Below, piece by piece: positions 1 through 64,000 of a DNA stretch of 64,000 nt (positions are counted from its first letter, which is position 1; every line of letters begins with the position of its first letter). Location: positions 1-64,000 of the forward strand of contig LNED01000013.1 in the NCBI GenBank assembly GCA_001464915.1, read 5' to 3'. The position numbers and the translations under genes were made by a program. Source of the DNA: Sphingomonadales bacterium Ga0077531. GTDB lineage: Bacteria; Pseudomonadota; Alphaproteobacteria; Sphingomonadales; Sphingomonadaceae. A model generated the notes under the pieces. That model had not been told where the DNA came from. It was given only the letters and a program-made list of their open reading frames with translations, and ran no database searches.

Positions 1-426
1 GTCGTTTGCTGAAAGGCAGCCTTTGGCGCAAATAAGCGGATAGCTGCCAAGCGAACGATTTGGGAGCGGCCAAGGGACAAGCCCATCCTCGCCCTTTGCA
101 TCACTGCGCAGCGCCAGTTCGGACACAAGACGGTGCACCCGCCCGGTCATCCGTGCATCAAGCGCCGCGCCGATATCCGCCAGAATGCGAAGCCGCAGCC
201 AATCAAACAGCGCCTGAAATGCATAAACCAGCGCCACCATAATCAGCAAGCCGAACAGGGTCGCAAAACTCCCGCTTGGCAGGACTGAGTCGTAAATCAG
301 CAGCATGTAGATCGGGCCGCCGAGCAGCAGCACGTTGATCAGCGCACTGAGCCACGCGACCGTAACGAGCGCAGCCTTTGAGCGATCCAGCGCAGCGCGC
401 AATTCGGAAGGGGCCTGAGTTGGCAT
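1..426 (-). CDS. Type I secretion ABC transporter (PrtD/HlyB-type), N-terminal part, runs off the window
   Basis: This reading frame is missing from the ORF track because it has no stop inside the window. It starts at the ATG at 426 and stays open to base 1 (142 codons). The N-terminus has two hydrophobic stretches around INVLLLGGPIYMLLIYDSVL and FGLLIMVALVYAFQALFDWL, followed by IGAALDARMTGRVHRL. This order matches the first membrane domain of type I secretion permease/ATPases of the PrtD family, which export RTX-type proteins together with a membrane fusion protein and an outer-membrane channel. The ATPase domain would lie beyond the window. After GEDGL the residues stop resembling the family's usual 'RDLDxIRxFL' stretch in all three frames I tried, so the gene may be frameshifted or rearranged near base 60. 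Family call fairly sure, intactness unknown. Confidence 0.7.
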   Translation of the reverse strand, partial: MPTQAPSELRAALDRSKAALVTVAWLSALINVLLLGGPIYMLLIYDSVLPSGSFATLFGLLIMVALVYAFQALFDWLRLRILADIGAALDARMTGRVHRLVSELALRSDAKGEDGLVPWPLPNRSLGSYPLICAKGCLSAND

Positions 427-593
427 AGGTGGCTCGACTGCGCGGGTTTTACGACAAAATGGCGACTCGCTCGCACGCTATGTGCCACCGATTGCACGGC
501 GGTACATGGTCTTGATTGGCGCACCGGCAATTTCATGAGGTGCAGTTTTGATCAAAGCCCCTCGTGAGCCGGGATCAACCTGGCAGTCGCGCC

Positions 594-1349
594 TCACAAC
601 CCCGCTAACAATCGCGCACCAACTACCAGCACTAGCACTGCGGTCAGCCTCCTGATCCACTTGGGCGGGAGCAGACGCGCGGCGAGCTGGCTACCGATTT
701 GCCCACCAATCACTACTGCCACCAGCAATGGAAGCGCCGTGCTGATCGCTTGTCCGAACAGGCCGGGACCATTCTTGAGCATCTGCCCCCCCAGCCCGAA
801 TAGCGAGTTCACCAGAATGAACAGGCTCGCCGTGGCCGCTATCCCGCGCGCGCTTTCCCAGCGAACGAGGTGAAGCAAGGGCGCAAGGAAGATACCGCCG
901 CCGATCCCCACCAGGCCAGCGAGGTAGCCAAGGGGGGCAGCGGCAAGCGGCGTCCACTGGGCAAAGCGTGATGGCGCTCCGCTGTCAGTCTCGCGCACCG
1001 GGATCAGCATGGTGAGGCTAGTCAGCACCAGACTGGCACCAAGCAGCGTGAGGAAGGTGGTCTCCTTGATCGGTGTTAACCCGCCAAGAAAGCTTGCCGG
1101 AGCACCCAGCGCCACGATCAGCAAGGCCTTGCGCCATGGGGTCAGGCCGTTGCGTGCAAAGCGAATACTCGACCCCGCCACCACCGCGATGTTGCAGGCA
1201 AGCGAGATCAGCGGCAGCAGCCGGTAATCAAGCCCCGATAGCGCCAGCAGCGCTGAATAGGTCGAACCCCCGCCAAACCCGACGCTGGCGTAAAGCAACG
1301 CGGTGACGAGGAACGCCAGCGCCAGCAGCGCCGGAACAGCCCCGATCAT
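594..1349 (-). CDS. TauE/SafE family sulfite/anion permease
   Basis: 251-residue integral membrane protein, hydrophobic almost throughout, with the two glycine-rich repeats typical of TauE/SafE (YASVGFGGGSTYSALLAL near the N-terminus and GLVGIGGGIFLAPLLHL in the second half). Family members are thought to move sulfite, sulfoacetate or other organosulfur anions across the inner membrane; the substrate here cannot be told. I start at the ATG at 1349 rather than the in-frame GTG at 1352 because AGGAG lies five bases upstream of the ATG and only two upstream of the GTG. It lies about 30 bases downstream of secA on the same strand, so it may be transcribed with it. Confidence 0.85.
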   Translation of the reverse strand: MIGAVPALLALAFLVTALLYASVGFGGGSTYSALLALSGLDYRLLPLISLACNIAVVAGSSIRFARNGLTPWRKALLIVALGAPASFLGGLTPIKETTFLTLLGASLVLTSLTMLIPVRETDSGAPSRFAQWTPLAAAPLGYLAGLVGIGGGIFLAPLLHLVRWESARGIAATASLFILVNSLFGLGGQMLKNGPGLFGQAISTALPLLVAVVIGGQIGSQLAARLLPPKWIRRLTAVLVLVVGARLLAGL

Positions 1350-1383
1350 CACCGCTCCTCTCTAACCTCGCACCGCGCGCCGC

Positions 1384-4143
1384 TCAGGCAGTCTGCGGAG
1401 CGCCAATCGCGCCATGGCAGTGTTTGTACTTGTTGCCGGATCCGCACGGGCACGGTGCATTGCGGTTGATATCAAGATTGGCGAATGGATTGTCGGTGTT
1501 TGCCCCGCCCGGCCCCGTTGCTGCGCGCGGACTGCCCGCGAGCGAACCGAACAATTCGGGACGCAATTCCGATCCATCGCCATCGCCTGAATTGTCCATG
1601 CCGGTGAAGGGGTCGATATGACCGGTCAGGAAATCGGGCAGATCGGGCAGCGACTGCATCTGCGGCGGTTCGACCCGCAATTCTGCACGGAACAGAATCC
1701 GGGTGACTTCCTCGCGCAGGGTATCGAGCATCGATTCAAACAGGCCGAAAGCTTCCTGCTTGTATTCGTTGATCGGCTGCTTCTGGGCGATGCCGCGCAT
1801 CCAGATCACCTGCCGCAGCGCATCAAGCGTCGCGAGGTGTTCCTTCCAATGGTAATCGAGCTGGCGCAGCAGCACGTCCTTTTCGACGATCCGCCATGTC
1901 GCCGTATCGGCAGAGACCTTTGCGTCGGTCAGCTCGTCAGTCATCAGGCGCAGCTTTTCCTCCAGCAGATCAGGCTCAACCTGATCTTCCGCCAGCCATT
2001 CGTCAATCGGCGGCTCAAGGCCGAATATCTCGACGATCTTGGTCTTGAGCCCGGCGATGTCCCATTGTTCAGGATAGGAGCCCGGAGGGCATGCGGTGCC
2101 GACCATCGTGTTGATTGTGTCGTGGCGCATATCGACCACCACGTCATCAACCGCTTCGGAATCCATGATTTCAGCGCGCTGCTCGTAAACCACCTTGCGC
2201 TGGTCGTTCATCACGTCATCGTATTGCACGACCTGCTTGCGCGTATCGTAGTTGCGCGCTTCGACCTTTTTCTGCGCGGTCTCGATCGCCTTTGACAACC
2301 ATTTCGAGCCAATCGCCTCACCATCGGCGAGATTCGATTTCATCATCTTGGAAAACAGCGTGTCAGGGCCGAAGATGCGCAGCAAATCGTCTTCGAGGCA
2401 CAGGTAAAAGCGCGAAAGCCCCGGGTCGCCTTGACGGCCCGAACGGCCACGCAGCTGATTATCGATCCGGCGCGATTCATGGCGTTCAGTGCCAAGTACG
2501 AACAGGCCGCCTGCGGCGATCACCTGCTTTTTTTCTTCCGCCACCTCGGAACGTATGCGAGCAACGGCTTCGTCGCGCTCTGGGCCTGCGGGCAATTCCG
2601 CAAGCTCATCGCGGATCCGATATTCGATATTGCCGCCAAGCTGAATATCGGTGCCGCGTCCAGCCATGTTGGTGGCGATCGTGACCGCGCCAAGTCGGCC
2701 CGCCTGCGCCACAATCCGCGCCTCCTGTTCATGGAAGCGGGCGTTCAGCACGGCGTGCTTGACACCTTCCTTATCGAGGAACTGGCTAAGCAGTTCAGAT
2801 TTCTCGATCGAGACTGTACCGACCAGCACTGGCTGACCGATCTCGTTCTTTTCCTTAATCGCCTTGGCAATCGCGCCAAATTTATCGATCGTGCTCTTGT
2901 AGAATTCGTCTTCCTCGTCGATCCGGGCAACAGGCAGATTGGTCGGGATTTCGACCACACCGACCTTGTAAATGTCCCAGAATTCCGCTGCTTCGGTCGC
3001 GGCGGTGCCGGTCATGCCTGCCAGTTTTGGATACATGCGGAAATAATTCTGGAAGGTGATCGACGCCATCGTCTGATTTTCCGGCTCAATCCGCACGCCT
3101 TCCTTGGCCTCGACCGCCTGATGCAGCCCGTTCGACCAGCGACGCCCATCCATCATGCGCCCGGTGAATTCGTCGATAATGATGATCTTGCCATCTTTGA
3201 CGATGTAATCCGTGTCCCGCTTGCGGGCGAAGTTGGCTACCAGGGCCTGATCGAGGTGATGGACGACCTGCGTGTTTTCGACATCGTAGAGGTTGTCGGT
3301 CGCCAACAGCTCTTTTTCGATCAAGAGCTTTTCGACTTCTTCCAGCCCGTCTTCAGTCAGCTGAACCCGCTTTACCTTCTCGTCGATATCGAGCCATTCG
3401 ACCGGAATTTCCCGCGCGACTTGATCGAGCGCGACGTAAAGATCGGACTTGTCCTCGGTCGGGCCGGAGATGATCAGCGGGGTGCGTGCTTCGTCGATCA
3501 GGATCGAATCCACCTCGTCAACAATTGCGAAGTTGAACGGACGCTGCGCCATTTGCGCGCGCTCGTGCTTCATGTTGTCGCGCAGGTAATCAAACCCGAA
3601 TTCGTTGTTGGTGCCATAGGTTATGTCGGCGTTATAAGCGCCGCGCTTGTTCTCCTCGGGCATGTTCGGCACAATCACACCGACGCTGAGGCCGAGCCAG
3701 CTGTAAAGCTGTCCCATTTCCTCCGCGTCCCGCCGCGCAAGGTAATCGTTCACCGTTACGACGTGGACGCCCTTGCCTTCGATCGCGTTGAGATAAACGG
3801 CGAGCGTCGCCATCAGCGTCTTGCCTTCGCCGGTGCGCATTTCGGCGATTTCGCCACGGTGGAGCACAAGCCCGCCGATCAACTGCACATCAAAATGGCG
3901 CATACCGAATACCCGCACCGAAGCTTCCCGCACAGTGGCGAAGGCTTCAGGCAGAATGTCGTCAAGCTTGGCTCCATTGTCGATCAGCGCGCGCAGCTTG
4001 GCCGTCTGGCCTTGCAGTTCGCTGTCAGTGAGTGCCTGCAACTGCGGTTCGAGCGCGTTGATCTCGGCGACGATCTTGCGCAGCGATTTGACATAACGGT
4101 CGTTGGTCGAACCGAAGACGGATTTGACGATCGAATTGAACAT
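1384..4143 (-). CDS. secA: Preprotein translocase ATPase SecA
   Basis: SecA is the motor that drives unfolded preproteins through the SecYEG channel. The 919-residue length is normal for an alphaproteobacterial SecA. Visible in order: Walker [12 protein letters not shown] near residue 105, the DEAD-like Walker [19 protein letters not shown] near 210, helicase motif [12 protein letters not shown] near 500, [13 protein letters not shown], and at the extreme C-terminus the zinc-binding [14 protein letters not shown] motif that contacts SecB and the membrane. The ATG at 4143 is the family start ([18 protein letters not shown]). Two very long plus-strand ORFs opposite it (up to 691 codons) are shadows. 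Confidence 0.98.
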
Positions 4144-4264
4144 GTAACACAGACCTTTGACCTTGGGTGGCCCGGGATGGCGGGCCTAAAACGAATTCGG
4201 ATAAAACCGCGAGCGGCCTTGGGGCGCAGCGCGTCAGAACGGGGAATGCAGGCGAACTGCGAGC

Positions 4265-4540
4265 CTATTCGTAGGCGCGTTCGATCCCCATCAGCACCGG
4301 CAGGCGCAACGAAGCCGGGGGAGCCGGGCGGCTCTCGGGTGCTTCGACTTCGCGGGTTTCTTGCAGCGTTGTCGGGGCGGGCTGCACAGCAGCGTTTTCG
4401 CTTACCTGCGCTTCCTCCCCAGCCGCTGCGGCGATGCTGGAATTGCACGCCAAAGCCTCGGCCAGCGACGCTTGTGCCGGGCTGCCGAGTGCAGCAAGGC
4501 CGGTGAGCAGCGCCAGAAGAGCAAGAATGTGCCGGGTCAT
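4265..4540 (-). CDS. Small secreted protein of unknown function
   Basis: 91 residues when started at the ATG at 4540, which has AGGGA six bases upstream; the longer ORF start at 4579 lacks this. The N-terminus MTRHILALLALLTGLAALG...AQA is a clear Sec signal peptide with an AxA cleavage site. The mature part is short and proline/glutamate/alanine rich with one cysteine and no recognisable domain. It lies directly upstream of secA on the same strand with a gap of about 120 bases, so it may share transcription with secA. I do not recognise a family. The role is unknown; its being a real exported protein rests on the signal peptide and ribosome binding site. Confidence 0.6.
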   Translation of the reverse strand: MTRHILALLALLTGLAALGSPAQASLAEALACNSSIAAAAGEEAQVSENAAVQPAPTTLQETREVEAPESRPAPPASLRLPVLMGIERAYE

Positions 4541-4628
4541 AGTCCCTGACAAATAGGGAAACTGATGCGCTTCGTCCACCGACTTGTGCGATATTTACGC
4601 CGGGCCTCTCCCGCCCTAGAGCGCCGCT

Positions 4629-5855
4629 ATGCAAATCGAACCCTCGCCCCTCGCTCGCCCCTTTCCCCAATTGCCTGCAATCTCGGGCGTAGCGTTGCGC
4701 GTTGCGCGGGCGCGTTACAAAGATTGGGACCGCTGCGATCTGACCTTTGCGGAACTGACCGAAGGCACTGCTGTGGCAGGCGTATTCACCAAGAGCGCCT
4801 GCGCCTCGTCAGAGGTCGAGTTGGGACGCGAGCAGGTTAAGGCAGGCCGTGCGCGCGCGCTGATCGTCAATGCCGGCAATTCCAATGCCTTTACCGGGTA
4901 CCGCGGGCGCGAAGCAGTGGAGGCCATACAAGCGCAGGTCAGCAGCGCGCTCGGCTGCGAAATTGACCAAGTGTTTGTCTCTTCCACCGGAGTGATCGGC
5001 GTGCCGCTGCCGATAGACAAGGCTCGCGCCGGCATCGCCGCTGCACTGGAAGCGGAACTCTGCGGTTGGGATGAGGCGACAAACGCCATCGGCACTACCG
5101 ACACCTTTGCAAAGGGTGCGGGCGCGAGTGCCATGATTGGCGCAACGCGCGTCGAACTGGCTGGGATTATCAAGGGCAGCGGTATGATCGCGCCCGATAT
5201 GGCGACGATGCTCGGCTATATCTTCACCGATGCCGACGTCGCCCCCGCCTTCCTGCAGGACGCGCTCGAACGCGCCAATGCGGTGACGTTTTCCTGCATC
5301 ACCGTCGACGGTGATACCTCGACCAGCGACACGGTGCTGGCGTTTGCGACTGGCAAAGCGGGCAACGCGCGGATCGAAAACTGGAATAGCCCCGGAGCGG
5401 ACGCCTTTGCGGCGGCGCTGGCCGATGTGTGTCGCCAACTTGCCCAATTGGTGGTTCGCGATGGAGAAGGCGCAAGCAAGTTCATAACCATCCGCGTTTC
5501 CGGCGCGGCAGACGATGACAGCGCGCGGCGCGTCGCGCTAACCATCGCAAACTCGCCGTTGGTGAAAACCGCAATTGCGGGCGAGGATGCCAATTGGGGC
5601 CGCGTGGTCATGGCGGTAGGTAAAGCGGGCGAACCAGCCGACCGCGACAGGCTTTCAATCGCGTTCGGCGGCATCTGGACTGCTAAAAACGGCCTGCCGG
5701 TGGATAATTATGACGAAGCGCCCGTGGCCGCTCACCTTAAAGGTGAAGAGATCGACATCGCGGTTGACCTAGGGCTTGGCGAAGGTCGCGCCGTGGTATG
5801 GACCTGCGACCTTACCCACGGTTACATCGCAATCAACGCGGATTACCGCTCGTGA
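4629..5855 (+). CDS. argJ: Bifunctional glutamate N-acetyltransferase / N-acetylglutamate synthase ArgJ
   Basis: ArgJ transfers the acetyl group from N-acetylornithine to glutamate in the cyclic arginine pathway; bifunctional forms also use acetyl-CoA. The 408-residue proprotein cleaves itself into alpha and beta chains at an Ala-Thr bond, and the expected site IAPDMATMLGYIFTDADV is present just before the middle. The C-terminal EDANWGRVVMAVGKAG and the terminal NADYRS block are also typical. The upstream gene is divergent, so argJ has its own promoter. The stop codon overlaps the GTG start of the next gene (GTGA), showing translational coupling with the phosphatase-family gene. Confidence 0.97.
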   Translation: MQIEPSPLARPFPQLPAISGVALRVARARYKDWDRCDLTFAELTEGTAVAGVFTKSACASSEVELGREQVKAGRARALIVNAGNSNAFTGYRGREAVEAIQAQVSSALGCEIDQVFVSSTGVIGVPLPIDKARAGIAAALEAELCGWDEATNAIGTTDTFAKGAGASAMIGATRVELAGIIKGSGMIAPDMATMLGYIFTDADVAPAFLQDALERANAVTFSCITVDGDTSTSDTVLAFATGKAGNARIENWNSPGADAFAAALADVCRQLAQLVVRDGEGASKFITIRVSGAADDDSARRVALTIANSPLVKTAIAGEDANWGRVVMAVGKAGEPADRDRLSIAFGGIWTAKNGLPVDNYDEAPVAAHLKGEEIDIAVDLGLGEGRAVVWTCDLTHGYIAINADYRS

Positions 5856-6661
5856 GCGCGCCCAGCCTGTCGCACCTTGACCAAAAAATCCACGACTTGA
5901 TGCGGTTTGCAGCGCAGCGATCAATGCTGCCGCGCTTCCGTCAGCTCGCCGCGCACGAAATCGAGATGAAGGGCGCAGATGACCCCGTCACCATCGTTGA
6001 CCGCGAGGTTGAGACCTTCCTCACTGAAGCCCTGACTAAGCTCGCCCCCGGCGTCGCGGTTGTGGGCGAGGAAGCGGTGCATGCCGACAAATCAGTGCTT
6101 GATCACCTGTCAGGCCAATGCTGGATCATCGATCCACTGGATGGCACCGCCAACTTTGCCGAAGGTAAGGAACCATTCGGGATCATCATCGCACTCGCCG
6201 ACGCGGGGCGCGCAGTTGCGGGGTGGATATACGATCCTAACAAAGACCGGTTCTGCCACACCCGCGCGGGTGAAGGCGCGTTTGTGAACGGCGAACGGAT
6301 CACTGCGCGCACAACCGGACAGGATCGTCCGGTTAGCGCAGTCAGCCGCATCTTCCTAACCCCCGAACAATCGGCGATGGTCGATGCCAAGCTTGCGCCG
6401 CACTACACACTGGTCGACATCCCGCGGTGCGCCGCCGAGCAATATCCCCGCCTCGCTCTCGGTGAAAACGACGTCTCCAGTTTCAAGCGGACATTGGCGT
6501 GGGATCATGCCGCCGGTATCTTGTGGCTCAACGAGGCGGGCGGCAAAGCAGCCCGCCTCGATGGCAGCGAATACAGGGTGGATGAGCAGGACAAGCCGGG
6601 GCTCGTCGGTGCATCCAGCCCAGCAATCTGGGACGAATTCGTAGCGCGCGTGCTGGCCTAG
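5852..6661 (+). CDS. Inositol-monophosphatase-family phosphatase (possibly histidinol-phosphatase HisN-like)
   Basis: 269 residues from a GTG start at 5852 that overlaps the argJ stop (GTGA); the longer ORF start at 5798 would run far into argJ. Motifs of the Mg-dependent IMPase fold are all visible: VVGEEAV, the metal-binding WIIDPLDGTANF, and the C-terminal AWDHAAGILWLNEAGG. Members dephosphorylate inositol phosphate, histidinol phosphate or 3'-phosphoadenosine nucleotides. In many alphaproteobacteria a histidinol-phosphatase (HisN) of this fold replaces the usual enzyme, and coupling with argJ fits an amino-acid role, but substrate is inference. It is convergent with trxA with only two bases between the stops. 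Confidence 0.88.
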   Translation: MSAPSLSHLDQKIHDLMRFAAQRSMLPRFRQLAAHEIEMKGADDPVTIVDREVETFLTEALTKLAPGVAVVGEEAVHADKSVLDHLSGQCWIIDPLDGTANFAEGKEPFGIIIALADAGRAVAGWIYDPNKDRFCHTRAGEGAFVNGERITARTTGQDRPVSAVSRIFLTPEQSAMVDAKLAPHYTLVDIPRCAAEQYPRLALGENDVSSFKRTLAWDHAAGILWLNEAGGKAARLDGSEYRVDEQDKPGLVGASSPAIWDEFVARVLA

Positions 6662-6663
6662 CC

Positions 6664-6984
6664 TTACAGTTCGCTTTCGAGCCATGCCTTGAGCTGGCTT
6701 TTCGGCGCAGCGCCAAGCTTGCGTGCGACCGCCTCGCCGTTCTTGAACAGCACCATCAGCGGGATCGACTGCACGCCCATTTGCGCGGCGATGTCGGTAT
6801 TTTCCATGATGTCGATCTTGGCGATCCGCACCTTACCAGCCAACTCTTCGCTGATTTCCTCCAGCGCCGGCGCGATCATCTTGCATGGGCCGCACCAATC
6901 GGCCCAGAAATCAACCAGCACAGGGGTGTCGCTGTCGAGCACATCGGCCTGAAAGGTAGCATCGGTAACATTGACGGTGGCCAT
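6664..6984 (-). CDS. trxA: Thioredoxin
   Basis: 106-residue classic thioredoxin, a cytoplasmic disulfide reductant. The active site [18 protein letters not shown] is complete, and the conserved cis-proline region ([13 protein letters not shown]) is present. I use the ATG at 6984 ([11 protein letters not shown]), which has AGGAG upstream; the track's start at 7038 adds an 18-residue tail absent from the family. It follows addA by about 70 bases on the same strand, the order tsaE-amgK-murU-addB-addA-trxA being common in alphaproteobacteria, so it is probably at the end of that long transcript or has its own promoter in the gap. Confidence 0.97.
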
Positions 6985-7056
6985 GATTGCATTCTCCTGT
7001 TTGACCGCAGCATAGAAGCGGCAAGCGTTGGATTGCAATCTAGTGCGCAGCCTTGT

Positions 7057-10000
7057 TCACTCAATAGCGAGCGGGAAATAGGATTGCTGCGCCGCCTGCA
7101 ACCCTGACTTGTGCGCGGCGAGCGCATCGGGAGCGAGGTCGAAAAGCGCTGGCGTATGAGTGTAGAGCACGCCTGCACGCACTTCGCGGTCCGGATAGAT
7201 CGCTTCCAGCGCGGCGACATAGGCGGCCATCTGGCGCAACGTCGCGGCCGGGATTGCGGCTGCGGTGGCGGGCGGGCGACGGCTCGTCTTGAAATCAACC
7301 ACGGTGACGCGCGCGTCCTCAATTAGCAGCCGATCAGCCGTTCCTGCCACCACCACACCGCCCACAGTCGCGGCGAGCGGCACTTCGGCAAGTGCTTGCG
7401 GGGAAAACAGCGCAGCGAAATCGGGGTGATTGAGGACGCCGAGAGCCGAGGCGAGTATTTCCTTGCGCACTGTCTCGGTCAGATCACCCGCCTGCCGTGC
7501 AAGCCAGCCCCCCGCGACCGCCGCACGATCATCTGTCGGCACGTCGGGTAGGCGTTCAAGGAGCATATGGATCAGGCTCCCACGCCGCGCCGCATCGCGC
7601 ATAGCGTCAGGCGGCAGAGGCGGCTCGGCACCCGTGTCCTCCCCCGCGTTCGATGGCGCTAGCGGGCGCGGTGGGCGTGGTTCGGGGCCGATTGGCGTCA
7701 CCATCCAGTGCGGCAAGTCGGGCACAGTCTGCTCGACTAGAGCCGCTGCATCGTCCGGCACCAGCGGTTCAGCGCGGTAACCCCATTCCTTGCGCCAACT
7801 CCAAACCGGATCAACGATTTCCGGGCCATCGAAAAGTGGTGCCAGGCGGGTGTACCAGCTCTCGTCATGCGGCACGCCCTTTTTCGCTTCCCGCTTATTG
7901 AGCGATCCACCGATAAACAGTGCCTCCTCGGCGCGAGTCAGGGCGACATAAAGCAGCCGACTATGCTCCTGCTGGGCCGAAGCCTTGGCAACTTCGGCGG
8001 CCTCGCTGATCCGGCCCTTGCGTTCGTCCTTGTTCAGCGGCGGAAGCGGCACTTCACGCACCCGCTCATGATCGGCCGCGGTTCCAAATGCGTCATCATC
8101 CAGCGCCAGATCGCCAGCCTGGCCCGGCTCCCCCGTCGCATCGGCGAGGATCACGATTGGCGCCTGCAAGCCCTTCGACCCGTGCACGGTCATCACCCGA
8201 ACCTGCCCGGTGGAACTGTCCGAATCGCGCTTCAAATCTCCCGTCCCGGCATCGAACCACGTCAGGAACCTTGCAAGGCTCGGCCAATGTTCCGCCTCAA
8301 AGGCGAAGGCCGTGTTGATCAGTTCGTCGAGCGGATCATTGGCCTCGCTCCCCAATCGTTCGACCAGCCGTGCGCGGCCCTGCCACGGGCCGGTCAGCAA
8401 CCAGCTGATCAGCGCCTGCGGGGTCTGGTAATCGGCCAGGCGCAGCAATTCTCGCAGTTTATCCGCAGTGGCAACGACCTGCGGCGGCGCATCATCGCGG
8501 CGCACATGGTTCCACAGCCGAACCTTTTCAGGCCGGGGTACATAGGCGAGGATGTCGTCCTGGCTCCACCCGATCAGCGGCGAGGCGAGCAAGTTGGCCA
8601 AGCTCAAATCGTCGAGCGGCTGCGCAGCAAAACGTAGCGCCGCCAGAACATCCTTCACCGCCAACGGCGCGCCCAGCCGAAGCCGGTCAACCCCAGCCAC
8701 CGGCACACCGCGCGCGTGCAGTTTGGCAACAATCTGCGCGGCGAGTTCCTTACGCTTTTGCACCAGCACCATGATGTCGCCAGCTTGCGCGTGGCGGCGG
8801 GTACCTTTTGCGAGCACGAAGGGTTCGCCGTGCGGGCTGAGCCAGTGCTGGACTTGTCGCGCTATTTTATCTGCCAGCACGGCATCATGGCGTGGCAGCC
8901 AATCGCTGCTTTCGCTGTCGCTACCCTCGTCGTCGTCATCGCTGTCGCCCTGCTCTGGCACGATTGGAGGCCACAGTGTCACAAGGCCGGGGCGCTCAGC
9001 ACCCACATGATCGGCAGACGGCTTGTCGAGCCCAAATTCGGCGAAGCCCAGCAGCGCGATCATCCGATTGACGAAATCGAGCACCACATTGGCCGTGCGG
9101 AACGATTGGCCAAGGTCGAGCTCCTGCCAGCCCGGTTCACGCCGATTGTTCCGGCTGGCGCGAATACCGTCTCGCGCCTGAAAAATGCGCTTTTCGACTT
9201 TCGCCTTGGCGCGGGCGAAGTTTTCCGGGCTGGTGCCCTGAAAGCCGAAGATCGCCTGCTTGTAATCGCCCACGGTGAAGATGGTGCGTAGCTTGTCGCC
9301 GCGCGCGCCTTCGCCGCTGAAGAAATCATCGATCAGCGCGAACACGATGTCCCACTGGCTCTGGTTGGTGTCCTGCGCTTCATCGATCAGGATGTGATCA
9401 AAATGGCGGTCGAGCTTGTAGCGGATCCAATCTGCCGCTTCAGAATTGCCAAGCAGGTGCGCGGCCTTGCGGATCAGGTCAGCAAAATCGAGCAGGCCTT
9501 CGCGGGCTTTGCGCGCTTCCCACCGCAGCGCAAAGGCACGCCCGATTTCAAGCGCCGCGATGACAATCTCGGCGGTGGCAAGCAGGCCTTGGCGGATTTC
9601 GACTTCTTCAAGCGCGGAGCCGACGGTTTGCTGGTTCGTCACGAAGTCCGGGTCAAACTTCACTGCATGGCGAAGATTGCCGTTTGGCAACAGCTCGGCA
9701 TTGAGGACCCCGCCGACCAGACAATCCAACGCACTGGCACGTTCGCAGTGCTCCAGCCGCAGCCATCGTTCGATCCCGGCGATGGCCTTGTCGCCAGAGG
9801 CCTTTCCCCACTGACGCAGGGCGTTAAGTATCGACAGTAATTCGTCGTCTGGAAATATATCCGGATGCAGCGGCTCGTTCGCCCACGCCGCATCAGCATC
9901 GGCTGGCATACCCAACATCTGGCGCACTCGCGCGTCCATCGGCGAAAGCCATGCGTCGCGCCCGTGCCACATTTCATGGGCATCGGCGGCGCGCATTAGC

Positions 10001-10596
10001 CATTTTTGCAGCGCGGCGGGTTCCTTGCGGGTGGTGAACAGCCTGATCGCATCAATCACCCGGACATCATGCGTAGCCTCGGCTTCCTTGATCAAATCGG
10101 TCAGGACTTCGCGCGCCAGCAGGTCGCGCGTCCGGTCGTCCATCACCCGCGTGCCGGGCGCGAGGCCCGCTTCCTCAGGAAAATTGCCGATCAGGAACTG
10201 TGCAAAGGCATGAATCGTATCGATCCTGAGGCCGCCACCCGGACAATCGAGGACGCTAGCAAACATGCTGCGCGCACGTTCAAGCGTGGCGGGGCCGAAA
10301 TCTGCGCCAAGATAGCCCAATTCCTTGGCCAGCGTGCCTTCGGGCAAGCGCACCCAGCGTGCCAGCACTGCATTGATGCGGTTTGCCATTTCCGCCGCGC
10401 CGGCCTTGGTAAAGGTCAGGCACAGGATCTGCGACGGCGCGACGTCCTCGCGCAGCAGCAACCGCAGCACCCGGGCTGACAGCACCTGCGTCTTGCCGGT
10501 ACCAGCTGATGCTGACAGCCAGACGTTGTCTTCCGGATCAGCGGCCTTCAGCTGATTGTCCTGCAGCGGAAACACCAGCCCCCCGCCCCCGCTCAT
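7057..10596 (-). CDS. addA: Double-strand break repair helicase-nuclease subunit AddA
   Basis: AddA pairs with AddB as the RecBCD-like helicase-nuclease that resects double-strand DNA ends for RecA. At 1179 residues it is full length. UvrD-type motifs: Walker A SASAGTGKTQVLSARVLRLL near the N-terminus, ILIDEAQDTNQSQWDIVFAL (motif II), VGDYKQAIFGFQGTSP (motif III), VMTVHGSKGLQAPIVILADA (motif V), LLYVALTRAEEALFI (motif VI). The C-terminal PD-(D/E)XK nuclease core is VTVVDFKTSRRPP. I start at the ATG at 10596, whose ATGA overlaps the addB stop; the track start adds 12 codons inside addB. Confidence 0.97.
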   Translation of the reverse strand: MSGGGGLVFPLQDNQLKAADPEDNVWLSASAGTGKTQVLSARVLRLLLREDVAPSQILCLTFTKAGAAEMANRINAVLARWVRLPEGTLAKELGYLGADFGPATLERARSMFASVLDCPGGGLRIDTIHAFAQFLIGNFPEEAGLAPGTRVMDDRTRDLLAREVLTDLIKEAEATHDVRVIDAIRLFTTRKEPAALQKWLMRAADAHEMWHGRDAWLSPMDARVRQMLGMPADADAAWANEPLHPDIFPDDELLSILNALRQWGKASGDKAIAGIERWLRLEHCERASALDCLVGGVLNAELLPNGNLRHAVKFDPDFVTNQQTVGSALEEVEIRQGLLATAEIVIAALEIGRAFALRWEARKAREGLLDFADLIRKAAHLLGNSEAADWIRYKLDRHFDHILIDEAQDTNQSQWDIVFALIDDFFSGEGARGDKLRTIFTVGDYKQAIFGFQGTSPENFARAKAKVEKRIFQARDGIRASRNNRREPGWQELDLGQSFRTANVVLDFVNRMIALLGFAEFGLDKPSADHVGAERPGLVTLWPPIVPEQGDSDDDDEGSDSESSDWLPRHDAVLADKIARQVQHWLSPHGEPFVLAKGTRRHAQAGDIMVLVQKRKELAAQIVAKLHARGVPVAGVDRLRLGAPLAVKDVLAALRFAAQPLDDLSLANLLASPLIGWSQDDILAYVPRPEKVRLWNHVRRDDAPPQVVATADKLRELLRLADYQTPQALISWLLTGPWQGRARLVERLGSEANDPLDELINTAFAFEAEHWPSLARFLTWFDAGTGDLKRDSDSSTGQVRVMTVHGSKGLQAPIVILADATGEPGQAGDLALDDDAFGTAADHERVREVPLPPLNKDERKGRISEAAEVAKASAQQEHSRLLYVALTRAEEALFIGGSLNKREAKKGVPHDESWYTRLAPLFDGPEIVDPVWSWRKEWGYRAEPLVPDDAAALVEQTVPDLPHWMVTPIGPEPRPPRPLAPSNAGEDTGAEPPLPPDAMRDAARRGSLIHMLLERLPDVPTDDRAAVAGGWLARQAGDLTETVRKEILASALGVLNHPDFAALFSPQALAEVPLAATVGGVVVAGTADRLLIEDARVTVVDFKTSRRPPATAAAIPAATLRQMAAYVAALEAIYPDREVRAGVLYTHTPALFDLAPDALAAHKSGLQAAQQSYFPLAIE

Positions 10597-13500
10597 GCGC
10601 CGTCTTCCTTGTCGGTCAGGGTTGTCACCCATTCATCCAAACGCATCAGCTGGTCATATTCGTTGTAGCCTTTGTAGTCGGGGTTTTCGCGGGCAGTGAA
10701 CGGCTCTCGACCCTTGATGTAATCGCGGATCGCTTCGGAAAGTTTGACGGCATGGTGTGGGAGAAACGCCTCGGGCAGCAGTCCGCCTTCTCGCGATGAA
10801 AGCTTCATCGGACTCTCGCGTTTGCCGAAGCTCCCATCTTTTCTGGCGAATGACCAATACTCAAAACGTGATGCGTAACCGGTCACCACTTGCCCGGTTT
10901 TCGGGTTCTCGAACCGACCGTGCTGGGCGATCAAACCGAGCATACCGAGTTGCAGCGCAAAGCCTGCCTCAACCTCCCGCTTGCTCGGCACGCGACCGGT
11001 CTTGTAGTCAACTATTGCGAGCGTGCCGTCCGCCAGCTTATCAATGCGGTCTGCCCGGCCAATAACTTTTACGCCATCAAACGTCATTATGCCTGAAATC
11101 TCTGTCGCAAGGACGGCGCGATCATCGGCCTGATCGGCATCAACCCACGCTTCGAACCGCTCCAGCGCCTCAATCAGGCGCGGCTGCCAAAGCGCGCGGA
11201 ATAACGGGTGAACCCGCGCGGCGGCAAACTGCGCTGCTGCGAAGGGCGCGATCGGCAGAGCAGGATCTGACTCGCGCGCCCTATGCCACTTGTCGAGGAT
11301 ATCGTGCACCAACGTGCCCCGCAGCGCCGGGTCGCTGAACGGATCGGCAGCGAGCGGCTGCAACTGTCTGAGGTCGAGGATCGCCTGTGCATAGAACTGG
11401 TAGGGATCGCCCAACAACCGATCAAGTGCTGTGACCTTGATCGTCACATCGCGTAAATTTGCTGCCGGATCAGGCGCAGGGCGCTGGTAAGCGGCGGCCC
11501 TGGGTCTGTCGCGGTCGAGATAGGGAAGCAGCGCCGGGATGGTGGTTTCTCGGTGCTCCTTGGCCAGATCATCGCCCAGCAGGGCCTCAACCCGCAGCAG
11601 GAACCGCGAAGGCAGCGTCGGCCCTTCGGCGTCGCGCAGGCTGCGGCTCAGCACCACCTGCGGCGCGCCCAGCGCTCCGGCAAGGTCATGGGCGGCAAGC
11701 CCGATGCGGAACTCCGCTCCGGGCACGCCCAACGCACGCAGAACAGCCGGTGCAAGCAGCGGATCAGCGGCAGGTGGCTGCGGCCAGCTGCCTTCATTCA
11801 GCCCGGCGCAGACCACCATATCAGCCCGCGCCATGCGCGCTTCAAGCAAGCCATATATCGCCACGCGCGGATGCCCGCCATAACCGGGGCGCACCGCGAC
11901 TTCGTCCATTGCATCACGAAGGATGCCGGCGATGTCGGTGCTTTCGATCTCGGTGCCGAGCGCCTCCGCATGACCGCGCAATTCTTCGATCATCGTGCCG
12001 AGCGCGCGGCCATCCTCACGTTCCCACACCAGTGATCCGGCGACGGTCTCGGCGGCCGCTGCCAGTACAGCAAGAGCATCGGATAGCGCGATCCGCAGGG
12101 GCCATTCGGTCAGCGGCGCAATCAGCGTCTCGGCTTCGGCCCACCATTCCGTCACGCCAGCCTTGTCCGCCGCCTTACGCAGCGGATCAAGACCGGGAGC
12201 TGGCGCTGGACCGCGCAACTGCCGGTCAAATGCGCGCAGGCCAATCAGCCAAGCGCGGCGCGCATCCCCGTCACCGCCGCGCACCAGCGGGTGGCCGAAG
12301 GCTGCGATCAGATTGGATGGATCAGGGCCATGCGCCGCAATCTCGGCCAATAACCCGACAAGCCTCCCTGCCGGGGTGAGTGACAAGGGCTGCCCGGCGG
12401 TGTCATCTGCGGTGATGTTCCAGCGCGTCAAATGCTGCGTCACCCGCCGCGCCAGACCACGATCTGGGGTCACGACCGCGATGCGCAGTTCGGGCTGCTC
12501 CAGCGCCTCGCGCACCAGCAGCGCAATCGCCTGCGCCTCGACTTCAATGGTCGCGCTGGTCATCAACCGCACGCCTGCCAAGCGCCGATTTTCTGCCTCC
12601 AGCTTGGCCCATGATCGGCTCGCTTGCGGCGGCAAAAACAGCGAGGAAATCGCGCGGCTGCGCGCCGGCTCTGCCGCTGAAATCCCGCGCCGATGCCACT
12701 GCTGCACCTCGGCGCGGTTCACTCCCATGCGGTTCAAGAGCAGTTTGAGATGGTACTGTGGGTGCGACAGCGCATCGTCTGACCCGAACACTGCTCCGCC
12801 GGGTTCATCCGACGCGCCTGCTCTGCCAAGCTCATCCCAGGCGGCATCGTTCATCGCCATATCAAGGTCGGGCAGCACCACAGCGCCTTGGGGCATGTCG
12901 GCGACTACGCGCAGCAACCGCGCCAGCGCAGGAGACGCGCTCGTCACCCCCGCAGCAACAATCGGAAACGGCGGCGGCGCCTGTTGCCACCGCCGCGCAG
13001 CGCGATCAAACAGCAAATTTCGCCGGGTCGCGGCATCGACCTCGCCGCGCACATCAAGCTCTATTTGCCAACGCGCGTTGACCCGAGCGAAAAGGCGGAT
13101 GGCGCGCTTCCAATGTTCGGCCACTCCCGCAACGCTGTCCAGCACCTGATCGTCGAGCAGGTCACCAGCAGTCTTTTCCTCAACCAGCAGCCGGTCCATC
13201 GCGCGCGCCATTTCGCGCGCCAGATTGAGGCGCGCCCGGCCCGGCAGCGATTCCATGCCTTCCGCCGCGCGCTCTTCGGCAATCAACCTGTCCAGCGACA
13301 GCCAGCGTCGCACGGGATCGCATGCCGGGGGAATGTCTGCCGCCCCCAGCGGATCGAGCGCCGCACCCAGCTTCTCATCAAGATCGAGATCACCGACCGC
13401 AATCATGCGTGGCATCAAAAGCCCGCTTTCACCCGCATCGCCAGCATGGCGTATGAAGGCTTCGGACAGCGTGCGTGCCGCGCGGCTTGAAGGCACCAAC

Positions 13501-13631
13501 AGCGTCAGGCGGGCAAGGCCGAAGCCGGGTTCGCGATAACGCGGCACCAAACCGGCGACCAGCGCGTCGGCGAAGCCGCGGTGCGCAGCGATGGAGTATA
13601 CAAGGGGCCCAATCCGGCGCGGCTCAGCCAC
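10593..13631 (-). CDS. addB: Double-strand break repair nuclease subunit AddB
   Basis: Partner of AddA. 1012 residues from a GTG start at 13631 that lies within the end of murU (eight-base overlap, GTGGCTGA); the track extends 94 codons upstream into murU frame shadow (arginine-rich, not family-like). AddB here resembles the alphaproteobacterial form: an inactive helicase-like N-terminal half (LVPSSRAARTLSEAFIRHAG) and a C-terminal nuclease domain with LAIVDYKTGRVPSKREVEAG, the Asp-x-Lys catalytic core, followed by QLGMLGLIAQHG. It is translationally coupled to addA through ATGA. Sure of family and of coupling; the GTG start is inferred. Confidence 0.95.
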   Translation of the reverse strand: MAEPRRIGPLVYSIAAHRGFADALVAGLVPRYREPGFGLARLTLLVPSSRAARTLSEAFIRHAGDAGESGLLMPRMIAVGDLDLDEKLGAALDPLGAADIPPACDPVRRWLSLDRLIAEERAAEGMESLPGRARLNLAREMARAMDRLLVEEKTAGDLLDDQVLDSVAGVAEHWKRAIRLFARVNARWQIELDVRGEVDAATRRNLLFDRAARRWQQAPPPFPIVAAGVTSASPALARLLRVVADMPQGAVVLPDLDMAMNDAAWDELGRAGASDEPGGAVFGSDDALSHPQYHLKLLLNRMGVNRAEVQQWHRRGISAAEPARSRAISSLFLPPQASRSWAKLEAENRRLAGVRLMTSATIEVEAQAIALLVREALEQPELRIAVVTPDRGLARRVTQHLTRWNITADDTAGQPLSLTPAGRLVGLLAEIAAHGPDPSNLIAAFGHPLVRGGDGDARRAWLIGLRAFDRQLRGPAPAPGLDPLRKAADKAGVTEWWAEAETLIAPLTEWPLRIALSDALAVLAAAAETVAGSLVWEREDGRALGTMIEELRGHAEALGTEIESTDIAGILRDAMDEVAVRPGYGGHPRVAIYGLLEARMARADMVVCAGLNEGSWPQPPAADPLLAPAVLRALGVPGAEFRIGLAAHDLAGALGAPQVVLSRSLRDAEGPTLPSRFLLRVEALLGDDLAKEHRETTIPALLPYLDRDRPRAAAYQRPAPDPAANLRDVTIKVTALDRLLGDPYQFYAQAILDLRQLQPLAADPFSDPALRGTLVHDILDKWHRARESDPALPIAPFAAAQFAAARVHPLFRALWQPRLIEALERFEAWVDADQADDRAVLATEISGIMTFDGVKVIGRADRIDKLADGTLAIVDYKTGRVPSKREVEAGFALQLGMLGLIAQHGRFENPKTGQVVTGYASRFEYWSFARKDGSFGKRESPMKLSSREGGLLPEAFLPHHAVKLSEAIRDYIKGREPFTARENPDYKGYNEYDQLMRLDEWVTTLTDKEDGA

Positions 13632-14340
13632 CCTGGAGCGCCTCCTCGGTCGGGCGGATCGCGTCAGGCGTGCCGACTTCGAACCACAGGCCAGTGAAGG
13701 ACATGCCGAAAAGCCGCCCCTCCTCCATCGCCCGGTTCCAGAGGATATTGGTTGAAAATGGCCCCTCGGGCGCATCGCGCAGAAGGCGGTGGGATACCAG
13801 CTGAATTCCGGTGTAGATGAACGGCGCGATGCGTCCGTCACGGCGGCGCGACAGCTTGCCCAGCGGATCCATATGGAAGTCACCGGGCCCGCTAAAATTG
13901 ACCGCTCGCGCATGCGGCACCACCAGCAGCAGCGCGTCCATTGTATCCGGATCCCAGCGGCGCGAAAGATCGTGGAACGCGCTTTTCGGCCCGTCGAGCC
14001 AGATGTTGTCAGCGTTCAAGGCAAAGAACGGATCGGGCAAGTCCTGGCGCGCGCGCGCCATCCCGCCCCCGGTTTCCAGAAGCAACGCCCGTTCGTCCGA
14101 AACGGTGACCTTAGGCACATCGCGCGCGAGCACATGGGCTTCCAGCGCATCGGCAAGATAGTGCACATTCACCACTGCGCGCGCCACGCCAGCTTCGCTT
14201 AGCCGGTCGAGCGCATGGTCGATCAACGCCTTCCCTGCCACCCGCACCAGCGGTTTGGGTTGGCTGGCGGTCAGCGGTCGCATCCGTTTGCCAAGCCCGG
14301 CGGCAAGGATCATCGCTGTGTCGGAGGCGAGCACACTCAC
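13624..14340 (-). CDS. murU: N-acetylmuramate alpha-1-phosphate uridylyltransferase MurU
   Basis: MurU converts MurNAc-1-phosphate and UTP to UDP-MurNAc, the last step of the cell-wall recycling shortcut that bypasses de novo synthesis and MurA, the fosfomycin target. The 238-residue protein begins at a GTG at 14340 overlapping the amgK stop (GTGA). The nucleotidyltransferase signature MILAAGLGKRMRPLTASQPK is at the N-terminus, followed by KPLVRVAGKALIDHALDRL; FFALNADNIWLDGP carries the expected metal-binding aspartate. Adjacency with AmgK makes MurU more likely than a generic sugar-nucleotide transferase. Confidence 0.93.
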   Translation of the reverse strand: MSVLASDTAMILAAGLGKRMRPLTASQPKPLVRVAGKALIDHALDRLSEAGVARAVVNVHYLADALEAHVLARDVPKVTVSDERALLLETGGGMARARQDLPDPFFALNADNIWLDGPKSAFHDLSRRWDPDTMDALLLVVPHARAVNFSGPGDFHMDPLGKLSRRRDGRIAPFIYTGIQLVSHRLLRDAPEGPFSTNILWNRAMEEGRLFGMSFTGLWFEVGTPDAIRPTEEALQGG

Positions 14341-15323
14341 GCGGAAACGGCCCCGAAAGCAGCGCGTAGCTCTAACGGGATATTGGCATCGAACCACCGC
14401 GCCACCGGAGCCAGCGCCGGATGCGCTAGATCGCGCTCCAACGCTGCCCATACGCGCGGAATCATCTCAAGGTACTTGGGCTTGCCATCCCGGCGGTCGA
14501 GCCGGGTAAAGATGCCGACGATCTTGGCGTTCCGCTGCGCGCCTAGGCGAGCGTAATCGGCGAGGAAATCGTCACTGCTCACCTCTGCGGCTTCGCAATA
14601 ATGCGCCAGCATCGCCGCCTCCAGCGCCTCCGGTACATCACGCCGCGCGTCTTGCAGCAGAGAGACAAGATCATAGGCCGGATGGCCGACCAGCGCGTCC
14701 TGAAAATCGATCAGCCCCTGCGGCGCTCCCGCTTGCCCGCCAAGCAGCATGATGTTTTCAGCATGATAATCTCGCAGCACTGTGACGCCGGGGTTCTGGC
14801 GGGCGAGCATGGGCGAAAGCACATCTTCCCACGCCGCCGCATAGCCACCTGCGTCCGCAGTCAAACCCTGCGCAGGGCAATACCACTCGGTGAACAACGC
14901 CGCCTCGCGCAGATAGCCCGCCATGTCATAGGGCGCGAACGGCCCCGACGGCAGGCGATGGAGCGAAACCAACGCCTCGACGGCTGCCGCATAGGCCGCG
15001 TGTTCATCGGTCGGATGCTCATCAAGCCAATCGCGCATCCGGTCATTGCCAAAGTCTTCGGTCAAGACCCATCCGTGCGCCGCATCCTCGGCAAGGATCG
15101 CAGGTGCGCGCATCCCATTAGCATTCAACCATTGGGCTACGTGCAAGAACGGCGAAGGGTCTTCGTGCGGCGGCGGCGCATGCATCAGCATTGCCGTTTC
15201 GTCCGGTCGGGAGAGCCGGAAATACCGCCGGAACGAGGCATCGCCGGGCAACGGATCAATCGCCGCTCCCTCCCATCCAGCGCGGACGATAAATTCAGCA
15301 AGGCCTTGGGGAAGCATGTTCAT
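14337..15323 (-). CDS. amgK: N-acetylmuramate/N-acetylglucosamine anomeric kinase AmgK
   Basis: 328-residue aminoglycoside-phosphotransferase-fold kinase. Family motifs: ALLVLRDYHAENIMLL-like catalytic loop (seen as VTVLRDYHAENIMLLGG) and QGLIDFQDALVGHPAYDLVSL, which holds the metal-binding aspartate. AmgK phosphorylates MurNAc or GlcNAc at the anomeric carbon, giving the substrate of MurU. The start at 15323 (MNMLPQGLAEFIVRAGW) overlaps the tsaE stop as ATGA; the track's longer start lies inside tsaE. With murU it forms the two-gene MurNAc salvage unit; intrinsic fosfomycin tolerance would be predicted from this pathway but is not shown by sequence. Confidence 0.92.
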   Translation of the reverse strand: MNMLPQGLAEFIVRAGWEGAAIDPLPGDASFRRYFRLSRPDETAMLMHAPPPHEDPSPFLHVAQWLNANGMRAPAILAEDAAHGWVLTEDFGNDRMRDWLDEHPTDEHAAYAAAVEALVSLHRLPSGPFAPYDMAGYLREAALFTEWYCPAQGLTADAGGYAAAWEDVLSPMLARQNPGVTVLRDYHAENIMLLGGQAGAPQGLIDFQDALVGHPAYDLVSLLQDARRDVPEALEAAMLAHYCEAAEVSSDDFLADYARLGAQRNAKIVGIFTRLDRRDGKPKYLEMIPRVWAALERDLAHPALAPVARWFDANIPLELRAAFGAVSA

Positions 15324-15796
15324 GGCATTCGCCCTACCCAATCTGCGCCGCCGCGGGCAATCGCAATCCGTCCGCCCGCGCCGCTTTCCCCCACCAATTC
15401 GCCAACCACTTCGAGCGTGATCGAAAGGCACCCCGGTTCATGCGCGAACCCACCCGCATGATCAGGCCATTCAGCGAGCAGCACCGCGCCCTCGCGGTAA
15501 TCGTCCAGCCCGATTTCGGCGAGTTCGTCGGGGTGCTTCAACCGGTAGAAATCGGCGTGCACTACCGGCAGGCGCAAATGCGGCGCGTCATATGTCTCGA
15601 TGATCGTGAATGTGGGCGACGGCACCTCGCCTTTATGCCCTAGCGCCGCCAGAATAGCGCGCGCCAAGGTGGTCTTGCCCGCCCCCAGCCCGCCGGTCAA
15701 CGCCACCACATCGCCCGCACGCACACGGGCGGCGATCGCAACGCCATAGGCTTGCATCGCGGCCAGATCGGGCAAAGGCGTGAGCACTTCACTCAC
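15320..15796 (-). CDS. tsaE: tRNA threonylcarbamoyladenosine biosynthesis ATPase TsaE
   Basis: 158 residues, the usual size of TsaE (YjeE), the ATPase that works with TsaB-TsaD in making t6A at position 37 of ANN-decoding tRNAs. The Walker A GGLGAGKTTLARAIL, the switch-like VPSPTFTIIETYDA, the HADFYRL motif and the LLAEWPDHAGG block are all present. It starts with a GTG at 15796 that overlaps the stop of divL (GTGA). Both its neighbours overlap it, so it is in the middle of a translationally coupled run. Confidence 0.96.
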   Translation of the reverse strand: MSEVLTPLPDLAAMQAYGVAIAARVRAGDVVALTGGLGAGKTTLARAILAALGHKGEVPSPTFTIIETYDAPHLRLPVVHADFYRLKHPDELAEIGLDDYREGAVLLAEWPDHAGGFAHEPGCLSITLEVVGELVGESGAGGRIAIARGGADWVGRMP

Positions 15797-18165
15797 GGCA
15801 GATGGATCGTTGCAGTGGTGCCAGTGCCTTTGCGGCTAGCGATTTCGAGCGTGCCATCATGCGCTTCGATCAATTGCCGGGCGAGCGGGATGCCGAGCCC
15901 GGTGCGACGTTCGGGCGCGCCGTCCTTGGTCGACTTCAACCCGCCCTGTGCACGGGCGAGTTCCTGCGTGCTCATGCCCCGACCATTGTCAGCGATCACG
16001 ATTTCGCAACCCCAGTCCGAGCCTTCGGGCGCCTTGCGCAGATCAATCACTATGCGCCCACCTTCGGGCGTACCGGCGATCGCGTTTTCGAGCAGATTGC
16101 CGAGCGCCCGGCCCATCTGGCGCGGATCGGCCTCCACCACCCGGCCCCGGCGGCCTTTCAGATCGAGGCTGAGGCCCGCCGCGATGATCGCCGCCTCTCG
16201 TTCGCGCACCAGTGTTGTGAGGAAGTCGAGCAGATCGACCCGTTCTTTGCGGATCGGTAGCAGCCCTGCCTCGCTCTGCGATAAGTCGAGCACGTTTTCG
16301 ACCTGTTCGGTCAGGCGCTCGACCGCGCTGAGGATCGCATCGACATATTCGCCTGCCTGCGCCGCGTCGCTCGCCACTCCGCTCTTGAGCAGTTCGGCAT
16401 AGCCGCCAATCGTGGTCAGTGGCGTGCGGAATTCATACGACATATTGGCGAGGAAGCGCGCCTTGACCGCGTCCGCTTCCTCCAGCGCCTCGGCCCGCTC
16501 ACGCAGAGCTTGCTCGGCCTTTTGTGAAGCCGTGATGTCGAGCACGGTCAACAGCCCATTGCCATCAGGCAGCGGGATCCCGGCGAACCGCAGCGTGCGC
16601 CCGTCCGCCAGATCGACCTGACCGCCCTTCTCGCGCCGATCAAGCGTGGCGGCGCGCACTGCTGCGCCAATCAGCCCAGCTTCTTCTGGCCGCACAAGAT
16701 TACGCCCAATGGCGTTCAGAAGTTCGTCCGCGCTCGGATGCTGGTCGAGCAGTTCGGTCGTCAGCCCCCAAGTGCCGGCAAAGCTGCGGTTCCACAACTG
16801 CACCGAACCATCGGGCGCAAAAATCGCCAGAGCTTCAAACAGGCTATCGAGCGTCGCGGTGCGGGTGCGCAATAGCGTGTCGCGCACAGCGGAGAGAGCA
16901 AGGCTTTCGGTGCGGTCTTCAGTGATCAGCACCAGCCCACCATCAGGCATCGGCTGCGCCACCACCCGGAGGTGCGTGCCACCGGGCAGCGGCCAGGCTT
17001 CCTCGCCAGTTTCTCGCATTCCGAACCACGCCTGCCGTTCGCGCCGCCACTCGGGAAAATCGCGCACTTCGGGCGTGCGTCCGCGTTCACGCGCCTCGGC
17101 CAGAAAGCGATCGAACGGCGTGAGCGCCTCAACCGCTTCATCGGTGAGTGAGAACAACCGTCGGAACGGACGATTGGCAAAGGTCAGGCGCTCTTCAGGG
17201 TCAAACTGCGCAACGCCGACCGACAGCTGGTCGAGCATCGCACGCTGCGCATCTCGGAACGCGCGGAATTCGCGGGCGACCTGCTGCTGTTCCTCAATAT
17301 CGATGGCATAGCCTGCCACGCCCTCCTGCCCCAAAGGCAGATCGCTGACCCGCAAAGTGCGCCGCGCGCCGTGAATGGTGGCGGCGACGATGCGCTCAGA
17401 TTTGCCTTGGCTCGCTAGCGAGGTGCCCGCGATTTCTGCCGGCGTTTGGCCGTCTTCAGGCTCAAGCAGTTCGATCTGGTTTTGCACGACTTCGGCGGCA
17501 CCTTCCCCGCCTACCGCGTCGACATAGGCCTGATTGACCAGTTGCAAGGTCAGGTCACTGCCCCGGAACCACATTGGCATTGGCGCAGCTTCGATCAGGC
17601 CAACCAGCGCAGCAAAATCGCCTGTCGCCCGCGACGCGGCGGCGCGCAGGCGGGCAAGTTCGGCATGGCTTTCGGTAAAGTCGAAAACCCAGACCAGCGC
17701 CGCCCCGCCCGGCGAAACCTGCGGATCGGCGAGCGTACCATAGAGTGCCAAACTGCGCTGCGATCCGGGCAGGTTGATTGCCATGCGGAATGGAGCCGCA
17801 CTTTTCTGCGTCGCCTGGACCCGCGCCCAGAGCTGATTGGCTTGCTCAGGCGATAGTCCGCCATTCTGGCCGCCGCCCTTCGCAACGGTGGCAGCGGGCG
17901 CGAGTTCACTCAGGTATTTGGGGATTGTCGCAAGGCCGAGCAACCGTGCCAGCTTGTCCGGCGCTTCGATCCGACCATCGACCCGCACCAACAACGGAAG
18001 CGCGGGTGAAATGTCGAGCAGCGCCTGCATCCGCTTGAGGCTGGATTTGAGCGCCTTGGCTCGCTTCATTCCCCGGTTGGCTCGCAGGATTACGACCGCC
18101 GCGCCCGCCGTCCATGCGGCGAGCATCAGTCCTATCAGCACAAGCAAAAGGGGCGAGACATCCAT
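15793..18165 (-). CDS. divL: DivL-type cell-cycle sensor kinase with tyrosine in place of the phospho-histidine
   Basis: 790 residues with one N-terminal membrane segment (LLLVLIGLMLAAWTAGAAVVIL), several PAS-like regions (about 180-520) and a kinase core. The dimerisation box reads NMSYEFRTPLTTIGGYAELL: the phospho-accepting histidine of the usual SHE(L/F)RTPL motif is tyrosine, at about residue 577. The ATPase part is intact (NLLENAI, ADNGRGMS, TGLGIPLARQLIEAHDG). Tyrosine here is the hallmark of DivL, the alphaproteobacterial regulator that reads DivK phosphorylation and controls the CckA-CtrA pathway; Caulobacter DivL is of similar size. Adjacency to tsaE fits. No receiver domain. Family and Tyr are seen; the cell-cycle role is from known DivL. 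Confidence 0.87.
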   Translation of the reverse strand: MDVSPLLLVLIGLMLAAWTAGAAVVILRANRGMKRAKALKSSLKRMQALLDISPALPLLVRVDGRIEAPDKLARLLGLATIPKYLSELAPAATVAKGGGQNGGLSPEQANQLWARVQATQKSAAPFRMAINLPGSQRSLALYGTLADPQVSPGGAALVWVFDFTESHAELARLRAAASRATGDFAALVGLIEAAPMPMWFRGSDLTLQLVNQAYVDAVGGEGAAEVVQNQIELLEPEDGQTPAEIAGTSLASQGKSERIVAATIHGARRTLRVSDLPLGQEGVAGYAIDIEEQQQVAREFRAFRDAQRAMLDQLSVGVAQFDPEERLTFANRPFRRLFSLTDEAVEALTPFDRFLAEARERGRTPEVRDFPEWRRERQAWFGMRETGEEAWPLPGGTHLRVVAQPMPDGGLVLITEDRTESLALSAVRDTLLRTRTATLDSLFEALAIFAPDGSVQLWNRSFAGTWGLTTELLDQHPSADELLNAIGRNLVRPEEAGLIGAAVRAATLDRREKGGQVDLADGRTLRFAGIPLPDGNGLLTVLDITASQKAEQALRERAEALEEADAVKARFLANMSYEFRTPLTTIGGYAELLKSGVASDAAQAGEYVDAILSAVERLTEQVENVLDLSQSEAGLLPIRKERVDLLDFLTTLVREREAAIIAAGLSLDLKGRRGRVVEADPRQMGRALGNLLENAIAGTPEGGRIVIDLRKAPEGSDWGCEIVIADNGRGMSTQELARAQGGLKSTKDGAPERRTGLGIPLARQLIEAHDGTLEIASRKGTGTTATIHLP

Positions 18166-18266
18166 AGCCTACCAGCTATGCGCGCCTGCGCCCCAGTGCA
18201 ACGGCGATAACCCCGCCCGCCCCCAGCCCCGTTCAAAAACAGGTGAGGACGAGCGGATTTATACCA

Positions 18267-19691
18267 TCAATAGCGGTAATGATCGGGCTTGAACGGTCCA
18301 GCTTCGGGCACGCCGATATAGGCGGCTTGCTTCTGGCTCAGCTGGGTCAGCTTCACGCCCAGCTTTTCAAGGTGCAACGCAGCAACCTTTTCGTCGAGAT
18401 GCTTGGGCAGCACATAGACGTCATTGTCGTACTCGTCGGCCTTGGTGAAAAGTTCGATCTGAGCCAACGTCTGATTGGTGAAGCTTGCGCTCATCACGAA
18501 GCTCGGGTGGCCGGTGGCGCAGCCGAGGTTCACCAGGCGGCCCTTGGCGAGGATCAGGATCGACTTGCCATCGGGGAAGGTCACAAGGTCGGTGCCCTCC
18601 TTGATTTCCTTCCAGTCGTAGTTGTTGAGGGCGCTGATCTGGATCTCGCTGTCGAAGTGACCAATGTTGCAGACGATGGCCATCGGCTTCATCGACATCA
18701 TGTGCTCAGCGGTGATCACGTCTTCGTTGCCGGTGGCGGTCACGAAGATATCGGCACGCTTGACCGCGTCTTCCATCGTCACGACCTCAAAGCCGTCCAT
18801 CGCCGCCTGCAATGCGCAGATCGGGTCGACCTCAGTCACCATCACACGCGCGCCGCCATCCCGCAGCGACGCAGCCGAACCCTTGCCGACATCACCGTAA
18901 CCGGCAACGCAGGCGACCTTGCCGGCCAGCATCACGTCGGTCGCGCGGCGGATCGCGTCAACCAGCGATTCCTTGCAGCCATAGAGGTTATCGAACTTCG
19001 ACTTGGTGACGCTGTCGTTGACGTTGATCGCCGGGAACGGGAGCTTGCCCGCCTTGGCAATCTGATAAAGGCGCATCACACCGGTGGTGGTTTCTTCCGA
19101 CACGCCCTTGATCGCTTTCACCGTCTTGGTGAGGTAGCCGGGCTTGGCGGCGACAAAGGCCTTCAGCGCACGCTGGAATTCGATTTCTTCGGCGTTGGTC
19201 GGCTCACCCATTTCTTCGCCTGCTTCGATGCGTGCGCCCCACAGCGCGAACATGGTGGCATCGCCGCCATCATCGAGGATCAGGTTGGTGGTGAGGTCGG
19301 GGTTTTCATCGGTCGCCCAATCGAAAATACGCCCGACGTAATCCCAATATTCGGCCAGCGTCTCGCCCTTGATTGCGAACACCGGAATACCGCGTTCGGC
19401 GATAGCGGCAGCGGCGTGATCCTGAGTCGAGAAGATGTTGCAGGTCGCCCAGCGCACTTCGGCACCGAGTGCCACCAGAGTCTCGATCAAAACCGCAGTC
19501 TGGATCGTCATGTGCAGCGAGCCGGTGATGCGTGCGCCCTTTAAAGGCTGGGCCGCGCCATATTCTTCGCGCAGCGCCATCAGGCCGGGCATTTCGGTTT
19601 CGGCGATTTGGATTTCGTCACGGCCAAAGCGGGCGAGTGCGATATCCTTGATGACATATTCGTGGGTCTGCGTGGCAGCTAGGGTAGCCAT
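18267..19691 (-). CDS. ahcY: Adenosylhomocysteinase
   Basis: S-adenosylhomocysteine hydrolase removes the SAH left by methyltransferases, giving adenosine and homocysteine for the methionine cycle. 474 residues from the ATG at 19691 ([17 protein letters not shown]), with CAGGAG upstream; the 697-codon track ORF merely continues through the divergent peroxiredoxin region. Visible family blocks: [37 protein letters not shown], the NAD-binding [16 protein letters not shown], and the C-terminal KPDHYRY. The promoter side carries a palindrome and a hairpin, listed separately, suggesting control by SAH or SAM status. Confidence 0.98.
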
Positions 19692-19718
19692 GATGTGTCT
19701 CCTGCGCGGGGCGCGCTT

Positions 19719-19749
19719 TACGGGGGTAAGTTGATAAAACACGCCCGTA
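19719..19749 (-). promoter_or_regulatory. Hairpin in the ahcY leader
   Basis: Perfect six-base inverted repeat TACGGG...CCCGTA with a 19-base loop, 28 bases upstream of the ahcY ATG. It could form in the leader RNA. I compared it by eye with the SAH and SAM-II riboswitch patterns and did not find their conserved unpaired sequences, so I list it only as a structured leader. Confidence 0.3.
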
Positions 19750-19772
19750 GCGGCACACCCGCCATAGGGCAA

Positions 19773-19792
19773 ATATAAACTTATCTTTATAT
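19773..19792. promoter_or_regulatory. Palindromic operator upstream of ahcY, SahR-like
   Basis: The 20 bases read ATATAAA-CTTATC-TTTATAT: two perfect seven-base arms around a six-base centre, in an AT-rich island between divergent ahcY and the peroxiredoxin gene. On the ahcY strand it is ATATAAAGATAAGTTTATAT, two bases from the symmetric ATATAAAGATATCTTTATAT. That form resembles operators described for SahR, an ArsR-family repressor of SAM-cycle genes in Proteobacteria that responds to SAH. The palindrome is seen; the regulator is inferred, and no sahR gene is in the window. Confidence 0.6.
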
Positions 19793-19868
19793 GTCTAATT
19801 GTTGCTCGTGCCGCAGCTGCCGCTATAGAGGGAGGCAGAATTCCACCGACACAAAGGATGCACACTCC

Positions 19869-20348
19869 ATGACGATTTCCGTAGGCGACACCCTCCCCGA
19901 TGTCACATTGGTCAAGGCCACCGCCGAAGGGCCGCAGGCGGTAAAATCCTCGGATTACTTCGCCGGCAAGCGCGTGGCGCTGTTCTCGGTCCCGGGTGCC
20001 TTCACCCCGACCTGCTCGGCCAAACATTTGCCCGGGTTTGTCGAAAAGGCCGCCGACCTGAAAGCCAAGGGCGTTGACGAAATCGTCGGCACCGCAGTGA
20101 ATGATGCCTTCGTGATGGGCGCGTGGAATAAGGCATCTGGCAGCGACGACATCACCATGCTGGCTGATGGCAATGCTGAATTCGTCGAGGCGATCGGCCT
20201 TACCATGGACGGTTCGGGCTTTGGCATGGGCACACGCGGCCAGCGGTTTTCGATGGTGATCAACGACGGCGTGGTCGAGCAACTCAACGTCGAAGCACCG
20301 GGTGATTTCAAGGTGTCGAGCGCGGAGCACATGCTCGGCCAGCTGTAA
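19869..20348 (+). CDS. Peroxiredoxin (Prx5/type II, PrxII-like)
   Basis: 159 residues from the ATG at 19869 ([14 protein letters not shown]) with AAGGA upstream; the track start at 19791 adds a cysteine-rich shadow lying in the promoter region. The peroxidatic site [16 protein letters not shown] is that of Prx5-type peroxiredoxins, which reduce hydrogen and organic peroxides using glutaredoxin/glutathione or thioredoxin. The rest ([39 protein letters not shown]) follows the family. A strong terminator follows. It is a single-gene unit divergent from ahcY. Confidence 0.95.
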
Positions 20349-20372
20349 GCGAAAAGTCACCGTTATTTATCG

Positions 20373-20404
20373 AAAAGGGCGCCCCGCAAAGGGCGCCCTT
20401 TTTC
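20373..20404. terminator. Strong intrinsic terminator, probably bidirectional
   Basis: GGGCGCCC, six-base loop CGCAAA, GGGCGCCC, then TTTTT on the plus strand; AAAA before the stem gives a T-tract on the minus strand too. It closes the peroxiredoxin gene and the convergent secreted-protein gene that ends at 20426. Confidence 0.92.
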
Positions 20405-20425
20405 GTTCATTGAGGGGTCAGTAGA

Positions 20426-20878
20426 TCAACCTTCGCGGTTATTTGCCCGCACTCCGTCAGCTTCTACGAGCAGAGCGGTTCGATCCTGTTCGACCAACGC
20501 CAACATTGCCGCGCGAAAGGCTTCGCGACGTGCATCCACCAACCGACCAATTGCCTTGGCATTGGTTTCACACCAGCCCGGCTTGGATCCTCTAGCTACA
20601 TCATCGCGGGTCAGCAGCCGGCGGGTTTGCAAAGTCTCGCCAACCTTGGCGGTACGCTCGACGTTCAGCGAGGCCGTCCAGTTGCAGCGCAGCGTACTGG
20701 GCCGACCAGCCACGCCAGCTGTCCCGACCTGTTTGGTCTCAATCGCGACCTTGCCCTGATAGTCTGCGGCAATCGGGCCGCCAGCGTGATCGATCACCAC
20801 CTCGTGCTCAAGCGCCACCGCAGGCGAAGCAAGGCACGCACCGACAACCAGCCCTGCAAAGCAGAGTTTCTTCATCAT
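20426..20878 (-). CDS. Secreted protein of unknown function
   Basis: 150 residues with a signal peptide (KKLCFAGLVVGACLASPAVA) and a mature part of about 125 residues with two cysteines (RCNWTASL and GWCETNAKA) that could form a disulfide in the periplasm. There is no domain I recognise. Three ATGs stand in a row after AGGAGAC; the first is only two bases from AGGAG, so I take the second (20878), but the third is equally possible. Convergent with the peroxiredoxin gene across a shared terminator, and its own promoter must lie in 20880-20966. Confidence 0.65.
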   Translation of the reverse strand: MMKKLCFAGLVVGACLASPAVALEHEVVIDHAGGPIAADYQGKVAIETKQVGTAGVAGRPSTLRCNWTASLNVERTAKVGETLQTRRLLTRDDVARGSKPGWCETNAKAIGRLVDARREAFRAAMLALVEQDRTALLVEADGVRANNREG

Positions 20879-20966
20879 CATGTCTCCTGCATTATCCCGA
20901 CCTTATTTGGCCGGTGATGCAGATGAGGATAGCAATCGGATTGGCTCAAGCAAGGCTATCGGCAGG

Positions 20967-21596
20967 TTAGTAGCCCATCAGGCTCATCACTTCCTTGCGA
21001 CTGGCGTGATCGTCGAGAAAGCAGCCGAGCACACGGCTGGTGATCATGCCGACGCCCGGCGTTTTGACTCCGCGCCCGGTCATGCAGCCATGCTGCGCCT
21101 CGATCACCACAGCCACGCCGTGGGGGTCGAGATTCTCCCAGATGCACTGCGCAACCTCGGCCGTCAGACGCTCCTGAATCTGCAACCGCTGGGCATAGCC
21201 GTGAAGCACGCGTGCCAGCTTGGAAATGCCAACGATCTTCTTGTTTGGCAGATAAGCAATCGCCGCCTTGCCGATGATCGGGGCCATGTGATGTTCGCAA
21301 TGCGATTGGAACGGAATGTCCTTGAGCAAGACGATCTCGTCATAGCCGCCGACTTCCTCAAAAATCCGCGACAGGTGGATCGAAGGGTCTTCCTTGTAAC
21401 CTTCGCAATATTCGAGCCATGCCCGACCGACTCGTTTGGGTGTGTCGAGCAGCCCCTCGCGCGCGGGATCATCGCCGGCCCAAGCGATCAGCGTGCGGAT
21501 GGCATCTTGCACATGATCGGGCACATCGGGCTTGCCCATCGGGTTGTCCGGATCAAAGCCCTCATCATGATCGTGGGCGGCAGTCACGTAGTTCAT
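20967..21596 (-). CDS. folE: GTP cyclohydrolase I FolE
   Basis: FolE opens GTP to give dihydroneopterin triphosphate, the first step of tetrahydrofolate (and queuosine precursor) synthesis. The zinc ligands are in place: QSHCEHHMAPIIGKAAIAYL and later EAQHGCMTGRGVKTPG. The conserved GLLDTPKRVGRAWLEY block is near the N-terminus. I start at the ATG at 21596 (MNYVTAAHDHDEG), giving 209 residues, the normal size; the track's 248-codon version has an unlikely basic extension. The start is not certain because no strong ribosome binding site precedes it. Confidence 0.95.
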   Translation of the reverse strand: MNYVTAAHDHDEGFDPDNPMGKPDVPDHVQDAIRTLIAWAGDDPAREGLLDTPKRVGRAWLEYCEGYKEDPSIHLSRIFEEVGGYDEIVLLKDIPFQSHCEHHMAPIIGKAAIAYLPNKKIVGISKLARVLHGYAQRLQIQERLTAEVAQCIWENLDPHGVAVVIEAQHGCMTGRGVKTPGVGMITSRVLGCFLDDHASRKEVMSLMGY

Positions 21597-21795
21597 CGGT
21601 GGTCGTCTTTCTTCGCAATGCAGCGGGCCACTTTGGCCCAACGCCGGTCGATCCAGAGTGACGTCAACCATCATAGACGCATGACGTTCCGAGGCGCGAT
21701 GTCGATTGTTCATGGCAGGCAGGGCACCCGGTCGTTTATGTAGGAGTCAATTTCGGCAAATCACCTTAATTTTTGATACCAGCAAGGAGCAGCCT

Positions 21796-22185
21796 TTGCG
21801 CCATCACAGCACCGCCGAATTCGAGGCAGAAGCGCGCAGCGTGATGGACCGCTTGCCTGCCCAATTCCGCGAACCCTTGGCCGACGTCGTGCTGCGGGTT
21901 GAGGAATTTGCCACCGCTGAGCAGCTGGAAGCGTTCGGCATGACCGACCGCTTTGAATTGACAGGCCTCTATGAAGGCGTCCCCCTGCCTGAGCGATCGC
22001 AGTGGGATTATGAGGTCATGCCCCCCACCATCACATTGTTCCGCCAGCCGTTGCTGGAAGAGCTGATGGAGACCAAGGTAAGCTTTGCAGCCCTGATCCG
22101 CCACGTGGTGATCCACGAAGCGGGCCACCATTTTGGCCTGTCAGACGATGATATGCACGCGTTGGAGGATAGCGTCAGGGACTGA
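21796..22185 (+). CDS. Small zincin-like metallopeptidase (DUF1025-type)
   Basis: About 129 residues. The C-terminal motif VVIHEAGHHFGLSDDDMHAL is the HExxHxxG zincin signature with a downstream acidic residue, as in the short bacterial metallopeptidase family often placed near folE or in tRNA regions. The family is cytoplasmic with unknown substrate. I choose the TTG at 21796 because AAGGAG stands six bases upstream and the protein then begins LRHHSTAEFEAEARSVMDRL, the family-like helix; the track's ATG at 21706 would add 30 residues of low plausibility. The start is inferred. Confidence 0.8.
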   Translation: MRHHSTAEFEAEARSVMDRLPAQFREPLADVVLRVEEFATAEQLEAFGMTDRFELTGLYEGVPLPERSQWDYEVMPPTITLFRQPLLEELMETKVSFAALIRHVVIHEAGHHFGLSDDDMHALEDSVRD

Positions 22186-22206
22186 TTCGAGCCGCCCCAG
22201 CTAGAA

Positions 22207-22248
22207 CCAACAACGCCCGCCCCTCTTGCGAGGAGCGGGCGTTGTTGG
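22207..22248. terminator. Long perfect hairpin between metallopeptidase gene and tRNA-Arg
   Basis: CCAACAACGCCCGC and GCGGGCGTTGTTGG are exact 14-base reverse complements. On the minus strand the interior reads TCCTC-GCAA-GAGGG, so pairing can continue as CCTC/GAGG closed by a GCAA tetraloop. The arm next to the tRNA includes the CCA end of tRNA-Arg. No long T-tract follows on either side, so a terminator role for the two convergent genes is likely but not certain. Confidence 0.65.
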
Positions 22249-22322
22249 TGCACCCGGAAGGATTCGAACCTCCGGCCCCCAGATTCGTAGTCTGGTGCTC
22301 TATCCAGCTGAGCTACGGGTGC
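22246..22322 (-). tRNA. tRNA-Arg (anticodon ACG)
   Basis: 77-nucleotide tRNA on the minus strand. The acceptor GCACCCG pairs with CGGGTGC, followed by discriminator A and an encoded CCA. D-arm GCTCAGCTGGATAGAGC, anticodon stem-loop CCAGA-CTACGAA-TCTGG with anticodon ACG, variable loop, and T-arm GGAGGTTCGAATCCTTCC are all canonical. It reads CGN arginine codons after A34 is converted to inosine. The 3' end enters a perfect hairpin directly (see the hairpin entry). Confidence 0.97.
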
Positions 22323-22381
22323 ACTTTGGAGCGCGGCACATAAGGGGGTCCTTGCAGCTTGGCAAGGCCTGTTTGGCGTGT

Positions 22382-22819
22382 TCAGTGATTTTGAAACAGC
22401 CCTTGCGCAAGGCTGATATCAAGCGGCGGCTTTGCCAGTGCCAGCACCTCTTGCGGGGTAAACCAATCAACTACTCCCCCTTCAAGCGCTTCAGGCGTGC
22501 AGTCCCAATCGGTCACTTTGTAAAGCAGGATTACAATTGCCTGGCCTTCGGTTTCGGCTGTGGATTCGGCAAAAACAACGGGAACGCAAGCGTCGGCACG
22601 GCAGGCAATTCCGAGCTCTTCACCCAATTCCCTGATCAGAGATTCCGTTGGCATTTCATCGGGTTCTACCTTGCCACCGGGGAACTCCCACAGGCCCGCA
22701 TGGTGCTTTCCAACTGGGCGGCGATGCATCAGCCAGCGCCCATCGTCGCGCGGTAATGCCCCTGCCACCACGGTAATCCAGCCAGCAGCAATGTCGGTTT
22801 TTTTTCCACCCAAGCTCAT
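22382..22819 (-). CDS. mutT: (Deoxy)nucleoside triphosphate pyrophosphohydrolase, MutT-type Nudix
   Basis: 145 residues. The complete Nudix box GGKVEPDEMPTESLIRELGEEL follows EFP as in MutT. MutT removes 8-oxo-dGTP from the nucleotide pool and so prevents A-T to C-G mutations. The N-terminus WITVVAGALPRDDGRWLMHRRPVGKHHAGLWEFPGG is characteristic of the 8-oxo-dGTPase subgroup rather than ADP-ribose hydrolases. It is divergent from the Flp pilin genes with a 73-base gap. Confidence 0.9.
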   Translation of the reverse strand: MSLGGKKTDIAAGWITVVAGALPRDDGRWLMHRRPVGKHHAGLWEFPGGKVEPDEMPTESLIRELGEELGIACRADACVPVVFAESTAETEGQAIVILLYKVTDWDCTPEALEGGVVDWFTPQEVLALAKPPLDISLAQGLFQNH

Positions 22820-22892
22820 TTCATCAACCTTTTCTTAACCCGCAGCAGCGATTTTCAGTCTCGTCAGGAAGCAAGCAATAGGTGTTAACCCC

Positions 22893-23096
22893 ATGATCTC
22901 GACAGTGATGAAAGACCTTGTCGAAGACCAGTCCGGGGCAACGGCTATTGAATACGGACTGATCGCTGCTCTCATTGCAATCGCCATCATTGGTTCGGTC
23001 GCCGCCATGGCGGGTGAAACGATCGAATTGTGGGGCAACACTGAGCGTAGCGTGACCGATGTAACCGACGGCCCTGATACGCCCCAAGCGGATTAG
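22893..23096 (+). CDS. Flp family type IVb pilin (first copy)
   Basis: 67 residues. The segment VEDQSGATAIEYGLIAALIAIAIIGSVAAM is the Flp prepilin signature: a short leader cut by the prepilin peptidase TadV before a Glu-containing hydrophobic helix (GATAIEYGLIAALIA). Flp pilins form the Tad pili used in surface attachment. This copy has a longer, more acidic tail than the second copy. No tad/cpa assembly genes are in the window, so they must be elsewhere. Confidence 0.93.
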   Translation: MISTVMKDLVEDQSGATAIEYGLIAALIAIAIIGSVAAMAGETIELWGNTERSVTDVTDGPDTPQAD

Positions 23097-23188
23097 GAAT
23101 TTTTAAAGAGTTGCCGGTTAATTCAAATTCGTCAGATCGCCAGGGGGTGATCGGCACGGGTACCAAAGACCAAACCAGGAGACTAGAC

Positions 23189-23383
23189 ATGACCTTCTTC
23201 AAAAATCTGCTTCGTGACGAGCAGGGCGCCACCGCCATCGAGTACGGCCTGATTGCTGCTCTGATCGCAGTTGCTGCCATCACCGCCATGACCGCCCTCG
23301 GCGGCGAACTCAGCGAAACCTTCAACACCGTTGAGCAAGACCTTGACGTTGCCAACAAGGCTCCGCCGCAGCCGGTCGACTAA
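23189..23383 (+). CDS. Flp family type IVb pilin (second copy)
   Basis: 64 residues from the ATG at 23189 (MTFFKNLLRDEQGATAIEYGL), which has CAGGAG upstream; the track start at 23111 lies in the spacer. It shares the GATAIEYGLIAALIA core with the first pilin but diverges in both ends, suggesting an old duplication. The strong terminator that follows and good ribosome binding site suggest this is the major pilin of the pair. Confidence 0.94.
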   Translation: MTFFKNLLRDEQGATAIEYGLIAALIAVAAITAMTALGGELSETFNTVEQDLDVANKAPPQPVD

Positions 23384-23407
23384 GCTTAGCTTAGCTACAA
23401 ATGAGAA

Positions 23408-23435
23408 ACGGCGGGGAGCGATCCCCGCCGTTTTT
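23408..23435 (+). terminator. Intrinsic terminator after the Flp pilins
   Basis: ACGGCGGGG, loop AGCGAT, CCCCGCCGT, followed by TTTTTC on the plus strand. A classic rho-independent terminator for the pilin unit. Confidence 0.93.
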
Positions 23436-23486
23436 CTTTGTGTGCTGTGGTGGTGGCAAATGAACCGCCTGAAATGCGCTAAAAAA

Positions 23487-24956
23487 TCAGCGCGCGCGCA
23501 CCACCAGCTTCACCTTCTGCCCAGGTGTCAGACTGGCTCCACTGGACAGCCCGTTGAGCACCCGGAACCGTTCTTCCTGCGCGCTGGTATAGTCCATCCG
23601 CCGCGCCAGACTTGCGACAGTATCGCCGCGAGCAGCCGTCACCACCTGCAATTTCTTGGGCACAACGCTGGTTGCTTCGGACTGGGTGATTCGCCGCATC
23701 GACTGGAACATTGCGTTGAACGTCCCCGACTGTCCGGCAGGCGCGATCACTGCAAAGTGATAGGCCCGGTCGCGCGCGAATTCATAGGCGAACACTGTCA
23801 CATCGACTTGGCTGTTGCCGTTAGCGACGCGCGCTGTCCCATAAGCGGCGGGAAGGCCGTTGACCGTGGTCCGTTGCATCTGTGCGGGCGCGAGCGTGCT
23901 GTCCTTTCCGCCCAGCGCGGTAAACTGCTGACGAACATAGGTTTCAAGATTGCCGCTATACGGCGCCAGCGTCATCTGCGCCTGACCGCCCTGCCCCTGA
24001 ATGCTGACCGCGCGGGCACCGTTGACCATGTAGAAGCCCTGCGGCGCGGTGAAAGCGAGACGCAGTTCGGGATGGATGAAGGTGCTGCCTTCGATCAGCC
24101 CCTGCGCGGGGTCATCACCATACAACAAGCCATCAATCCGGGTGAGGAAGGTATCACGATTTGTTACGCCGCCGCCAGCCGTCCCGGCCTTGGCGAGCGC
24201 GCTTTGCACTCGGCTAGCGGGATCGGGGTGAGTCGAGGCCCATTCGGGAACGCTGGCGTTCCTGCCCTGAAGCCGCGCATCGAGCGAATTCTGCGCCGCG
24301 AGGCTGGCGAGCACTGTCCCCATCGCGCGGCGATCATATCCCGCCTTAGCGAGATACTGGATCCCGAGATCATCAGCCTCCAGTTCCTGCGAGCGCGAGA
24401 AGCTGAGTGTGAGCAGCTGCGAGCCTTGGAGAAAACCCTTTGATAGCGTGTTGCCGATGCTCGAATCGCCCAACAGGATCGAGCTCCCGATCGCGCCCAG
24501 CACGCCGAGGATCGAATTGCGCTGCGCGTTCTGCTGGCGCCGCTGACTGTGGCGCGCGGCCACGTGGCCGACTTCGTGGCCCAGCACACCGGCCAGTTCG
24601 GCCTCGTTGTTCATCAGCGTCACAAGCTGCCGGGTGGTGTAGATATAACCGCCGGGCACCGCGAAAGCGTTGTGAACGGGCGAATTCAGCAGGCTGACGG
24701 TAAAGCTTTCACGCGCATTGCCGAGGCCCGATTGCACCGCGATATTCTTGCCCACTTGTTCAACATAAAGCGCATGCGAACCTGTCATTGCGCCGCCGAA
24801 TTCGGCAAGGAATTTCGGGTGATACTGCGCGCCTTGCTGCGCTTCGGTCTGCGTGATCGGGGTTGATGCCGAAGGAACAGGTGCCCCTGCAACGCAGCCA
24901 GCCATAGCGATCGGCGCTACTCCGATCGCGAGTGTCCTGAGTGAAATTCGTGGCAT
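23487..24956 (-). CDS. M48 family metalloprotease lipoprotein with C-terminal LysM-like region
   Basis: 489 residues from the ATG at 24956 (MPRISLRTLAIGVAPIAMAGC), a signal peptide ending in a lipobox (AMAG|C), so the protein is lipid-anchored in the periplasm. The zinc site LGHEVGHVAARHSQ and the later ELEADDLGIQYLAKAGYD (third ligand) are those of M48 proteases such as BepA/LoiP, which check outer-membrane protein assembly. The C-terminus VVTAARGDTVASLARRMDY...LTPGQKVKLVVRAR looks like a LysM-type or LysM-derived domain, possibly for peptidoglycan contact. The upstream neighbour is accA on the same strand. Confidence 0.9.
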   Translation of the reverse strand: MPRISLRTLAIGVAPIAMAGCVAGAPVPSASTPITQTEAQQGAQYHPKFLAEFGGAMTGSHALYVEQVGKNIAVQSGLGNARESFTVSLLNSPVHNAFAVPGGYIYTTRQLVTLMNNEAELAGVLGHEVGHVAARHSQRRQQNAQRNSILGVLGAIGSSILLGDSSIGNTLSKGFLQGSQLLTLSFSRSQELEADDLGIQYLAKAGYDRRAMGTVLASLAAQNSLDARLQGRNASVPEWASTHPDPASRVQSALAKAGTAGGGVTNRDTFLTRIDGLLYGDDPAQGLIEGSTFIHPELRLAFTAPQGFYMVNGARAVSIQGQGGQAQMTLAPYSGNLETYVRQQFTALGGKDSTLAPAQMQRTTVNGLPAAYGTARVANGNSQVDVTVFAYEFARDRAYHFAVIAPAGQSGTFNAMFQSMRRITQSEATSVVPKKLQVVTAARGDTVASLARRMDYTSAQEERFRVLNGLSSGASLTPGQKVKLVVRAR

Positions 24957-25034
24957 TGATTGTTCTCCCGCCGGGTTCTTCTGGCGGGAGATTACCCGCA
25001 AACCAAGGTTGCGGGAACCCTCGGGAATTACGCC

Positions 25035-25979
25035 TTAACCGCCGATGGCCAGAAACCGTTCTTCGCGCGCAGCAATCAGCGCGTCGCCACTGTGGCCGGA
25101 CAGAAGATCAAGTTCCTCGGTCAGAGCTGCACCCAGTGCCCGTGCCGCTGCCACCGGATCGCGCTGCGCCCCGCCTAGCGGTTCCTTGACGATCCGGTCG
25201 ATCACCCCGTCACGCTTGAGATGCTGCGCGGTGACCTTCATCGCCTGCGCCGCATCGGCCGCCTTGTCCGAAGTGCGCCATAAGATCGAGGCGCAGCCTT
25301 CAGGTGAGATCACCGAATAGACAGCGTGCTCCATCATCAGCACCCGGTTAGCCGCTGCCAGCGCCACTGCGCCGCCCGAACCGCCCTCACCCACGATCAC
25401 CGCGACCATTGGCACGGGGAGCGCAAGGCATGCCTCGGTCGAGCGGGCGATAGCTTCGGCCTGCCCGCGTTCTTCCGCTTCGATCCCCGGAAACGCGCCC
25501 GAGGTATCCACCAGCGTCACCACTGGCAGTCCGAATCGGCTCGCCAGTTCCATTAACCGGATGGCCTTGCGATAGCCTTCGGGCTTACCCATGCCGAAAT
25601 TGTGCTTGATCCGGCTTTGAGTGTCGTTGCCCTTTTCATGCCCGATCAGCATGATCCGGCGCCCGTTCAGCTTGGCAAAGCCGCCCATGATCGCTTGGTC
25701 GTCGCCAAACAGCCGGTCCCCGCCGAGCGGCATGAAATCGGTGAAGGCGTGGGCGACATAGTCATGGAAATGCGGCCGCTGCGGATGCCGCGCGACTTGC
25801 GTCTTCTGCCACGGGGTGAGCGAAGCATAGGTGCTGGCCAGCAGTTCGATGCTTTTGGCTTCGAGCCGGCCAATCTCGCTTGCCACATCCACATCGTGCA
25901 GCGCATTGACGCCGCGCAGTTGCCCAATGCGCTCTTCCAGCGCGGCGACCGGCTTTTCAAAATCGAGGTACGAAATCAT
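25035..25979 (-). CDS. accA: Acetyl-CoA carboxylase carboxyltransferase subunit alpha
   Basis: 314 residues. AccA with AccD transfers the carboxyl group from biotin to acetyl-CoA, committing carbon to fatty acid synthesis. The N-terminal [15 protein letters not shown], the carboxybiotin/CoA core [32 protein letters not shown] and [33 protein letters not shown] are typical. It follows xerD by nine bases on the same strand; the xerD-accA pairing is common in sphingomonads. This is a different carboxylase from the pcc genes at 31-43 kb. Confidence 0.97.
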
Positions 25980-25988
25980 CCTGCGGCG

Positions 25989-26876
25989 CTAGTCCGATGC
26001 GGGCTTTGTGGCAAGCGGGTGGCGGGAATTGACCAAGGCCACCAGCCGCGCGGCATCGACATGGGTGTAGATTTGCGTCGTCGCAATGTCGGCATGGCCC
26101 AGCAAGGTTTGCAGCACGCGCAGGTCTGCCCCGCCTTCGAGCAAGTGGGTGGCAAAGGCGTGGCGCAGCACGTGCGGACTGATCGCAGCGGGATCGAGCC
26201 CCGCGCGCGCTGCCAGCGCCTTGATCAGCTGGAACAATCGCACCCGGCTGAGATGCTGCCCGGTGCGCGAAGGGAACAGATAGCGTGAGGCGGGCATAGT
26301 CGGGCGCAGCAGGGCCCAGCGCCCCACCGCCTCCAACGCCCGCGCGCCGACCGGCACCAACCGGGTTGCCCCGCCCTTGCCCGTGATTGTCAGGAACGGC
26401 GCATCGCGCGGCACAGCGCTCAGCGGCAGTGCGACCAGTTCCGTCGCGCGCAGACCCGAACCGTAAAGTAACTCGATCAACGCCAGCTGCCGCACAGCCT
26501 TGGGATCATCGCCCGCCGCCTCCAGCTCTGCGCGCTCAAACAGCGCCGCGATGGCACCATGTCCCATCACCTTGGGCAACGGACGGCGCGTGCGCGGCGA
26601 AGGCAGCGCGCCCGACGGATCATCGCCCCGCCAGCCTTCGTCCACCGCGAACCCGAAAAATTGCCGCAGAGCCGATGCTTTACGCGCCACACTTGCCGGA
26701 GCCAGCGCGGCCCATTCGCCTGCGAGGGTAGCCACCGCATCGCGCGGTGCGGCGGCAAGGTCACCTATTGCATCCTCGGCCCCGTCCAGATCGCGGCGGT
26801 AGGCGGCGAGCGTATTGAGCGCCGCGCCGCGTTCCGCCGCCAGCATTGCGAGGAAAGCCTCGGTCGCGGCGGACAT
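25989..26876 (-). CDS. xerD: Site-specific tyrosine recombinase XerD
   Basis: 295 residues, standard size for XerC/XerD. Catalytic residues: Arg in GSGLRATELVALPL, Lys in TGKGGATRLVPV, His-x-x-Arg in PHVLRHAFATHLL, His in LLGHADIATTQIYTHV with Tyr as the nucleophile. XerC-XerD resolve chromosome dimers at dif under FtsK. Position beside accA and aroKB in a housekeeping run, lack of att-like repeats and lack of nearby phage genes argue for the cellular recombinase rather than an integrase. XerD over XerC is by context. Confidence 0.92.
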   Translation of the reverse strand: MSAATEAFLAMLAAERGAALNTLAAYRRDLDGAEDAIGDLAAAPRDAVATLAGEWAALAPASVARKASALRQFFGFAVDEGWRGDDPSGALPSPRTRRPLPKVMGHGAIAALFERAELEAAGDDPKAVRQLALIELLYGSGLRATELVALPLSAVPRDAPFLTITGKGGATRLVPVGARALEAVGRWALLRPTMPASRYLFPSRTGQHLSRVRLFQLIKALAARAGLDPAAISPHVLRHAFATHLLEGGADLRVLQTLLGHADIATTQIYTHVDAARLVALVNSRHPLATKPASD

Positions 26877-26886
26877 CAGCCCAGCC

Positions 26887-28800
26887 TCAGCCGCGCGCCA
26901 CAGCCTCAGCGGCGATCATCCGGGCCTCGGCCTGCAATCCGACTCGGTTCAATGCCGAGGTGATGTGGTAGAGGTGCAGCGGAGTCATCTGCTCCCAGCT
27001 TGAACCCTGCATCCCCAGCCCGGCGAGCAGCGCCACTAAAGCAGCATTATCAACCGCCGCAGCACGCGAAATAGCCCGGCTCCAACGGGTCTGGCGCGCC
27101 AAATCAATGCCCAGATCATCGGCCAGCGCGCTGGCATCGCCATCGCTCAAGCGGCCAAGTCCGGCGAGGCCCGCCACCAGAAACGCCGACTTGCGCGAAC
27201 CTTCGCTCTCGTCATCGCTGATGAAGCTGTCCACTGCGCCCTGCCCCACGCCGCCGCTGCGCGGTGCGGAGAGCACGATCAGCGCCCAGCCGAGCGAGCC
27301 ATCATCCACCACATTGCGCCACGCCAATGCGTCCCGATCAAGTCCGGCAGAAAGCATGGCGGCGATCAGATCGCCCGCGGCATCGGTCTGCGCCGCATCA
27401 GCCGGAATGCGCGCGGCGGCATAGGCGGTCAGCACCCGCGCGCCGTAACCATCCCCGCCGCCCAGCGTTTTGCCCGCTGACCACAGCCGCTGCATCGCGG
27501 CGATCCGCGCTGCTGGATCGGTAGCGAGATAGGCTTCGCGCAAGGTCCGGGCATGCTGCGCTGCGTCGCCCTCTGCCGCCGGATCGGCATAGACTTCGGA
27601 ATAAAGGTCGATAATCGCGTCGGCCGACAGGATCCCTTCGCGCGCCGCACGTCCCGCATAACGCGCCCGTGCTGTCGCAGGCAGCATCGGCAACAATGCG
27701 CCCGATCGGGCGTAATAAGCCCCGCCGCTTGCCGTCAGCGCACCGTCCATCACTGGATCAGGCACCGGCTCACCCAGTGCAGTGGCGAGCGCAAAACGCC
27801 ACGGATTGAGATCATCGACCTCATCCCACTCAATCTCGACCGCGCGCTGCCCGCGCCCGGCTGACCCAGCAAACCGCCGTGCCAGCAGCACATCGATACG
27901 CGGCGCAATCCCCCGGCCCAGTGCCCGGTCAAGCTGCGACGCGGCAAGCGCGCTCTCCCCGGCATAGGCGTTGCAGATCGCCTGCCACATCTGCCATTCG
28001 CCGTCTTCCCGCGAGGATCCTTGCAGTCGCACAGCCGGGCACGCGCCAGTGATATCGCCGCTCGCCAGATAGGCGGCCAGCGCCTCGTTGGTGAGGCCGG
28101 GCGACCAATTGGCGGTGTCGATATCCTGCACCAGCGCGCGGGCCATCGCATATTCGCCGATGCGGTTGAGCACCCGCGCACGCAGCGCAGCGAATTCAAT
28201 GGCGTCCATTCCCAAAGGCGGGGCCATCCGGCTCACCAGCGCGCGGCGCAACAGGATATGGCCCCAACGCGATACCAGCGGCCCCTTGGTGCCAGCCAGC
28301 GCAGCGCGCACCAGACTGGCAGGCTGATTGGCGAGCGCAACCGGCGGTAGCCCGCCTTCGGCTCCTGATAGCAGACCGACGCGGGTCAACGCGCGGCGCG
28401 CACCGGCAGGAATATCTGATTTAGGCTTCAAGCCGAGCAGCTGATCAAGCTCCTCGGTCGACATGCTTTCGAGCTCGTCGAGGCTTGGCAGGCGGCTAAG
28501 TTCGCTGCGCGAGATTGCTGGCAAAGGCGGGAGGCTCGCGGGGTCCACCGCCACCGGCGGCGCGAAAGTTCCCGGAGTTGGTGCAGCCCCCCCGACCGGA
28601 TTGACCGGGGCAGCGGTTGGCGCAGGGGCCGGACGCGGCGGAGGCGTGGGGGTCGGATCATCAAAGCCCGGCGGCAGAATCGATTCGGGCTTTTGCTGCG
28701 CCGCGGCGAACCCGGTGATACCCGCGCCGCCTACTGCTCCGGCTAGCCCCAAGGCCAACACGCTAGCGGCCAATCCCCGGCGGTTGCGCGCAGGCTTCAT
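26887..28800 (-). CDS. Large secreted proline-rich protein of unknown function
   Basis: 637 residues from the ATG at 28800 (MKPARNRRGLAASVLALGLA), whose ATGA overlaps the stop of the small membrane protein upstream; the track's extension to 29217 lies over aroK. A signal peptide or N-terminal anchor (SVLALGLAGAVGGAGITGFAAAQ) is followed by a proline-rich linker (PTPTPPPRPAPAPTAAPVN) and then a long alanine/leucine-rich helical region that looks repeat-like, with no motif I recognise. It resembles TPR-like or helical scaffold proteins in composition only. Position between xerD and aroK and coupling with a small membrane protein suggest a cell-envelope role, which is inference. Confidence 0.75.
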   Translation of the reverse strand: MKPARNRRGLAASVLALGLAGAVGGAGITGFAAAQQKPESILPPGFDDPTPTPPPRPAPAPTAAPVNPVGGAAPTPGTFAPPVAVDPASLPPLPAISRSELSRLPSLDELESMSTEELDQLLGLKPKSDIPAGARRALTRVGLLSGAEGGLPPVALANQPASLVRAALAGTKGPLVSRWGHILLRRALVSRMAPPLGMDAIEFAALRARVLNRIGEYAMARALVQDIDTANWSPGLTNEALAAYLASGDITGACPAVRLQGSSREDGEWQMWQAICNAYAGESALAASQLDRALGRGIAPRIDVLLARRFAGSAGRGQRAVEIEWDEVDDLNPWRFALATALGEPVPDPVMDGALTASGGAYYARSGALLPMLPATARARYAGRAAREGILSADAIIDLYSEVYADPAAEGDAAQHARTLREAYLATDPAARIAAMQRLWSAGKTLGGGDGYGARVLTAYAAARIPADAAQTDAAGDLIAAMLSAGLDRDALAWRNVVDDGSLGWALIVLSAPRSGGVGQGAVDSFISDDESEGSRKSAFLVAGLAGLGRLSDGDASALADDLGIDLARQTRWSRAISRAAAVDNAALVALLAGLGMQGSSWEQMTPLHLYHITSALNRVGLQAEARMIAAEAVARG

Positions 28801-28991
28801 CGCGGTTGCTCCGGCAGTTGAACAGGCTGTGCCATAGTGCGCACCGGCTCTTCCCCGCCATCGATCCACGCCAACGCCAGCAGCGCCAGAAACGCCGCGC
28901 CCACCACAAGCGGCCAACGCGGCAAGGCACGCCGCAACTGGGCGGACGGAACGACTTGCTGTGGGCGAAGTGAGCGACGCAGGTTTGCCAT
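28797..28991 (-). CDS. Small single-pass membrane protein, coupled to the large secreted protein
   Basis: 64 residues with a basic N-terminus (MANLRRSLRPQQ...LRRALPRW) and one hydrophobic helix (PLVVGAAFLALLALAWIDGG), then a short tail expected in the periplasm. Its stop overlaps the start of the next gene (ATGA), so the two are made together. It starts only 38 bases from aroK on the other strand, so that gap must hold two divergent promoters or a shared one. Function unknown; possibly a partner or anchor of the 637-residue protein. Confidence 0.72.
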   Translation of the reverse strand: MANLRRSLRPQQVVPSAQLRRALPRWPLVVGAAFLALLALAWIDGGEEPVRTMAQPVQLPEQPR

Positions 28992-29029
28992 ATTGCGCCC
29001 GCCCTAGCCCATCTATAGGCCCTGCCGCA

Positions 29030-29596
29030 ATGACAGGAACGCAGCCCCTTGCCGAACAGGAATTCGCAGGCATCGCCGCGCGCATTACCCGCCCGGTGGT
29101 GCTCGTCGGCTTGATGGGCGTCGGCAAATCGACCGTCGGGCGCAAACTCGCCAGCCTGCTGGGGCGCGATTTCATCGATGCGGACGAAGCGATTGTCGCG
29201 GCGGCGCAGCGCTCCATCCCCGAAATATTCGAAGCGTTTGGCGAAGCGCATTTCCGTGACGGCGAACGCCGCGTGATCGCGCGGTTGGTGGACGAAGGTC
29301 ACGGCGTGATTGCCACCGGCGGCGGGGCCTTCGTCGACCCCGACACCCGCGCACTGGTGCTGGAACGCGGCATCGCTGTCTGGATCGATTGCGACATTGA
29401 TACGCTGGTGGAACGCACCGCGCGGCGCAGCAATCGGCCGTTGCTGAAGACCGGCGATCCCCGCGAAATCCTCACCCGGCTGGCGCAAGAACGCACGCCT
29501 TTCTATGCTCAAGCCCCCATCCGCGTGGTGAGCGAGAACGGCCCCCACGCCGACACTGCACGGGCGATTATCGAGGCGATTGACCAATGGCTGTGA
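29030..29596 (+). CDS. aroK: Shikimate kinase
   Basis: 188 residues from the ATG at 29030 (MTGTQPLAEQEFAG); the track start at 28961 runs into the divergent gene. Walker A VLVGLMGVGKSTVGRKLASL, the shikimate-binding DADEAIVAAAQRSIPEIFEAFGE and the GGGAFVDPDTRALV block are all present. It phosphorylates shikimate at the 3-hydroxyl in the chorismate pathway. The stop overlaps aroB by ten bases, so the two enzymes are coupled, a very common alphaproteobacterial arrangement. Confidence 0.96.
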   Translation: MTGTQPLAEQEFAGIAARITRPVVLVGLMGVGKSTVGRKLASLLGRDFIDADEAIVAAAQRSIPEIFEAFGEAHFRDGERRVIARLVDEGHGVIATGGGAFVDPDTRALVLERGIAVWIDCDIDTLVERTARRSNRPLLKTGDPREILTRLAQERTPFYAQAPIRVVSENGPHADTARAIIEAIDQWL

Positions 29597-30708
29597 TCAA
29601 CGTGGCGCTGGCCGGGCGCGCTTATGATGTGGTAATCGAAGCAGGTTTGCTGGCGCGCTTGGCGACGGCAGCGGCGCGGTTTCTGGCGAGTTATGCCGGC
29701 GGACGGGCGGTGCCACTTGTCGCGGATGAGAACACGCATCGGCTGTATGCGGCGTCGGTAGAAGCGAGCCTAGCCTCCCACAGTCTCACCGCCGACTGGT
29801 TTGTGGTTACCCCTGGCGAAGATGCCAAAAGCTGGGCGGTGCTGGAAGAGCTAACCGATTGGCTGCTGGCGCTGGGCGTTACCCGGTCGGATCATGTCTT
29901 TGCGCTAGGCGGCGGGGTGGTTGGCGATCTGGTCGGCTTTGCCTGCGCGATCACCAAGCGCGGTTGCGGGTTTGTGCAGATCCCCACAACCCTGCTGGCT
30001 CAGGTCGATTCGTCGGTTGGCGGCAAAACGGCGATCAACACCAAAGCGGGCAAAAACCTGATCGGTGCTTTCCACCAACCTTCGCTGGTGCTGATCGATC
30101 CGTTGGTGCTTGGCACTCTGCCGGAACGCGAAATGCGCGCCGGATATGCCGAGGTTTTGAAGTACGGATTGCTCGGCGATGCGGCGTTTTTCGATTGGCT
30201 GGAGGCCAACGGAAACAAGGTCTTGGCCCGCGAACCGGCGGCGCTTGAACACGCGATTGCCACCAGCATCGCAATGAAAGCGGCGATCGTTGCCGAAGAC
30301 GAACGCGAGACGCAGGACCGCCGCGCGCTGCTCAATCTCGGCCACACCTTCGGCCATGCGCTAGAGGCCGAGACGGGGTTCTCGCAGGCCTTGCTGCACG
30401 GCGAGGCTGTGGCGCTGGGCATGGTGCTGGCGGCCCGCTATTCGGCGCGGCGCGGGGAGATTTCCGCCGCCGATGCCGAGCGTGCCACAGCGGCGATTGC
30501 GGCGGCTGAACTGCCTGCCGCCCTCCCCGCATTGGGCCTGACCTGCGATGGGGCGCGGTTGGTTGAGCATATGCGCCATGACAAGAAGGCTGAGGCCACA
30601 ACCCTGCCGTTCCTGCTGCTGAAAGCCATTGGTGAGGCTTACGTGGCGCGCGATGTTGATCTGGCTGATATTGCGGCGTTTCTCGACGAGGAACTGGCTG
30701 CAAGATGA
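29587..30708 (+). CDS. aroB: 3-dehydroquinate synthase
   Basis: 373 residues. AroB makes 3-dehydroquinate from DAHP, the second step to chorismate, using NAD and a metal. The NAD-binding FALGGGVVGDLVGFACAITKRG, PTTLLAQVDSSVGGKTAINTKAGKNLIGAFHQP, and metal ligands in EVLKYGLLGD and NLGHTFGHALEAE / LLHGEAVALGM are all intact. It is overlapped by aroK at the 5' end and by the acetyltransferase gene at the 3' end (ATGA). Confidence 0.97.
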   Translation: MAVINVALAGRAYDVVIEAGLLARLATAAARFLASYAGGRAVPLVADENTHRLYAASVEASLASHSLTADWFVVTPGEDAKSWAVLEELTDWLLALGVTRSDHVFALGGGVVGDLVGFACAITKRGCGFVQIPTTLLAQVDSSVGGKTAINTKAGKNLIGAFHQPSLVLIDPLVLGTLPEREMRAGYAEVLKYGLLGDAAFFDWLEANGNKVLAREPAALEHAIATSIAMKAAIVAEDERETQDRRALLNLGHTFGHALEAETGFSQALLHGEAVALGMVLAARYSARRGEISAADAERATAAIAAAELPAALPALGLTCDGARLVEHMRHDKKAEATTLPFLLLKAIGEAYVARDVDLADIAAFLDEELAAR

Positions 30709-31160
30709 TCGTCATCGCCGACCTTGCCGACACGCAAGTTCAAGCGCTGATCGGATACCACCAAGGCGACTTGCAGACCGTCTCTCCGCCCGGTCACAGC
30801 TTTGCTCTCGACCTGTCGGGGCTAGCCGATCCGGCGGTCACGGTTTGGGCCGTTTGGGTGGATGACCGGGTGGCAGCGATTGGCGCTTTGAAGCGGCTTA
30901 GCCCCAATCATGCCGAGCTCAAATCGATGCGCACCCACCCCGATTTTCTGCGGCGCGGGATTGCTGCTCGTTTGCTCGAAACGATCATCGACCATGCCCG
31001 AAGTGAGGGCATCGCCCGGCTCAGTCTGGAAACCGGCACGGGGCCGTTGTTCGAACCGGCGCTGGCGCTGTATAGCAAGCGCGGGTTTGCCAATGGCGAC
31101 GCGTTTGGCGATTACACCCTGACCGATTTCAACCAATGCCTGCATCTGGAGCTGGCCTAA
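30705..31160 (+). CDS. GNAT family N-acetyltransferase
   Basis: 151 residues. The acetyl-CoA-binding motif A appears as LKSMRTHPDFLRRGIAARLLETIIDHARSEG and the motif B region as LYSKRGFANGDAFGDY, which fits a small-molecule GNAT of the ElaA/PhnO-like size. Substrate unknown. The start overlaps the aroB stop (ATGA), so it is the third gene of the aroKB unit; why an acetyltransferase is coupled to the shikimate pathway is not evident. Confidence 0.88.
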   Translation: MIVIADLADTQVQALIGYHQGDLQTVSPPGHSFALDLSGLADPAVTVWAVWVDDRVAAIGALKRLSPNHAELKSMRTHPDFLRRGIAARLLETIIDHARSEGIARLSLETGTGPLFEPALALYSKRGFANGDAFGDYTLTDFNQCLHLELA

Positions 31161-31242
31161 AAGGGGTCTAGCGGGGGTCTGGGACGACCTAACCGGGGCC
31201 TAAACGGGCCTAGATTTCACCTATTTCCATTATTTCACAGAT

Positions 31243-31287
31243 ACATAGGTGATTTCGCGCAAAGTTTCGCCGCGAAATCACCTATGT
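31243..31287. terminator. Perfect 17-base inverted repeat between convergent genes
   Basis: ACATAGGTGATTTCGCG and CGCGAAATCACCTATGT are exact reverse complements around an 11-base loop. It lies in the AT-richer gap between the end of the aroKB-GNAT unit (plus) and pccA (minus), where a bidirectional terminator is expected. No clear T-tract follows, and the sequence TTTCACCTAT occurs once more 15 bases upstream, so a protein-binding or repeat origin is possible. The stretch 31161-31240 holds three GGGTCTAG/GGGCCTAA-like short repeats and nothing else I can name. Confidence 0.6.
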
Positions 31288-31326
31288 CTTGCATTTTGGC
31301 CCTTGGCCGGTGGGTAGGAAAGCGCC

Positions 31327-33381
31327 CTATTCCAGCTCGAGGATCACCGCGTCCACCGCCAGGCTCTCGCCTTCCGCCGCGTTGATTTTGGCGATCACGC
31401 CTTCTTTTTCAGCGCGCAGGATGTTTTCCATCTTCATCGCTTCGACCGTGGCGAGGGGTTGGCCGGGCTGCACTGTCTCACCCTCGGCCACGTGCAGTTT
31501 CACCAGCATCCCCGGCATTGGGCAGATGAGGAAGCGCGACAGATCGGGCGGCACCTTTTCCAGCATCAGCGATTCGTGCCGCGCCAGCCGCAGCGGCAGC
31601 ACCAGCGCAGTGTGCGCGGCCCCACGCGTGGTTACCTTCCAGCGGTTGCCGACACGCTCAACCATCAGGCCAAAGCGCACCTCTGCACCGTCGCCAACCT
31701 TTCCCGTCGCGCTTGCCTGCACCATGCCCGGCAACCAGTCACAGGTGCCGTCCACCCGCACACCATCAACCATCGCATGGCCATCGCCCAGCACGACCTC
31801 GTGCTTTGTATCGCCCAGCTTCACCAGCCATTCGTTTGTCACCGGCATCGGCCCATCAAGCTGGCCGGAAATACGCCGCGCGCGCGATTGCAGCGAAAAT
31901 TCGTTGCCCGCGCACACGGCAGCCAGAATGCGGCGGAGATCCTCGGAAGTCGCCGCGCCGTGGAAGCCTTCGGGATATTCCTCAGCGATAAACCCGGTGG
32001 TCAGCTCGCCCGATCGGAACCGCGGGTGTTGCATGATCGCGCTGAGGAAATCGATATTGTGGCTCAGCCCCTTGATCCGGAAATTGTCGAGCGCTTCGAT
32101 CTGCAAATCGGCCGCCTCGTCGCGGGTGGGGGCCCAAGTGATCAACTTGGCGATCATCGGATCGTAGAAGCGCGACACTTCACCGCCTTCGTACACGCCA
32201 TCGTCAACGCGCACCGAACCGGCGCCGTGCGCCACCCCGCGCCGCGCCTTGCCTGCGACGGTTTCATCCTCGCTCCAACCCGGCAGCGGCGGCGAATATT
32301 GTACCAACCGTCCGGTCGAAGGCAGGAACCCGCGATAGGGGTCTTCGGCATAGACGCGGTTTTCAATCGCCCAGCCATCGATGCCGATATCGTCCTGCGT
32401 GAAGGCGAGCTTCTCACCCGCTGCAACGCGGATCATTTGTTCGACAAGATCAATGCCGGTGATCGCTTCGGTCACCGGGTGTTCGACCTGCAAACGCGTG
32501 TTCATTTCGAGGAAGTAGAAGCTCTCCCCGCTCGGGTCGGCACCGCTGACGATCAGTTCGACCGTGCCCGCACTGTAATACCCCACCGCGCGCGACAGGG
32601 CGACGCATTGCTCACCCATCGCCTTGCGCATTTTGGGCGTGACGAAAGGCGACGGCGCTTCTTCGACCACCTTTTGGTGGCGGCGCTGGATCGAGCATTC
32701 ACGCTCGTTCAGATAGAGGATATTGCCGTGCTGATCGCCGAGGATCTGGATTTCGATGTGGCGCGGGTTGAGGATGAACTTTTCGATGAACACGCGGTCA
32801 TCGCCAAAGCTGCTCAGCCCCTCGCGCTTCACCGCTTCAAAGCCTTCGCGCACATCAGCCTCGGAATAGGCAAGGCGCATCCCCTTGCCCCCGCCGCCAG
32901 CGCTGGCCTTCATCATCACTGGATAACCGATTTCGTCCGAAATCCGCACCGCGTGTTCGGTATCGTCAATCTCACCGACAAAACCGGGGACGACGTTGAC
33001 GCCCGCCTGCATCGCAAGTTTCTTGGATTCGATCTTGTCGCCCATAGCCGCGATTGCGCCCACTGGCGGGCCAACAAAGGCGATACCTTCCGCCGCAAGC
33101 GCCTCGGCAAAGGAAGTGCGTTCCGACAGGAAGCCATAACCGGGGTGGACGGCATCAGCCCCGGTCTGTTTGCAGGCGGCGATGATCTTGTCCGCGATCA
33201 GGTAGGATTCCGCCGCGGGGGACGGGCCGATATGCACCGCCTCGTCCGCCATGGCGACGAAGGGCGCGCGCGCATCAGCATCGGAATAGACCGCGACGGT
33301 TTTGATCCCCATCTTGCGGGCAGTGGTAATGACCCGGCAGGCAATTTCGCCGCGGTTGGCAATTAGGATTTTCTTGAACAA
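31327..33381 (-). CDS. pccA: Propionyl-CoA carboxylase biotin-containing alpha subunit
   Basis: 684 residues: biotin carboxylase N-terminal half (MFKKILIANRGEIACRVI, HPGYGFLSERTSFAEAL, ASAGGGGKGMRLAYSEADV, the EMNTRLQVEHPVTEAI catalytic block) and a biotinyl C-terminus with the acceptor lysine in ATVEAMKMENILRAEK. The middle holds the linker typical of PccA-type acyl-CoA carboxylases. Because a pccB, epimerase and mutase are in the same block, propionyl-CoA is the likely substrate. The start codon is TTG (33381): GGAGG stands six bases upstream and the protein begins exactly at the family start. That GGAGG is inside a perfect hairpin (separate entry). Confidence 0.95.
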   Translation of the reverse strand: MFKKILIANRGEIACRVITTARKMGIKTVAVYSDADARAPFVAMADEAVHIGPSPAAESYLIADKIIAACKQTGADAVHPGYGFLSERTSFAEALAAEGIAFVGPPVGAIAAMGDKIESKKLAMQAGVNVVPGFVGEIDDTEHAVRISDEIGYPVMMKASAGGGGKGMRLAYSEADVREGFEAVKREGLSSFGDDRVFIEKFILNPRHIEIQILGDQHGNILYLNERECSIQRRHQKVVEEAPSPFVTPKMRKAMGEQCVALSRAVGYYSAGTVELIVSGADPSGESFYFLEMNTRLQVEHPVTEAITGIDLVEQMIRVAAGEKLAFTQDDIGIDGWAIENRVYAEDPYRGFLPSTGRLVQYSPPLPGWSEDETVAGKARRGVAHGAGSVRVDDGVYEGGEVSRFYDPMIAKLITWAPTRDEAADLQIEALDNFRIKGLSHNIDFLSAIMQHPRFRSGELTTGFIAEEYPEGFHGAATSEDLRRILAAVCAGNEFSLQSRARRISGQLDGPMPVTNEWLVKLGDTKHEVVLGDGHAMVDGVRVDGTCDWLPGMVQASATGKVGDGAEVRFGLMVERVGNRWKVTTRGAAHTALVLPLRLARHESLMLEKVPPDLSRFLICPMPGMLVKLHVAEGETVQPGQPLATVEAMKMENILRAEKEGVIAKINAAEGESLAVDAVILELE

Positions 33382-33387
33382 CAGGAA

Positions 33388-33433
33388 CCTCCGGGGGCGT
33401 TACAGGCTTGGACTGCCTATGCCGCCCCCGGAG
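33388..33433 (-). promoter_or_regulatory. Hairpin burying the pccA ribosome binding site
   Basis: On the minus strand CTCCGGGGGCG and CGCCCCCGGAG are exact 11-base reverse complements, with a loop that can fold again (AGGC...GCCT). The 3' arm ends in GGAG, which with the next G is the GGAGG site of pccA, six bases from its TTG start. Closed, it would block ribosome access. It could also terminate the upstream gene, but no T-tract follows. Control of translation is inference. Confidence 0.55.
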
Positions 33434-33471
33434 CCCGGTATCAACCTGACTAATTCAACTGCGCGACATGC

Positions 33472-33930
33472 CTAGTGATCGCTATGCGCATGGCCGATCT
33501 GAGTCACCTGCGCCGCGATCAGGGTATCGAACTCGGCCATCAGCTTTTCGGCGGCCTCTTTGCTGCCCGCCAGCTTGATCATCTCAGCCATCCATTTTTC
33601 GCCTTCGGGCGAATTGCGCTTCGCCAGATCGCCCGGGCCACCTTTCATCGGGAAGACATAGATGACGTCCCATTCGCCGGTATCGAGATGGATGCCGTGG
33701 ACGCCCGAATCCACGCCCGACATCCGGTCAGCCTTGGCGAAGTAATCCTTGATTATCTCAAGCGCGCGGTCGCGTTTGCCGGTATGGAACCGGGTCATCG
33801 TCACGCTGGCCCAGGTTACCTCCTCGGCCTGCGCAGCATCCTGCGCCTGTGCGGCAGCCGGCATGAATACGAGCGCCAATGCAAGCGCCGCAGCCGTCGC
33901 AAGTCCTTTACCAATATTAGAGTTTCGCAT
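33472..33930 (-). CDS. Secreted protein of unknown function (possible dimeric alpha/beta-barrel fold)
   Basis: 152 residues from the ATG at 33930, which has GAGGA six bases upstream; the track's ATG at 33936 abuts GAGGA directly. Signal peptide ATAAALALALVFMPAAAQAQ. The mature part WASVTMTRFHTGKRDRALEIIKDYFAKAD...WDVIYVFPMKGGPGDL has the pattern (beta-strand, helix, beta-strand with a short Gly turn) seen in ABM/NIPSNAP-like proteins, but I would not name a family. The tail ends in HAHSDH, which could bind metal. It is upstream of pccA on the same strand with about 90 bases between. Confidence 0.68.
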   Translation of the reverse strand: MRNSNIGKGLATAAALALALVFMPAAAQAQDAAQAEEVTWASVTMTRFHTGKRDRALEIIKDYFAKADRMSGVDSGVHGIHLDTGEWDVIYVFPMKGGPGDLAKRNSPEGEKWMAEMIKLAGSKEAAEKLMAEFDTLIAAQVTQIGHAHSDH

Positions 33931-34044
33931 GTCCATTCCTCCCCATTACCCCATGGAATGCGACCCGCAGTGTCACCTAGCGGTCAATCATGGCAAGCAT
34001 AAGGCGAGGATGCCGTAGCGTCAGCGCATGTCACCCAGCTCTGA

Positions 34045-34458
34045 TTACTGCGTTGCAATCAGCTCCCGCAGTTCATCGGTGCGCAGCCGGGTCAGGCGAG
34101 CCTTGCACGTGGCGCTGAACAAGGGTTCCAAGCTGCCGCCGCGCGCGGTGTAGCCATCGACCCGGCAATGCGCATCGCGATACCGCAGCCAGCCGCGCTG
34201 CGCTTCGAGCAGGCTTTCAAAGTATCCTTCGCGGGTGTCATATTCACCCCCGCCGCTCGCGGCGAAATCGGCATCGCGGGCTTTCATCACCGCGGCAGTT
34301 TCTTTCCACTGGGCATTGAGGCGTTCGTCCGCGACCTCGAAATCGCGGGCAGCACACTGGTTCATTTCCTGCTGGGCGATGGGATCATCGCAGTTCCACT
34401 CGGGCACGGGCGGGGTGGCGGATTGCAGCAGCAACGGGAGAATGAGCGAGGCGATCAT
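34045..34458 (-). CDS. Secreted LprI/DUF1311-like protein
   Basis: 137 residues with a short signal peptide (MIASLILPLLLQSATPP). The mature part carries the DUF1311/LprI pattern: NCDDPIAQQEMNQCAARDFEVADERLNAQW, then LLEAQRGWLRYRDAHCR and a final cysteine (SATCKARL), giving conserved cysteines for disulfides. In mycobacteria LprI inhibits lysozyme, but in Proteobacteria the role is mostly unknown. Its start overlaps the stop of the DUF3445 gene (ATGA), so it is translated last in the bioB run. Confidence 0.82.
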   Translation of the reverse strand: MIASLILPLLLQSATPPVPEWNCDDPIAQQEMNQCAARDFEVADERLNAQWKETAAVMKARDADFAASGGGEYDTREGYFESLLEAQRGWLRYRDAHCRVDGYTARGGSLEPLFSATCKARLTRLRTDELRELIATQ

Positions 34459-35246
34459 GCGGCGTTCCTTTGCGCGTAGGCGATCAGGCTTTCAGCATAG
34501 GCGGGCGCGCCGCGCCTGTCGCCCTCGCCGCTGACAAGGGTTTGCACCGCTTTGCCGAGCATGGCGATATTGGCGGGCGAGAGGTTGCCGAGCGGTTCGA
34601 CATAAATGCCGATGCCAAACAGGATCGCGCCCGTCTGCGGGAGCCGCCGGAGTGTCTGGCGTTCTGAGCGCACGAACAACGTCTCGCCCGCGTTGTCGGG
34701 AGTGACATGGGCGAAGGCCTGCTGCGGCGGGCGGTCGGGCAGCCAGCGGCGGTTGCCTGTGGCGGCGATGAACCAGTTGCAGCGGGCGTAAATCGGGCCG
34801 GGTCGCAGCGTTTCCATGAAGCGATCAACCCCGGTGGCGAGTTGCTCCTCATACCCCGCAATCGGCGCATGGAGCGCGCGCAGGGGGAGGCCGATTTTCT
34901 GCGCGGGGTGCCAGTCGGAGGGCCAGGCAACCGCTGCGCCGATCAGGCGGTAGACGTCCTCATCCTCGCGCTTCGTGAGCAGGCACAGGTCTTCGTGGGT
35001 TGCGAGCGCGGCTTCGGGCAGCGCGCCTTGGGTGCCGAGCATTGCCGCGAGTTCGCGCCCCGGTGCGTCTGCTTCGGGGGTGAGTTGCACGCCCTGCGGC
35101 CAATCGGCAAAGCCCTCAGCGCGCGCCGCCAGATCGGGTTGCGGCTCTCGCCAATCGCGCTCCTCCAGCTTCACCAGCCCCATGCGGAGTTGCCCACCCC
35201 CGCGCGCCTTGGGCAGCAAAGCGTCGACGGAAAAGCCGAGGGTCAT
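34455..35246 (-). CDS. DUF3445, heme-dependent oxidative N-demethylase-like protein
   Basis: 263 residues. The pattern LCLLTKREDEDVYRLIGAAVAWPSDWHPAQKIGLPLRALHAPIAGY is the DUF3445 core; the family includes the alpha subunit of heme-dependent oxidative N-demethylase, which removes methyl groups from amines such as dimethylamine. The neighbours of a classical demethylase (beta and gamma reductase subunits) are not here, so the actual reaction is unknown. It begins directly after the esterase stop and overlaps the LprI-like gene, so it belongs to the bioB-led run. Confidence 0.82.
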   Translation of the reverse strand: MTLGFSVDALLPKARGGGQLRMGLVKLEERDWREPQPDLAARAEGFADWPQGVQLTPEADAPGRELAAMLGTQGALPEAALATHEDLCLLTKREDEDVYRLIGAAVAWPSDWHPAQKIGLPLRALHAPIAGYEEQLATGVDRFMETLRPGPIYARCNWFIAATGNRRWLPDRPPQQAFAHVTPDNAGETLFVRSERQTLRRLPQTGAILFGIGIYVEPLGNLSPANIAMLGKAVQTLVSGEGDRRGAPAYAESLIAYAQRNAA

Positions 35247-36071
35247 TCAGCCGCCCCGACGCTCACACCGCAGCACCATCCCGAATTCGTCCAACCAATC
35301 CGCCTCGGTCGGCAGCAGATATTGCAGCGCTTCGGGGAGCAGGCCGTGAAGGCTCGTCGCGTGGCGCAATTGGGTGCGGCGGTCTGAGAAGCAATAAGGC
35401 TGATCTGCGGGCAGCACAGCCAGCAGCCGCTCCATGCCCGTCTCGGTCGCCCCGCCCTCGTCCGCGAGGCTGAGGTAAAGCGGCGGGCGCTTTGCCTCGC
35501 CCAACCCGCGGCGGCTCAACGCCTCAAAGTCCCATTGCAGACTTGGCGAGATCGCGCCGTAGCCGGTGAACATCTGCGGCGCGGTCGCCCAGGTCTCGAC
35601 CACGAAATGCCCCGCAGCGCTTTCGCCCACCAGAAACGCGTTGCCATCGTGGCGATAGCGCGCCTCGACCATCGGCTTGACCGCCTCGGCCATCCACGCA
35701 CGGAAGGCGGTGCTCTCACCTGCGGTGGGATACTTCGCACGCTCGGCAGCATCACCGGTCGCGGGGAGCAATTCGCGCGTGCGGTCCCGCGTCTCGATCC
35801 CGACGATGATCGCGTCCTTGCTCCGCCCCCACAGCGCACCCCAGCGCATCAGGCCGGCGCCCATCATCAAATCCTGCTTCATCGCCCCGTCGAGCAGGTA
35901 GATCACCGGCCAGCGCTTGTCCGGCTCGGCGGCGTAATCGGGCGGCAGGATGATGTTGACGCTGCGCTCCGCCCCGAGCGCCTCAAGCGTCACCGTCTCG
36001 CCAATGGTCAGCGGTTGCGGCTGCGGCGCGGGTGCCACTGCCAGAGCTCCTGCGGCGAGCAGGCCGATCAT
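35247..36071 (-). CDS. Alpha/beta-hydrolase esterase (putative esterase D-like), probably exported
   Basis: 274 residues. A hydrophobic start ([17 protein letters not shown]) looks like a short signal peptide. The fold of the 'putative esterase' family is visible: [18 protein letters not shown], the nucleophile GESAAGHF, and an aspartate plus histidine late in the chain (TSLHGLL). Members hydrolyse siderophore, S-formylglutathione or carbohydrate esters. The start overlaps bioB (ATGA). Because biotin genes are sometimes joined to a BioH-type esterase one may wonder about such a role, but this is not the BioH subfamily and an exported form would not fit. Confidence 0.82.
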
Positions 36072-37078
36072 TCAGCCGGCACCGCTGTCTTGCAAGCGCG
36101 CGCGGGTTCCTCGCCCTTGAGCGCCGTCAGGCCCAGCTTCGCAAACAACGCGCCGTCGCTGTCATCGCCCGCATTGGGCGCGGTCAGCAGCTTGTCGCCG
36201 GTGAAGATCGAATTCGCGCCGGCAAGGAAGCACAGCGCCTGCGTGGCTTCAGACATCGACTCGCGCCCCGCCGAAAGCCGCACCATCGAGCGCGGCATGG
36301 TGATGCGCGCGACCGCGACCGTGCGGACAAACTCGATATCGTCGATTTTAGCCAGCGGCGTATCGGCCAACATATTGCCCAGCACCGTGCCCTTCACCGG
36401 CACCAGCGCATTGACCGGCACGCTTTCGGGATGCTGCGGCAGCGTGGCGAGGGTGTGGACGAAGCCCACCCGGTCCTCACGCGTCTCGCCCATGCCGACA
36501 ATCCCGCCAGAGCACACATTGATCCCCGCCTTGCGCACATGATCGAGCGTATCCAAGCGGCACTGGAAATCGCGGGTGGAGATGACGCGCTCGTAATACT
36601 CAGGGCTGCTGTCGATATTATGGTTGTAGTAATCCAGTCCCGCCTCGGCCAGCATCTCCGCCTGATGCGGCTCCAGCATCCCCAGCGTCATGCAGGTCTC
36701 GAGCCCCATGTCGCGCACGCCCTTCACGATCTCGACAATTGCAGGCATGTCGCGGTCCTTGGGATTGCGCCACGCCGCCCCCATGCAGAACCGCTGCGAG
36801 CCCGCATCCTTGGCCTGCGCCGCACGCTGGAGCACGGCCTGCACGTCCATCAGCTTGGTCGCTTCCACGCCGGAATCCGCGCTGACCGACTGCGAGCAAT
36901 ATCCGCAATCCTCCGGGCACCCGCCGGTCTTGATGCTGAGCAGAGTGCAAAGCTGCACCTGCGTGGGCGGGTGGTATTCGCGGTGGACGCTGGCGGCCTG
37001 AAACAGCAGCTCGGTGAAGGGCAGGTCGAAGAGGGCCGCGATTTCGGTGCGGGTCCAGTCGGTGCGGGGGTGGGTCAT
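36068..37078 (-). CDS. bioB: Biotin synthase
   Basis: 336 residues. The radical SAM motif [13 protein letters not shown] (CxxxCxxC) is intact, and [22 protein letters not shown] and [15 protein letters not shown] are typical of BioB, which inserts sulfur into dethiobiotin. Biotin is the prosthetic group of PccA at the end of the same block, so the placement makes physiological sense. bioA/bioD/bioF are not here. The stop overlaps the esterase start; the small membrane gene upstream overlaps the bioB start (ATGA). Confidence 0.97.
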
Positions 37079-37311
37079 TTATTGCTTTCTCGATTCTTGA
37101 GAACGACGCTGGCGGCAATCGCTACAACGCCAAGCGCGAGGGGAACAAATCCGATGGGCGAATGCCATTCCTTGAACGCTGTGCAGGGGCCTTCCAGCAG
37201 ATCAACCGGCTTCATGCCGCAGCGAAAAACATAGGACTTTAGCGGTGAGGTCAGGAAGCCCGCGAAGACCAAAGCTACGCCGAAAATTTGCAAACTTCGC
37301 GGAAATGTCAC
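37075..37311 (-). CDS. Small two-helix membrane protein
   Basis: About 78 residues, two hydrophobic helices ([18 protein letters not shown] and [19 protein letters not shown]) and two cysteines (FRCGMK, GPCTAF). The long ORF-track version reads through a palindromic repeat and the scpA end and cannot be right. I propose a GTG start at 37311 with GAAGGG nine bases upstream; that GAAGGG belongs to the edge of the repeat. The stop overlaps bioB (ATGA). Function unknown. Confidence 0.6.
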
Positions 37312-37320
37312 GGCGCGCAC

Positions 37321-37440
37321 CCCTTCGTCATTGCGAGGAGCCGCAGGCGACGCGGCAATCCAGTTTCTGCCGTGGCCACCTGCGTCTAGGTCAGGAGCTG
37401 GATTGCTTCGCCTTCGGCTCGCAATGACGAGGAAGTAGAC
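37321..37440. repeat. Palindromic intergenic repeat, type 1
   Basis: Two arms, CGTCATTGCGAGGAGCCGCA... and its imperfect reverse complement ending ...CTCGCAATGACG, separated by about 50 bases, between scpA and the small membrane gene. This resembles the 'cattgcgag...caatccag' repeats scattered in many sphingomonad genomes, which are palindromic and non-coding. The inner parts GGCAATCCAG/CTGGATTGC match as well. Confidence 0.8.
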
Positions 37441-37441
37441 G

Positions 37442-39595
37442 CTACTCCGCCGCCTCGTCCAGCCCTTCGCCGAGTGGTGGCATGTTGTGCCCCAACAGCA
37501 CGAGGATATCCGCCGCGCACTCCACCACATTTGAGCCGGGGCCATAGATCCCATGCACCCCCGCCTCGCGCAGGTAGTCGTAGTCCTGCGGCGGGATCAC
37601 GCCGCCCGCGGTGACCTTGATATCGCCGCGCCCGGCTTCGCGCAGCAGGCGGATCAGCTCGGGGATCAGGGTCTTGTGGCCTGCCGCCAATGACGACGCG
37701 CCGACGACGTCGACGTCGTGTTCAAGCGCCATGGCGACGGATTCCTCGGGAGTCTGGAACAGCGGGCCGGAGATCACCTCGAAACCCATGTCACCGAACG
37801 CGCTCGCGATCACATTGGCGCCGCGATCATGCCCATCCTGCCCCATCTTGGCGACCATGATCCGGGGCGCGCGGCCCAAGCGGCGGCCCACGGCCTCGAC
37901 GCCGTCCAACACCTGCGCCCAGCGGCGGTCGAATTCATAGGCGCTGGCATAGACGCCGCTGACCGGCGCGGGGGTGGCATCGTGACGGCCGAACACCTCT
38001 TCCATCGCCGAAGAAATCTCGCCGAGGGTGGCATCGTGGCGCGCGGCATCGACTGCCAGCGCCAAAACATTCGCACCGTCTGCACAGCCCGCCGTTAACG
38101 CCGCCAGCGCCGCGCGGCACGCCGCCTCGTTACGCCCTTCGCGCACCTTGGCGAGGCGTGCGATCTGCCCAGTGCGCACCTTCTGGTTGTCGATATCCAG
38201 AGTATCCATCGGGTCTTCGCTGTCTTTGCGGTACTTGTTGACCCCGACGATCACCGTCTCGCCCTTGTCGATCCCGGTCTGCTTTTCCGCCGCCGCACGC
38301 TCGATCGCGGCCTTGGGCGCGCCGGTGGCGACATAGGCGGTCATGCCGCCTGCTGCATCGACCTCGGCCATCATCGCTTCGGCTTCGGCCACCAAGGTCG
38401 CGGTCAGCGCCTCGATATAGTGCGAGCCGCCGAGCGGATCGACGACGTTGCAGATGCCGCTTTCCTCTTGCAGCACCAACTGTGTGTTGCGCGCGATGCG
38501 GGCCGAGAAATCGGTGGGGAGCGCGATCGCCTCATCCAGCGCATTGGTGTGGAGCGACTGGGTGCCGCCCAGCACCGCCGCCATTGCCTCCACCGTGGTG
38601 CGGATGACGTTGTTGTAGGGGTCTTGTTCTTGCAAGCTCACGCCCGACGTCTGGCAGTGGGTGCGCAGCATCTTGGAGCGTTCGTCCTTCGCCCCGAGAT
38701 CGTCCATCACCTTGTACCACAGCGTGCGCGCGGCGCGCAGTTTGGCGATCTCCATGAAGAAGTTCATGCCGATGCCGAAGAAGAAGCTGAGGCGGCCTGC
38801 GAAAGCGTCGATATCCAGCCCCGCGGCCATCGCGCGGCTCGCATATTCCTTACCATCGGCGATGGTGAAGGCCAGTTCCTGCACCGCGGTCGCCCCGGCT
38901 TCGTGCATGTGGTAGCCGCTGATCGAAATGCTATTGAATTTCGGCATGTTGGCCGAGGTATATGCGATGATGTCCGAGATAATCCGCATCGAAGGTTCGG
39001 GCGGGTAGATATAGGTGTTGCGGACCATGAACTCCTTGAGGATGTCGTTCTGGATCGTGCCTTCCAGCTTGTCCTGCGACACGCCCTGACGTTCCGCCGC
39101 GACGATGAAGAACGCCAGCACCGGGATCACCGCGCCGTTCATCGTCATGGAAACGCTCATGGAATCCAAGGGGATCTGGTCGAACAGGATCTGCATGTCA
39201 GCGACCGTATCGATCGCCACCCCCGCCTTGCCGACATCGCCGACCACGCGCGGGTGGTCAGAGTCGTAGCCGCGGTGGGTGGCGAGATCGAAGGCGACGC
39301 TGAGGCCCTTCTGTCCCATCGCCAGATTGCGCCGGTAAAACGCATTCGATTCCTCGGCGGTGGAGAAGCCCGCATATTGCCGGATCGTCCACGGACGGCC
39401 CGCATACATCGAAGCCTTCACCCCGCGCGTGAAGGGTGCGAAACCGGGCAAGCCGGGGTCAAAGCCTTCGTGATCTTCAATGGTATACAGCGGTTTGACC
39501 GCGATACCTTCGGGCGTGTGCCACGTAAGATCGCGGCCCTTCACCTCCTTGTCGGCGAGGGTGTTCCAGTCGGTGAGAGTCGGTTTTTGGGTCAT
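37442..39595 (-). CDS. scpA: Methylmalonyl-CoA mutase
   Basis: 717 residues, a single-chain B12 enzyme that turns methylmalonyl-CoA into succinyl-CoA. The N-terminal barrel has [44 protein letters not shown] with the substrate-binding [24 protein letters not shown]-like region (seen as [19 protein letters not shown]). The C-terminal B12 domain has [22 protein letters not shown] with the DxHxxG cobalt ligand and [16 protein letters not shown] take the ATG at 39595 ([10 protein letters not shown]); an ATG four codons upstream is possible and neither has a strong ribosome binding site. Confidence 0.97.
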
Positions 39596-39609
39596 GTCGG
39601 GTACCATAT

Positions 39610-39687
39610 CCGTTCGTGTCGAGCGAAGTCGAGACACCGCGCGGGGTATCTCGACTGCGCGCTTCGCGCTCCGCTCGATATGAACGG
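39610..39687. repeat. Palindromic intergenic repeat, type 2, upstream of scpA
   Basis: CCGTTCGTGTCGAGCGAAGTCGAGACACC and, about 15 bases later, its imperfect reverse complement GGTATCTCGACTGCGC...CTCGATATGAACGG. It occupies the gap between scpA and the PaaG-like gene. The 'gtcgagcgaagtcgaga' core is another repeat family common in sphingomonads. Confidence 0.8.
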
Positions 39688-39700
39688 AGGTGGTGGGGGT

Positions 39701-40486
39701 TTACTCCCCCTTGAATTCCGGTTTGCGCTTTTGCAGGAACGACATCCCGCCCTCCATCGCATCAGCCGTCGCGCCTGCTACCCGCTGCGCTTCGGCTTCG
39801 GCCAACAGCACCATTTGCAGGTTGGTGTCGAGCGCGGTGGCCAGATTGCGCTTCATCTGGGCGTAGGCGATGGTCGGGCCATTCGCCAGTTTGGTCGCCA
39901 GTGCGCGGGCTTCGGTCATCAGGTCGGCATCATCGACGCACTTGTAGATCAGGCCCCATTCCTCGGCCTGTTCACCAGAGATTTTCTCGCCCAGCATCAT
40001 CATCCGGGTCGCGCGCGCACGGCCAATCGCGCGGGCGAGCAGCCAGGTCGATCCGCCATCGGGCACCAGCCCGATATTGACGAAGGCTTGCAGGAAGTAG
40101 GCGCTCTTGCCAGCAATGGTGAAGTCCGCCGCCAGCGCGAGGCTGCATCCCACGCCCGCCGCCGGGCCATTCACGGCGCAGATCACCGGCACATTCGCGC
40201 GGATCAGCTGGCTGATGGCGGGGTTATAGTGATTGATCAGCGCCTCGTGACTGCCACCCTTCCCGCCGAGCGCCGAGCCGCTGCCGCGTGCCGAAAGGTC
40301 GGCGCCCGAACAAAAGCCCTTGCCCTCGCCGGTAATCAGCACCGCGCGCGCGTCTCCAAGGTCATAGAACGCCTGCCCCAACTCGTCCGCCATCTGCGGC
40401 GGCATGGCGTTGAGCCGCTCGGGCCGGTTCAGGGTAATGGTGAGCAGCGGGCCGTCACGTTCGACGCGAATGGTTTCGTAGGACAT
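39701..40486 (-). CDS. Enoyl-CoA hydratase/isomerase, PaaG-like
   Basis: 261 residues of the crotonase fold: NRPERLNAMPPQMADEL, the oxyanion CSGADLSARG, and VNGPAAGVGCSLALAADF. The late IGLVPDGGSTWLLARAIGRARATRMM, with Asp in place of the hydratase Glu, is the pattern of PaaG-type isomerases (epoxyphenylacetyl-CoA or double-bond isomerases). It may act in breakdown of aromatic or branched chains that end in propionyl-CoA, but its substrate is unknown. The gene lies between mce and scpA in the block, separated from both by palindromic repeats. Confidence 0.88.
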   Translation of the reverse strand: MSYETIRVERDGPLLTITLNRPERLNAMPPQMADELGQAFYDLGDARAVLITGEGKGFCSGADLSARGSGSALGGKGGSHEALINHYNPAISQLIRANVPVICAVNGPAAGVGCSLALAADFTIAGKSAYFLQAFVNIGLVPDGGSTWLLARAIGRARATRMMMLGEKISGEQAEEWGLIYKCVDDADLMTEARALATKLANGPTIAYAQMKRNLATALDTNLQMVLLAEAEAQRVAGATADAMEGGMSFLQKRKPEFKGE

Positions 40487-40500
40487 TTCTCTCTCACTTT

Positions 40501-40567
40501 CGTCATCCCGGACTTGACCCGGGATCTCAGGCGGCGGGCGACCCCGGCTCGGTGGCCGGGGTGACGG
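40501..40567. repeat. Palindromic intergenic repeat, type 3
   Basis: CGTCATCCCGGACTTGACCC followed by GGGATCT, a spacer and GGCCGGGGTGACG, between the PaaG-like gene and mce. The outer ends CGTCATCCCGG/CCGGGGTGACG are near reverse complements. The 'gtcatcccggacttgacccgggatct' string is well known as a repeated intergenic sequence in sphingomonads and related bacteria. Confidence 0.78.
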
Positions 40568-40575
40568 AATTGGGG

Positions 40576-41028
40576 TTAATCAGACCAGTGGGTGCCATCT
40601 TTGGGCGTTTCCATGATTTCGGTAAGCATGCCGCCCATGTCCTTGGGATGGACGAAAAAGATAGGGGTGCCGTGCGCGCCGATCCGTGTGGGGCCGAGGA
40701 TGCGCTTGCCGAGCGCCTCAAATTCCGAGCGCGCTTCGGCGATATCGGGCACTTCAAAGCATAGATGATGCTGGCCGCCCAAGGGGTTCTTGGCGATGAA
40801 GCCAGCGAGCGTGCTGTCCGGCCCGAGCGGTTCGACCAGCTCAATCTGCGTGCCATTCATCGCGCCATCCGCACCGGGGGTGTCGACGAAGCAGACCTTC
40901 ACGCCCTGTTCGGGCAGGTCGAAGGGCGTGTGGATCTTGGTCGCGCCCATGACGTCGCGGTAGAACGCGATCGAGTCCGCGATGGAGGGCGTGGCGACCC
41001 CGATGTGGTTGAGACGGCCGAGTTTCAT
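40576..41028 (-). CDS. mce: Methylmalonyl-CoA epimerase
   Basis: 150 residues of the vicinal-oxygen-chelate fold. LNHIGVATPSIADSIAFYRDVMGA at the N-terminus has the first metal-binding His; QHHLCFEVPDIAEAR holds the second; the C-terminal VHPKDMGGMLTEIMETPK carries the final ligand. It interconverts the S and R forms of methylmalonyl-CoA between the carboxylase and the mutase. It starts nine bases after the AT-rich ORF's stop; the TAGGA ribosome binding site contains that gene's stop codon, so translation is coupled. Confidence 0.95.
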   Translation of the reverse strand: MKLGRLNHIGVATPSIADSIAFYRDVMGATKIHTPFDLPEQGVKVCFVDTPGADGAMNGTQIELVEPLGPDSTLAGFIAKNPLGGQHHLCFEVPDIAEARSEFEALGKRILGPTRIGAHGTPIFFVHPKDMGGMLTEIMETPKDGTHWSD

Positions 41029-41037
41029 GTTGAAATC

Positions 41038-41826
41038 CTACGATAAGAGGGCGGTCACAGTAGTCGAACCATCGGCAAGGGCAGAGACCGCCCCATATGC
41101 ACGTAGCGCCCAGTCAGCTCTGTCAGTTTGCTCTTTGACGATGTCGAGGACCGAAAGCGTTCTCACCACTGTGGCCTTGCATTTTGAAAGGATCGCCTTC
41201 TGAAGCTCATCACCTCCATCGTCGACTATATTAGCCCCTTCAAGCGCCAAATAGGCTTGAATTACATCTCGCAAGCCCTCTAGAACGTATCCACTACCAA
41301 CCCATTCAAGCCTCTCTAGTCGAAATATAAACCGCGCAAGTCCATCAATTAGAGCCTGACGAATAAAACTCTTTTCGTCAGATTGCAGATCAATAAGCCA
41401 ACCAAATAAATCATTGACATCTTGTAAAATCTCTTCTCGCTCTTCTTTAGTCAATTTATGATAAGAGACATTTTCTCGAATTTGGCTGGATAGCATCTTA
41501 AGTACTGTCGCATTTGCACCGGAAACAGTCATCCGAAGCTGATTTATGTCTTGGTCAAGCACTTTCGGGTTGGCGAAAACAGCACGGATCGCCTTCAAAC
41601 TCCTAATAGCATCTTCCATGACATCTTGATCAAGCGGTAGTTTTTTGACTTCAGAAATGACTAAATCCGAACGATCAATAATTTCGAAAATAATCGAAAA
41701 CAAAGATGACGACCAAGGCTCTACATTTGCCCTAGACGTTAGCCGTGAGACAATTTTTTCGTTAGGTTCTTCAGATAGAAGCGCAAGTGTTTCTACCAGT
41801 TCTCGTGCGGGATCTGTCAGTGCCAT
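41038..41826 (-). CDS. AT-rich unknown gene inside the propionate operon
   Basis: 262 residues, no signal peptide, mostly helical by composition (KMLSSQIRENVSYHKLTKEEREEILQDVNDLFGWLIDL), no motif or domain that I recognise. By hand count 41341-41460 is 34% GC (41 of 120) against 58% (35 of 60) in pccB at 42481-42540, and it uses AT-ending codons unlike its neighbours, so it probably came from outside. Yet it is fitted precisely: six bases after the pccB stop with the stop-overlapping GTGAGGTAG region as its ribosome binding site, and nine before mce. It is intact, without frameshift. Role unknown: an accessory cargo gene is the best guess. Confidence 0.8.
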   Translation of the reverse strand: MALTDPARELVETLALLSEEPNEKIVSRLTSRANVEPWSSSLFSIIFEIIDRSDLVISEVKKLPLDQDVMEDAIRSLKAIRAVFANPKVLDQDINQLRMTVSGANATVLKMLSSQIRENVSYHKLTKEEREEILQDVNDLFGWLIDLQSDEKSFIRQALIDGLARFIFRLERLEWVGSGYVLEGLRDVIQAYLALEGANIVDDGGDELQKAILSKCKATVVRTLSVLDIVKEQTDRADWALRAYGAVSALADGSTTVTALLS

Positions 41827-41832
41827 ACTACC

Positions 41833-43365
41833 TCACAGCGGAATATTGTCATGCTTCTTCCAAGGGTTCTCCAACTGCTTCGTCCGCAGCTTGCGTAGCC
41901 CCAGCGCAATCCGCCGCCGCGTCGAGTGCGGGTGGATCACCTCGTCAATATACCCGCGCGACGCCGCCACGAAGGGATTGGCAAACCGGTCTTCGTATTC
42001 CTTGGTGCGCTCGGCGATCTTGGCCGGGTCGTCCTTTTCCTGCCGGAAGATGATCTCCACCGCGCCCTTTGCGCCCATCACCGCGATTTCCGCTGTGGGC
42101 CAGGCGTAGTTCAAATCGCCGCGCAGGTGCTTGGACGCCATCACGTCGTACGCCCCGCCATAGGCCTTGCGGGTGATGACGGTGATTTTAGGCACGGTCG
42201 CCTCGGCATAGGCGAACAGCAGCTTCGCGCCGTGCTTGATGATCCCGCCCAATTCTTGGCTCGTGCCCGGAAGGAAGCCGGGGACGTCGACGAAGGTCAG
42301 GATCGGGATGTCGAACGCATCGCAGAACCGCACGAACCGCGCGGCTTTCTTCGATGAATTGATGTCGAGGCAGCCTGCCAACACCATCGGCTGGTTTGCC
42401 ACCACGCCCACGGTGCGGCCCTCCACGCGGCCAAAGCCGCACAGGATATTGCCTGCATGCATCGGCTGAATTTCGAAGAAATCGCCCTCGTCCAGCACCT
42501 TGGCGATGACTTCGTGCATGTCATAGGGCTGGTTGGCGTTGTCCGGGATCAACGTGTCGAGGCTGTTGTCGATCCGGTCCCACGCGTCGCCGGTGGGCAG
42601 AACGGGAGCTTCGTCGCGGTTCGACAAAGGAAGGAAATCAAAGAACCGCCGGGTCGCCAGCAGCGCCTCGATGTCGTTTTCATACGCGAGGTCGGCCACA
42701 GAAGTCTTGGTGGTGTGGGTGATCGCGCCGCCCAATTCTTCCTGCGTCACGACTTCGTTGGTGACGGTCTTCACCACATCCGGCCCAGTGACGAACATGT
42801 ACGAGCTGTCCTTCACCATGAAGATGAAGTCGGTCATCGCCGGGCTGTACACCGCCCCGCCCGCACACGGCCCCATGATCAGGCTGATCTGCGGCACCAC
42901 GCCGCTGGCGAGCACATTGCGCTGGAACACCTCGGCATAGCCGCCAAGGCTCGCCACGCCCTCCTGAATCCGCGCCCCGCCCGAATCGTTCAATCCGATC
43001 ACCGGCGCACCGACCTTCATGGCGGTGTCCATCACCTTGCAGATTTTCTCGGCATGGCGTTTCGAAAGGCTGCCGCCGAACACCGTGAAATCTTGGCTGA
43101 AGACATAGACCAAGCGCCCATTGATGGTGCCGCTGCCCGTTACCACCCCGTCACCCGGAATGCGCTGGGTTTCCATGCCGAAATCATTGCAGTCGTGCTC
43201 AACATAGGCGTCGACTTCTTCGAAGCTGCCTTCGTCGAGCAGCACGTCGAGCCGTTCGCGCGCGGTCAGTTTGCCCTTGGCGTGCTGGGCTTCGATGCGC
43301 TTGGCCCCGCCGCCCATGCGGGCAGCTTCGCGGCGGCGTTCCATTTCGGCGATATTGGCGGACAA
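41833..43365 (-). CDS. pccB: Propionyl-CoA carboxylase beta subunit (carboxyltransferase)
   Basis: 510 residues, the usual PccB size. [10 protein letters not shown]...[87 protein letters not shown] and the C-terminal [36 protein letters not shown] are all present. It accepts the carboxyl group from biotin on PccA and gives methylmalonyl-CoA. The start is a TTG at 43365 (AGGGGAA upstream, family-like [17 protein letters not shown]); the next ATG is seven codons in. It heads the block; the plus-strand oxidoreductase begins about 100 bases away. Confidence 0.96.
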
Positions 43366-43463
43366 TGGGGTTCCCCTGTTGTTTGCTTTGGCATCTGCGT
43401 TGCCTTAGCCGGTGCGCAGCGTCAACGTGGCAAAAGTGGCGAGACGCAAACGCGAGGGCAGCG

Positions 43464-44579
43464 ATGAAGCAGGCGGATGTGCTGGTGATCGGCGGCGGGA
43501 TTGCGGGGCTATCGCTGGCCGCGCGGTTGGCGGCGCGTCTGGGAGATCGGGGCCGGGTGGTGGTGCTGGAGGGCGAAAGCGCGCCGGGATACCACGCTTC
43601 GGGCCGCTCGGTCGCATTTGCGCATTATGGGCTGGGCAATGAGGCAGTGCGGACGCTGACGGCGCTCAGCTTGGCAGAACTTGCGACACATGGCAGCGTG
43701 CACCCTGCCCTGCATATTGCTGCGGCGGATCAAGTCGCGGCTCTTGATGCTCTGGAGGCGGTGCACGTCCAGTATGGCTGTGATTACGCCCGCCTTGGCT
43801 CGGACGAGGCGCGTGTATTGATGCCCTGCCTGCGGGAGGAAGCGTGTCACGCCGCGCTGGTCGATCACGCGTCGCTCAAGCTTGATACCAACGCGATGCT
43901 GCAAGCCCATGTCGCAAGCCTGCGCGCCCACGGCGGCACGTTGGTCACCGGCGCGCAGGTCAGCGCGATTGCCCGGCAGGGTGCGGAATGGCGGGTGCTG
44001 ACGCTGGCAGGGGATTTTGCCGCTCCGATCCTCGTCAATGCGGCGGGCGCATGGGCGGATGTAATCGCGCGCATGGCGGGCGTCACACCCATCGGTATAG
44101 AGCCGCGCCGCCGCACGGTCATCAGCTTTGCTGCGCCAGAGGGTGATGATGTGCGCAGCTGGCCCTTCACCAAGACGGTGGGCGAAGGCTTCTATCTGCT
44201 CCCTGAAGGGCGCGGACAGTTGCTCGCATCAAGCATGGATCAGACCCCGAGCACGCCGTGCGATGCAGCGCCCGAGGAATTGGACATCGCCGTCGCAGCC
44301 GACCGCGTGGAGCAGGCGACCACCCTCCCGATCCGCCGGATCGCGCATAGCTGGGCGGGCCTCCGCAGCTTCGCGCCCGACGAATTGCCAGTTATCGGCC
44401 ACGCGGCAGGTGCGCCGGGGTTTGTGTGGGTAGCGGGGCAAGGCGGAGCCGGGTTCCAGACCGCACCGGCATTATCGCGGATTGCCGAGGCAGCGACGCT
44501 CGGTCTGCCCTTCCCGGAAGATTGCGCGGCAGCGGGCTTAGCGCCGGAGTTGTTCTCTCCGGCGCGGTTCGGAGCCTAG
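43464..44579 (+). CDS. FAD-dependent oxidoreductase of the DAO family
   Basis: 371 residues from the ATG at 43464 (MKQADVLVIGGGIAGLSLA) with GAGGG upstream; the track's extra 33 codons lie in the promoter. The N-terminal dinucleotide-binding motif VIGGGIAGLSLAARLAARL, GYHASGRSVAFAHYGLGN, and the C-terminal HSWAGLRSFAPDELPVIGHA and FVWVAGQGGAGFQTAPAL identify a D-amino acid oxidase/glycine oxidase-type flavoenzyme. Related proteins oxidise amino acids, sarcosine or hydroxyacids (for example glycerol-3-phosphate or L-2-hydroxyglutarate); the substrate is not decidable. Its TAG stop shares the CTAG with the stop of the SDR gene on the other strand. Confidence 0.88.
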   Translation: MKQADVLVIGGGIAGLSLAARLAARLGDRGRVVVLEGESAPGYHASGRSVAFAHYGLGNEAVRTLTALSLAELATHGSVHPALHIAAADQVAALDALEAVHVQYGCDYARLGSDEARVLMPCLREEACHAALVDHASLKLDTNAMLQAHVASLRAHGGTLVTGAQVSAIARQGAEWRVLTLAGDFAAPILVNAAGAWADVIARMAGVTPIGIEPRRRTVISFAAPEGDDVRSWPFTKTVGEGFYLLPEGRGQLLASSMDQTPSTPCDAAPEELDIAVAADRVEQATTLPIRRIAHSWAGLRSFAPDELPVIGHAAGAPGFVWVAGQGGAGFQTAPALSRIAEAATLGLPFPEDCAAAGLAPELFSPARFGA

Positions 44580-45298
44580 AAGCGGCGCATGACGCTGCGC
44601 GCAAGCGCCGGCGACAGCGAATAGACCGCGCGCAGCAGCTTCACCATCCCGACATTGGCCTCAGCCCGCCCGCCTTCGAGCGCAGTGATGATCTGGCGGG
44701 CGCATTCCTGCGGCGGCATCTTGGACGTGTCGCGGTCGGCGGTCATCTGCGTGTCGACCATCGGCGGCAGCGCCTCGATTACCTGGATCGGCTCGCCCGC
44801 AAGCTGGCTGCGCAAGGCCATGGTGTAGCTGCGCAAACCCGCTTTGCTCGCGCAATAGACCGAACTGGCCGTGTTGGGCGCAATGGCGAGGCCGCTGGTG
44901 ACGTTGATGATCGCGGCTTCATGCCGGGTGCGCAGGCGCGGCAACAGCGCGGTAATCAACCGGATCGGCGCGGAAAGGTTCGCATAGAGGCAGCCGTCAG
45001 CCGCATCGGCATCGGGCAAAGCATCACGCACATCATGCGGCACGCCCAGACCGGCATTGTTGATCAGGATATCGATCGGCCGATCGCCCAGCGCGGCGAC
45101 CAGCGCATCGACGCCCGCCGCGTTCGACAGGTCGGCGGCGAGCACCGCGAACCCATCCGCTTCCATCGCCGCCAGCCGCTCCGGATCGCGGCCGGTAAGG
45201 ATCACATGCGCGCCCTTGGCCTGAAGCTGCCGCGCCAGCTCACGCCCGATCCCGGCGCTGCCGCCGGTGAGCAGCACCACCTTGCCGTTCACATCCAT
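44576..45298 (-). CDS. Short-chain dehydrogenase/reductase
   Basis: 240 residues. NADP-binding TGGSAGIGRELARQL, NNAGLG, and the catalytic Ser-Tyr-Lys set NVTSGLAIAPNTASSVYCASKAGL (Ser, Tyr in YCASK) identify a classical SDR. The C-terminal part lists no substrate clue. It is convergent with the DAO-family gene and the two stops use the same CTAG palindrome at 44576-44579, overlapping by four bases. Upstream is glutathione reductase on the same strand, with about 25 bases between. Confidence 0.9.
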   Translation of the reverse strand: MDVNGKVVLLTGGSAGIGRELARQLQAKGAHVILTGRDPERLAAMEADGFAVLAADLSNAAGVDALVAALGDRPIDILINNAGLGVPHDVRDALPDADAADGCLYANLSAPIRLITALLPRLRTRHEAAIINVTSGLAIAPNTASSVYCASKAGLRSYTMALRSQLAGEPIQVIEALPPMVDTQMTADRDTSKMPPQECARQIITALEGGRAEANVGMVKLLRAVYSLSPALARSVMRRF

Positions 45299-45324
45299 CC
45301 CAATTCCCCTGTTTCGCGCCCAGC

Positions 45325-46677
45325 CTACTTAAACAGCACCAGCTCTTCCGCCATCGTCGGGTGGATCGCCACTGTCGCGTCAAAATCGGCTTTGGTCAGG
45401 CCCGCCTTCACCGCGATGGCGGCGGCCTGCATGATCTCGGGCGCTTCGGGGCCGATCATGTGGATGCCGACGATCCGGTCATTCGCCGCATCGACGATCA
45501 TCTTGTACAAGCTGCGTTCGTTGCGGCCCGCGACGACGTTCTTCATCGGGCGGAAATCGGCCTGATAGACCTTGATATTGCCAAGGCTGTTGCGCGCCTC
45601 GCCCTCGGTCATGCCGACAGCGGCAATCGGCGGATGGCTGAACACTGCGCTCGGCACGCAGGAATGATCGACAGCGTAAGGCTCAATCCCGCCGAAGACT
45701 GAATCGGCGAACGCTTGGCCCTCGCGGATCGCCACCGGAGTCAATTGCACCCGGTCGGTCACATCGCCCACGGCATAAACGTAATCGACGTTCGTGCGGC
45801 TGAAGGCATCGACGACGATTTCGCCCTTTGTGCCCACGTCGACCCCGATGGTTTCCAGCCCCAGCCCTTCGACGTTCGGCACGCGGCCAGTCGCGACCAT
45901 CACAGCATCGAATTCGCGCGCGTCTTGCCCGGTGAGTTTGACCAGCAAGGTGCCGTCATCCTGCTTGTCGACCGATTCAAATTCGGCGTGGAACAGGAAT
46001 TCGATCCCCTTCACCATCGAGATCTGCAGCAACCGATCCCGCACGCTGGTGTCATAACTACGCAGGATCGTGTCCGAACGGTTGGCGATCGTCACCTTGG
46101 CACCGAATTCGTTGAAGATGCCGGCGAATTCATTGGCGATGTAGCCCCCGCCCGCGATCAGGATACGGCGCGGGATGGCGTCCAGATGGAACGCTTCGTT
46201 GGAGGTGATGACGTGTTCATTGCCGGGAAAATCGGGGATCAGCGGGCGCGCGCCGGTCGCAATCAGGATGTGCCCGGCGGTGATGACCTTGCCGCTCGCC
46301 AACGTCACTTCGTGGTCGCCGGTGATGGTCGCGCGTTCGGCGAAGACCGTGACATTGTGGTTGCTTAGCGTCTGGCCATACAGCCCTTCGAGCCGCGAGA
46401 CGTCGGCCTGCACGTGATCGCGCAGCTTGACCCAGTCGAAGCTTTTGCCTTCGATGGTCCAGCCGAATTGCTTGGCGTCCTCAAGATCCTCAGCGAAATG
46501 TGCTCCATAGACCAGCATCTTCTTGGGCACGCAGCCACGGATGACGCAGGTGCCGCCGACCCGGTATTCCTCTGCCACCGCGACCCGCGCGCCGTGCGCG
46601 GCGGCGACCCGGCTGGCGCGCACGCCGCCCGATCCTGCGCCGATGGTAAAGAGGTCATAGTCATATTGGTCGGCCAT
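45325..46677 (-). CDS. gor: Glutathione-disulfide reductase
   Basis: 450 residues from the ATG at 46677 (MADQYDYDLFTIGAGSGGVRAS) with GGGAG upstream; the track start adds 20 codons. The redox-active disulfide GGTCVIRGCVPKKMLVYGA, GGGYIANEFAGIFNEFG (NADPH domain), VYAVGDVTDRVQLTPVAIREG and the C-terminal GLTKADFDATVAIHPTMAEELV with the catalytic His-Pro are those of Gor. It reduces GSSG with NADPH and supports glutaredoxins and the Prx5-type peroxidase seen at 19.9 kb. Confidence 0.95.
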   Translation of the reverse strand: MADQYDYDLFTIGAGSGGVRASRVAAAHGARVAVAEEYRVGGTCVIRGCVPKKMLVYGAHFAEDLEDAKQFGWTIEGKSFDWVKLRDHVQADVSRLEGLYGQTLSNHNVTVFAERATITGDHEVTLASGKVITAGHILIATGARPLIPDFPGNEHVITSNEAFHLDAIPRRILIAGGGYIANEFAGIFNEFGAKVTIANRSDTILRSYDTSVRDRLLQISMVKGIEFLFHAEFESVDKQDDGTLLVKLTGQDAREFDAVMVATGRVPNVEGLGLETIGVDVGTKGEIVVDAFSRTNVDYVYAVGDVTDRVQLTPVAIREGQAFADSVFGGIEPYAVDHSCVPSAVFSHPPIAAVGMTEGEARNSLGNIKVYQADFRPMKNVVAGRNERSLYKMIVDAANDRIVGIHMIGPEAPEIMQAAAIAVKAGLTKADFDATVAIHPTMAEELVLFK

Positions 46678-46764
46678 CGCGCTGCTCCCGCTTGAGTGCT
46701 TGCGCATATGGGCGAGCGTCCCGATGGCGGCAACCATCGGTGGGCGAAAATCAGCATTCCAGAC

Positions 46765-46795
46765 AAAGAAATGGGGGCGCTAGGGCCCCCACTCT
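46765..46795 (-). terminator. Intrinsic terminator after the DEAD-box helicase
   Basis: On the minus strand TGGGGGC, six-base loop, GCCCCCA, then TTTCTTTG. It sits immediately after the helicase stop, between it and the gor start, so gor must have its own promoter. Confidence 0.8.
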
Positions 46796-46804
46796 TATTT
46801 GTTA

Positions 46805-48328
46805 TCAGGCGCTGGCAGAGCGCGGTCGACCACCGCCACCGCCGCCGGGACGACCACGGCCACGATTGCCGCCGCCGCCGTTACCGCCGCCGCCTGAAGG
46901 ACGACCGCCGCCGCTTGGGCGACGATCACCACTGCTATTGCCGCCGGGCTTGGAACCAAAGGCGCGGCGATCGCCTTCAGGACGACGCTCGCCTTGCGGC
47001 TTACGATCACCGTCTGGGCGACGATCACCCTGCTGCGGACGACGCTCGCCTTCAGGACGGCGCTCGCCACCCTGCGGCTTGCGATCGCCTTGCGGACGCT
47101 GGCCGAGTGGGCGCGGGTTGACGCGCTTCATCGGAGTGCGGGCCGCTGGCTTGGTCGGGCCTTCGCCTTCAACAACCGCGCGGAAGTTATCCGGCAGCGG
47201 CAAGCGTTCCAGTTCTGCACCGGTGACCTTGCGGATATCCTTCAGATATGCGCGTTCATCCTCGGCACAGAACGCAATCGCGACCCCATCCTTGCCCGCG
47301 CGCGCGGTGCGCCCGATGCGGTGGACATATTGTTCGGGCACGTTGGGCAGTTCGTAGTTGATCACGTGGCTCACGCCCGGAATGTCGATCCCGCGTGCGG
47401 CGACATCGGTTGCGATCAGCACCGGCACGCGGCCCTTGCGGAATTCATCAAGCGCGCGCTGACGCTGCGGCTGCGATTTGTTGCCGTGGATCGCGTTGGC
47501 TTCGATCCCGGATTGTTCCAGCCGCTTCACCACCCGGTCCGCGCCATGCTTGGTACGGGTGAAGATCAGCACGCGTTCAATCGTGCCGGGCACCGGATGG
47601 CGGCCCTTGAGGATCATTTCGAGCAAGCTCAGCTTTTCGTCCTGCTGCACCATGAACAGGTGTTGGTCGATCCGTTCGGCCGTGGTGCTTTGCGGAGTGA
47701 CCGAAACCTGCACGGGATTGTTGCAGAACCCGCTGACCAGTTCCTTGATCGCCTTGGGCATGGTCGCGCTGAAAAACAGCGTCTGACGATCCTTGGGCGT
47801 GATATCGCGGATTTTGCGCAGCGCGTGGATGAACCCGAGATCGAGCATCTGGTCAGCTTCGTCGAGCACCAGAATTTCAATGCCGTTGAGGTTCAGCGCC
47901 TTCTGGTCGATCAGATCGAGCAGACGGCCCGGCGTGGCGACCAGAATGTCAGCGCCGCGGTGCAGCTTGTTGCGATCCTTGCCGACCGAAGTGCCGCCGA
48001 CGATGCATTGCACCTTGAGGCCCGCAAGCGCGCCGTAATCCTTGGCGCTGTCGGAAATCTGCACCGCCAATTCGCGGGTCGGTGCGAGCACCAGCATCCG
48101 GCAGGATTTGAACGGGATCGGCTTGTCTGATTCGCGCAGCCGATCAATGCTGGGCAGCATGAAAGCGGCGGTCTTGCCCGTGCCGGTCTGGGCAATGCCA
48201 AGCAGATCGCGGCCCTTGAGCACGGCGGGAATGGCCTGTTCCTGGATCGGGGTGGGGGTGTTGTAGCCCTTCATGTCAAGGGCCTGGAGCACGGGCTGCG
48301 ACAGCCCGAGTTCAGCAAAAGTAGTCAT
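46805..48328 (-). CDS. rhlE: DEAD-box RNA helicase, RhlE type
   Basis: 507 residues from the ATG at 48328 (MTTFAELGLSQPVLQALDM); the track start adds 18 codons. Helicase motifs: Q motif PTPIQEQAIP, Walker A AQTGTGKTAAF, DEAD in VLDEADQMLDLGFI, SAT in FFSATMPKAIK, and HRIGRTARAGKDGVAI. The last ~130 residues are a repetitive Arg/Gly/Pro/Gln-rich tail (GGERRPEGERRPQQGDRRPD..., GGGGNGGGGN) expected to bind RNA non-specifically. The 5' side has a 250-base leader without a gene and no clear ribosome binding site, as seen in some cold-regulated helicases. RhlE over other paralogues is by pattern. Confidence 0.92.
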   Translation of the reverse strand: MTTFAELGLSQPVLQALDMKGYNTPTPIQEQAIPAVLKGRDLLGIAQTGTGKTAAFMLPSIDRLRESDKPIPFKSCRMLVLAPTRELAVQISDSAKDYGALAGLKVQCIVGGTSVGKDRNKLHRGADILVATPGRLLDLIDQKALNLNGIEILVLDEADQMLDLGFIHALRKIRDITPKDRQTLFFSATMPKAIKELVSGFCNNPVQVSVTPQSTTAERIDQHLFMVQQDEKLSLLEMILKGRHPVPGTIERVLIFTRTKHGADRVVKRLEQSGIEANAIHGNKSQPQRQRALDEFRKGRVPVLIATDVAARGIDIPGVSHVINYELPNVPEQYVHRIGRTARAGKDGVAIAFCAEDERAYLKDIRKVTGAELERLPLPDNFRAVVEGEGPTKPAARTPMKRVNPRPLGQRPQGDRKPQGGERRPEGERRPQQGDRRPDGDRKPQGERRPEGDRRAFGSKPGGNSSGDRRPSGGGRPSGGGGNGGGGNRGRGRPGGGGGGRPRSASA

Positions 48329-48580
48329 ATAAAAAATGCTCGCAAATAATCTGCGACGCGCGCTGGGCTGCCCAAACGCCAAGCGTCAAAGGGCACGCCA
48401 CGCGCGGCGCGGGGGTTGAAACCGCCCGCGTGAAAAGGGAAGTCTTGGGTAGAACCGAGGCGCGGCCGGGGCGGATGCTTTTAGATTTCCGCCGCTTCAC
48501 GCATGGCTAGCGCGCTTCGATAGGGCGCAGATGGGCGTAAAGTTGCGGAAAGTCAATCAATCATTGCGCAGCGCCAAGCA
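48329..48580. other. Non-coding gap between rhlE and pgi
   Basis: About 250 bases upstream of the helicase gene and downstream of pgi, both on the minus strand. It is GC-rich with several CG-repetitive short strings (CACGCGCGGCGCGGGGG) and no ORF or hairpin I would defend. It most likely carries the helicase promoter and a long leader. I see no RNA gene. Confidence 0.5.
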
Positions 48581-50134
48581 TCACCCCAACCCAGCCGCCG
48601 CCATCAGCGCCTTGGTGCTCGGGTCGAAATCGCCCTCCCCGCTGGCGATTTGCTTCGCAATCGCCTTGCCCAGTTCCACGCCGAATTGGTCGAACGGATT
48701 GATGCCCATCAGCACCGCGTTCGCAAACGTCCGCTGTTCGTGGAACGCGATCAGCGCGCCCAGCGCAGCCGCGTCGCAATCGTCGAGCAGGAAGGTGGTC
48801 GAGGGGCGATCCCCCGGATAGGCGCGCGCCGGATCGTCCGACGCCTTGCCCGCCATCAATGCCGCGCCTTGCGCCAGGCAGTTCATCAGCAAGGTGGTGT
48901 GATGCACCGGATCAAGCGCGTCGCCCGGCTCGATGCTCACCAGAAAATCGACCGGGATCAGGTGCGTGCCCTGATGCAGCAGCTGAAATACTGCGTGCTG
49001 CCCATCGGTGCCAACCCCGCCCCACGTGACCGGCGCGGTCGGGCCATCGACTGGCTGTCCATCGACCGTCACGCTCTTACCGTTCGATTCCATCTCCAAT
49101 TGCTGGAGATAGTCGGGCAGCAGCGCGAGCCGTTCGTCATAAGCGAACACCGCGCGGGTCTGGCAGCCTTTCAGACGGGTATAGAATTGATCGGCAAAGG
49201 CGGCGAGCAGCGGGGCATTCGCCCTGCCTTTGGTGGTGCGGAAGTGATCGTCCACCGCCTTTGCGCCCGCCAGCATCGCACGGAATTCGTCCATCCCCAC
49301 CGCCAGTGCAATCGGAAAGCCGATCGACGAAAACAGCGAATACCGCCCGCCCACGCTTTCGGGAAACGGCAGCACGCGGGTTTCATCGACACCCCATTCG
49401 ACCGCCTTTTCGGGCGCGGCGGTAAGCGCGATCACCCGCCCGCCCGGATCTTCGACACCATTATCTGCCAGCCACGCAAGCGCGCTTTCCGCGTTGGTCA
49501 GCGTTTCGATGGTGGTGAAGGTTTTCGATGCCAGCGCGATCAGCGTCGTTGCGGGGTCGCACCGAGCAAACGCCTGTTCCAGCGCGAGGCCATCAATGTT
49601 CGAGACGACATGCACATCGACTTGGCAAACATCGCGAGTCAGCGCGTCAATCGCCAACGCTGGGCCAAGCGCCGATCCGCCGATGCCGATGGCGATGCAG
49701 TGGCGGATTTCGCCCAAGGCGCCTTCGTGGATCGCCTCAACCAGCATCCCCATGCGGGCGAGCAAAGCATCAGCTTCCTCAACCTGCGCATCTGTGCCGC
49801 TGCCGCGCAATGCGCCGTGGGTGGCGGCGCGGCCTTCGGTGACATTGACGATCCCGCCGCCGAACAAAGCCTCGCGCGCCGCGCCAAACCCGCGCGCGTC
49901 AGCCAAAGCTTCAAACGCGGTCAGCGCCGCATCATCCAGATGCGTCTTGGAAAAATCGATTCGCATCCCCGCTTCCGCGTCGCCGCCAAGCGCGCTGGGC
50001 CATGTGATGCGGCGGGTGAAAGCCGCTGTCCGCGCCAGGTCTGCGGCGAACAGCGCGGCGAGCGTCACCGGTGCCATCGCGCGCAGATCGTCCCATGCCG
50101 CAGCGATGCTGTGTTTCTGAGCCGATCCGTTCAT
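48581..50134 (-). CDS. pgi: Glucose-6-phosphate isomerase
   Basis: 517 residues. Pgi links glucose-6-phosphate and fructose-6-phosphate in glycolysis, Entner-Doudoroff recycling and gluconeogenesis. Typical blocks: GIGGSALGPALAIDAL, ASKTFTTIETLTNAESA, FPFPESVGGRYSLFSSIGFPIA-like (VLPFPESVGGRYSLFSSIGF), and the C-terminal LLMNCLAQGAALMAGK and MGINPFDQFGVELGKAIAKQI. A plus-strand 514-codon ORF lies opposite almost the entire gene and is a shadow. lepB is divergent from it. Confidence 0.97.
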   Translation of the reverse strand: MNGSAQKHSIAAAWDDLRAMAPVTLAALFAADLARTAAFTRRITWPSALGGDAEAGMRIDFSKTHLDDAALTAFEALADARGFGAAREALFGGGIVNVTEGRAATHGALRGSGTDAQVEEADALLARMGMLVEAIHEGALGEIRHCIAIGIGGSALGPALAIDALTRDVCQVDVHVVSNIDGLALEQAFARCDPATTLIALASKTFTTIETLTNAESALAWLADNGVEDPGGRVIALTAAPEKAVEWGVDETRVLPFPESVGGRYSLFSSIGFPIALAVGMDEFRAMLAGAKAVDDHFRTTKGRANAPLLAAFADQFYTRLKGCQTRAVFAYDERLALLPDYLQQLEMESNGKSVTVDGQPVDGPTAPVTWGGVGTDGQHAVFQLLHQGTHLIPVDFLVSIEPGDALDPVHHTTLLMNCLAQGAALMAGKASDDPARAYPGDRPSTTFLLDDCDAAALGALIAFHEQRTFANAVLMGINPFDQFGVELGKAIAKQIASGEGDFDPSTKALMAAAGLG

Positions 50135-50183
50135 TGCCGTTCCCCTTTGCGCACGTGTGCGGCTGCGAGTAAGGGCAGGCGTG

Positions 50184-51053
50184 ATGGATGTTAAGACCCA
50201 ATCTCTCGGCGACGTGCTGCCCCCCGTTTTGCCAGACGCCGCTGCCAGCGATGCACCGCGCGCCGAAATCCGCGCAAATCAGGGCTGGGGCGGCTTTGTG
50301 TGGTTCCTGATCAAGCTGCTGATAGCGGTGCTGGCGTTCCGCACGCTGGTGTTCTCGCCCTTCTCGATCCCATCGGAAAGCATGTTGCCGCGACTGATGA
50401 ACGGCGATTATCTGCTGGCTGCGAAATGGCCCTATGGCATCTCGCGCCATTCGCTGCCGTTCGATCTGCCCTTGCCCGAAGGTCGGCTGCTGGCGAACCC
50501 ACCCGAACGCGGCGATATCGTGATCTTCAAACACCCGATTGACGGGCGCGACTATATCAAGCGGGTGATCGGGTTGCCGGGTGACACGGTGAGCGTTGTC
50601 GGTGGGCAAGTGGTGCTGGGCGGCACGCCGGTGCCGCGCGTGGCGGTGGCCGATGCGCTCATCGTGCAATCGCCCAACACGGGGTGCGAATGGGGCGGTG
50701 AACTGGTGCAGCGCGATGATGGCGGTGCGGCGTGCCGCTACACCGCTTTCCGCGAAACCCTGCCCGGCGGCAAAAGCTACACAGTGCTCGATTTCGGCAT
50801 GACCCCGGGCGATGGCTTTGCGCCCAAAACCGTGCCCGAAGGCATGATGTTCGTGATGGGCGACAACCGCGACAATTCGCGCGACAGCCGGTTTGACGCG
50901 GCCGAGGGCGATGCGGTTGGCCTCGTGCCGCAAGACCTGTTGGTTGGCCGCGCCAGCATCATCGTTTGGTCGACCGATGGCAGCGCCGATTGGCTGCTGC
51001 CGTGGACATGGTTTTCCGCCGCGCGCTGGGACCGCATCGGAGACGGATTGTGA
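50184..51053 (+). CDS. lepB: Signal peptidase I
   Basis: 289 residues from the ATG at 50184 (MDVKTQSLGDVLPP). One N-terminal membrane helix (GFVWFLIKLLIAVLAFRTLVF) is followed by the catalytic Ser in SIPSESMLPRLMNGDYLL and the general-base Lys in DIVIFKHPIDGRDYIKRVIGLPGD; the last conserved box is FVMGDNRDNSRDSR. It cleaves Sec signal peptides in the periplasm. It heads the conserved lepB-rnc-era operon; its stop overlaps the rnc start (GTGA). Confidence 0.96.
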   Translation: MDVKTQSLGDVLPPVLPDAAASDAPRAEIRANQGWGGFVWFLIKLLIAVLAFRTLVFSPFSIPSESMLPRLMNGDYLLAAKWPYGISRHSLPFDLPLPEGRLLANPPERGDIVIFKHPIDGRDYIKRVIGLPGDTVSVVGGQVVLGGTPVPRVAVADALIVQSPNTGCEWGGELVQRDDGGAACRYTAFRETLPGGKSYTVLDFGMTPGDGFAPKTVPEGMMFVMGDNRDNSRDSRFDAAEGDAVGLVPQDLLVGRASIIVWSTDGSADWLLPWTWFSAARWDRIGDGL

Positions 51054-51733
51054 AACACCTCGATCCCGCCGCGCGCGATTGGCTGGAGGCGCAGGGCTTT
51101 GCGATAGCCGATGAGGCTCCGTGGCTCGAAGCGCTCACCCATGGCAGCTTCAACGGCACGGGCGCGGAGGCAGCGGATTACCAACGGCTCGAATTTCTGG
51201 GAGACCGGGTGCTGGGCCTGTCGGTCGCCAGCTGGCTATTCCGCGCAACCGGCGCGCCCGAAGGCAAGTTGTCGCAGCGATTGAACGCGCTGGTCAGCGG
51301 CACGACTTGTGCGCGGATTGCCCGCACCATCGGTCTGCCCGCGCACATCCGGCTTGGCAAACAGGCCCGCGATGATGGCGGGACGGATAGCGACAAGATC
51401 CTCGGCGATGTGATGGAGGCGTTGATCGGCGCGTGTTTTGTCCAGCACGGGTTTGATACCGCCCGCGACATCATCTACCGGCTGTGGGCGGATGAGCTGG
51501 AAGGCGACGAAGGTAAATCCAAACACCCAAAAAGCGCATTGCAAGAATGGGCCGCCGGTAACCGACGCGCCATCCCTGCTTACGAAGTGGTGGGCCGCAG
51601 CGGCCCTGATCACGCCGCGCGCTTCACCGTGCGCGTCAGCATCCGCAACGTCGGCGAGGCGGAAGCCACCGCCAATAGCAAAGGCGAAGCCGAACGGCTC
51701 GCCGCCAAGGCATTTCTCGAACAATACGGGTAA
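51050..51733 (+). CDS. rnc: Ribonuclease III
   Basis: 227 residues from a GTG at 51050 overlapping the lepB stop (GTGA); the track's 28-codon extension lies inside lepB. The RNase III signature YQRLEFLGDRVLGLSVASWL is intact, with the second metal site in GDVMEALIGACF. The C-terminal part KSALQEWAAGNRRAIPAYEVV...FTVRVSIRNVGEAEATANSKGEAERLAAKAFL is the double-stranded RNA-binding domain. It processes rRNA and other duplex RNAs. Confidence 0.96.
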   Translation: MKHLDPAARDWLEAQGFAIADEAPWLEALTHGSFNGTGAEAADYQRLEFLGDRVLGLSVASWLFRATGAPEGKLSQRLNALVSGTTCARIARTIGLPAHIRLGKQARDDGGTDSDKILGDVMEALIGACFVQHGFDTARDIIYRLWADELEGDEGKSKHPKSALQEWAAGNRRAIPAYEVVGRSGPDHAARFTVRVSIRNVGEAEATANSKGEAERLAAKAFLEQYG

Positions 51734-51749
51734 CGTCCCGAATGGAACC

Positions 51750-52697
51750 ATGATGGAAACTGAAACACCCACCGATACTGGCCCCACCCCCGGCCCCACC
51801 CGCTGCGGCATGATTGCCGTGATCGGCGCGCCGAACGCAGGCAAATCGACACTGGTGAACCAACTTGTCGGCCAGAAGGTCGCGATCACCTCGGCCAAGG
51901 CGCAGACGACCCGCGCGCGGATGCTGGGCATTGCGCTGCACGAACTGGCGGGCGTGCCGGTGCAGATGATCCTGGTCGATACCCCGGGCATATTCGCGCC
52001 CAAGCGGAGGCTCGACCGCGCAATGGTCAGCGCCGCATGGGAAGGCGCAGAGGCGGCCGATGCGGTGCTGCTGCTGGTCGATCCGATCAAACAGCGGCGG
52101 CATGAACTGGAGCCGCTGCTGGAGGCGCTGGCGACCCGGCCCGAACGCAAAATCCTCGTCATCAACAAGGTCGACCGCAGCAAGAAGGAACCCATGCTGG
52201 CGCTGGCGCAGGATCTGGCGGGCAAGGTCGATTTTGCGGAAATCTACTTCGTCTCGGCCCTGACTGGTGACGGGGTGCCCGAATTGAAGGACGCGCTAGC
52301 GGGCATGATGCCCGAGGCGGAATGGATGTATCCCGAAGATCAGGTCTCCAACGTTTCAGAACGCCTACTCGCCACAGAAATCACCCGCGAACAGCTGTAT
52401 CAGCAACTGCACGAAGAACTGCCGTACGACAGCGCCGTGCGGCCCGAGAAATACGAAGTGCGCGCCGATGGCAGCATCGAAATCCACCAGCAGATCGTGG
52501 TGGCGCGGGAGACACAACGCGCCATCGTGCTGGGCAAGGGCGGGTCACGGATCAAACAAATCGGCGCCGCCGCGCGCAAGGAATTGTCCGAAGTGCTGGG
52601 CGTGCCGGTGCACCTCTATCTCCACGTCAAGCAGCTGGAAAACTGGGCCGAGGACAAGGAGATTTTCGAGGAAATGGGGCTGGACTGGGTACGTTAG
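51750..52697 (+). CDS. era: GTPase Era
   Basis: 315 residues from the ATG at 51750 (an ATGATG pair), 16 bases after rnc. G motifs: GAPNAGKSTLVNQLVG (G1), TTRARMLGI (G2), LVDTPGIFAP (G3), VINKVDRSKKE (G4), SALTGDG (G5). The C-terminal KH domain has ERAIVLGKGGSRIKQIGAAARKEL-like sequence (seen as QRAIVLGKGGSRIKQIG). Era binds 16S rRNA in small-subunit assembly. The track's upstream extension is in the rnc frame shadow. Confidence 0.96.
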   Translation: MMETETPTDTGPTPGPTRCGMIAVIGAPNAGKSTLVNQLVGQKVAITSAKAQTTRARMLGIALHELAGVPVQMILVDTPGIFAPKRRLDRAMVSAAWEGAEAADAVLLLVDPIKQRRHELEPLLEALATRPERKILVINKVDRSKKEPMLALAQDLAGKVDFAEIYFVSALTGDGVPELKDALAGMMPEAEWMYPEDQVSNVSERLLATEITREQLYQQLHEELPYDSAVRPEKYEVRADGSIEIHQQIVVARETQRAIVLGKGGSRIKQIGAAARKELSEVLGVPVHLYLHVKQLENWAEDKEIFEEMGLDWVR

Positions 52698-52820
52698 ACG
52701 CCTCAGCTTAGCCCGGATCTGAACCAAAACCTGCCGTTCGGCTAGCGACCCCGAAGCAGACATTTGCGTCTTCCCAAAATGCCAGCACGTATCTGCTCTA
52801 TAATGCTGGAGAAAAACGCT
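52698..52820. other. Spacer before the FISUMP gene
   Basis: No gene. It contains CTGCCGTTCGGCTAGCGACC followed by CCGAAGCAGACATT (52731-52764), which loosely resembles the start of the spacer on the other side of the FISUMP gene (CTGACGTTCCGGATTCCACC, 53517-53550) and 'gcagacatt' strings seen in intergenic parts of sphingomonad genomes. It could be a degenerate insertion boundary. Confidence 0.35.
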
Positions 52821-53501
52821 GTGGTTCACGTGACCAAAATGGCCCGAATGCTGGCCGCAACTTTTCTGCTGGTTTCGCCGACAGTGGCTCAAACATCGAT
52901 CACGAGCACGCCCGGCAATCCTGATCCAACGCCCATCATCGAAAGTGTGAAAATCGGCACGCAAGTGTGGATGCGGGAGAACTACGCAGGTACGCGCTTT
53001 CGCAACGGCGATCCGATTGCGCTGCTGACCGATGATTCTACTTGGGCCGAGGCAGGGCGAAACGGAGTGCCGGCATATACGACCTATTCCAATCAGATGC
53101 CTCCACCAGCCAAGTGGGGGCTGCTCTACAACTTCGCGGCCGTTACCGATGAACGTGGCATATGCCCGGAAGGTTGGCGTGTCCCAGACAATCGCGACTG
53201 GCTCGTGCTTGAAGATTTCCTTGGTGGCGGAGCGCAAGCCGCAAAGGCATTGAAAGCTACTGAAGGCTGGCCCGGAAGATACGCAGGGTCGGACAGCACC
53301 GGCTTTGGGGCACTTCCGGCTGGCTGGCGAACGCAAGAAGGCATCTTTTATCTAGCCGGACGCATCGGCTATTTCTGGACCAGCGAAAGATCACCGGACG
53401 GGACTGTCATGTCCCATATGGTTTTCGATGTCGAACGACCGATTTTCAGGATTGGCTATGATCCTGGGATGGGCCAATCTTTAAGATGTATCGCCGAGTA
53501 A
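52821..53501 (+). CDS. Secreted FISUMP-domain protein
   Basis: About 226 residues. A signal peptide (MLAATFLLVSPTVAQ) precedes one FISUMP domain (Fibrobacter succinogenes major paralogous domain): IGTQVWMRENYAGTRFRNGD, WGLLYNFAAVTDERGICPEGWRVP, DNRDWLVLEDFLGG, DSTGFGALPAGWR, and FWTSE with a final SLRCIAE. The domain is common in Fibrobacteres and Bacteroidetes cell-surface proteins and rare in alphaproteobacteria, so transfer is likely. Function of the domain is unknown. Start is uncertain: I use the GTG at 52821 with GGAGA eight bases upstream; the ATGs at 52803 and 52839 are alternatives. Confidence 0.82.
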   Translation: MVHVTKMARMLAATFLLVSPTVAQTSITSTPGNPDPTPIIESVKIGTQVWMRENYAGTRFRNGDPIALLTDDSTWAEAGRNGVPAYTTYSNQMPPPAKWGLLYNFAAVTDERGICPEGWRVPDNRDWLVLEDFLGGGAQAAKALKATEGWPGRYAGSDSTGFGALPAGWRTQEGIFYLAGRIGYFWTSERSPDGTVMSHMVFDVERPIFRIGYDPGMGQSLRCIAE

Positions 53502-53655
53502 TCTGACCGGCGAAAACTGACGTTCCGGATTCCACCCATCAGCGGCCATGAGCGACGATCTTCCGCAATCCCGTAAGCTGACCTGCGTCTTCGCTGCTCG
53601 TAATGGAGAGGCTCTATCGCCCCGTGCTTGACACCGCGCGACGAGGGGTTTGCAA

Positions 53656-54351
53656 TCACCCCCGCCCTAGCTTCTCCAGCTTCGCCTTCAGCGCGGCCTC
53701 GTCGAACGGCTTGACGATGTAATCATCCGCTCCCGCTGCGATGCCATCATGGATGTCCTTCGCCTCGCCGTTCGAGGTGCAGAACACTACCACCGGTTCT
53801 TTGGGTGTGGGGATGCCGCGCAGTTTGGTGACGAATTCGATCCCGTCCATTTCGGGCATGTTCCAATCGGTCAGCACCAGATCGGGCATCGATTTCTTGC
53901 AGCGCGCCAGCGCTTCTTCGCCGTTTTCAGCTTCGACCGGGACATAGCCCAGGCTGATCGCGATCTTCGACGAAACCTTGCGGATCACGCGGCTATCATC
54001 AACGATCAGGCAGGTCTTGGTGACAGCCGCAGGCGCAACGGCCCCGGCATAGCGGTCGCGCATCGCCTTGGCGGCAGCGACGATCGAATCGGTGTCAGAA
54101 GTGCCTGCGACATGGGGTACCATCTGCGGCGCGGCCGGAGCGGGAGGGACAGGTACCGCAACCGCCTCAGCCGACGGTTCAGGAGAGCGCGCTTGCGGCA
54201 CTGAGGCGGCGCGCTCGACGACGGCCTTTTCCGCATCCTCGGCTTCTTTGGTGAGCGCCGCTTCGTTCAACGCCAGCTTTTCAGCCAGCGTGCGGCCTTC
54301 CATCCCGGCGCGGCGGGTCTGACCGGATGTGCGCTTGATAAGGTTCTGCAC
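53656..54351 (-). CDS. CheY-like response regulator with a long N-terminal linker
   Basis: 231 residues. Residues from about 110 on are a single receiver domain: TKTCLIVDDSRVIRKVSSKIA (acid pocket), VLTDWNMPEMDGIEF (phospho-accepting Asp), VFCTSNGEAKD, and DDYIVKPFDEAAL (Lys). The N-terminal half is Ala/Pro/Glu-rich with a coiled-coil-like start (RTLAEKLALNEAALTKEAEDAEKAV) and no output domain. It starts with a GTG at 54351, directly after the stop of the unknown protein upstream. It follows topA on the same strand. A CheY-like role or a CpdR/DivK-like role is possible; none can be picked. Confidence 0.88.
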   Translation of the reverse strand: MQNLIKRTSGQTRRAGMEGRTLAEKLALNEAALTKEAEDAEKAVVERAASVPQARSPEPSAEAVAVPVPPAPAAPQMVPHVAGTSDTDSIVAAAKAMRDRYAGAVAPAAVTKTCLIVDDSRVIRKVSSKIAISLGYVPVEAENGEEALARCKKSMPDLVLTDWNMPEMDGIEFVTKLRGIPTPKEPVVVFCTSNGEAKDIHDGIAAGADDYIVKPFDEAALKAKLEKLGRG

Positions 54352-54353
54352 GT

Positions 54354-54656
54354 CTATCGCCCCCCGCCCAGTGTCGCAAAGCCCGCCTCAAAAGCATGGG
54401 CAGCGTAATCATCGGAATAGGGATCGGCGGCATCTAGGGTGCCGACAGCCTCGCCCGGGGTCAGCCGCACGTGGAGGTAGGGCATCCAGACATCACCGTA
54501 ATCGGCTTTCTGATACCACACGTCGATCACGTCATAGCTCGCCCACATGCCATCGGGTTCGCGCAAGCGCAGACCTTCGCCGATGCGCGGCACTGCGGCA
54601 AAGCGAACGCGATCCTGCGTTTGGTGGGTCTCGTTCTGGACTTCGATTTCTATCAC
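54354..54656 (-). CDS. Conserved-looking cytoplasmic protein of unknown function
   Basis: About 100 residues with a beta-rich pattern (VIEIEVQNETHQTQDRVRFAAVPRIGEG, WASYDVIDVWYQKADYGDVWMPYLHVRL) and no signal peptide. The track uses a TTG at 54716, but I prefer the GTG at 54656 because AGGGA stands eight bases upstream. It ends two bases before the response regulator's GTG, so the two are co-translated. No family recognised; a link to the response regulator is inferred from coupling only. Confidence 0.6.
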   Translation of the reverse strand: MIEIEVQNETHQTQDRVRFAAVPRIGEGLRLREPDGMWASYDVIDVWYQKADYGDVWMPYLHVRLTPGEAVGTLDAADPYSDDYAAHAFEAGFATLGGGR

Positions 54657-54746
54657 GGTGCGGGTCCCTAGTCTCAGGACTCGGGTGATAGGCAGCAATG
54701 CTTTATGATTTACCAACGCCGCGGCAGGAGATGGCGCGGCTGCACC

Positions 54747-57347
54747 TTATTCGGTTGCAGCCGCTGCCTTTTTCGCCGGGGCCTTCTTTTTCGCCGGAGC
54801 CTTCTTAGGGGCTGCCTTTTTGGCAGCGGGTTTTTTCGCCGCTGCCTTTTTGGGTGCGGCTTTCTTCCTGCCCTTCTTGGCGGGCGGGCCCTTGGCAATG
54901 CGGGCGTCGATCAGCGCGATGGCGATATCGATGGTGACATCCTCGGGCTTCATGTCTTTGGCGATGGTCGCATTGGTGGTGCCATCGGTGACATAGGGGC
55001 CGTAGCGGCCCGGCATCACCTTGATCTCCCCGCCGCTGGTGGGATGCGCGCCCAACGTGGCGATGGGCTCGGACGCGGTGCGCGTTCCGGGGCCACGATT
55101 GGCCGCTTGCGCGAGCAAATCGACCGCGCGGTTCATCCCCACCTCGAACACGTCTCGAGTGTTGGTGAGCTTGCCGTATTTGCCATCGTGGCGGAGATAG
55201 GGGCCATAACGCCCTATATTGGCTTCGATTTCCTTGCCCGTATCGGGATGTGCGCCAACGATGCGTGGCAGATCGAGCAGCTTCACCGCCCAATCCAAGT
55301 CGAAATCGTCGAGATCCTTGGGGATGCTGGCGCGTTTCGCTTCCTTGCCGTCGCCCATCTGGACGTAGGGGCCGAAGCGCCCGGTCTTGCGGTGGATATC
55401 CTCGCCGGTTTCGGGGTGCTGGCCCATCACGCCATCATCCGCGCCGTCCGCGCCCTCGCCGCCCGGTTGGGCAAAGCGGCGGGTGAATTTGCATTCGGGA
55501 TAGTTCACGCATGCGACAAACGCGCCAAACTTGCCGCCGCGCAACGATAGCCGCCCATTGGCGCGACCTTCGCTGGCGCACAGCGGGCAGGCGCGCGGGT
55601 CGGCACCGTCTTCGCGCGGGGGGAACAGGAAATCGGAGAGATATTCGTCCAATGCCTCGGTCACTTCCGAAGGCAGCTTCTCCATTACCTCGTCGGCCTT
55701 GGGCTTGAAGTCCTTCCAGAAGCGGGCCAGCACCGCCTTGTAATCCTCGCGCCCGTCAGAAACGACGTCGAGCTCGTCTTCCATCCCGGCCGTGAAATCA
55801 TAGGCGACGTAGGTGGGGAAAAAACGTTCGAGGAACGCGGTCAGCAAGCGGCCGGATTCTTCGGCGAAGAAGCGGTTCTTCTCCATCCGCACATAGGCCC
55901 GGTCGCGCAGGGTCTGGATGGTTGAGGCGTAGGTCGATGGCCGCCCGATGCCGAGTTCTTCGAGGCGTTTGACAAGGCTGGCTTCGGAGAAACGCGGCGG
56001 CGGCTGGGTGAAGTGCTGCGTCGCATCGACCGCGCGTTTGGCGGGCGTGTCCCCGGCCTTCATTACCGGCAGCAGGCTGCCATCATCATCGTCAGAATCG
56101 TCAAAGCTTTCCTGATAGACCGCGAGAAAGCCGGGGAAGCGAACCACCTGTCCGGTGGCGCGCAGCTCGTGCTGGCCGGTCGCATCGCGCAGGGTAACGG
56201 TGGTGCGTTCCAGCTGCGCGGTCGCCATCTGGCTCGCCATCGCGCGCTTGAAGATCAGGTCATACAGCTTGCCCTCGTCACCCGTGCCCACGCGGTCGCG
56301 GGTGAAATCCGTCGGGCGGATCGCCTCGTGCGCTTCCTGCGCGTTCTTGGCTTTGGTGCTGTAGAAACGTGGCTTTTCAGGGCGGTAATCTTCGCTGAAG
56401 CGCGCCGCGATGGCATCGCGCGCGGCCATAATCGCGCTCATATCCATCTGCACGCCGTCGGTCCGCATGTAGGTGATCGCGCCCGCCTCATACAGCGATT
56501 GCGCCAACCGCATGGTGTGCTGCGCTGAGAAGCCGAGCTTGCGCGCGGCTTCCTGTTGCAGCGTCGAGGTGGTGAACGGCGGCGCGGGGTTGCGTTTCAG
56601 CGGCTTGGTTTCAACGCCTTCGACGGTGAAGCGCCCGGCCTCTACGGCGGCCTTGGCCTCCATTGCAATGCCTTCAGCCCCAAGGCTCAGCTTCTCCAGC
56701 TTATCACCCCGGAACCGCACCAACCGCGCATCAAACTCGGTGCCATCGTGCATCATCCGCGCAACGACGCTCCAGTATTCGTCCGCCCGGAAGGCTTCGA
56801 TCTCACGCTCACGCTCAACAATCAGGCGCAACGCGACCGATTGCACGCGGCCCGCGCTCTTGGCACCGGGAAGCTTGCGCCACAGCACCGGCGACAGGGT
56901 AAAACCGAACAGATAATCGAGCGCGCGCCGCGCCAGATAGGCATCAATCAACGGCTGATCGAGCTCGCGTGGGCGGGTCATCGCCTCGGTCACGGCCTGT
57001 TTGGTGATCGCGTTGAAGGTGACGCGGTCGACCAGCGCGGGCACGCTTTTGCGCTTTTTCAGCAGTTCGAGGACGTGCCAGCTGATCGCTTCACCTTCGC
57101 GATCAGGGTCAGTCGCCAACACCAGACGGGTCGCGCCCTTGGCCGCATCGGCGATTTCCTTGAAGCGGCTTTGTTTGTCGCGGTAGAGTTCCCACTCCAT
57201 CGCAAAGTCGGCGTCGGGATCAACGCTGCCATCCTTGGGCGGCAGATCGCGGACGTGGCCATAGGACGCGAGAACCTTGAAGTCCTTGCCCAGATATTTC
57301 TCGATAGTCTTCGCCTTGGCGGGCGATTCAACGATGACAAGCTGCAT
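54747..57347 (-). CDS. topA: DNA topoisomerase I
   Basis: 866 residues. TOPRIM: MQLVIVESPAKAKTIEKYLG and LATDPDREGEAISWHVLELL; the active Tyr is in GAITYMRTDGVQ. The FPPREDGADPRACPLCASEGRANGRLSLRGGKFGAFVACVNYPECKFTRRF region is a zinc-ribbon; more topoisomerase C-terminal repeats (GRYGPYLRHDGKYGKL and GRYGPYVTDGTTN) follow. The final 45 residues are an unusual Lys/Ala/Pro tail (AKKGRKKAAPKKAAAKKPAA...), expected to bind DNA. TopA relaxes negative supercoils behind RNA polymerase. Confidence 0.97.
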   Translation of the reverse strand: MQLVIVESPAKAKTIEKYLGKDFKVLASYGHVRDLPPKDGSVDPDADFAMEWELYRDKQSRFKEIADAAKGATRLVLATDPDREGEAISWHVLELLKKRKSVPALVDRVTFNAITKQAVTEAMTRPRELDQPLIDAYLARRALDYLFGFTLSPVLWRKLPGAKSAGRVQSVALRLIVEREREIEAFRADEYWSVVARMMHDGTEFDARLVRFRGDKLEKLSLGAEGIAMEAKAAVEAGRFTVEGVETKPLKRNPAPPFTTSTLQQEAARKLGFSAQHTMRLAQSLYEAGAITYMRTDGVQMDMSAIMAARDAIAARFSEDYRPEKPRFYSTKAKNAQEAHEAIRPTDFTRDRVGTGDEGKLYDLIFKRAMASQMATAQLERTTVTLRDATGQHELRATGQVVRFPGFLAVYQESFDDSDDDDGSLLPVMKAGDTPAKRAVDATQHFTQPPPRFSEASLVKRLEELGIGRPSTYASTIQTLRDRAYVRMEKNRFFAEESGRLLTAFLERFFPTYVAYDFTAGMEDELDVVSDGREDYKAVLARFWKDFKPKADEVMEKLPSEVTEALDEYLSDFLFPPREDGADPRACPLCASEGRANGRLSLRGGKFGAFVACVNYPECKFTRRFAQPGGEGADGADDGVMGQHPETGEDIHRKTGRFGPYVQMGDGKEAKRASIPKDLDDFDLDWAVKLLDLPRIVGAHPDTGKEIEANIGRYGPYLRHDGKYGKLTNTRDVFEVGMNRAVDLLAQAANRGPGTRTASEPIATLGAHPTSGGEIKVMPGRYGPYVTDGTTNATIAKDMKPEDVTIDIAIALIDARIAKGPPAKKGRKKAAPKKAAAKKPAAKKAAPKKAPAKKKAPAKKAAAATE

Positions 57348-57420
57348 GATGGTTCCGGGCCGTCCCTTACGTGTGTACGCGCGAGGGTGAAGCGGGGCTC
57401 CTTACGGCGTCAAGCGCAAT

Positions 57421-57765
57421 TCACAAGCCTGCAAGCATCATGACCAGCAGCGCAAGCGCCAGCAATGGCAACACCCGATCTAGCGCCCGCCGCCACGGCG
57501 AGGCAAAATGCGCGCCGCCCAGCACCAGCACCGCAAGCGCAGCCGGAACCGCGAAGAAGAGGAACAAGGCGCCAAACGCCAAGGCGCCGAGAAAGAAAAT
57601 GAAGTCGTCGCCGCTTTCCATGGGCGCCTGCCCCCAGATCGCAAGAATGCCCAGATAGACGCAGCCCACCGCTATGATGATCAGCGATGCCCGCTCGCTT
57701 GTCGTCCGCCTTGTCCAAGCGTTCTCGGCCCATGCGTTCTGGGCCCACGCGTCCCGGATCGTCAT
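57421..57765 (-). CDS. Small integral membrane protein of unknown function
   Basis: 114 residues with about four hydrophobic helices (ASLIIIAVGCVYLGILAIWG, DDFIFFLGALAFGALFLFFAVPAALAVLVLGG, LPLLALALLVMMLAGL) after a tryptophan-rich polar start (MTIRDAWAQNAWAENAWTRR). No family recognised. It lies 73 bases upstream of topA and downstream of the membrane protein gene at 57803, all on the same strand, so it is likely in the dprA-topA transcript. Confidence 0.7.
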   Translation of the reverse strand: MTIRDAWAQNAWAENAWTRRTTSERASLIIIAVGCVYLGILAIWGQAPMESGDDFIFFLGALAFGALFLFFAVPAALAVLVLGGAHFASPWRRALDRVLPLLALALLVMMLAGL

Positions 57766-57802
57766 CGGCCGAGCCCATTCGCAGCAAGCTCAGGCCCGCC
57801 CA

Positions 57803-58456
57803 TCACCCGAACACTTCCTCAATCGAATTGTCCTGCGGCCCCAGCAACTCGTAGGTAGCAGTCGACAATGCGAACAGCAGCAACGGGATTAATTGCAGCT
57901 CGATTACGTCGATCGGTTCCGCCGCGCGATCTGTGCCAAGCCCGGCAAGCAAGCCGCCGATCCCGCCGATCAGCCCTCCGATCAGACTGACTCCGATGAA
58001 TATCAGCGCAGCCGCCCCGGCAATCGGCAGGGTATGGCCGCGCACCGCCCGCCAGCTATTGATCGCCGCCGCAAAAGCGCCGTCTCCGCGTGCAACAATG
58101 TAAGAGGGCGCGGCGATGTAGCGGGCCACCAGAAATAATCCCGGCAACACGAACAGCCCAATACCAAACATGATGGGAATGATCAGCACCGCAGCTAAGC
58201 CGACGAAAGCAAAGATGTGGATGCGCGGCGTCTCCACCAGACCGCGCGCCTTCAGCAGTGAACGGAAAAGCCAATATTGGCCCGCGAAATAGAGGATCAG
58301 GCCCACCAGTCCGGTCGGCTCGTCACCCACCAGTTGTCCGACGAACGCCAGCACGGTGGCAACGGCAAGATAGGCCAGCAACTGCCACCAGACGAGCCTG
58401 AGGTTGGCAAACATCCCCGACACGAGCGCGCCAAAACTTACATCGCGGCGTGTCAA
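57803..58456 (-). CDS. Integral membrane protein, unknown function
   Basis: 217 residues with six or so membrane helices (LLAYLAVATVLAFVGQLVG, LVGLILYFAGQYWLFRSLL, FAFVGLAAVLIIPIMFGIGLFVLPGLFLVARY, and others) and a conserved-looking SWRAVRGHTLPIAGAAALIF stretch, reminiscent of DUF/YIP1-like or GdpD-membrane families but not identifiable. A TTG start at 58456 overlaps the dprA stop (TTGA) with AGGGA just upstream; the next ATG is at 58414, so the start is open. It is placed between dprA and topA. Confidence 0.7.
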   Translation of the reverse strand: MTRRDVSFGALVSGMFANLRLVWWQLLAYLAVATVLAFVGQLVGDEPTGLVGLILYFAGQYWLFRSLLKARGLVETPRIHIFAFVGLAAVLIIPIMFGIGLFVLPGLFLVARYIAAPSYIVARGDGAFAAAINSWRAVRGHTLPIAGAAALIFIGVSLIGGLIGGIGGLLAGLGTDRAAEPIDVIELQLIPLLLFALSTATYELLGPQDNSIEEVFG

Positions 58457-59595
58457 ATCCCTGACCTTCGCACCAAACCACTTCCCTCACGTTCAATTTC
58501 GCCCGCCAGTTCGAGTTCCAGCAGCGCCATGTGCACAGCGGCTGTGCTCGATCCCGATTGGCGGATCAGTTCATCAACGCTGATGGGAGCGGAGGAAAGC
58601 AGCGCGGCGATGGCATCCGCACCCTCTCCGCCCACGTCTGCATCGGCCAGTTCCGCGTAGTCAAAATCCGCCGCGCCCTCGCTCACCCGGAACCGTGATC
58701 GCGGGGTGCCGGTGAAGCTTTGCAGCAGTTCCACCACCTCATCGGGCGTCTGCACCAGCACCGCGCCTTCGCGGATCAACTGGTTGCAGCCACTCGCGCG
58801 GGTATCGAGCGGGGAGCCGGGGATCGCCATCACCTCACGCCCCGCCTCGCCCGCCAGCCGCGCGGTGATGAGGCTGCCCGATTGCGGTGCAGCCTCGACC
58901 ACGAGCGTGCCAGCGGCCAGCCCAGCGATGATACGGTTGCGGCTTGGGAAATGCCTCCCGCGCGGTTCGGTGCCGGGGGGCTGCTCGGCGATCAGCAGCG
59001 CCTCATTGGCGATGCGTTCCTGCAAGGCGGTGTGCTGCGGCGGGTAGGTGATGTCGATCCCGCTCGCGATTACGCCGATGGTGGCGCGGCTGTAGTGGCC
59101 GAGCGCGCCTTCATGTGCCGCGCCGTCGATGCCCCTCGCCAAACCCGAGACGACGGTGAACCCCGCCTCGGCCAGTGCAGCGGCGAATTCGCGCGCCAGC
59201 TTCACGGCCGCTGCGCTGGCATTGCGCGCACCGACCAGCGCGACGCAGGGTTCGGATGCAAGCGCCAGCTTGCCTCGGCAGGTGAGGATTGGCGGGGCTG
59301 AGTCCAGTTCGGCCAACAAACCGGGGTAATCGGGCTGATCGTGGAACAGATAGCGGGCACCTGCTTTGCGCACCGCTGCGACTTCGCGTTCAATGCCGTC
59401 AGTGGGAGCCGGACGGTATGGCCCCTTCCCGCGGGCAGCAAGATCGGGCAGCGCATCAAGCGCCGCCGCCGCCGTCCCGAACCGCGCCAGCAATTGGCGA
59501 TAGCTCACCGGGCCGATATTCGGCGAACGCAGCAAGCGAATCCGCGCGAAGGCTTCGTTTTGTGAAAGCATCGGCTGCGACCCTTGGCTTTCCAT
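58453..59595 (-). CDS. dprA: DNA-processing protein DprA
   Basis: 380 residues. The Rossmann-like DNA-binding fold is visible in VALVGARNASAAAVKLAREFAAAL, TVVSGLARGIDGAAHEGAL, GVIASGIDITYPPQHTAL and IAEQPPGTEPRGRHFPSRNRIIAGLAAGTLVVEAAPQSGSLITA; the C-terminal SAPISVDELIRQSGSSTAAVHMALLELELAGEI is the winged-helix domain. DprA loads RecA on incoming single strands in natural transformation; the gene is present in non-competent bacteria too. Whether this organism is competent is unknown. It follows plsY by 16 bases; ATG at 59595 used (an in-frame ATG eight codons on is also possible). Confidence 0.94.
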   Translation of the reverse strand: MESQGSQPMLSQNEAFARIRLLRSPNIGPVSYRQLLARFGTAAAALDALPDLAARGKGPYRPAPTDGIEREVAAVRKAGARYLFHDQPDYPGLLAELDSAPPILTCRGKLALASEPCVALVGARNASAAAVKLAREFAAALAEAGFTVVSGLARGIDGAAHEGALGHYSRATIGVIASGIDITYPPQHTALQERIANEALLIAEQPPGTEPRGRHFPSRNRIIAGLAAGTLVVEAAPQSGSLITARLAGEAGREVMAIPGSPLDTRASGCNQLIREGAVLVQTPDEVVELLQSFTGTPRSRFRVSEGAADFDYAELADADVGGEGADAIAALLSSAPISVDELIRQSGSSTAAVHMALLELELAGEIEREGSGLVRRSGI

Positions 59596-59611
59596 CAGAT
59601 GCCCCCCGGCA

Positions 59612-60196
59612 TCACGGCTTGGCCGAGCCGATCTTGGGCTCCTCCCCGCGCATCAGCCGCCCGATATTGGCGCGGTGCTGCACCAGAACGATCGCGGCAA
59701 TGGCGAGCAGCGGTGCGATCGTCTGAGGGTAGCCCAACCCCCACGCCACCGCAGGCGCGGCGACCACGGTGGTCATCGATGAGACCGAAGAAATCCGGCT
59801 GAGATACAGCACCGCCGCCCAGATCGCGGCGCAGGCCAACATTGCAGGCCACGCCAGCGCCAGCAGCGCGCCCGCTGCACTCGCGAACCCTTTGCCGCCC
59901 TTGAACATCAGCCACGGGGTGAAGCAATGCCCTGCCACCGCTGCGACGCCTGCCACCCCTTCCGTGCCCGGCCAGACTTGTCCGGCGATCAGCACCGGCA
60001 CCGCCGCCTTGGCCGCGTCAAGTAGCACTGTGGCCGCCGCCAGCCCCTTGTTGCCCGTCCGCAGCACGTTGGTCGCGCCGATGCTGCCGCTACCTATGTC
60101 GCGCACATCGCCCAGCCCGGCGGCGCGCGTGAGGATCAGACCGAACGGGACTGATCCCAGCGCAAAGCCCAATAGTGCGGCGAAAACAGCTTCCAA
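59612..60196 (-). CDS. plsY: Glycerol-3-phosphate acyltransferase PlsY
   Basis: 194 residues, five-helix membrane enzyme that acylates glycerol-3-phosphate from acyl-phosphate at the inner membrane. Signature blocks GSVPFGLILTR, DIRDIGSGSIGATNVLRTGNKG-like (seen as VRDIGSGSIGATNVLRTGNKG), and MFKGGKGFASAAGALLA are present. The start codon is a TTG at 60196 with GGAG six bases upstream; GGAG is the outer end of the palindromic repeat between plsY and murI. It heads the plsY-dprA-membrane-topA run. Confidence 0.92.
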   Translation of the reverse strand: MEAVFAALLGFALGSVPFGLILTRAAGLGDVRDIGSGSIGATNVLRTGNKGLAAATVLLDAAKAAVPVLIAGQVWPGTEGVAGVAAVAGHCFTPWLMFKGGKGFASAAGALLALAWPAMLACAAIWAAVLYLSRISSVSSMTTVVAAPAVAWGLGYPQTIAPLLAIAAIVLVQHRANIGRLMRGEEPKIGSAKP

Positions 60197-60201
60197 GACA
60201 C

Positions 60202-60300
60202 TCTCCGTTCGCCCTGAGCTTGTCGAAGGGCCGCACTTCTTCTAGCGCCCAGAGTGCCAAAGGAAAGACGAGGCTTCGACAAGCTCAGCCCGAACGGAGA
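60202..60300. repeat. Palindromic intergenic repeat, type 4, between plsY and murI
   Basis: TCTCCGTTCGCCCTGAGCTT and its reverse complement AAGCTCAGCCCGAACGGAGA (one mismatch in the arms) enclose about 60 bases; inner parts TGTCGAAGGG/CTTCGACA also pair. This is the 'ccctgagcttgtcgaagggc' repeat family that is widespread in sphingomonads. Uniquely placed here: both ends reach the divergent genes, and each end's CGAACGGAG supplies a GGAG ribosome binding site for plsY (minus) and for murI (plus), six bases from a TTG start in each case. Confidence 0.88.
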
Positions 60301-60305
60301 TTTTT

Positions 60306-61106
60306 TTGAACGTCAAAGCATCCTCCCCCATCCTGCTGTTCGATTCCGGCGTTGGCGGGCTGACGGTGTATGACGCCCTGCGCGAGGTGCTGCCCCATGC
60401 CCCGGTGATCTACGCCGCTGATCTCGCCGGGCTCCCCTATGGCACGAAGACCGAGACGCAGATAGCTACGCGGGTCGCCGGATTGCTCGGGCGGATGGCC
60501 GAACGATACCAGCCGCGCCTTGCCTGCATTGCCTGCAACACGGCGAGCACGATTGCGCTCGGCATGGTGCGCGATGTGCTGGAGATACCTGTGGTCGGCA
60601 CTGTGCCGGCGATCAAGCCTGCCGCCGCGCTTACCCGCACCGGCACCATCGGCCTCGTCGGCACCGAGGCGACCATCCGCCAGGCGTATGTCGATGATCT
60701 TGAGGCGCGCTTTGGCAACGGCACCCGCCTGTTGCGGGTTGCCGCCCCCGGTCTGGTCGCGGCAGCCGAAGCGAAGCTGCGCGGGCACCCGGTTGATCCC
60801 GCCATTATCGCCGATGTCCATGCGCGGCTTACCGCCATGCCCGGGGCGGCAGATATCGACACGTTGGTGCTAGCCTGCACCCACTTCCCGCTTCTGTCGG
60901 ATGAACTCACCGCTGCGTTCGGCGACAACGTCCGCCAAGTCGACGGCGCGGCCGGCATCGCGCGGCGGATCGCGCACCTGCTCGAAGGCCAAAGCTTCGC
61001 CGCAACCGGCCCCAACCGTTTCATCGTCACCGGCCCATTGGCAGGCGCCGCAGGGCTGGAAGCCGCCCTCGCCGCGCGCGGATTTGGCCCGCCTGAAGCG
61101 TTCTGA
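60306..61106 (+). CDS. murI: Glutamate racemase
   Basis: 266 residues. LLFDSGVGGLTVYDAL at the N-terminus, the first catalytic Cys in CIACNTASTIAL and the second in LACTHFPLLSDEL identify MurI, which makes D-glutamate for peptidoglycan. The start is a TTG at 60306 with GGAGA ending five bases upstream, in the palindromic repeat; the protein then begins MNVKASSPILLFDSG, and there is no better ATG. It is divergent from plsY. hemA follows on the same strand after about 170 bases. Confidence 0.94.
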   Translation: MNVKASSPILLFDSGVGGLTVYDALREVLPHAPVIYAADLAGLPYGTKTETQIATRVAGLLGRMAERYQPRLACIACNTASTIALGMVRDVLEIPVVGTVPAIKPAAALTRTGTIGLVGTEATIRQAYVDDLEARFGNGTRLLRVAAPGLVAAAEAKLRGHPVDPAIIADVHARLTAMPGAADIDTLVLACTHFPLLSDELTAAFGDNVRQVDGAAGIARRIAHLLEGQSFAATGPNRFIVTGPLAGAAGLEAALAARGFGPPEAF

Positions 61107-61120
61107 CCTGCTGCGAAGGC

Positions 61121-61137
61121 TTGCGAAACGCTCGCAA
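61121..61137. promoter_or_regulatory. Inverted repeat upstream of hemA
   Basis: TTGCGA-AACGC-TCGCAA, perfect six-base arms in the 172-base gap between murI and hemA. The same gap has TGCGAAGG and CGCGAAAC strings nearby. It may be an operator or part of a terminator for murI; no T-tract follows. Otherwise the gap shows no gene. Confidence 0.35.
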
Positions 61138-61278
61138 ACATCGCGGTGGTAAATCGATCACTGCAACCTTAAATACCCGCGAAACATTTACCCCACTTGT
61201 GGGTTATGAGCGCAGACGTTCGGAACAGGAATGGGCAGGCCGCACCATCGGCCCCGCCCTCAGCACAAAGAGCCGCGT

Positions 61279-62499
61279 GTGAACTACGATCAAATTTTCG
61301 ACCAGGCGATTGACCGGCTGCATGAAGAAGGCCGTTACCGCGTCTTCATCGACATCATGCGCAACAAGGGCGCCTATCCCAATGCGCGCTGTTTCCATGG
61401 GCATAACGGGCCCAAGCCGATCACGGTGTGGTGCTCGAACGACTACCTGTGCATGGGCCAGCATGAAAAGGTTATCGGCGCTATGGAAGCTGCGCTGCAC
61501 GATGTTGGCGCGGGTTCAGGCGGCACCCGCAATATCGGCGGCAACACCCACTTCCACGTCGAACTGGAACGCGAACTCGCCGATCTGCACGGCAAGGAAA
61601 CAGCGCTGCTGTTCACGTCGGGCTATGTCTCGAACGATGCGACGCTTTCCACGCTGGCGCGCTTGCTGCCGGGCTGTGTGATCTTCTCCGACGCGTTGAA
61701 CCACGCCAGCATGATCGCCGGCATCCGTAATTCGGGCTGCCCCAAGCGCGTGTTCCGCCATAATGATGTCGCCCACCTGGAAGAATTGCTGGCCGCAGAA
61801 GACCCCGACACGCCCAAGCTGATCGCGTTTGAAAGCGTCTATTCGATGGACGGCGATGTCGCCCCGATCCACGCGATCTGTGACCTTGCCGAGAAATACA
61901 ACGCGCTCACCTACATCGACGAAGTCCATGCGGTCGGCATGTACGGCGCACGCGGCGGCGGCATTTCGGAACGCGATAATGCCGCGCACCGGATCGACAT
62001 CATCGAAGGCACGCTCGGCAAAGCATTCGGCGTGATGGGCGGCTATATCGCGGCAAGCAACAAGGTGGTGGATTGCATCCGCTCCTATGCGCCGGGGTTC
62101 ATCTTCACCACGTCACTGTCGCCGGTGCTGGTCGCAGGCGTGCTGGCTTCGGTGCGGCACCTCAAGGAATCGTCAGTGGAACGCAACGCGCAGCACCGCG
62201 CGGCAGCGCAATTGAAGCTGAAGTTTGCCGAGGCCGGGCTGCCGGTGATGGATAGCGTCACCCACATCGTACCGCTGATGGTCGGCGATCCGGTGCGCGC
62301 CAAGAAGATCAGCGATATTCTGCTGGCCGAATACGGTGTGTATGTGCAGCCGATCAATTTCCCGACCGTGCCGCGCGGCACCGAGCGCCTTCGCTTCACC
62401 CCCGGCCCGCACCATACCGAGCCGATGATGGACGAGCTGACGGCGGCGCTGGTGGAAATCTGGGACCGGCTGGAAATGCGGCTCGCTGAGGCGGCGTAA
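61279..62499 (+). CDS. hemA: 5-aminolevulinate synthase
   Basis: 406 residues from the GTG at 61279 ([23 protein letters not shown]); the track's 16-residue extension is basic and not family-like. This PLP enzyme condenses glycine with succinyl-CoA, the C4 route to heme and other tetrapyrroles used in alphaproteobacteria. [49 protein letters not shown] and the PLP lysine in [19 protein letters not shown] are intact. The succinyl-CoA made by the propionate block could feed it, which is a metabolic link only by inference. Confidence 0.96.
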
Positions 62500-62573
62500 G
62501 CATCACGTGATCGCCTGCAAGCGGTCTGAATTCGCCCGGCGTGCTGGGCGCTTCATCACGGCCAATGAACCGA

Positions 62574-62601
62574 TGCGATGAAATGCTGTCAGTTCATCGC
62601 A
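62574..62601. terminator. Hairpin downstream of hemA
   Basis: TGCGATGAA, ten-base loop, TTCATCGCA: perfect nine-base arms, 75 bases after the hemA stop. No T-tract, so a terminator role is weak; a binding site is possible. The remainder of the 219-base gap (62500-62718) shows no ORF. Confidence 0.35.
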
Positions 62602-62675
62602 AACTGCCCGTCGATGTCGCTTTTGTACAATAGCCCCCCCAGCGTTCGATTGCCATAGATGCCGAAGGGTCGCAG

Positions 62676-62698
62676 CCCCGGCAAAGCTCTTGCCGGGG
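62676..62698 (+). promoter_or_regulatory. Hairpin in the lipoprotein leader
   Basis: CCCCGGCAA-AGCTC-TTGCCGGGG, perfect nine-base arms with a five-base loop, ending 20 bases before the lipoprotein ATG and just ahead of its GGAGGA site. It may stabilise the leader or influence translation; no T-tract. Seen in sequence, role inferred. Confidence 0.45.
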
Positions 62699-62718
62699 TC
62701 GAATTGCTCGGAGGAACA

Positions 62719-63729
62719 ATGATTAGATTGGGTCGTAGTCTCGCATTCGTGATCGGATGCGCTCTTCTTTCAGCGTGCGGGGGCGAGGATAACGGCAAGC
62801 CGCCGCCGACCGGAGGCGGAGGGACACCAACCCCGACACCCACGCCGACCCCGACGCCGACGCCGACGCCATCCTATCCGCTGTTTTCAGCGCTGACGGG
62901 CGATCAGCAGTTTTCAAGCGCCTGCGCCGGGACGACGGAACAGGGCGGCCAGATCGCCGCCCTCACCGATGTCGGTTTCATCCGGTCGAGCACCTTCCCG
63001 TTGGCGATCGATCACGATTTCCTGTCGGGCACCAACAGTTGGCGGATCGCAAGCCGCTCGCCCGATGGTGTGGATTACACCAATACCTTCGGGCCGGCGG
63101 ACGTCATCACGACGGCCCAGCCCAACACGGTCGCATACCGGCAGGTGGACGCCAATAATTTCGGCAACCGCTTTGCGATCACCCAGCCAACATTGGGTGC
63201 CATCAACGCGGAATATGTTCGGGCCACCCGTGTTTTGGTCCGTCCGGGCAGCGTTCTCATCAACGCTTTCTGTGTCATCGGGGTGCCGACGCTGCTCACC
63301 GATCGTCCGTCGACATCGGTTTCCTACACGCAGTTCGCCTATAACGCGACGGCCTTCATCACCGACCGGACAACGCTCGCGCGGCGACAATTCGATATCA
63401 GCGAAAGCACCGCACAGCTCACCGCCAATCCCACCACTGGCGCGATCAATGTCACTCTGACGATCATCGGCCGCGAATTCCTCGCGGGCGGCGCGCTCGC
63501 CACCACTACGACCCCGCTCGGCACCTATGCCGGGCAATCGGGCATCGACGGGACCCAGCAGAGCTTCGCGGCGCCCTTGAACCGCCAACCGGACGGTTCG
63601 GTCGGCGGCGGCTTCTCAGGCTGGTTTTTTGGGCCACAAGGGCGCGAGGCGGGCCTCGCCTTCAGCTTCAGGATCATCGACGGGAATAATGATCTGGCGC
63701 TGGGCGGCTCTCTCACCGCACGCCGCTGA
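62719..63729 (+). CDS. Surface lipoprotein with a Thr-Pro linker and a TbpB-like beta-rich domain
   Basis: 336 residues from the ATG at 62719, with GGAGGA upstream; the track start at 62659 is in the leader. Signal peptide and lipobox (CALLSACGG) point to an outer-membrane lipoprotein. A (TP)n stretch (TPTPTPTPTPTPTPTP) forms an extended linker, followed by about 260 residues of beta-rich sequence. The end GGGFSGWFFGPQGREAGLAFSFRIIDGNNDLALGGSL follows the 'G-x-F-x-G-P-x-x-x-E-x-G' pattern of transferrin-binding-protein-B-like barrels and Slam-exported surface lipoproteins. The family call is moderate; ligand unknown. Confidence 0.75.
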   Translation: MIRLGRSLAFVIGCALLSACGGEDNGKPPPTGGGGTPTPTPTPTPTPTPTPSYPLFSALTGDQQFSSACAGTTEQGGQIAALTDVGFIRSSTFPLAIDHDFLSGTNSWRIASRSPDGVDYTNTFGPADVITTAQPNTVAYRQVDANNFGNRFAITQPTLGAINAEYVRATRVLVRPGSVLINAFCVIGVPTLLTDRPSTSVSYTQFAYNATAFITDRTTLARRQFDISESTAQLTANPTTGAINVTLTIIGREFLAGGALATTTTPLGTYAGQSGIDGTQQSFAAPLNRQPDGSVGGGFSGWFFGPQGREAGLAFSFRIIDGNNDLALGGSLTARR

Positions 63730-63788
63730 CCCCTTGCATTCCTCTCCCCTTGCGCTAGCCGACGAGGCCAGTTGCAAGGGAGAGCACA

Positions 63789-64000
63789 ATGGGCGGCACG
63801 CCTGACCAGACTTTTGCCGAGGTGGTGCTCGGTCGGCGTTCTATTCGCGGGTATCTGGACAAGCCGGTGCCGCGCGCGCTGATCGAAGAGGTGCTGACGT
63901 TGGCGATGCGTTCGCCCACTTCGATGAACACGCAGCCATGGCATTTCCATGTGATCACCGGCGAACCGCTCGACCGCATCCGGCGCGGCAATACCGAACG
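63789..64000 (+). CDS. Nitroreductase family protein, N-terminal part (cut by window end)
   Basis: Not in the ORF track. From the ATG at 63789 (AGGGAGA upstream) it reads MGGTPDQTFAEVVLGRRSIR, then GYLDKPVPRALIEEVLTLAMRSPTSMNTQPWHFHVITGEPL and is open at the edge. The RRSIR...A..SPTS.N.QPWHF pattern is the FMN-binding start of the nitroreductase family, which reduces nitroaromatics, quinones or other electrophiles with NAD(P)H. About 70 codons are visible, roughly the first third. Specific function not decidable. Confidence 0.85.
   Translation, partial: MGGTPDQTFAEVVLGRRSIRGYLDKPVPRALIEEVLTLAMRSPTSMNTQPWHFHVITGEPLDRIRRGNTE

Follow-up and report, generated by a model that had tools for sequence, protein, structure and literature searches.

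In the DNA analysed here, a 64,000-nucleotide stretch from Sphingomonadales bacterium Ga0077531 (hereafter the window), the propionate operon carries an AT-rich cargo gene between pccB and mce (Table 1). The open reading frame is intact, with 262 codons and an ATG start, and is separated by exactly 6 nt from the pccB stop and by 9 nt from the mce ATG. In gene sense the junctions read CTG TGA GGTAGT ATG on the pccB side and TCG TAG GATTTCAAC ATG on the mce side, where the TAG stop is overlapped by the Shine-Dalgarno (SD)-like motif of mce. These details agree with the initial annotation, which had described an intact frame with gaps of six and nine bases and a stop codon inside the ribosome-binding site of mce. 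A single weak promoter-like match lies at the start of the frame, and such matches were no more frequent there than in shuffled sequence.

Table 1. Genes and features at and around the pccB-mce junction, in window positions.
Feature	Position	Strand	Remarks
Cargo gene, 262 aa, AT-rich	41038..41826	-	Member of a provirus-associated, predicted all-helical family without a curated model
pccB, propionyl-CoA carboxylase beta chain	41833..43365	-	Upstream flank of the slot; Pfam carboxyl transferase
mce, methylmalonyl-CoA epimerase, glyoxalase fold	40576..41028	-	Downstream flank of the slot; Pfam glyoxalase_4
SD-like GAGG of the cargo gene	41831..41834	-	Overlaps the pccB stop codon; direct sequence reading
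SD-like AGGA of mce	41036..41039	-	Overlaps the cargo stop TAG; direct sequence reading
Variable slot pccB-mce	41029..41832	n/a	804 nt in the window; 9-1195 nt in relatives
Enoyl-CoA hydratase (ECH) of the operon	39701..40486	-	Pfam; mce-ECH junction is a low-variation control
Methylmalonyl-CoA mutase (scpA/mutA type)	37442..39637	-	Pfam; junction with ECH is an unoccupied control

The composition of the cargo gene is foreign to its surroundings. Its GC content is 44.6% overall and 33% in the lowest 150-nt piece, which fits the 34% first counted for part of the frame; the 58% first given for pccB is too low, the entire gene standing at 61.8%. Third-position GC (GC3) is 39%, versus 80-82% in pccB, mce, ECH and scpA, and no 789-nt stretch of the window is poorer in GC than the cargo frame (0.44; mean 0.626, sd 0.034; a departure of about 5 sd). 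In the window the slot contains no integrase, transposase or tRNA, and no integrase was found in the propionate operon. Additionally, no convincing target-site duplication or inverted repeats were seen at the ends of the insert, and no Rfam element or flanking repeat was found there.

As modelled, the occupant is a soluble all-alpha protein belonging to a provirus-associated family. Family members have about 260 residues and share the conserved motifs TDPA-E, WS, DFIRQALI[DE]GL and AY. Two AlphaFold models (pLDDT 77, pTM 0.72; pLDDT 71, pTM 0.65) are all-helical and place nearly identical helices, with a low-confidence C-terminal tail and without a transmembrane segment, in keeping with the helical character first read from the translation. 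A membrane protein was ruled out, as no 19-residue window exceeds KD 1.4. The first impression that the protein matches nothing known was borne out in the collections searched: Pfam, NCBIfam and PHROGs returned only sub-threshold, chance-level matches for the window frame; PADLOC, searched for described anti-phage defence families, matched neither the window protein nor four homologues; family profiles A1 and A8 found nothing in a PDB sequence search; and fold searches with the two models against PDB, and with one of them also against BFVD, gave no match at E<=0.001. The best viral fold match, A0A8S5QGN6 in BFVD, lies above that cut-off (E 0.09, TM 0.38). TruC, GEP5, DUF1759 and GapR were each considered as the identity of the family and rejected as chance-level matches to one member only.

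Close relatives do not all carry the gene at this position. Among 114 same-genus genomes it stands between pccB and mce only in the window's own, and in none of the other 113. One of nine Blastomonas genomes, that of Blastomonas (Sphingomonas) ursincola KR-99, has a 52%-identical gene in the identical slot; between the two copies dN is 0.47 and dS is saturated, so that dN/dS is unusable. In a tree of 20 family sequences the two slot copies form a 100/100 clade, and the copies of genomes G558 and G050, which lie in a second slot, located to the era side of topA, form a 100/98 clade. The relative in G050, a congener, is 40-42% identical across its 3' part and is divided between two contigs; we read it as interrupted by an insertion sequence because both contig ends bear the inverted sequence GTGAGGAACTGTCC. 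Searches of 401 genomes of the family and 401 of the order gave isolated, scattered matches. More distant relatives, with 25-42% identity to the window protein, are sporadic in alphaproteobacteria, including contigs of Caulobacter, Mesorhizobium and Aureimonas, and tblastn against plasmid and phage record collections returned no match.

At least four family copies are damaged: that of G050 by the insertion sequence, one adjoining a transposase-like gene (G138), one with an in-frame stop (G649) and one that has lost its N-terminal part (Aureimonas jatrophae); the loci concerned are L002/L003, L008, L044 and L096. A fifth copy, in G458, is incomplete where its contig ends. Given these damaged copies, the family gene appears dispensable, and the damage hints at either cost or dispensability.

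Homologues occur in six distinct IMG/VR proviral contigs of 25-41 kb, embedded among phage genes and adjoining those for terminase large or small subunit, portal, endolysin, cI-type repressor or tape-measure protein (PHROGs or Pfam). In these contigs the homologue is a lone gene without fixed position and is more AT-rich than its surroundings. This is the pattern of a prophage moron, a lone cargo gene between phage structural genes, and it bears out the cargo gene proposed in the initial annotation. The window copy departs from a moron in lying outside any provirus and behind a 6-nt gap too small for a promoter of its own, and no moron of matching sequence or fold was present in the libraries searched. 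It also resembles the ORFans of phage or integrative-element origin (Cortez et al. 2009, PMC2718499), being compositionally atypical, without a known family and with homologues in proviruses, but it differs from them in standing alone inside an operon rather than within a cluster of atypical genes. The provirus-borne relatives, the absence from 113 congeners and the other genes that fill the slot elsewhere support the view that the gene is foreign to the propionate operon.

Elsewhere, homologues neighbour two DUF2971 genes, one DUF4238 gene, one GmrSD N-terminal domain and one SMC/AAA ATPase, a weak hint of a defence neighbourhood. Judged by this company, prophage-encoded interference with competing phages is our leading, if tentative, candidate for the ancestral role of the family; an anti-phage role of the window protein itself is plausible.

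The slot that holds the gene is highly variable. Comparison was confined to the GTDB family, because outside it mce is not adjacent to pccB; several of the genomes used are drafts. Across 30 same-genus genomes the junction spans 9-1195 nt and nearly every species has a different content: orphans of 83, 95, 108, 133, 173 and 221 codons, small membrane proteins, CopG-like genes, a thiolase, an OsmC-like gene, GIY-YIG endonuclease genes within repeats, or almost nothing, five slots of 9-132 nt being without a long frame. Some of these slots hold repeats or small frames that may not be genes. In five relatives (slots L018, L029, L032, L033 and L034) the GIY-YIG genes are flanked by GTCATTGCGAGCGTAGCGAAGCAATCCAG-type repeats and apparently form a small mobile unit.

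Among the 25 same-genus genomes with 20-kb regions, 21 have an occupied slot (>=180 nt), with 13 mutually unrelated groups, a count that varies with the threshold, here no mutual tblastx similarity at E 1e-4. On a pccB+mce tree of 39 genomes, many of whose forks are weakly supported, the occupant changed at least 29 times, and identical occupants return in non-sister tips, a pattern that old vertical inheritance followed by many losses could also produce. Conserved flanks thus enclose diverse, unrelated contents. The suggestion to compare related junctions was well placed, as other, unrelated genes fill the slot; the 'stable site' that the initial annotation saw does not stand, since contents turn over at nearly every tip. 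We consider it probable that in the window genus and Blastomonas the pccB-mce junction is an intra-operon gene-turnover hotspot that keeps its inserts compatible with mce translation, and that the window occupant is prophage-type cargo.

Occupants are positioned against both flanking genes far more often than expected. A frame of at least 60 codons starts between -17 and +30 of the pccB stop in 22 of 29 occupied slots (8.0±2.4 in dinucleotide shuffles that kept the pccB and mce flanks), and in 19 of 29 (5.5±2.2) such a frame stops no more than 40 nt from the mce start. A single frame bridges both ends in 12 of 29 (0.8±0.9), the other 17 having no single bridging frame. The flanks themselves offer such signals: pccB typically ends ATGACAATATTCCGCTGTGA, so that one start codon (ATG) lies at -17 and another (GTG) shares bases with the TGA stop; mce in turn opens with ATGAAA, whose ATGA contains a stop for a frame arriving in the overlapping register. 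Because the shuffles retain those flanks, the excess goes beyond the built-in starts and stops. These signals, together with the many occupants that are small singletons without a family match, would also suit inserts that are mainly bridges, short and in many cases formed de novo, and kept not for their product but because they let ribosomes pass from pccB on to mce. We regard this as rather unlikely: several occupants were clearly acquired and have a life elsewhere (the 262-aa family, the thiolase, the OsmC-like gene and GIY-YIG), and the five slots of 9-132 nt manage without a long frame.

Slots of 94 nt occur in two congeners, one Blastomonas and G159, which represents a third genus. They encode a membrane micro-protein of 33 residues with a single transmembrane segment (VSKRGIL...FMHGDPI[QE]), joined to its neighbours at both ends as GTGA...ATGA (loci L024, L012, L131 and L134). 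The micro-ORF and its flanks have diverged to much the same extent; old vertical descent would fit this at least as well as exchange, and the micro-protein is a candidate early occupant of the slot. The cargo gene might likewise have belonged to the operon since the common ancestor of the window genus and Blastomonas, passing down vertically and disappearing from most lineages. A micro-ORF common to three genera at this slot speaks for such an origin, as do the equal position of the Blastomonas copy and the fully supported clade of the two. We nevertheless judge it unlikely, as the gene is present in only one of 114 same-genus and one of nine Blastomonas genomes, near relatives hold other, unrelated genes, a GC3 of 39% has not shifted to the host value, and 52% identity is far below that of the flanks.

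In a 30-kb regional control, pccB-mce was the most group-diverse of 22 neighbouring junctions. Among the other 21, scpA-bioB had 8 groups, the junction of era with a response-regulator gene 5, and the remaining 19 between 0 and 3; the two neighbouring intra-operon junctions had 2 and 0. The era junction (window 52698-53655, convergent genes) is a second variable slot; all 14 of the 14 relatives compared have it filled, with 5 unrelated groups between them, and in the window it contains a Fib_succ_major (PF09603) protein at 52764-53501. It is within this topA-era interval that G558 and G050 carry their 262-aa family members. A third variable junction (window 37079-37441) separates the methylmalonyl-CoA mutase gene from one of BATS/radical-SAM (bioB) type and is occupied in 16 of 17 genomes by 8 unrelated groups.

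Ordinary accessory insertion, in which an orphan landed by chance at a site that is nothing special, could draw on these two further variable junctions within 15 kb, and foreign and orphan genes are known to enter operons. It is nonetheless improbable given 13 unrelated groups in 25 genomes, the constancy of most neighbouring junctions and the excess over shuffles of frames that abut both flanks. A present function of the 262-aa protein in propionate metabolism, as a regulator or scaffold of PccB or Mce, would suit its position and likely co-translation with both genes, but is very hard to credit when nearly all relatives that keep the operon lack it and its own relatives reside in phages.

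If the junction is a turnover hotspot, foreign or orphan genes would settle between two conserved neighbours that point in the same direction, and homologous recombination within the conserved flanking genes, pccB and mce, would be their most likely route of entry. We favour this route because no integrase, target duplication, tRNA or repeat was found at the window insert. Inserts would be retained only where ribosomes still reach mce, and such a requirement would lead occupants to begin at the stop codon of pccB or just past it, and to finish where mce starts. The window occupant probably came from a prophage as moron-type cargo and is now presumably expressed together with pccB and the rest of the propionate operon.

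Hotspots of horizontal transfer that lack an integrase and lie between core genes have been described, with entry by homologous recombination in the flanks proposed (Oliveira et al. 2017, PMC5635113). The pccB-mce slot resembles them in that unrelated accessory genes replace one another rapidly between two conserved genes, with no mobile element to be recognised. It differs in lying inside one operon, in usually holding one or two small genes, and in that most of its occupants directly adjoin, or overlap with, at least one of the two genes beside them. A further reading, which we put forward as doubtful, is that the junction acts as a port for gene birth and gene capture: the fixed starts at the pccB end and the stop at the mce start would cause nearly any inserted frame to be translated in connection with its neighbours, and selection for the translation of mce would hold the frame open until a useful function was found.

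How foreign and orphan genes join operons is an open question that is usually inferred from single cases. In related bacteria the pccB-mce slot amounts to about forty natural repeats of one event, the flanks staying constant while the occupants differ widely, so that entry route, translation coupling and retention can be compared directly. The family found here, new, provirus-associated and of unknown fold, is available for functional tests, and the junction lends itself to studying how operons take in new genes.
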